DNA from: a virus | Length of the DNA: 22,025 nucleotides | Virus record (IMG/VR): IMGVR_UViG_3300021792_000021 | Span: 1-22,025 of that record | Direction: 5' to 3' (one strand) | In this document: one piece after another, positions 1-22,025 of the stretch | Layout: the number at the start of each line of letters is the position of its first letter | Numbering within the stretch: the stretch's first letter is position 1 | Program-made: the position numbers and the translations under genes | Notes under the pieces: model-generated | Seen by the model: the letters and a program-made list of their open reading frames with translations, nothing else | Database searches by the model: none | Told to the model about the DNA's origin: nothing

Positions 1-629
1 TCCATCAAATCATTCTTTTCATATTCACCGAAGTCAGAACCCGCATGGTGCGTGGCAATTAACAATTTTGCTTCGTTTGACTTGATGTCAGCAGGTAAGT
101 AGTGAGCAACAGGGATGCCCTCAGAAATAGCCCCTGTAATTGCTACCACTGCGCGATTTGGCTGTAAAGACATTTGATCATGATGTGTGCTACTAGCACT
201 ATCAAGAGTAGCTTTGTAGGTTTCAGCTGCATGCTGAGTACGCCCATACCCCTGATGAATAGCTGATTCAATCAGATCAGCACTAGGCTCTGTACCATGC
301 AACTCTTTATAGATAGCAATACCTTTTGTAATACTATCCAGTACCATTGCCTTTGCAGCATCTTTTTGCTTTTTATTAAGATTGTCATCACTTGTGTTAC
401 CAACTCGGTTGGCAGCATCGTCTAATATGTATTGAAACTGTTCAGGTAGTTCAACACCTGACGAGGCAGGAGACTGATTAATTACTGTAGCCGCATAATC
501 GGCAGCAGATGCAGAATCCAGAGTAACCCCGTCACCATTTTCTGCTACTTTAATATTTTGTTTTATTGATTCAACGAAAGCAGCAACTTTTTTGGTGCTT
601 TCCTTCGTGTATTCCGTCTTTGCTGGCAT
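1..629 (-). CDS. Probable major capsid protein, N-terminal part (cut by window edge)
   Basis: An open frame starts with ATG at 629 and runs off the left end; 209 codons are visible. Translation begins MPAKTEYTKESTKK. A GGAG ribosome site lies 9 nt before the start (GGAGACCTGCGGAATG). The first ~110 residues look helical and polar. Residues ~150-209 contain a more conserved-looking stretch (PNRAVVAITGAISEGIPVA, then YLPADIKSNEAKLLIATHHAG) that resembles, from memory, the start of the core of large-phage head proteins. The gene has its own upstream gap with a terminator and a repeated promoter-like motif, as expected of an abundantly made virion protein. It lies downstream of portal and tail genes on the same strand. 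No signal peptide or membrane segment is seen. Virion structural protein is likely; major capsid is the best guess but is not proven from the visible half. Confidence 0.5.
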   Translation of the reverse strand, partial: MPAKTEYTKESTKKVAAFVESIKQNIKVAENGDGVTLDSASAADYAATVINQSPASSGVELPEQFQYILDDAANRVGNTSDDNLNKKQKDAAKAMVLDSITKGIAIYKELHGTEPSADLIESAIHQGYGRTQHAAETYKATLDSASSTHHDQMSLQPNRAVVAITGAISEGIPVAHYLPADIKSNEAKLLIATHHAGSDFGEYEKNDLM

Positions 630-700
630 TCCGCAGGTCTCCAATAATTTTATAAATTAAATTCATTGAAGATTCTGCTACGTTACATTAGCAAGTCTTC

Positions 701-712
701 GGGTAGTTTTCC
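701..712 (-). promoter_or_regulatory. Shared GGAAAACTACCC motif upstream of the capsid-like gene
   Basis: The minus strand reads GGAAAACTACCC here. The identical 12-mer occurs at 4146-4157, and a shorter version (ACGGAAAAC) at 10115-10123. Measured from the GGAAAAC core, the motif lies 77, 68 and 71 nt from the following start codons. Here it also forms a 6-bp hairpin (TTCGGG/CCCGAA, 698-716) and begins right after the U-tract of the preceding terminator. A promoter or other transcript-start element is plausible. No -10 box sits at constant spacing in all three sites, so the role is inferred. Confidence 0.35.
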
Positions 713-715
713 CGA

Positions 716-756
716 AAAAAGCATGATGCTGTAATCAATACAATACCATGCTTTTT
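716..756 (-). terminator. Terminator after the DarA-like gene
   Basis: AAAAAGCATG (716-725) pairs perfectly with CATGCTTTTT (747-756). An internal TGTA/TACA stem gives a branched or bulged hairpin. Read on the minus strand it ends in a run of six T (720-715), 15 nt after the stop codon of the gene ending at 771. The A/T tracts on both sides could allow use in both directions. Confidence 0.65.
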
Positions 757-770
757 GATTTAATCTAAGA

Positions 771-1283
771 TTAGGCTTGCAATGCTTCTAGCCTTTCTTT
801 TGATGCCGTAATTGCCTCTTTCAAGGAGGCGTATTTATCCTCCAGTGCTTTTAGCAAAGGAACTCTAGCCGTTGTAACTTTGGAAGGAGTTGCAATTTTT
901 GCTTTTGCTAATTTAGCCTGAAACTTGGCTCTTCCTGAATCAAGATAACCAACAATTTCATTGATTGCAGCAACATGGTCAATTTGATTCTTTATTGGTT
1001 TAATAGAGTTATTTACTTTAACTCTAAAGATATCACCGCTTCTTGTTACCCATAACTCTACAGTCTGAGAATCAGAGAAAGAAAAGAATATCTTTCTGTA
1101 AGATACACCAGCAGTCCGCCTTGGTTTCTGCTCTATATCAATCTCGACAACTCTGGCACCAGCACGTCTAAATAGACGCTTTGCCTTTCCAACGCCAACA
1201 GCTTCACCGGTAAAATTCTTTTGCGAGAAATTAAAAATAACATCTCTTGATTTTTGTTTTCCAATTTTATTTTTAACTTGCAT
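771..1283 (-). CDS. DarA N-terminal-like protein (possible internal head / anti-restriction protein)
   Basis: A 170-aa protein. I chose the ATG at 1283 because GGAGG lies 8 nt upstream (GGAGGATAAGTATATG); the longer in-frame start at 1298 would overlap that site and add five residues. Near the middle it has a compact beta-rich block: a helix with LFRRAGARVVEIDI, then RRTAGVSYRKIFFSF, SDSQTVELWV and GDIFRVKVNNSIKPI. This matches my recollection of the 'defence against restriction A, N-terminal' (DarA_N) domain of polyvalent phage proteins. The C-terminal ~65 residues are Lys/Ala-rich helix or coiled coil. Phage P1 DarA is an internal head protein needed for DarB-type protection, and here the gene sits just before the probable capsid gene. 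It slightly overlaps the upstream 139-aa gene. The family match is from memory. Confidence 0.5.
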   Translation of the reverse strand: MQVKNKIGKQKSRDVIFNFSQKNFTGEAVGVGKAKRLFRRAGARVVEIDIEQKPRRTAGVSYRKIFFSFSDSQTVELWVTRSGDIFRVKVNNSIKPIKNQIDHVAAINEIVGYLDSGRAKFQAKLAKAKIATPSKVTTARVPLLKALEDKYASLKEAITASKERLEALQA

Positions 1284-1287
1284 ATAC

Positions 1288-1707
1288 TTATCCTCCAAGG
1301 TTCTCTATTCTTCTTTCAAGTTCTTCTATCTTCGCTTTAAGTGGTATTTTATCTGCGCTGTAAAATAAGTCTTTAGCCCATATACAACCACCGATTTCAA
1401 GACTATGTGAAATAGTTACCAAATTTGCAAAAATGCTAAACCTATTCCGTGGTTCTGTAGTGTCTGGCAAAAAAGGAAGGCAGATAATGTAATGGTGATA
1501 CCTGGCATCGTAGATAAACTTTGCCCCATCCTGAGTATAAATCTTTTCTTCGACATTGCATTTTGATTTTATTTTACACGTTTCATCATTACCATAATCA
1601 AGATCACAACGCCATTCCAGACTTAATTCTTTGCAATTTATTGGTGCGCATTTCCAGTCTTCACATAAAAGATCTTCACATCTAAAGTTAGAGCAATTTA
1701 TTGGCAT
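1288..1707 (-). CDS. Cys-periodic 139-aa protein downstream of the spike gene
   Basis: I do not recognise a family. The ATG at 1707 shares one base with the stop of the spike gene (TAATG), and AAGG lies 7 nt upstream, so translation is probably coupled. The N terminus has cysteines at 5, 10, 15, 20 and 25, strictly every five residues, followed by C34, C44 and C50. The middle (residues ~55-115) is mixed beta with aromatics and one further pair of Cys. The last ~16 residues (KAKIEELERRIENLGG) form a heptad-like helix that could trimerise. The position directly after an OB-fold spike suggests a spike tip, a spike chaperone or another baseplate part. The five-residue spacing recalls pentapeptide repeats, but the Cys phase does not fit their usual A(D/N)LXX pattern well. 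Confidence 0.75.
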   Translation of the reverse strand: MPINCSNFRCEDLLCEDWKCAPINCKELSLEWRCDLDYGNDETCKIKSKCNVEEKIYTQDGAKFIYDARYHHYIICLPFLPDTTEPRNRFSIFANLVTISHSLEIGGCIWAKDLFYSADKIPLKAKIEELERRIENLGG

Positions 1708-2249
1708 TATTTTACCTTCATCTTTCTAATGGTTTTGATTTTGTCAATCTCTTCAACATTCTCAGCCAATTCATTGGGGTCTAATGGCATATTTCCATAT
1801 CGCTCAAACTCAGGCGTATACATGAATATTTTCTTAGCCTGTAGCCTTATTAATCCCGGCTCAATAACAATACAGGTTTTATTGTCTCCGCATCTTAATA
1901 TGATACGGTTATAAGGATTCTCATGTGGTGGTTCAACATTGATACTATCAGCCCTAAGATCAATGTTTTCATGTTGAAACCTTCGCCATTTCAGCTCATT
2001 TTTTTTCTGCCTGGGTCTAAATCCCATAATGACAGGATGTCTAGCATCCCCGTGTTGGAATGCTACCCAAACACGGTCATTTTTTTTTATCCTAATTTCA
2101 GTGTGCTCAGATTTATCCCCAATTGGGTAATTAAATTCTGCAATAGGGTAAACATCGCAACCATCTGTAATCCCCGGTATCTTTATGCGACACAATCTTT
2201 TCTTTTCATCGTATTCATCAATTAATGCTGGGTAGAGGTCGGGTAACAT
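1707..2249 (-). CDS. Baseplate spike protein with gpV/gp5-type OB fold
   Basis: A 180-aa protein. Residues ~5-80 show the pattern of the OB-fold domain of phage spike proteins (P2 gpV, T4 gp5 N-terminal, VgrG gp5-like): a first strand with P-LYPALIDEYDEKKRLCRIKIPG, then KNDRVWVAFQHGD (57-68) and HPVIMGF (71-77). Residues ~95-140 are beta-rich (IILRCGDNKTCIVIEPGLIRL), as expected for the start of a trimeric beta-helix or spike stem. The tail (150-180) is acidic then basic. It has no lysozyme domain, unlike T4 gp5. In the virion it would cap the tube and pierce the outer membrane. It starts two bases from the hub stop codon, with GGAG about 12 nt upstream. Confidence 0.8.
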   Translation of the reverse strand: MLPDLYPALIDEYDEKKRLCRIKIPGITDGCDVYPIAEFNYPIGDKSEHTEIRIKKNDRVWVAFQHGDARHPVIMGFRPRQKKNELKWRRFQHENIDLRADSINVEPPHENPYNRIILRCGDNKTCIVIEPGLIRLQAKKIFMYTPEFERYGNMPLDPNELAENVEEIDKIKTIRKMKVK

Positions 2250-2250
2250 T

Positions 2251-3132
2251 CTATTTTAATTCTCCAAGCCACATTTTTGAAAAAGACTCTTTTCTCCTGT
2301 GAGCGTATGTGTGAACGGCTGTCATTATGACAAACTTCTTCTTAACTACCTGAATTACACCACCCGCATGCAACTGCGGAGCAAAGTAACTCTTCAGTAT
2401 TTTAGTGTTTACAATTACATGACCTAAATTAGTCAAGTGAATAGGGCATGTCTGGCAAATAAAACGGGTGTTGCTTGTGGGTTTTTTCTCACCCCATATT
2501 ATCCCACCCATCTTATCAGTAGAATAGAATGATGGTATTAAGTGTTTTTCGCTGAATTTGGTTTTAATATCTTCAGTAGTATCAGTCGCCATTACCTGCA
2601 ATGGCTTTTGCCCGAACAGTCCGCTATGCCTAAAGAAGTTCAGCTTGTGACCATCCCAAAATACGGTAGTTTGTTCTTCTTGGAGTACCCTGGCTATTGG
2701 AATGCTTGGGTACTCACCTATGAGACACCCAAATACACTCAGAGGTACATCGCTGCCAATTGGTGCTGTAGCACCACATGCCTGATAGATAGATCCAAAA
2801 GTGCTACCCTCTTTGTATACCGCGCTATCTCTTCTTACGCCTATTTTATGGCAATTATCAATTAGCGCGATAAAGGTTATATTTCCGTAGGGCCTTGCAG
2901 CTTGCTGTCCTTGAGCTTCGTCTGAGTATGCAACCTTAACGATTTTGTAAAGTGAGTCATTTCGACCAGCTTTTACCAGATTACCCTCTTTGATAAGCTC
3001 TAACAGGTCAACATCCCACCGAACTGTAACTTCAATACTTTCAGGTATCGGAACAATATCGTTCCTTAGTATTGCTGCAAGAACAATGTCACCACGTAAA
3101 GGTGGCGCACCAGGTGGGATACAGATATTCAT
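2251..3132 (-). CDS. Probable baseplate hub protein (gp27/gpD-like)
   Basis: A 293-aa protein immediately upstream of the OB-fold spike gene, the usual place of the hub protein that holds the spike. Visible features: a beta-rich N-terminal half (EVTVRWDVDLLELIKEGN, then ITFIALIDNC), a helical middle, and QEEQTTVFWDGHKLNFFR (151-168). The last is typical of the segment in hub proteins of the T4 gp27 / P2 gpD type that precedes a beta-domain. The C-terminal region (residues ~230-293) is beta-rich, with LGHVIVN, GGVIQVVKKKFVIMTAVH and a closing MWLGEL. The ATG at 3132 is 6 nt after the preceding stop, with no clear ribosome site, so coupling is likely. Assignment rests on gene order plus these patterns, not on a confirmed family match. 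Confidence 0.55.
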   Translation of the reverse strand: MNICIPPGAPPLRGDIVLAAILRNDIVPIPESIEVTVRWDVDLLELIKEGNLVKAGRNDSLYKIVKVAYSDEAQGQQAARPYGNITFIALIDNCHKIGVRRDSAVYKEGSTFGSIYQACGATAPIGSDVPLSVFGCLIGEYPSIPIARVLQEEQTTVFWDGHKLNFFRHSGLFGQKPLQVMATDTTEDIKTKFSEKHLIPSFYSTDKMGGIIWGEKKPTSNTRFICQTCPIHLTNLGHVIVNTKILKSYFAPQLHAGGVIQVVKKKFVIMTAVHTYAHRRKESFSKMWLGELK

Positions 3133-3138
3133 AGATAG

Positions 3139-3537
3139 TTAAACTGAAACTATTGGTTCATCAAAGGCAAGATTGGGTAGTTCAGCCTCTTCAATTGCTA
3201 TATCTGCGTTTATCTCAGAAACAGTTCTCCCAAAGACATCAATACCGACACCTCTTGATGCTTCCAAATACACCGCATTTTCACGCTCAACATATAAATC
3301 AAACAAAGGTCTAATGATTGCCCATTCATCGTCAATGATGCAGCAATCAACATCAATTTCTATCTCGAAAGAGTGATCATCAGATAAACAATCAAAAGCC
3401 TTTTGATATTCAAAATAACCATAGGCGTTAAACTGCCTAACTGCGGTAATTGCACAAGACTCAATAGCCTCTCTCTCAAGAAATATCCCAACTGGTTTAC
3501 TCTCAATAAAGAGGTCTATCCATTTGCTTAATCTCAT
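3139..3537 (-). CDS. Virion-associated 132-aa protein, possibly a connector/neck protein
   Basis: I do not recognise it firmly. Its ATG at 3537 is separated by only three bases from the stop of the tube-like gene. The protein is acidic and largely helical: RLSKWIDLFIESKP, then EREAIESCAITAVRQFNAYGYF, then a stretch around DDEWAIIRPLFDLYVERENAVYLEASRGVGIDVFGR (residues ~66-101), and an acidic C terminus. The short helical build and the place between tube and hub fit a small head-tail or tail-completion factor; this is inference. Three cysteines are present (28, 49 and an adjacent pair at 65-66, by eye). No export signal or membrane segment is seen. Confidence 0.75.
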   Translation of the reverse strand: MRLSKWIDLFIESKPVGIFLEREAIESCAITAVRQFNAYGYFEYQKAFDCLSDDHSFEIEIDVDCCIIDDEWAIIRPLFDLYVERENAVYLEASRGVGIDVFGRTVSEINADIAIEEAELPNLAFDEPIVSV

Positions 3538-3540
3538 CTA

Positions 3541-4083
3541 TTATTGAGAAGGGTACTCTGTTTGAGGGCAGAGACCGGTTGGATCAGCAGGATAAGATAT
3601 TCCACTACATGATTGTTCACCGAAGTAGTGATAGAACAATGTCCCTTGAAGAGTCATTATCTGTGTGCTGTTCTCCCAATCAACTTCACCTGGTTCCAAC
3701 TGAATAGTGCAACGCTCTATACGGTGATAAGTCGTATAGTTCTCTTTTTCGCCTTTATATACTTTAGCGTCAAAATAACCGCCTTTGTTGATCAATTCGC
3801 GCATTAGCATGCCGATATGACCGGCCTGCGTTTCCATAAGACCGATGGAGCCTTGCTGATTAACTTTATGCTGTGATCTTTGGTGGTACTTTGCACCCAT
3901 CATAGATGGAATTTCAATTGCTTCACCGCTTGACATCACCGGCCAAGGGAATTGTTTTATCAACAGACCGTATTCTTCAAATCCGTCAATAACAAATTGT
4001 CCATCTGAGGAGACAAACTTGTCTCCCATTGCATTTACTGCATCGAAAGTCTTTTTGAGGTATATACCTGTTGATAGTGCCAT
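3541..4083 (-). CDS. Probable tail tube protein
   Basis: A 180-aa protein. The C-terminal third has the pattern I associate with tube proteins: YHRIERCTIQLEPGEVDWEN (119-138), then TQIMTLQGTLFYHYFGE (140-156). This is a strand, an acidic turn and a strand that ends in a YFGE-like motif. The N-terminal part (KKTFDAVNAMGDKF, VIDGFEEYGLLIKQFPWP) and a central helix with GHIGMLMRELINKGGYF (88-104) also fit a tube monomer of about this size. The last ~22 residues are Pro/Cys-rich and could be an extension. The gene has its own upstream gap with a repeated motif (4146-4157), which fits the need for many copies. No sheath gene lies in the window to confirm the pairing. Confidence 0.55.
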   Translation of the reverse strand: MALSTGIYLKKTFDAVNAMGDKFVSSDGQFVIDGFEEYGLLIKQFPWPVMSSGEAIEIPSMMGAKYHQRSQHKVNQQGSIGLMETQAGHIGMLMRELINKGGYFDAKVYKGEKENYTTYHRIERCTIQLEPGEVDWENSTQIMTLQGTLFYHYFGEQSCSGISYPADPTGLCPQTEYPSQ

Positions 4084-4145
4084 CGTTATTATTACTCAGT
4101 AATTATTTCTTTCCTTAAATTACCGTTTTAATAAAAATGACCGAT

Positions 4146-4157
4146 GGGTAGTTTTCC
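4146..4157 (-). promoter_or_regulatory. Shared GGAAAACTACCC motif upstream of the tube-like gene
   Basis: This 12-mer is identical to the one at 701-712, and its GGAAAAC core ends 68 nt before the start codon at 4083. It lies in the 110-bp gap after the tape-measure-like gene. A weak hairpin (AAAAG/CTTTT with a T run, near 4175-4188) precedes it on the minus strand, so the order 'terminator then motif' is the same as in the gap before the capsid-like gene. The downstream sequence is very AT-rich (TATTAAAA about 17 nt after the core) and could supply a -10 region. Confidence 0.35.
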
Positions 4158-4193
4158 GTAGAAACTTACACAAAAAGCACCTCTTTTAACCTT

Positions 4194-7100
4194 TTAAGGT
4201 AATATGACACCTCCTCCAAATCCTCCTGTTACGATATGAGCAATAGTTCTATCCGATAGATCTCTTCCAACATCAGCATCATTTGAGTTAATACTTATAC
4301 TTGCCTGAGAGTGAGACCGGTTATTTTGTACCGTGACAGGCTTATTCACTTCTATCGGGGGAGTGATATTGGGTTTTACAACTGATGAATTATAAAAACT
4401 TTTAACCTCGTGACCTTGATTACTCATTGAAATAGAGCTAAAGCGACTCCTGTTAAGACTTGATACTGTAACTGCATCATCACCAGTAGTCAGGAAACTA
4501 CTTTTATAGGTTCTGTTCTCAGATGGATACTCAATTTTTTTATCTGTTACCTGTAACTTCGTTTTGTTTTTAGGGTAGCTAGGCTTATTCTTTTGAAACT
4601 GAAGTGCTCTAGCTTCTTTAGCAAAGACATCACCTTTTTGCATGAGTCTCCCCATGTTTTTATAGGCTTCTCCAACCGTGATATTCCCATTGCCATATAA
4701 ACTTCCGTTGCCTGCTATAACATTACGGCTTAAGACGCTTGAAACCACCGTATTAGGATCTCTTTTTAATGCTTTAAGAAACTTTGCTCCATCTCCTGAA
4801 CCTAAGTTATGCATAGCGTAAACATTAGCATTGTCGTCTTTACCGCCATACTTCTTGCCCAGTTTGATGTTCTCTTTAGTGAACTCAGCCAGCATTGCAG
4901 CTTGTATCTTAGTGTTATTTCTATACTTCGCTGCTATCGCCTTTGCTGCTCTTGTGTATCTCAAGCGACCATTCTTGTCTTTATATCTTTTTAGTGTTCC
5001 AGCTTCTTTAATTCCATATTTTCCGCCTTTTTTATTAATCATGTCAGTCCATGTTTCATCGAGAAACTGACCGTAACCATGAGCTGATGAGATAGCTTTA
5101 ACGCCATCAAACTGCGTTACTCTATTCAAGCTTTTATTACTGGAAATTGGTCTGGCATACGGATTAAAACCGCGTGACTCAAAGTTGGCTATGTTCGCCA
5201 AAATACCTGCATCTACCCCTGCTTTTTTCGCGGCATAAACAATATCGTTCTTAGCCGCATTCCATCTTTTCTTTACTGATCTGCTTACTGATCTCTGTTT
5301 CTGGGGTTTAGCTAGTGGTGAGGTATTACTAAGTGGTGAAACTCGCTTTCTTTTTCTCTTTGTTATTGAAGTAATAGCACTATTTGTCCATGCTTTTGCT
5401 TTCTTAAATGTATGATGCGCAATGTTTTTTATGGTGTTAACAGCAATATCTTTCCCAATAATAACTTTAGCAACAATCCTTTTGGGACTTATATTGTCAT
5501 TGGTCTTACTCTCTATAAAATCATTAGCTTTTTTAGCAACATCTTTAATGCTATCTATACCGACTTTAGCTAAACGACTAACAAGAGCCTCTGTTTTAAT
5601 TAAAGACTCGTTAGCAAAAGACTTTGTTCGGTTCCAAAAGTTATTATTACTTGTTACTTCCTGCTTTGTATTGCTGAACTTAGACGTAGTAGAAGGAGAA
5701 ACAATACTTGCTTCCTCATGCTTGCTTATTACGTTGGTTTTATCACTATGCTTTTCTGTTTGCTTATCTGTACTAACGACATGAACATCCTTTCCCTTTG
5801 GTTCTGCCTGAGTTGAATATTTTGTTACTGAAGAACTTAAATTGCTTTTTGATACATGCTTCTTATCAACTTTATCTTTTCCAAAAACTTTATCATGCAC
5901 CCATGAAAACCCGTTTTTGATTTTATTCTTTGCTCCTCCTATAACCTTTTGAGCTTTTGATCCTTCGTACTTGTCTTTGATGTAACTTTTAGCATCATCT
6001 AACTTTCTTTTTGCTGCTCCCGTTATCCTACCAATAGTCTTTATAACCTTTTGTGTTTCTGGTTTTTTCACAAAGTCGGAAACTGCTTTATCAACTTTAT
6101 CCTTGGCTTTGCCTGCCAATTTCCCAATCTTTGAGTCTTTTACATAGGTTTTAGTTTTACTCCATAATTCATTGGCTTTTGCAGTCATGCTATCCCACGA
6201 CTTGCTGATTGAATCAAACTTACTACTAATAAATGAAATTGTATTATTCCACGCAGAAACAATCATTCCTGGTATGTCGGCAGCTATAAGGGCATTTGTC
6301 CATTCTCCAACTTTCTCTCCAATTATCTGTCCAGCGTCACTGCCAAAAAAAGCACCTGCTGCACCACCAATAATCCCCCCTATGGCAACACCAAGAGGAC
6401 CAAGAAAAGCACCTGCTGTACCACCAATTTCAGCACCTGCGAACCCACCTGCAATTGCCCCACCTGCTTGACCTATAGTACCGCCATGAACAATATTTTT
6501 TTCTTTTCGTGATAGTTTGCTTGTTTCTGTAAGGTAAATACTGCCAGCGGCAAGAATAGCCCCAATAATAGGTATTTTTTTTAGGAGTTTAGATCCGAGC
6601 TTGGCTCCTTTACTACCTGCCTTTTTTAGAAACGATGTAGAGCTTGAAACATCCACTCCGCTTTTGGATTTATACCGTCCATTTTTATGATGAGTTCTAG
6701 TTTTTGTTCGCCTATTCGAATAATATCCGCCACTTCTTCTACCCCTGCGGTAACCTCTTCTTGATCTTCTTCCTCGTAAAAGTCCGCCTGCGCTTAGTAA
6801 CGAACGAAGCCCTAACTTAGCCAATCCAGATAGAAATATTTTCCCTATAATTTTCCCTATAAGCATAGGCAATGCCATAAGAGCCATCAAAATACTTCCA
6901 AGAACTCCTAAAGAAGATGAGTCTTTCTTGTTTTCTATCTCTTTTAGTTTTCTAAGTTGTTTTCTGTTCCATTTCGTCTCGTCGCGCCTGGTTAGCTTTA
7001 AAGTTGTTAAAATCTTTTTAAATAATACCCTGCTTTTTTTTTCTTTCTTGTTTTGACCGAATAAAGAGCCAATTCCTCTCACTAAAGGGACTACTGACTT

Positions 7101-7931
7101 TAACGGGGATGCTATTTCAGAAACCTCCTTCATAGCTGAAATGGTGGGGTCAATATCTGCATTGTTTGCTACAGCATTAGTAATAGACTCCTTTGTCTGG
7201 GCAATGGACTCAAGCAGTCTTTTTGTTCTGATTGCTCTGGCATCTCTATCTTTTGCTTGTTGTGCTTTGGCAGCTCTGGCTTGCTTTTCTTCTTCTGATA
7301 ATGGTGCAAATCTACCAGAGGCATCTCTATTTCTTGTGGTAGCAGTGGGTATTGGTACGCTGCCTGTGCTCTGCCTACTTTTTGGCTTTTTAGTTGATGT
7401 CTTTAGTTTTGATATGCCTGATAACTCTTTAGAAGCATTAGCAGCATGTTTTGCTAGTGAATCAAGAGAGGTTTCTGTTTTGCTTTTGTGTTTTCCTTTT
7501 TCTTGATGTTCATTTTTTTTTGCAGCAGAAGAGCTTTTTCCAGCAAGATCAGAATTTGAAATTACTTTTGCGAGTCTATCAATTGAATCATCTACTTGAT
7601 TCCGACCGATATTAACTTTCACTACTGATGGGGGATTATCAGTATTCCCACCTCTTTTTTGTTGTTCTGATATTGAATGAGAGTGTATTTTAGTATTTTT
7701 TGAGTTTTTAATTACCTCGGTAAGCTTTTTAGATATGCTCTCGTTGAGTTTTCGACCAATAGGTCTGACTGACCTACTGCTAACGCGGTCAGGTGACGCT
7801 CTTTTAGATAACAATGAAAGAATAGAGCTAACATTACGGTCTATGTTTTTTAATGTATCGGTCTTTTTTCGCCACTCTATAGGTTCACCAATTAAAAATC
7901 CTTGATGATCTGATTTAAGGTTTAATTTCAT
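4194..7931 (-). CDS. Tape-measure-like protein with C-terminal lytic transglycosylase domain
   Basis: A 1245-aa protein. Residues 1-260 are polar, Ser/Lys-rich and probably disordered. About 340-390 is a hydrophobic stretch (LGSILMALMALPMLIG, LLSAGGLL), followed at ~385-430 by a very basic Arg/Gly run (GRRSRRGYRRGRRSGG). About 452-466 is hydrophobic, and ~480-540 is a long glycine-zipper segment (GGTIGQAGGAIAGG... GGIIGGAAGAFFG). About 545-860 is low-complexity, with Lys/Ser repeats. Residues ~890-1090 form a transglycosylase (SLT-type) domain: IANFESRGFNP with likely catalytic Glu918, then AHGYGQFLDETW, and NVYAMHNLGSGDGAKFL near 1034. Such a protein sets tail length and opens a hole in peptidoglycan on entry. 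The ATG at 7931 is 15 nt after the upstream stop, with no clear ribosome site. Transglycosylase is clear; tape measure is inferred from size, build and context. Confidence 0.8.
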   Translation of the reverse strand: MKLNLKSDHQGFLIGEPIEWRKKTDTLKNIDRNVSSILSLLSKRASPDRVSSRSVRPIGRKLNESISKKLTEVIKNSKNTKIHSHSISEQQKRGGNTDNPPSVVKVNIGRNQVDDSIDRLAKVISNSDLAGKSSSAAKKNEHQEKGKHKSKTETSLDSLAKHAANASKELSGISKLKTSTKKPKSRQSTGSVPIPTATTRNRDASGRFAPLSEEEKQARAAKAQQAKDRDARAIRTKRLLESIAQTKESITNAVANNADIDPTISAMKEVSEIASPLKSVVPLVRGIGSLFGQNKKEKKSRVLFKKILTTLKLTRRDETKWNRKQLRKLKEIENKKDSSSLGVLGSILMALMALPMLIGKIIGKIFLSGLAKLGLRSLLSAGGLLRGRRSRRGYRRGRRSGGYYSNRRTKTRTHHKNGRYKSKSGVDVSSSTSFLKKAGSKGAKLGSKLLKKIPIIGAILAAGSIYLTETSKLSRKEKNIVHGGTIGQAGGAIAGGFAGAEIGGTAGAFLGPLGVAIGGIIGGAAGAFFGSDAGQIIGEKVGEWTNALIAADIPGMIVSAWNNTISFISSKFDSISKSWDSMTAKANELWSKTKTYVKDSKIGKLAGKAKDKVDKAVSDFVKKPETQKVIKTIGRITGAAKRKLDDAKSYIKDKYEGSKAQKVIGGAKNKIKNGFSWVHDKVFGKDKVDKKHVSKSNLSSSVTKYSTQAEPKGKDVHVVSTDKQTEKHSDKTNVISKHEEASIVSPSTTSKFSNTKQEVTSNNNFWNRTKSFANESLIKTEALVSRLAKVGIDSIKDVAKKANDFIESKTNDNISPKRIVAKVIIGKDIAVNTIKNIAHHTFKKAKAWTNSAITSITKRKRKRVSPLSNTSPLAKPQKQRSVSRSVKKRWNAAKNDIVYAAKKAGVDAGILANIANFESRGFNPYARPISSNKSLNRVTQFDGVKAISSAHGYGQFLDETWTDMINKKGGKYGIKEAGTLKRYKDKNGRLRYTRAAKAIAAKYRNNTKIQAAMLAEFTKENIKLGKKYGGKDDNANVYAMHNLGSGDGAKFLKALKRDPNTVVSSVLSRNVIAGNGSLYGNGNITVGEAYKNMGRLMQKGDVFAKEARALQFQKNKPSYPKNKTKLQVTDKKIEYPSENRTYKSSFLTTGDDAVTVSSLNRSRFSSISMSNQGHEVKSFYNSSVVKPNITPPIEVNKPVTVQNNRSHSQASISINSNDADVGRDLSDRTIAHIVTGGFGGGVILP

Positions 7932-7946
7932 AATTTGTTTTTTGAT

Positions 7947-8513
7947 TTAGAAAAAAGTATCAAACTGAGTGAAAACAAGGTTTAGCTTTTGTGGCCCACC
8001 TTCTTCTCGTGAAAACTCGTATTCACTACTAACAGGACGCATAAGGTAGTTGTTTTCATACCCGCCTTTATTAGTCTCATCGCTGAAATACGCATGTAAA
8101 ACCCTTATTTTCACTAAGTATTCTGCTGGTAATCCTACTGTTCCATCGGAATGAGCGACCTTTGCAGATGTTTTATCAAACCAGCGTTTAATCTCACCCT
8201 TTTTATTGTCAAATACGGTTATTCGCATTTCCACATTTTCAGTGGTTTTAACTGAATCTAATGATGCAGATCCGATCTGGTGTCGTTCAGAGGGTATTGT
8301 GACAGGGGAAAAAGTAATATCGGTGGTTAAAAGCTGGAATAACTTTCCTCCTCCTTCCACCTCGATTTTGTAAAGTTTTCTTGATGCCAGGCTTATACCC
8401 GCATATTCGCGCATTATTGCGCGGGCTTCGGCTGCGGAAACACCACCAAAGGATGGGGTTGCTACTCCACTGATACCATCTACAAGACAATTACTACTCA
8501 AATCCGTCACCAT
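7947..8513 (-). CDS. Tail-associated 188-aa structural protein
   Basis: The family is not firmly recognised. The frame is open from 8570, but I chose the ATG at 8513. It gives a 20-nt overlap with the end of the portal gene, while the longer start would overlap by 77 nt and add a basic leader read out of portal coding sequence. The protein is mostly beta: LYKIEVEGGGKLFQLL, TDITFSPVTIPSE, ENVEMRITVFDNKKGEIKRWFDKTSAK, EYLVKIRVLHAY, and a closing EYEFSREEGGPQKLNLVFTQFDTFF. The domain with a paired-strand C terminus is like tube-type or tube-initiator proteins of tails. It lies between portal and the tape-measure-like gene. I infer a tail-tube-fold component, for example a terminator, initiator or baseplate tube protein. 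Confidence 0.7.
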   Translation of the reverse strand: MVTDLSSNCLVDGISGVATPSFGGVSAAEARAIMREYAGISLASRKLYKIEVEGGGKLFQLLTTDITFSPVTIPSERHQIGSASLDSVKTTENVEMRITVFDNKKGEIKRWFDKTSAKVAHSDGTVGLPAEYLVKIRVLHAYFSDETNKGGYENNYLMRPVSSEYEFSREEGGPQKLNLVFTQFDTFF

Positions 8514-10044
8514 TAGCACTTTCTTCTTGGACAATTGGCTTTTTGGCGTAAACCTTAGCTTCCGCCTCATCCATCATCATCTGCTTAACCAGGAAATTCT
8601 CAATCATCTCTTCTGATTTGCCCATGTCAGTTAATTGCTGTAGAACACCAACCGCCATACTTGCAGCGTTCATTGACGCGAGCTTGGTTTGTTGCCTTTC
8701 ATTATCCAATGCAGAGATAGAGCCATAGAAATTAATCTGCCAGGGTCTATCTTTGGCTTCAAATACAACACCGTATTTATAATATGTATGAATATTAATC
8801 AGGTCGTTATAGAACGTCTCTAAAGCGTTTCTAATGATTCTCGATGTTTCTCCAATTTGGGCAGAGGTTCTATAGAATCCTCCTTCCCCAAGTCCTCCGC
8901 TTAAAATCTCCGAAAACCCTAGTTGACTTAGATCAATTCCTAGTGCTGAACTTAATAATTTTGCATGAATCATCACATCTTCAATACTAATTGAAGATGT
9001 TCTTCCTGAATTCCCAGCATCTGAAACTTGAGTGAGTTGTTTTTCGCTAAATGTTGGCATTAGATGGGTTATTTTTTCCAGCATTGGCTCGCCATCTTGA
9101 GCTGCTTTTTCTGCTATTGCCTTGCTTTTCAAAAGCATTTCTTTAAAGCTTTTCAGGAAACGCTCCCTTTGTTTTTTTGTCATTCCTGCAAGGTTAACAG
9201 AGAGTATTTTTTCATCGATGGAATCAATCCATCGCTGGCTGGTTAGTCCCAGTAGAGCTTTTGACAGGTTATCGTATGGAGATTCAGCAGAATATAAAAG
9301 AGAACCTCCAACCATTGCTGGCAATAAGTCTAAGTTTTCTATGTCATCTTCTTCAAGATTAAGTCTATAGCCTTTTTCAACGACAGATATTTGTGGAACC
9401 CAGGTCGTTCTTGGCATGCGCATGCGTACCATTTGTCCAAGATTCAGCTTGCCTGACATCTTTTTGCCAGAATAAATGATAAACCCCATAGTCTTATCAC
9501 CCTGTTCGTAAGGTTGGACTAATGGCGGACGAACCATCTCACCCGTGTATACGTTTACTATCCCCTTTTTCTCTTTTACATAAACTCTTCCATAGGCATC
9601 TCCAAACGTAACACCGTTGTATGCCGTTGAGAATGCAATATTATTGAATATGATGTTTAGATCCTCATTAAGCTCCCTGACAATCTTCTCTTTTTGTTTG
9701 TCACCTTCTACATCATGGGCTTTCTCAATAAATATTGTGTCTCCAGTGGTTTCGTGTCCTCCCAATGCCGCTGTTACCAATAAGCGCAATGCTGTTGCTA
9801 TTATCGGATCGGATTCCATTCTGCTCCATTTTCTATAAATCTCTTCGCGGCTTCTAGCAGAACGCTTGCCACTCCCAAGCAGTGATTGAGAAACAGTAGT
9901 ACCTCCATCAAAGGCATAAGAATCTGCTTCACTAATGTTTTCCATTGCATCTGCGGAGATTACAGGTTCAATACGCTGACCATGCTGCTTTTTTTGGAAG
10001 AAAGACCAAAAACCTTTTTTTTTAGATTGATCTGCTTTTGGCAT
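8494..10044 (-). CDS. Portal protein
   Basis: A 516-aa protein, a normal length for portals. The N-terminal region has the typical portal opening: a short basic/aromatic lead (KKGFWSFFQKK), then SREEIYRKWSRMESDP (65-80) followed by a hydrophobic helix IIATALRLLVTAALGG and a beta segment. The middle contains a wing-like beta region (GDAYGRVYVKEKKGIVNVY; VRMRMPRTTWVPQI). It is followed by long helices (FLKSFKEMLLKSKAIAEKAAQ), a Gly/Ser segment (SEILSGGLGEGGFYR) and a helical C terminus rich in Met and Gln, which suits stem and crown. It is the first gene of the minus-strand structural block. No ribosome site is obvious before the ATG at 10044. Twelve subunits would form the DNA channel at the capsid vertex. 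Confidence 0.85.
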   Translation of the reverse strand: MPKADQSKKKGFWSFFQKKQHGQRIEPVISADAMENISEADSYAFDGGTTVSQSLLGSGKRSARSREEIYRKWSRMESDPIIATALRLLVTAALGGHETTGDTIFIEKAHDVEGDKQKEKIVRELNEDLNIIFNNIAFSTAYNGVTFGDAYGRVYVKEKKGIVNVYTGEMVRPPLVQPYEQGDKTMGFIIYSGKKMSGKLNLGQMVRMRMPRTTWVPQISVVEKGYRLNLEEDDIENLDLLPAMVGGSLLYSAESPYDNLSKALLGLTSQRWIDSIDEKILSVNLAGMTKKQRERFLKSFKEMLLKSKAIAEKAAQDGEPMLEKITHLMPTFSEKQLTQVSDAGNSGRTSSISIEDVMIHAKLLSSALGIDLSQLGFSEILSGGLGEGGFYRTSAQIGETSRIIRNALETFYNDLINIHTYYKYGVVFEAKDRPWQINFYGSISALDNERQQTKLASMNAASMAVGVLQQLTDMGKSEEMIENFLVKQMMMDEAEAKVYAKKPIVQEESANGDGFE

Positions 10045-10114
10045 GAGGTTGGGTGCTTAGAGTAATTGACATTACTACATATTTTGAGCTACACAGATCA
10101 TAAAACACTGCTTG

Positions 10115-10123
10115 GTTTTCCGT
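10115..10123 (-). promoter_or_regulatory. ACGGAAAAC motif upstream of the portal gene
   Basis: The minus strand reads ACGGAAAAC, nine bases shared exactly with the site upstream of the tube-like gene (TACGGAAAACTACCC). The distance from its core to the portal start codon is 71 nt, against 68 and 77 nt at the other two sites. TATGAT lies about 12 nt downstream and could be a -10 box. This is the weakest of the three matches because the TACCC half is absent. Confidence 0.3.
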
Positions 10124-10202
10124 TACTAATGAATAGCATTTAGTATATTTATTTCAACAACAATAGTTGTTTATTATCATGATTTTGCTATTATATTTTC
10201 CA

Positions 10203-10267
10203 GCGAAGGTAGTCGCCCAAAAGCAAGCATATTTATATGCTCTCCACTCCTAACAGACTGCTTTCGC
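10203..10267 (+). promoter_or_regulatory. Structured leader just before the tmRNA
   Basis: GCGAAGGTAGTC (10203-10214) can pair along all 12 positions with GACTGCTTTCGC (10256-10267), with two G:U pairs. The enclosed loop contains a second inverted repeat, AGCATATTTATATGCT (10226-10241). The outer stem ends 4 nt before the mature 5' end of the tmRNA at 10272. It could be a processing signal, a separate small RNA or part of a promoter region. On the minus strand the inner repeat reads TATAAATA, identical to the T4 late promoter core, which could instead serve the portal operon. The pairing is visible; the function is not known. Confidence 0.4.
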
Positions 10268-10271
10268 CTCT

Positions 10272-10619
10272 GGGGACGACCAGGATTCGATAAAGAACTG
10301 AGTTGATTTTCTACATGCAGGGTGATGATTAAACATCCTTAAACAAATAATCAAACAATAGTTGCAAACGATAGCAATTACACTCCTGATTTAGCTCTAG
10401 TAGCTTAAACCAGCGGATCACTACTGATGTCAGATAGGTAGATGATTTGTCATGAATCTGGCAACAACCGTATCCTCTTAAAGACGGTAAACAATAGACG
10501 GAGACAGCCTAAAGTTTCATTTACTGGCATGGCTCAAAACAAACAAAAAATGAGAAGCATGTATAACGGAATTTAATAGGTTACTTTAGACGGCGGTTCG
10601 ATTCCGCCCGTCTCCACCA
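10272..10619 (+). ncRNA. ssrA: Phage-encoded one-piece tmRNA, tag ANDSNYTPDLALVA
   Basis: A 348-nt transfer-messenger RNA that would free stalled ribosomes and add a degradation tag. The acceptor stem is GGGGACG (10272-10278) with CGTCTCC (10609-10615), then ACCA, so CCA is encoded. The third pair is G:U, the alanine identity element of tmRNAs. The T arm is GGCGG-TTCGATT-CCGCC (10592-10608). The conserved AGGATTCGA follows the acceptor. The P2 helix includes TACATGC (10312-10318) with GCATGTA (10557-10563). Pseudoknot 1 has stem GGGTG/CATCC (10320-10324 with 10334-10338) and stem TGATTA/TAATCA (10326-10331 with 10348-10353). The resume codon GCA is at 10364, ten bases after the pseudoknot. 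The tag frame of 14 codons ends with TAA at 10406-10408. CCGT/ACGG stems further on may be later pseudoknots. The surrounding phage genes argue that the phage, not the host chromosome, carries it. Confidence 0.95.
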
Positions 10620-10637
10620 AATATCATTGGCAAGCAT

Positions 10638-10664
10638 AAAAAGTGCTTTCAAGATGGTCTTTTT
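10638..10664 (+). terminator. Possible weak terminator after the tmRNA
   Basis: AAAAAG (10638-10643) can pair with CTTTTT (10659-10664), with a 15-nt loop. An alternative stem AAGCA/TGCTT sits just upstream. It begins 18 nt after the CCA end. It is weak and AT-only, so read-through is possible. Confidence 0.3.
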
Positions 10665-10909
10665 ATCATTTTCATACATCAAGAAAGCGAGAACCTTCAG
10701 GCAGGCAATGGGGTAATAAACCTGTCAGAACTACGCAGAGATTACCTTGTCTTTGTTGGTGGTTCCGTTTGATCTACGATACAGATCACTCCTCAACCAA
10801 ACCTACCGTTTATCAGATGATTGTTATTTTTAATAGCCAAAAGGGTTAAGAATAGCTATAGTAAAAACACCCAAAGCAATTAATAAAAAAATATACAAAG
10901 GTGATAAAT
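10665..10909 (+). other. Non-coding stretch between tmRNA and the next gene
   Basis: No convincing gene is seen. A two-part stem-loop is visible at 10760-10799: TGGTT/AACCA, an internal loop, then TGATCT/AGATCA around a 7-nt loop. A second possible hairpin is GGCAGG with CCTGTC near 10700-10730. A -10-like TATAGT lies at 10857-10862, about 48 nt before the ATG at 10910, without a good -35 at 17 bp. The stretch may be a leader of the gene at 10910 or the remains of another RNA. Confidence 0.4.
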
Positions 10910-11383
10910 ATGAAAAAAATTAATAATGAAAAAGTAACCCATTTATTGGTAAATAAGAAAACAAAAAAAGCACTCTTACTGGATAAGAACGAAGTGAAAG
11001 CTTATAAACATCTAAAAAAAGAAGCAAAAGGCAAGGGAAGAAAAGCAGATGCTGCCAGAAGAATGCTAAGTGGATACACGGCATCAGTAGTTTTTGCTGC
11101 ACTAGCATTCGTAGCATCCCCAAACGAGGCTTCTGCCTGTGATCGTTATGCTTCTTGCACTAACAACACCTCACTCGAAGCAGCTTATGAAGCCGTACAG
11201 CCAGTCTATAACTGGAATACTGTCATTGCTGAATTTACCAAAGGTATTAACAAGGGTATTAAGGATGGTAATCGTGCTAACTATTTGGTTCAAATTAAAA
11301 GTAAGGCTACATCTAAAACACTTATAAGTTTTGAGATGTCATGCTTTATAAAAGACACTTTCTGGAAGTGTTACAGCAACTAA
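10910..11383 (+). CDS. Small exported protein with long basic N-terminal region
   Basis: A 157-aa protein, family not recognised. The ATG at 10910 has AAAGGTG 6 nt upstream; an in-frame GTG at 10901 lies inside that ribosome site and is rejected. Residues 1-52 are basic and Lys-rich. Residues 55-70 (GYTASVVFAALAFVAS) are hydrophobic, followed by NEASAC, so signal peptidase I could cut after Ala76. The mature part, ~81 residues, has Cys at 77, 83, 145 and 154, enough for two disulfides, and a helix around AAYEAVQPVYNW. The long segment ahead of the hydrophobic core recalls extended signal peptides; alternatively it could be a single-pass inner membrane protein. It is the first coding gene after the tmRNA and is followed by a second exported protein. 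A role in altering the host envelope, such as superinfection exclusion, is only a guess. Confidence 0.75.
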   Translation: MKKINNEKVTHLLVNKKTKKALLLDKNEVKAYKHLKKEAKGKGRKADAARRMLSGYTASVVFAALAFVASPNEASACDRYASCTNNTSLEAAYEAVQPVYNWNTVIAEFTKGINKGIKDGNRANYLVQIKSKATSKTLISFEMSCFIKDTFWKCYSN

Positions 11384-11409
11384 CTAATCATAAATAGATA
11401 AAAAATAAT

Positions 11410-11436
11410 ATATGGGTACTTTTCAAGTGCCCATAT
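11410..11436 (+). terminator. Strong 12-bp hairpin between the two exported-protein genes
   Basis: ATATGGGTACTT pairs with AAGTGCCCATAT over 12 bp (one T:G pair) with a 3-nt loop TTC. It starts 27 nt after the stop at 11383 and ends 25 nt before the next ATG. No T run follows, so it may be an mRNA-processing or stabilising hairpin rather than a true intrinsic terminator. Confidence 0.4.
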
Positions 11437-11461
11437 TCGATTATTAGAGGTAAATTATATA

Positions 11462-11710
11462 ATGAAAATTAAATTAACAGTGCTGCCTTTGTTATTCAGC
11501 TTTGCGGTCACTACATCCTATGCTGGATGTGTTTTTGATGCAGGTTCAACAAAGTACTTAATAAATAAAAATGGCACTTATAGTTTTTATAGAGGCAATC
11601 TCTCGGGTAAAAAATGCGATTATGAGTACAGAACTAAGTATTGGAGAGGGAAAAATGGCAAAGGCAAAAAGAGAACCGTTTTTTTGTCAAAGTTGGAGCG
11701 ATTATTATAG
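11462..11710 (+). CDS. Small secreted protein, 82 aa
   Basis: I do not recognise a family. Residues 1-21 are a classical signal peptide: MKIK, hydrophobic LTVLPLLFSFAV, then TTSYA, with cleavage expected after Ala21 (S-Y-A). The following GC could look like a lipobox, but Tyr at -3 fits poorly. The mature protein is about 61 residues, with two cysteines (23 and 52) that could form one disulfide. It is basic, especially near the end (YWRGKNGKGKKRTVF). AGAGG lies about 11 nt before the ATG. With the preceding gene it forms a pair of small exported products next to the tmRNA. Such morons often act at the cell envelope, but nothing in this sequence shows a function. Confidence 0.7.
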   Translation: MKIKLTVLPLLFSFAVTTSYAGCVFDAGSTKYLINKNGTYSFYRGNLSGKKCDYEYRTKYWRGKNGKGKKRTVFLSKLERLL

Positions 11711-11771
11711 AGCTTAAGGACTTCTGAATTTGAAAAGAGGATTTCCATAACTAATCTTTTTGAGTCTATTG

Positions 11772-11987
11772 TTAGGCTTGATCTTGCACACTGTTTTTTA
11801 ATAGCTCATTAAAAAACAGTGTTGTAATTGTTACCGTTTTTGCGTTTTTGAACTGGTTTATCTTTTGTCTGCCGTTTTTAATCCCATACTTTTCTTCTAA
11901 GTAAATAGCTAATTGATTATGGTTTTCTGTGCCAGTTGCCTTTATTAAGTGATTTAATATTGATTTATTTGTAATTATTTTATTCAT
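11772..11987 (-). CDS. Putative small HTH DNA-binding protein (repressor-like)
   Basis: A 71-aa protein. Residues ~8-47 show a pattern like the N-terminal helix-turn-helix of small phage repressors: NHLIKATGTENHNQLAIYLEEKYG, then a recognition-like helix KNGRQKINQFKNAK. There is no C-terminal oligomerisation domain beyond one helix (TTLFFNELLKN). AGGA lies 9 nt before the ATG at 11987. It is transcribed away from the plus-strand gene at 12067, and the shared 79-bp gap holds a strong promoter overlapped by an inverted repeat, the classic layout of a repressor and its target. The last 12 codons contain a 15-bp perfect inverted repeat (11788-11822). The HTH assignment is by eye and could be wrong. 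Confidence 0.55.
   Translation of the reverse strand: MNKIITNKSILNHLIKATGTENHNQLAIYLEEKYGIKNGRQKINQFKNAKTVTITTLFFNELLKNSVQDQA
11788..11822. repeat. Perfect 15-bp inverted repeat inside the 3' end of the HTH gene
   Basis: ACACTGTTTTTTAAT (11788-11802), a 5-nt loop AGCTC, then ATTAAAAAACAGTGT (11808-11822). The arms are fully complementary. It encodes the residues around TLFFNELLKNS of the minus-strand gene. It may be a hairpin limiting convergent transcription from 11710, a protein-binding dyad, or an mRNA-stability element. It lacks a trailing T run on either strand. Confidence 0.6.
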
Positions 11988-12002
11988 TTTGTAAATATCC
12001 TA

Positions 12003-12031
12003 TTGACGTGGTTAGTATATGTAAATATAGT
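12003..12031 (+). promoter_or_regulatory. Sigma70-like promoter for the 12067 gene
   Basis: TTGACG at 12003-12008 and TATAGT at 12026-12031 are spaced by exactly 17 bp, 36 nt before the ATG at 12067. This is the best consensus-type promoter in the window. The inverted repeat at 12017-12041 covers its -10 box. Confidence 0.7.
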
Positions 12032-12041
12032 ATATACATAT
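12017..12041. promoter_or_regulatory. Candidate operator (ATATGTA...TACATAT)
   Basis: A 7-bp perfect inverted repeat (12017-12023 with 12035-12041) with an 11-bp centre lies across the -10 box of the plus-strand promoter, in the gap shared with the divergent HTH gene. Its size suits a dimeric repressor. A minus-strand promoter for the HTH gene may overlap it (TTGAAT with AT-rich boxes downstream), which would allow autoregulation. Confidence 0.45.
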
Positions 12042-12066
12042 TCAATGAACAGCAAGAAAACAAATT

Positions 12067-12312
12067 ATGAAAGCGGCTAATGATTCAAATTTCTCAAGTA
12101 CTTTTTTTGTAGGTCAAAAAGTAGAGGCGAGATTTATAGGCGACTCATCTGTAAAGCTAAAAGGTAAAGTAATAAAAAGAACTAAATGCTTTGTATGGGT
12201 TGATGTTTCTGGAGTAGGCGTTAAGCGTTGCAAAGTTAAAGTTTGTGATAATGTAGAATACATTTTACCTTTAGGTGATTATTCTATGGCTCCTAGGTTT
12301 AAAGCGGCATGA
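12067..12312 (+). CDS. Small conserved-looking phage/plasmid protein, 81 aa
   Basis: The function is not known to me. The protein has a short polar lead, then a beta-rich core typical of a small SH3-like barrel: FVGQKVEARFIGDSS (14-28), KLKGKVIKRTKCFVWVDV (31-48), GVKRCKVKVCDNVEYILP (51-68). It ends with GDYSMAPRF, a motif I recall from accessory proteins of phages and conjugative plasmids. Three cysteines are present. It has a strong promoter of its own under a likely operator, so it is probably expressed early or upon de-repression. Only a weak purine stretch (AAGAAAA) precedes the ATG. A nucleic-acid-binding role is possible from the fold pattern, but this is inference. Confidence 0.7.
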   Translation: MKAANDSNFSSTFFVGQKVEARFIGDSSVKLKGKVIKRTKCFVWVDVSGVGVKRCKVKVCDNVEYILPLGDYSMAPRFKAA

Positions 12313-12342
12313 ATTACTCAATAAGATTAACCTGCTACAATG

Positions 12343-12377
12343 ACGTTTGTTAGACGATAAATATCTCAAACAAGCGT
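12343..12377 (+). terminator. Hairpin after the 81-aa gene
   Basis: ACGTTTGTT (12343-12351) pairs with AACAAGCGT (12369-12377) over 9 bp with one T:G pair and a 17-nt loop. It lies 31 nt after the stop codon. A-rich rather than T-rich sequence follows, so termination is uncertain. Confidence 0.3.
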
Positions 12378-12446
12378 TAAAAATATTAGTTTACTTTAGA
12401 AATCCTAAGTATGATTTGCCCGAGAATTTGGAGTTGGAGATATAAA

Positions 12447-12710
12447 ATGATAGAAGTTGATGGATTGAGGTATCACGTTACTTCGAAATTTGAAGATAAC
12501 GAGCAGGGAATCAGCTCTGCAAATAAATACATGCAGAGCCATCCAGATGAAACGGTATTAACAATAAAAGATGGAGAAATAATTTTAACAAAAGCTAATG
12601 ATTTGGGTATAGCGTCTACAAATACATTGTCTGCCACAAAAAAGTGGTTAAAAAATCTAGCTGTATATCCAGAGGAAAACGAAATAAACTTCAGGCAAAA
12701 GACTGGATAA
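12447..12710 (+). CDS. Hypothetical protein, 87 aa
   Basis: Family not recognised. I chose the ATG at 12447 because GGAG lies 7 nt upstream (GGAGATATAAAATG); the in-frame ATG at 12411 adds 12 residues with no ribosome site. The protein reads as a compact alpha/beta unit: MIEVDGLRYHVTSKFEDNEQ, a helix GISSANKYMQSHPDE, strands TVLTIKDGEIILTKAND, then a helix around SATKKWLKNLAV and an acidic/basic end. It is acidic overall in the first half. There are no cysteines, signal peptide or membrane segments. It follows the 81-aa gene on the same strand after a 134-bp gap with a hairpin, and it converges with the anti-restriction operon. Confidence 0.65.
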   Translation: MIEVDGLRYHVTSKFEDNEQGISSANKYMQSHPDETVLTIKDGEIILTKANDLGIASTNTLSATKKWLKNLAVYPEENEINFRQKTG

Positions 12711-12718
12711 TTTGGGTC

Positions 12719-12746
12719 TGCTCTGAGGGTGTTAACCTACAGAGCA
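12719..12746. terminator. Hairpin between convergent genes
   Basis: TGCTCTG (12719-12725) pairs with CAGAGCA (12740-12746), extended by AGG/CCT with one bulged A. It sits between the stop of the plus-strand gene (12710) and the stop of the minus-strand 44-aa gene (12783), where a two-way terminator would be expected. No clear T run follows on either strand. Confidence 0.4.
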
Positions 12747-12782
12747 AACATTATGATTTAAACAGCAGATACGATGAAATTT

Positions 12783-12917
12783 CTAGTCTTCACTATCTTC
12801 ATCTTCATCTTCATAAAGATCATCGTAATTGATGCCTTCCTGGTTGCACAACTCCTCCTCATTGTCGTACTTTCCGCTATCCAGCATATCCTGATATTTT
12901 TTGATCATTTTAGCCAT
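12783..12917 (-). CDS. Small acidic protein, 44 aa
   Basis: A short gene: ATG at 12917, stop TAG at 12783-12785. AGGAG lies 7 nt before the start (AGGAGTTAAATTATG), an excellent ribosome site. The product begins MAKMIKKYQDMLDSGKYDNEEE, has one Cys, and ends in a strongly acidic tail (YEDEDEDSED). The tail is written with GAAGAT repeats, so the DNA is locally repetitive. It is the last gene of the minus-strand block that carries the Dar-like genes, 83 bp after the 141-aa gene, with a hairpin (12962-12980) between. Acidic-tail microproteins of phages often mimic DNA or bind basic host proteins; nothing here shows which, if either, applies. Confidence 0.6.
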   Translation of the reverse strand: MAKMIKKYQDMLDSGKYDNEEELCNQEGINYDDLYEDEDEDSED

Positions 12918-12961
12918 AATTTAACTCCTAATAATGCACAATAATATGAGAATGAATGACG

Positions 12962-12980
12962 GGTCAATGTGCCTTTGACC
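12962..12980 (-). terminator. Short hairpin after the 141-aa gene
   Basis: GGTCAA (12962-12967) pairs with TTGACC (12975-12980) around a 7-nt loop, and an outer C:G pair is possible across a bulge. It lies 20-39 nt after the stop at 13001 on the minus strand. There is no T run. It may separate expression of the 44-aa gene from the large genes. Confidence 0.3.
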
Positions 12981-13000
12981 GCATCTACATAAATTTTACC

Positions 13001-13426
13001 TTATTTTGTATATAAAGTAACCATATCATCATCATGTAAAAGATATTTATCACCATCATCGTTGATAATGAATTCTTTTACACCCTGGAAAAAAGTCTTG
13101 TCGTATATTGTCTTGAATTCATAAGCAAGGATGATTGAATTCAAGTCATTAGAACCAGAATAGATACTTCTGACAACTTCATCTTTTTCTGGCATTTCAG
13201 AATTAAACATTCCATGCTCGATAAGGATTCTTTTTAACTCCCACCAATAAACACCAAACCTGATGTAGTTATCTGGTTTTTTCAGAACAAAATCTCTTGC
13301 GATAGTTGCTAGTTCAACAACAGGTGCTTTGTCTTTATTTTTCCAAAATAACTCTACTTGAGTTGCATTCTCCTCTAGCTGTTCTTTTTTTAAAATATTA
13401 TCGGGTAAATAAAACTCATATTTCAT
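13001..13426 (-). CDS. Hypothetical protein, 141 aa, in the anti-restriction operon
   Basis: I do not recognise it. The frame is open from 13453, but the ATG at 13426 is preferred: AAGAGA lies about 8 nt upstream, and this start falls 13 nt after the stop of the 2348-aa gene instead of overlapping it. The protein is acidic and mainly helical (KKEQLEENATQVELFWKNKD; VVELATIARDFVLKKP; FGVYWWELKRILIEHG), with an acidic C-terminal beta hairpin (FIINDDGDKYLLHDDDMVTLYTK). It has no cysteines, signal peptide or membrane segments. Placement directly after a DarB-like gene suggests a partner, or a small head-packaged product as in the P1 dar operons, but there is no sequence sign of that. Confidence 0.75.
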   Translation of the reverse strand: MKYEFYLPDNILKKEQLEENATQVELFWKNKDKAPVVELATIARDFVLKKPDNYIRFGVYWWELKRILIEHGMFNSEMPEKDEVVRSIYSGSNDLNSIILAYEFKTIYDKTFFQGVKEFIINDDGDKYLLHDDDMVTLYTK

Positions 13427-13439
13427 AGTTAAGTTCTCT

Positions 13440-16400
13440 TTAAATATCAGCAAGGGTTATATTTCTTTCCCTTACCTCTTCAGGGTATTTTTCAAGAATA
13501 GCATTATAGACACGCCTTGATACTATCCAGCTTTTATCTGGTGGGTATTTAATGCGTCTTTTAACCGCTTTTCCACCGCTCCATGCTGCCCAGTCATCAC
13601 CATCCTGCTTGGTTCCTACTTCCTTGGCTACATCTTTTATTTCACCGTTAAAGCCATATGTATCGCCAATAATTGCAACCCACTCCAGAGGATCTTCAAG
13701 ATCAATCTTTTGGGAGTCAAGAACCTTGTCAAGATCATGAGGTTGTACGTTTATCTCGTCTACTTCCTCCAAAAACTTTATTTTTTCAGCATTATCCTGA
13801 AGCTGATTGAATTCTATCAATTCATCATCAGATAACTGAGAATAGGCAATATCTCTCATTCTTTCTTTGTTTACAGTAAAGACTCTTTGGGCATCACCAT
13901 GAACCCCAATAAATTCCTCAAAGTTAGAAGCATCAGCCGTATCAGATAAGTTAAATACTCTGTACTTGTCATTATCATAACGTAACACAACATGACGATC
14001 TCTGTATGACAAATCAGCACTTCCAGGTATATCACCACCACTTGAGATAACAATAGGGAGCTTATCTATCTTTTCTTTAACTTTAGACAGCTTTAAATCC
14101 ATAGATTTACGTTCAAGCTCAGCTTCTTTGGCATTTAATAATCTTTTAATGCCATGATGAATATCATCAAGATGTTCTTCGCCTGTAAACTTATACAGAG
14201 GGAAACTATCAACAACATATTCTCTCGTAATGCTTACTATTTCCTCTGTGTTTTCGACAGTAGAGAGTCTCTTTTCAAGCTCTTCAAGAGAAACTGATTT
14301 ATTTGTTGCAACCCCCAAAAGATGGAATACATTACTTTTGAACGTGTATTTATCTATACCCGTTGCATCAGCATCTGCAATCTGTAGTTGCTCGTCATAA
14401 GCTACACTTGCTTTCACAAGCTCTTTAAGCTTTTCTTTTTCATCTGTTCTCTCTACGCTTAGAACAGCATCTTTTTTTATAAAAGCAAGATCACCTTCAA
14501 TATGAATTTTACCTTTATGTGACTCTGATATCTTTTTAATAAGACCTGATTCTGAATTCGCATAACTCCTGAGCGCATAAGGGTATATTGCATCAGAGAG
14601 CACAAAAAACTCAGCATTGCTCAAGTTGACCGCATATTTATCAATATTTGCATTTTCAATCAATTCTGCCACATCGTGGTTGTATGTTGAATAACCTTGG
14701 AATGTTTCTTCGACCTTCATTTGATTGCTGCCATAACGTACAGAGACAACTCTCGATTCAGCACCACGCTTTTTAATTGACTGATTATCAATACTAGCGG
14801 CCTTTCTTACTATCGCTTTGTAGTTAGAGCTTTCTCTGTTGACTACATCACCAGATAATAATACCGACGGCTCTTGGTATGTTGGATAACCATCATCATC
14901 AAATGAAATTAAACTATGATTTCCATTTTGTTTGATTCTACTGATAATACAAATGGCTTCTGAATTTAGAATAAAATCACCAACTTCTACTATCTTACCC
15001 TGAATAATATCCGCAGTGCCATCTTCAAAGCCTTCGATTCTTGAAGCGTCTATGCCAGCATCCTTACTGAGTTGTTTGGCTTTTTCTTTTCCTTCTACCA
15101 TTAAGGCTTTTGCTGTCTCTACTTCAACCATCCAGTCGTCTTTAATTTCTGAATCATCCGAAACAGTAGTGTTTATCCCGTAAGAGTACCCCCCAATAAG
15201 TCCAGTTAAGTTCTTTAACTGCAAAATACCCTTTGAGGTTCTATAGCGACTTGATTTTATGGTCTCAACGATATCGATATCCTGCCAATCCTCATTGGCA
15301 TAAGATCCTTTGTTTTCTTTTATCAAAACAGCGTTGTTTATTGCTTTTGCTAGTCTCTCAATGGTCTTGTTAGCAGCCTCAATTCTGTTTCTTGCTCTTT
15401 TTGCAGCATTAATATTACGCTGACTCTCTTTTTTGCCGTCTTCCTTGTCTTTTTCAATTTTTGCAAGAGTTGAGTTTAGCGTTCTTTGAGATGCTTCTTG
15501 CCCGTGAATGACAGTTGCAAGTTCGTAAATCTTCTCATTTAAGAAAACGTTAAACTTATCTTCATATTTATCGAGTATTTTCCGCTGTGATTTAATCAAG
15601 ACAGCATTCGATACTACCGTGTCAATAAGTGCTTTCTTTTTTGCTTCCTCAAACTTTTTCTTTGTGGCCGCCCTTGCTTTCCTAATGGCTTCTTCATCGC
15701 CCACTGAATTAATTAGAATATCAGCATCTTCTTTACTGATTCCTCCCTCAACAACAATGTTGTCACTATCATTGCCCGAGACCAGACCATTAATCCAATT
15801 AGCCTTTGAACTAACTAATTCTCTTTTATAATTATCAAAAGTACCATCTGCATCATAATGGTAAACATTAATTCCTTTAACATAATTTCCCTGACGAATA
15901 CCTCTACCATTCCTCTGTTGCTCAGAATCAGGAGTCCATCCCATTGTTAAATGGTGTATTGCCTGAGTGCCTTTTTGAAGGTTTATACCAACTTCTGCTT
16001 TTTTATTCGCAATAATGACCTCGTAGCCATTATCATCACCTTCCGCGTTGTATGAGTCCTGAATATCCTGCATCTCAGCAGGATCTTTTACAGATTGACC
16101 ATTAAGAATCATTATTTTATTGGCAGGCACACCGCAATTTTTTGCGATAATGATTTTTAGTTTATTATGCATTCCCAGCATGTCACAGAATACAATTTGT
16201 TTTGCCATTGTTGGCTTGTCTTTAGGGCTTTTAGGGTTTGCTTTTTCATCATTAAACTTTTCAATGAATGCAGCAACCTTTGGGGATATAGAAGCATCTA
16301 GTGTCAACCCCATAGATTCAGCAAGTTTAATAAACTTTAATTGATTACCATAATCTTCAGTATCAATTAAAACCTTTCCATCTTTAAAGAACGCCTTTAT

Positions 16401-19400
16401 CTGAACAATATCAAGCAAAACAACATTATCATCACCATCAGCTGTCGTTGCTACATCAGAAATTGTTTCCAATACGGCTTCATCTGTTTGTAGCGGTGTT
16501 TTTCTTCCGTGACCACGTTTTTCAGTGATTGGTAGCTTCTTTTTACCTGTACGAATGCTATTGAACTTTTTAACCGCTTCCTTGGCTAAATCGTATTGAT
16601 CTTCAGGAATAAAAAACACAGTAGACTGCCTAGCCAAATCTTCATCAATAATGAGCTTGTTCATTTTATTGATGAGGTTAAATGGATGAGCAATTAATGG
16701 AATTGTTTCACCTGTGATTTGCATGTAATCTCTTAAGAGATTCATTTCTGCGCTGGTAGGCACATCCGATTTACTATCAGCTTTTCGGGCAATGCGATAA
16801 ACCTCTTTCAGCCCCTTTAGTTCCTGAACCACGTTATCAGGAAGCTCAATGTTAGTGTCGATGTTTTCGTAATCAGGTATTTTAAGATTTACATCTTCAG
16901 CCGTTTTGATTTTGGCTGTACCGTGAAGAATATCGCGCAAGAATGGCACGTTACCCAATCCAGTAAATACTCTTGTTGTAACTGATTCCCCTAGGAGATT
17001 TACATCATCAGTCTCATCAATAACTGTAAACATCTCAAGAAAATCATCAGCACCTTTAATTCCTCCTAAACGCCTATTTAGCTCTTCTTCTCCCACGGCA
17101 AGTGACAGCATTGAGTACATCTCAAGAGGGCTATTTGTAATGGGCGTAGCGGTAAGAGGCAAAACACCATCCCCTTTTTCAGATTTACCCCTGATATACC
17201 AGGATTTTGCAAGAGCGTCTGTACCACGTCTTGATTCTTTTGACAGGGATAATCTTTTTGCGCCTTTAAATTCAACAGCTCTTTTGGAGTTTTTGAACAT
17301 ATGTGCCTCATCAATAATTAATGAGTCAAATCCCATATCTTCAAAGAAAGGAAAGGCATCGTTTTTCTGGTTACCAGTAAGCTCAGCTATTAATGTTTTC
17401 TTTTTTAATTCATCAGTTTTGTTAGTCGCACCAAGATCATCATAGACACGGTCTACTTTGCGCATATGATCAATATACTTACCCCATGTCTCTTCTTTTA
17501 AAGGTATCATTTCAAACGCACTTAGCGTCATAAACACCTTAGAGTGCTCATTTTCAAGGATCTTCATCATATCCCTGGCATAATCGGCAGATCTTACCTT
17601 ATCATTACCATCTTTATCTTTTGATAAGCCGACGAAAAGACAATTTGATGTATCCTTAAACCACATCTTTGTCTCTTTTTTCCAATTTGACAGTGTCGAA
17701 TTAGGGACAATAGTGAGGGTTTTTTTCTTGATTCTTCTGGATTGCAAATACTCAATAGTTGACAAGGCAACAGCAGTCTTACCAAGACCTACGTCATATC
17801 CCATAAGCCCTTTCATATTCTTAGCGTAGGCTCTAACGGCTACGTTTTGATAATCATGAAGAGAGAATTTCTCAGACAATCCTGGTATATCTAAAGCCTC
17901 GCCATTCTCTTCTTCGTAAAAATAAATATTTTTTGGATCAGAGAAACGATTCTTTAGCTCTTCCTGAATACTGGAGTTCGCACGGGTCCATGCATCAAAT
18001 TGTTGATTTGTATTGTTCACAAGCGTTCGCAGACGTTCAACACGCTCTTTTTCTCTTTTGGGATTCTTTTTCTTGTCTTCCTGATTGGTTCCAGTTGTAA
18101 AAGTGCCTTTAGTTATATATTGGGCAAATCTTTTAAGATTACGTTTTCTTTCTTCGAATTCTTCTATGTTTACCGCATCACCCTTGCCAGAATCAGAGTG
18201 TTTATACTCAATAATCTCTCTACCATTATCATCGTAAACAACAATAAAAGAGCCAGAACCAAGATCTGGAGTGTATTTATTCAGAAATTCAACTTTTCTT
18301 CGCGTAGAGATTAAAGGAGATTTGATATTAAATTTTAACTGCTTATGATCTATCTTTATTATTCTTGACTCGGCAATTAGCTGTTGTTTAGCAAGCTTCT
18401 CTCTTAATTTTTCATCGGAAATATTATGCTCAGCATCAGCATGCCTATCAAGAAAGTCCTGATAGTTGCCAGAATAGTAATCATCTGCGCTTTTTACGCC
18501 TTTTCCGTCATTCGACAAGCACCAATCATCATCCTCATAGGGATCTACCCCAAGATTTTCTTTGAAGGTCTCAATATCTATAAAGCCGTCTTTATCTACA
18601 TGCTTTTCCATGTATTTGAGGTTGTCGTACTTATATTCATCTACATCAATATCATCAGATAGACCTGTTCCTCCGATACCCATCCAAACATTGGAAAGAC
18701 CATTTTTGTTAGAATAAAAAGTATTTAGTTTCTTTGACACGCGCTTAGGTGCAAAGCCAGCTCTACTACTAAGTAATTTAGATTTACCCGCATATCGCTT
18801 TATCATCTCTGTTAATTTTGGATAATGCTCAGAGAAGTTGAAGGGCAGATTTGCAGAATGCTCATTAAAAACAAGCTCCGCTGAATAAGCTACCAATAGA
18901 TAATTAAATAAATCATCAGCATTAGAGTCATTACCAATGACTACAGCAGATTTAATTTGAGTCGCCCAGCTAGGTACTTCTTGATGTCTTCCAAGCTCAT
19001 ACATGCCCTCTATTGCATCAAACGCTTGATCTTTAGTAATTCCTCCTTCTAATGCCGACAATGGTGTTGCCAGAGCCGACATAACCGTCATTAACCCAAT
19101 ATCTTTTTTAAATGCTGTGCTTCCTTCTTCTTTTACAAATTGCCCCTTTCTAAAAACATAGGGAACCCCTGAAATGTATTTTACATCCCCATCCTGATAC
19201 TGAATGACTTCGGGTTCACTCGTTTCAATTAGCTTCCAATTAATTCGTGAATCGTCAAGACGCTTCATTAATTTAGAAATATTTGCAATGGAATCATCCG
19301 ATATAACACGCTCAACATCTTTACCAAATTTATTCTTGGCAATTACCACTTTTCCAAAAATATTCTTCTTACTGCTTGCAAGTTTAAAATATTTCCCGGT

Positions 19401-20486
19401 AATAAATGGCTGCCAGAAAACATTTGCTTCTACTAACAATTCCGCATTTGACTGTCTTAGATCTGCGATTTTATCAAGCGTCTCTCTGCTGTGTTTTTTG
19501 AACACAAGCACATCGCTAGTTACATCTGCTCCAGCAAATGTACTAATTTCTTTAGCGTTACCTGCTTTTGTTTTTTCTCCTGTGTCCTGTGCGTTTGGTA
19601 GTCTAAACGCTCCTCTGAATTCAGCCATTGCTGATATTTTTAGCCGTACTTTTTCGAGAGACTGACTATTTATGAGTTTAGACGAAGAAATAAAGGCAGC
19701 AACACCGCCTGGCTTAAGTTTCTCAAGAGATCTAAGGACAAAATAGGCCTCCAGTGATTCTTTTTGGTACTTTGTGTCTTTAAACTGGTTTCCACCACGG
19801 CTTAAGTTGCTTCCAAATGGAATATTTGTAATAACAGCATCATACATCTCATCTGGTGTGCTTGCTGCCACCTCCTCAAAAGAGGATATTTTTACATTGC
19901 CATTTTCCCCATTAAGAGCTTTATTTATACCGCCTGATATTTCGTCCAGTTCAACAGCTTCTACTACTGCACTCTTAGGAGCTGCTCCCCCAAATATCCC
20001 CGTACCGGATGATGGATCTAATACAGCTCCGCCTTTAAATCCAGCAGCTTCAAGAAGCCTCCATGTTGCCTCTGCCAATGGTTTTGGCGTGTAATATTCG
20101 TAGGGTGAACCAGTTTTCCCATCCACGCCTGTCAATCCACCACCGTTGCCTGTGTATGCGGCAAGAGCTGATTTTTGCTCATCGGTAAGTTCGGATGTAG
20201 ATATTTCTCCAGAATTTATTTTTCCTAGTATTTCTACGGCAAAATTATTTGCGAGTTGTCTTTTTCGTGGATTAAGCTCAACTGAATCTGGATAATATTT
20301 TGACGTTGATTTTCTTTCTTTGGCTTTAGTTTTAGGCTTTATGGAGCCACCAAGCAAAAGAATCTGCTCTTTAAGCTGTTTTTTTAGAGTCCGCTTTTCC
20401 TTGATTTTAGGATTGCCTGAAAGCCCTGTTATCGCTTTTTTGAGTAGCTTCTTGGCTTTACGCCTGTCTTTTATACCTAATGTCAT
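13440..20486 (-). CDS. darB-like: DarB-like polyvalent anti-restriction protein (methyltransferase + SNF2 helicase)
   Basis: A giant protein of 2348 aa, in the size class of phage P1 DarB. Residues 1-70 are very basic. About 125-330 is an adenine-N6 methyltransferase-type domain: YEYYTPKPLAEA, motif I DPSSGTG (157-163), an acidic residue after strand 2 (VEAVELDE), motif IV NIPFG (221-225). About 870-1560 is a superfamily 2, SNF2-like helicase: YQNVAVRAYAKN, Walker A DVGLGKT near 896, DEAH near 1058, LTATPITNSP near 1110, and motif VI QRNGRGIRQGN near 1522. Residues ~1615-1725 are a long coiled coil. The C-terminal ~600 residues are unrecognised. It starts directly after the stop of the DdrB-like gene (TAAATG), with AGGAGG 8 nt upstream. 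P1 DarB is packaged and injected and protects DNA in cis against type I restriction. The domains are clear; the protective role is inferred. Confidence 0.85.
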   Translation of the reverse strand: MTLGIKDRRKAKKLLKKAITGLSGNPKIKEKRTLKKQLKEQILLLGGSIKPKTKAKERKSTSKYYPDSVELNPRKRQLANNFAVEILGKINSGEISTSELTDEQKSALAAYTGNGGGLTGVDGKTGSPYEYYTPKPLAEATWRLLEAAGFKGGAVLDPSSGTGIFGGAAPKSAVVEAVELDEISGGINKALNGENGNVKISSFEEVAASTPDEMYDAVITNIPFGSNLSRGGNQFKDTKYQKESLEAYFVLRSLEKLKPGGVAAFISSSKLINSQSLEKVRLKISAMAEFRGAFRLPNAQDTGEKTKAGNAKEISTFAGADVTSDVLVFKKHSRETLDKIADLRQSNAELLVEANVFWQPFITGKYFKLASSKKNIFGKVVIAKNKFGKDVERVISDDSIANISKLMKRLDDSRINWKLIETSEPEVIQYQDGDVKYISGVPYVFRKGQFVKEEGSTAFKKDIGLMTVMSALATPLSALEGGITKDQAFDAIEGMYELGRHQEVPSWATQIKSAVVIGNDSNADDLFNYLLVAYSAELVFNEHSANLPFNFSEHYPKLTEMIKRYAGKSKLLSSRAGFAPKRVSKKLNTFYSNKNGLSNVWMGIGGTGLSDDIDVDEYKYDNLKYMEKHVDKDGFIDIETFKENLGVDPYEDDDWCLSNDGKGVKSADDYYSGNYQDFLDRHADAEHNISDEKLREKLAKQQLIAESRIIKIDHKQLKFNIKSPLISTRRKVEFLNKYTPDLGSGSFIVVYDDNGREIIEYKHSDSGKGDAVNIEEFEERKRNLKRFAQYITKGTFTTGTNQEDKKKNPKREKERVERLRTLVNNTNQQFDAWTRANSSIQEELKNRFSDPKNIYFYEEENGEALDIPGLSEKFSLHDYQNVAVRAYAKNMKGLMGYDVGLGKTAVALSTIEYLQSRRIKKKTLTIVPNSTLSNWKKETKMWFKDTSNCLFVGLSKDKDGNDKVRSADYARDMMKILENEHSKVFMTLSAFEMIPLKEETWGKYIDHMRKVDRVYDDLGATNKTDELKKKTLIAELTGNQKNDAFPFFEDMGFDSLIIDEAHMFKNSKRAVEFKGAKRLSLSKESRRGTDALAKSWYIRGKSEKGDGVLPLTATPITNSPLEMYSMLSLAVGEEELNRRLGGIKGADDFLEMFTVIDETDDVNLLGESVTTRVFTGLGNVPFLRDILHGTAKIKTAEDVNLKIPDYENIDTNIELPDNVVQELKGLKEVYRIARKADSKSDVPTSAEMNLLRDYMQITGETIPLIAHPFNLINKMNKLIIDEDLARQSTVFFIPEDQYDLAKEAVKKFNSIRTGKKKLPITEKRGHGRKTPLQTDEAVLETISDVATTADGDDNVVLLDIVQIKAFFKDGKVLIDTEDYGNQLKFIKLAESMGLTLDASISPKVAAFIEKFNDEKANPKSPKDKPTMAKQIVFCDMLGMHNKLKIIIAKNCGVPANKIMILNGQSVKDPAEMQDIQDSYNAEGDDNGYEVIIANKKAEVGINLQKGTQAIHHLTMGWTPDSEQQRNGRGIRQGNYVKGINVYHYDADGTFDNYKRELVSSKANWINGLVSGNDSDNIVVEGGISKEDADILINSVGDEEAIRKARAATKKKFEEAKKKALIDTVVSNAVLIKSQRKILDKYEDKFNVFLNEKIYELATVIHGQEASQRTLNSTLAKIEKDKEDGKKESQRNINAAKRARNRIEAANKTIERLAKAINNAVLIKENKGSYANEDWQDIDIVETIKSSRYRTSKGILQLKNLTGLIGGYSYGINTTVSDDSEIKDDWMVEVETAKALMVEGKEKAKQLSKDAGIDASRIEGFEDGTADIIQGKIVEVGDFILNSEAICIISRIKQNGNHSLISFDDDGYPTYQEPSVLLSGDVVNRESSNYKAIVRKAASIDNQSIKKRGAESRVVSVRYGSNQMKVEETFQGYSTYNHDVAELIENANIDKYAVNLSNAEFFVLSDAIYPYALRSYANSESGLIKKISESHKGKIHIEGDLAFIKKDAVLSVERTDEKEKLKELVKASVAYDEQLQIADADATGIDKYTFKSNVFHLLGVATNKSVSLEELEKRLSTVENTEEIVSITREYVVDSFPLYKFTGEEHLDDIHHGIKRLLNAKEAELERKSMDLKLSKVKEKIDKLPIVISSGGDIPGSADLSYRDRHVVLRYDNDKYRVFNLSDTADASNFEEFIGVHGDAQRVFTVNKERMRDIAYSQLSDDELIEFNQLQDNAEKIKFLEEVDEINVQPHDLDKVLDSQKIDLEDPLEWVAIIGDTYGFNGEIKDVAKEVGTKQDGDDWAAWSGGKAVKRRIKYPPDKSWIVSRRVYNAILEKYPEEVRERNITLADI

Positions 20487-22025
20487 TTACGCAACCTCCT
20501 GAGCTTTTTTAAGTAGTTCAGCTGTAGACTCTTTCTCTTCATCTACTTCATTAAGCAAATCTTCGTACTCATCCAGTTTCCCGATCTTCTCAAGTTCTTC
20601 GATAAGAGCATCCATTGATTCATCATATAGATTTTTATCATCTATATTTCTCAAGTCATTTATTCGGCTTGTGTAGTCATCAGAAGGCTTTGTTCCTGAT
20701 TCTAATTCTTTGTTATCTGTTTTATCGTTAGGATTATCACTAGAGGTTTTATCATTGCTTCCTTTTATTTCCCCTATCGTCTTTTTTCTCCAGTGAAAAT
20801 CTAACTCCAGCCCTGCGCTGGTTATTTCGGTAATACTTATATAGCCCCCATTTGAGACAGTTCCCCCAGTGTTACTGACTCCAAATGCCTGATCTACGCC
20901 TCCATCAACATCTTTTTCTGTTATCCATACATCAGAAGAGCCTTTGAAGTAATGAAGATAGATAACCGCATCATCTCCCTTGCCATCTTGCTCATAGGTT
21001 ACGGGCATTGTTGATATTGTTTCATGAAGCCTATTGATAATATCTACAAACTCAGGCTCACTGCTATTTAGATTATTAGCGACAAGCTTATATTGAGATT
21101 CTGGCATGTACTTCTTAATTTCTTTAAGTTTTTCTTTTGCCGCTTTCAGTTTGTCATCCCCATTTTTGCTGGTATTGCTTAACAGTGCCAATGCGCTTTG
21201 TATTTTCTCTTGAAGTGCGATTTTTTTTAATAACTCAGGCTCAAGTTTAAGTGCTTCAAACCAGCTTAAAATATCTGTTTGCAGTTTTGTCTTTTTTGCA
21301 AAATCTAATCCATCAAGCGTCATTGCATATGCCTCTATAAAAGTGTTAATTGAATCAAAGATGCCTCTTTGGTTGTTTTGTGAATCAGCTGATTTTTCTT
21401 GCTGTTGAGACAATAAAGCATTGGGAGAAGGTCTAAATCCAAACATATCAGCAGAAGGGCTTGTTTTCATTGCCTGTTCAAGATAACCATTTAATGCTGT
21501 CGCTATTTTTGCCGCTGCCCTGATCCGATTATAAGAATCACCTTGATAAAAAAGTCTCATTATTGATTTTGTGATTTCCGGTGTTTCCCCAGAAAACATA
21601 TCGGACTGACCTAATAAGTCATAAATGCTTTTATTTGTTTGTCTTGATTTGCGGACAATATTCAGAGCTTGAATTAAATTTTTTGTTATATCAACCTCTG
21701 GTGCTATCTCCCCCTTATTGGCAGCATCTCGCATTATTGCCCACTGTCCAGATACACTTTTGATTGCATTGCCAAGGCTTTTAAGCTCTGAGTCGGAACT
21801 TTCTACAATGTCAGATAATATTGTTTTATCATTAAATGCTTTTGCAATTAACGCTGCCTCTATACGTCTGGCTCCATGAGAAGATAAAAGACCTTCTGCA
21901 TCAATCATATCACCTGCTGTATTTGCGCCACCGATAGCACTAATAAACCTTCTTACAAAAGACCTATTCGCTGCGCCAGATATATCACCGCCCTCAAAAG
22001 CAGATAAGTCATCAATGCCTAATCT
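20487..22025 (-). CDS. ddrB-like: DdrB-like polyvalent protein, C-terminal 512 residues (cut by window edge)
   Basis: The frame is open through the right end of the window, so the ATG at 21908 is internal rather than the true start. The first visible ~65 residues (DLSAFEGGDISGAANRSFVR, RFISAIGG, then DAEGLLSSHGARRIEAALIAKAF) match the end of the ParB-superfamily domain found in P1 DdrB and related polyvalent proteins. Residues ~80-340 are mostly helical. At ~355-430, HYFKGSSDVWITEKD, QAFG, GYISITEI and LELDFHW resemble a DUF2958-type accessory domain. The C terminus (~435-512) is acidic and helical. It abuts the DarB-like gene with a strong ribosome site in its last codons, so the two are translated together. 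In P1, DdrB belongs to the dar operon. The N-terminal part lies outside the window. Confidence 0.7.
   Translation of the reverse strand, partial: RLGIDDLSAFEGGDISGAANRSFVRRFISAIGGANTAGDMIDAEGLLSSHGARRIEAALIAKAFNDKTILSDIVESSDSELKSLGNAIKSVSGQWAIMRDAANKGEIAPEVDITKNLIQALNIVRKSRQTNKSIYDLLGQSDMFSGETPEITKSIMRLFYQGDSYNRIRAAAKIATALNGYLEQAMKTSPSADMFGFRPSPNALLSQQQEKSADSQNNQRGIFDSINTFIEAYAMTLDGLDFAKKTKLQTDILSWFEALKLEPELLKKIALQEKIQSALALLSNTSKNGDDKLKAAKEKLKEIKKYMPESQYKLVANNLNSSEPEFVDIINRLHETISTMPVTYEQDGKGDDAVIYLHYFKGSSDVWITEKDVDGGVDQAFGVSNTGGTVSNGGYISITEITSAGLELDFHWRKKTIGEIKGSNDKTSSDNPNDKTDNKELESGTKPSDDYTSRINDLRNIDDKNLYDESMDALIEELEKIGKLDEYEDLLNEVDEEKESTAELLKKAQEVA

Follow-up and report, generated by a model that had tools for sequence, protein, structure and literature searches.

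The window analysed here, a 22-kb linear virus record that represents a fragment of a P1-like myophage, carries a single one-piece tmRNA gene (ssrA), which probably encodes a functional RNA active in trans-translation and belongs to the accessory cargo of the phage. It provides the P1-like lineage with an example of a structurally intact one-piece tmRNA. Because most relatives have almost nothing at the junction where it lies, phages with and without the gene can be compared in one conserved setting.

The gene was located by ARAGORN at positions 10272-10619 on the plus strand, as the only tmRNA of the window and with the tag ANDSNYTPDLALVA followed by a stop. The Rfam model RF00023 matched the identical interval over its full length (model positions 1-374) with 131.6 bits (E 1.1e-51), the gathering score being 47 bits, and the ends are thus the same in two independent detectors. 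Both programs had been proposed as a check by a sequence-only reading of this DNA, whose claim of a complete tmRNA with these coordinates is borne out together with its list of features: the G3:U pair, the T arm, the encoded CCA, the P2 helix, the first pseudoknot (PK1), and the tag frame with its stop are each present (Table 1). The alanine identity set is complete and comprises G3:U with intact flanking pairs, the discriminator A, and the CCA end. In a structured-RNA energy test the signal was modest (z -2.2), as is expected for a pseudoknotted RNA.

Table 1 Features of the tmRNA gene and its surroundings (positions in the window)
Feature	Position	Strand	Details	Source
Portal gene, P1-like	8494..10044	-	phrog_1497
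Accessory insertion, portal to ulx-like gene	10045..13000	.	2,956 bp
Possible promoter	10167..10194	+	TTGTTT, 16 nt, extended -10 TGC-TATTAT; below scanner threshold	By eye
One-piece tmRNA (ssrA)	10272..10619	+	348 nt, CCA encoded	ARAGORN and Rfam RF00023
Acceptor stem, 5' half	10272..10278	+	7 bp; GGGGACG, pairs with CGUCUCC (10609-10615); third pair G:U
PK1	10319..10353	+	Stems AGGGUG/CAUCCU and UGAUU/AAUCA; upstream of tag
Tag reading frame	10364..10408	+	ANDSNYTPDLALVA and UAA stop; GCA resume codon preceded by AAUAGUU	ARAGORN and sequence
PK2	10415..10462	+	GGAUCA-CUAC/GUAG-A-UGAUUU and GUCAGAU/AUCUGGC
PK3, first stem	10467..10488	+	ACCGU/ACGGU; without convincing second stem
PK4	10506..10555	+	AGCC/GGCU and 8-bp second stem UUUCAUUU/AAAUGAGA
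T arm	10592..10608	+	GGCGG-UUCGAUU-CCGCC; holds compensated pair 10594-10606
Small ORF	10901..11383	+	Internal ATG start possible at 10910; without family match
Small ORF	12067..12312	+	N-terminus MKAANDSNF
Ulx-like antirestriction gene	13001..13453	-
DarB-like methyltransferase-helicase	13440..20486	-	2,348 aa

The tag ANDSNYTPDLALVA comprises 14 residues, with an alanine resume codon and an in-frame stop, and is unlike the usual tags of the ANDDNYALAA type. Its product, AANDSNYTPDLALVA, ends in LVA as opposed to LAA, an ending that is still read by ClpXP. The second of the small ORFs listed in Table 1 starts with a sequence similar to the beginning of the tag product (AANDSNY), encoded by different codons; this likeness is probably a coincidence. 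The sequence-only reading had named the presence of all four pseudoknots as support. Three of them could be traced, namely PK1, PK4, and PK2, the second stem of which has 7 bp and can be lengthened to 8; for PK3 a second stem was not found, the best candidate being no better than chance when compared with shuffles. Equally good second stems occurred in about 2% of the shuffles for PK1, about 1% for PK2, and about 6-7% for PK4; each shuffle involved the same loop and the downstream stretch, and the loops were picked by eye, so that these percentages are indicative. Tagging needs only PK1, PK2 to PK4 being interchangeable and dispensable for this activity (PMC3968760).

A phage tmRNA might also serve as a decoy: by competition for stalled ribosomes, SmpB or AlaRS, it would damp or redirect host trans-translation, for example by swapping the host tag for one preferred by the phage. 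Such a role could be read from the departure of the tag from the usual type and from phage DS6A, which has little beyond a tRNA-like domain, a similar molecule being a strong inhibitor of tmRNA (PMC4131195). However, the mRNA part, the tag frame, the stop, and P5 are all retained here, none of which a pure decoy would need, and the tag keeps the hydrophobic LVA end expected for proteolysis; we therefore regard this role as unlikely.

For a comparison with cellular tmRNAs, 274 genomes from the GTDB class to which a Nitrosomonas genome belongs were used, 270 of which gave a match and 235 a match above the cut-off. Among the matches listed, cellular one-piece tmRNAs mostly scored 160-264 bits, and the weakest primary cellular copies, including two from genomes of 0.3-0.4 Mb, reached 135-144 bits; the score of the phage tmRNA lies at about the lower edge of this range. 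The phage RNA agrees with cellular tmRNAs (n=50) in 62 of the 72 columns that show a conservation of 95% or more among the cellular sequences, compared with 67-72 for the cellular sequences themselves, values which are flattered because the same sequences served to define the columns. Two pairs that are invariant in all 50 cellular tmRNAs are exchanged as a whole, pair 20-317 from C-G to U-A and pair 323-335 from G-C to C-G, and the first stem of PK1 departs from its cellular counterpart yet pairs. Since the changes at the two invariant pairs are compensated, the sequence fits a tmRNA whose structure has long been under selection, one that has diverged rather than decayed into a dead copy.

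This bears on the possibility that the gene is a passenger, that is, a copy of a host ssrA or of an attachment site which was gained by recombination and has been drifting without function. Phages can integrate at ssrA (PMC9004378), no tmRNA gene was found in most relatives, and the covariance score is low, all of which would suit such an origin. Nevertheless, it is distinctly improbable: drift alone would rarely change two invariant pairs with compensation, what is present is the complete gene instead of a 3' att fragment, the neighbourhood encodes no integrase, and a BLAST search (1e-8) of 369 genomes from a proteobacterial class, run without a positive control, detected no close cellular counterpart. 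An attachment-site fragment in the strict sense is ruled out by the full-length gene and the lack of an integrase near it. Neither phages nor plasmids yielded a useful match in similarity searches with the tmRNA, and 18 host genomes of relatives gave only short matches to the T arm. In a tree, the phage tmRNA was placed weakly beside other viral tmRNAs (support of 0.94 for L068 and 0.50-0.61 for the wider group); this grouping could be due to long-branch attraction, and the placement therefore supports no conclusion.

The window contains a P1-type gene set comprising the portal, the tail tube, a large tape-measure-like protein with similarity to transglycosylases, and Hdf-, Ulx-, and DarB-like antirestriction proteins. 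The portal protein is 54% identical to that of Xanthomonas phage Rb1, 34% to that of Acinetobacter phage ABMM1, and about 26% to Prt of P1. Judged from these genes, the source is a bacterial virus with a distant relationship to phage P1. About 55 loci, which derive from relatives in proteobacterial genomes and from viral contigs, keep the order darB-(ulx)-portal-tube, and on either side of the tmRNA gene lie genes of this one phage lineage. Its immediate neighbours are those described in the sequence-only reading, with the portal gene on the minus strand to the left and small genes, mostly on the plus strand, to the right. The assignment of the tmRNA to the phage, likewise claimed before, is upheld by the full-length covariance match, the conserved order of the P1-like genes that surround it, and the compensated pairs.

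Between ulx and the portal gene, the distance is 2,956 bp in the present phage, 6-114 bp in 16 of the 25 relatives for which ulx could be placed (including some near-identical ones), and 687-4043 bp in the remaining nine. As the gap is nearly empty in most relatives and spans 0.7-4 kb in others, the junction is, on this comparison of gene order, a variable accessory site of P1-like phages. Here, the insertion holds the tmRNA gene and several small AT-rich genes, most of which lie on the strand opposite to that of the neighbouring operons; for the accessory ORFs, searches returned no family or phage match. A perfect 15-bp inverted repeat with a loop of 5 nt (11788-11822) may be a terminator between convergent small genes. 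In the loci L191, L198, L177, L230, L240, and L202, the junction holds 0.7-4 kb of differing content, and it is a possible place for defence or counter-defence genes.

The absence of the insert at this junction in most relatives and its higher AT content (33.5% GC versus about 38-40%) could also be taken as signs of an assembly chimera, in which phage DNA was joined to a piece of host chromosome. This is extremely unlikely, as both flanks belong to one P1-like lineage with conserved order, other relatives carry different inserts of 0.7-4 kb at the same junction, and the genes next to the tmRNA include no bacterial housekeeping gene. A chimera was rejected on the conserved gene order in relatives, which together with the short junction in most of them places the tmRNA in an accessory ("moron") insertion. 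A near-identical phage or a second copy of the tmRNA-bearing lineage was looked for and not found; in the relatives, no tmRNA was found near the portal gene in the loci L125-L235, and none scored above the cut-off in 50 whole viral records, many of which are fragments.

Our preferred reading, a functional tmRNA, implies the following sequence of events. Transcription would start from the gene's own plus-strand promoter, for which a candidate is given in Table 1, divergently from the late minus-strand genes; a scan of the window for promoters and terminators gave no strong call. The 5' end would be trimmed by RNase P, alanine would be attached by AlaRS, and the charged RNA would be loaded with SmpB and EF-Tu, all of them supplied by the host. 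No smpB gene was detected within the 22-kb fragment, and since all sequence elements for alanylation, SmpB-dependent entry, and tagging are present, we infer ordinary trans-translation with the SmpB protein of the host. Ribosomes stalled on truncated mRNA would then be released and AANDSNYTPDLALVA would be added, a tag whose C-terminal LVA host proteases of the ClpXP type should recognise. For the phage, the probable benefit is that ribosomes keep cycling while mRNAs of host or phage origin are being cleaved in the infected cell, either through an extra dose of tmRNA or through a tmRNA that is resistant to host interference. Points against a functional gene are the score close to the lowest cellular values, the agreement in no more than 62 of 72 conserved columns, the incomplete PK3, the lack of a strong promoter or terminator call, and the failure to detect smpB in the fragment. 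The earlier suggestion that the phage uses its tmRNA on ribosomes stalled after decay of host mRNA is plausible; weighing on it are the latter result and the fact that most relatives yielded no tmRNA.

The closest named relative, Xanthomonas phage Rb1 (PQ569993), also bears a tmRNA (L002 9239-9544; RF04321, 103.4 bits versus 47; tag ANDDNFRPALRLAA). In contrast to the present one, it is circularly permuted and betaproteobacteria-like, and it has tRNA genes as neighbours, at a distance of about 11 kb upstream from the portal gene. In the surrounding region (L002 8826-9782, corresponding to about 15887-16843 of PQ569993.1), two tRNA genes flank the tmRNA, and the record has no annotated feature there. 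The two architectures and their different places point to separate acquisitions, and the tmRNAs of Rb1 and the present phage thus seem to have been acquired independently. Taken together, they suggest that this phage group gained ribosome rescue on more than one occasion, and such repeated gain makes the purpose of phage tmRNAs experimentally approachable. A more far-reaching proposal is that P1-like phages repeatedly acquire tmRNAs of differing architecture because a host defence or the phage programme stalls ribosomes, so that the tmRNA would serve counter-defence or tag switching rather than dosage alone; we consider this rather unlikely. One-piece tmRNAs with the unusual tags ANDDFNQIALAA, ANDDFNQIAIAA, and ANDSNYEQAIAA were also observed in viral contigs of 44-61 kb (L111 825-1171, L114 1713-2059, and L037 695-1046, respectively), the first adjoined by a PhoH-like and the third by a GroES-like gene. 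A search of viral contigs with the tag pattern yielded two other tmRNAs (L037 and L261), while two further matches were dismissed as chance hits, apparently within protein genes.

Phage-borne ssrA genes had been described in the sequence-only reading as known but rare and mostly confined to large phages. That they are known holds true: an earlier catalogue comprised mycobacteriophages and Bacillus phage G and gave DS6A as having the tRNA-like domain only (PMC4131195), and huge phages carry both tmRNA and SmpB (PMC7162821). Their rarity is tempered by a count of 402 tmRNA-bearing genomes among 18,146 phage genomes, or 2.3% (PMC9004378), and by at least 119 IMG/VR stretches matching a tmRNA-like pattern, many of which are prophage flanks and not all tmRNAs. 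In the literature covered, which was incomplete, no report of a tmRNA in P1-like phages was found.

With the bacterial one-piece tmRNA (RF00023), the present RNA shares the full-length model match, G3:U, the T arm, CCA, P2, PK1, PK2, PK4, and a tag with stop; it differs in being phage-borne, in its lower score, in its 14-residue tag, and in the second stem of PK3, which was not found. Complete ssrA genes are likewise present in the mycobacteriophages Bxz1, Catera, and Wildcat, Bacillus phage G, the OM43 phage Melnitz, and huge phages (PMC4131195, PMC9004378, PMC7162821). Some huge phages add smpB, in contrast to the 22-kb fragment studied here, and the tmRNA of Melnitz is a two-piece RNA with a riboswitch, whereas the present one is a one-piece RNA. 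What sets it apart from all of these phage tmRNAs is its P1-like lineage and its position in a small accessory insertion that separates the antirestriction genes from the portal gene. As phage tmRNAs were already known, it does not represent a new kind of system; it is a well-supported new example of a known one in an unusual lineage.
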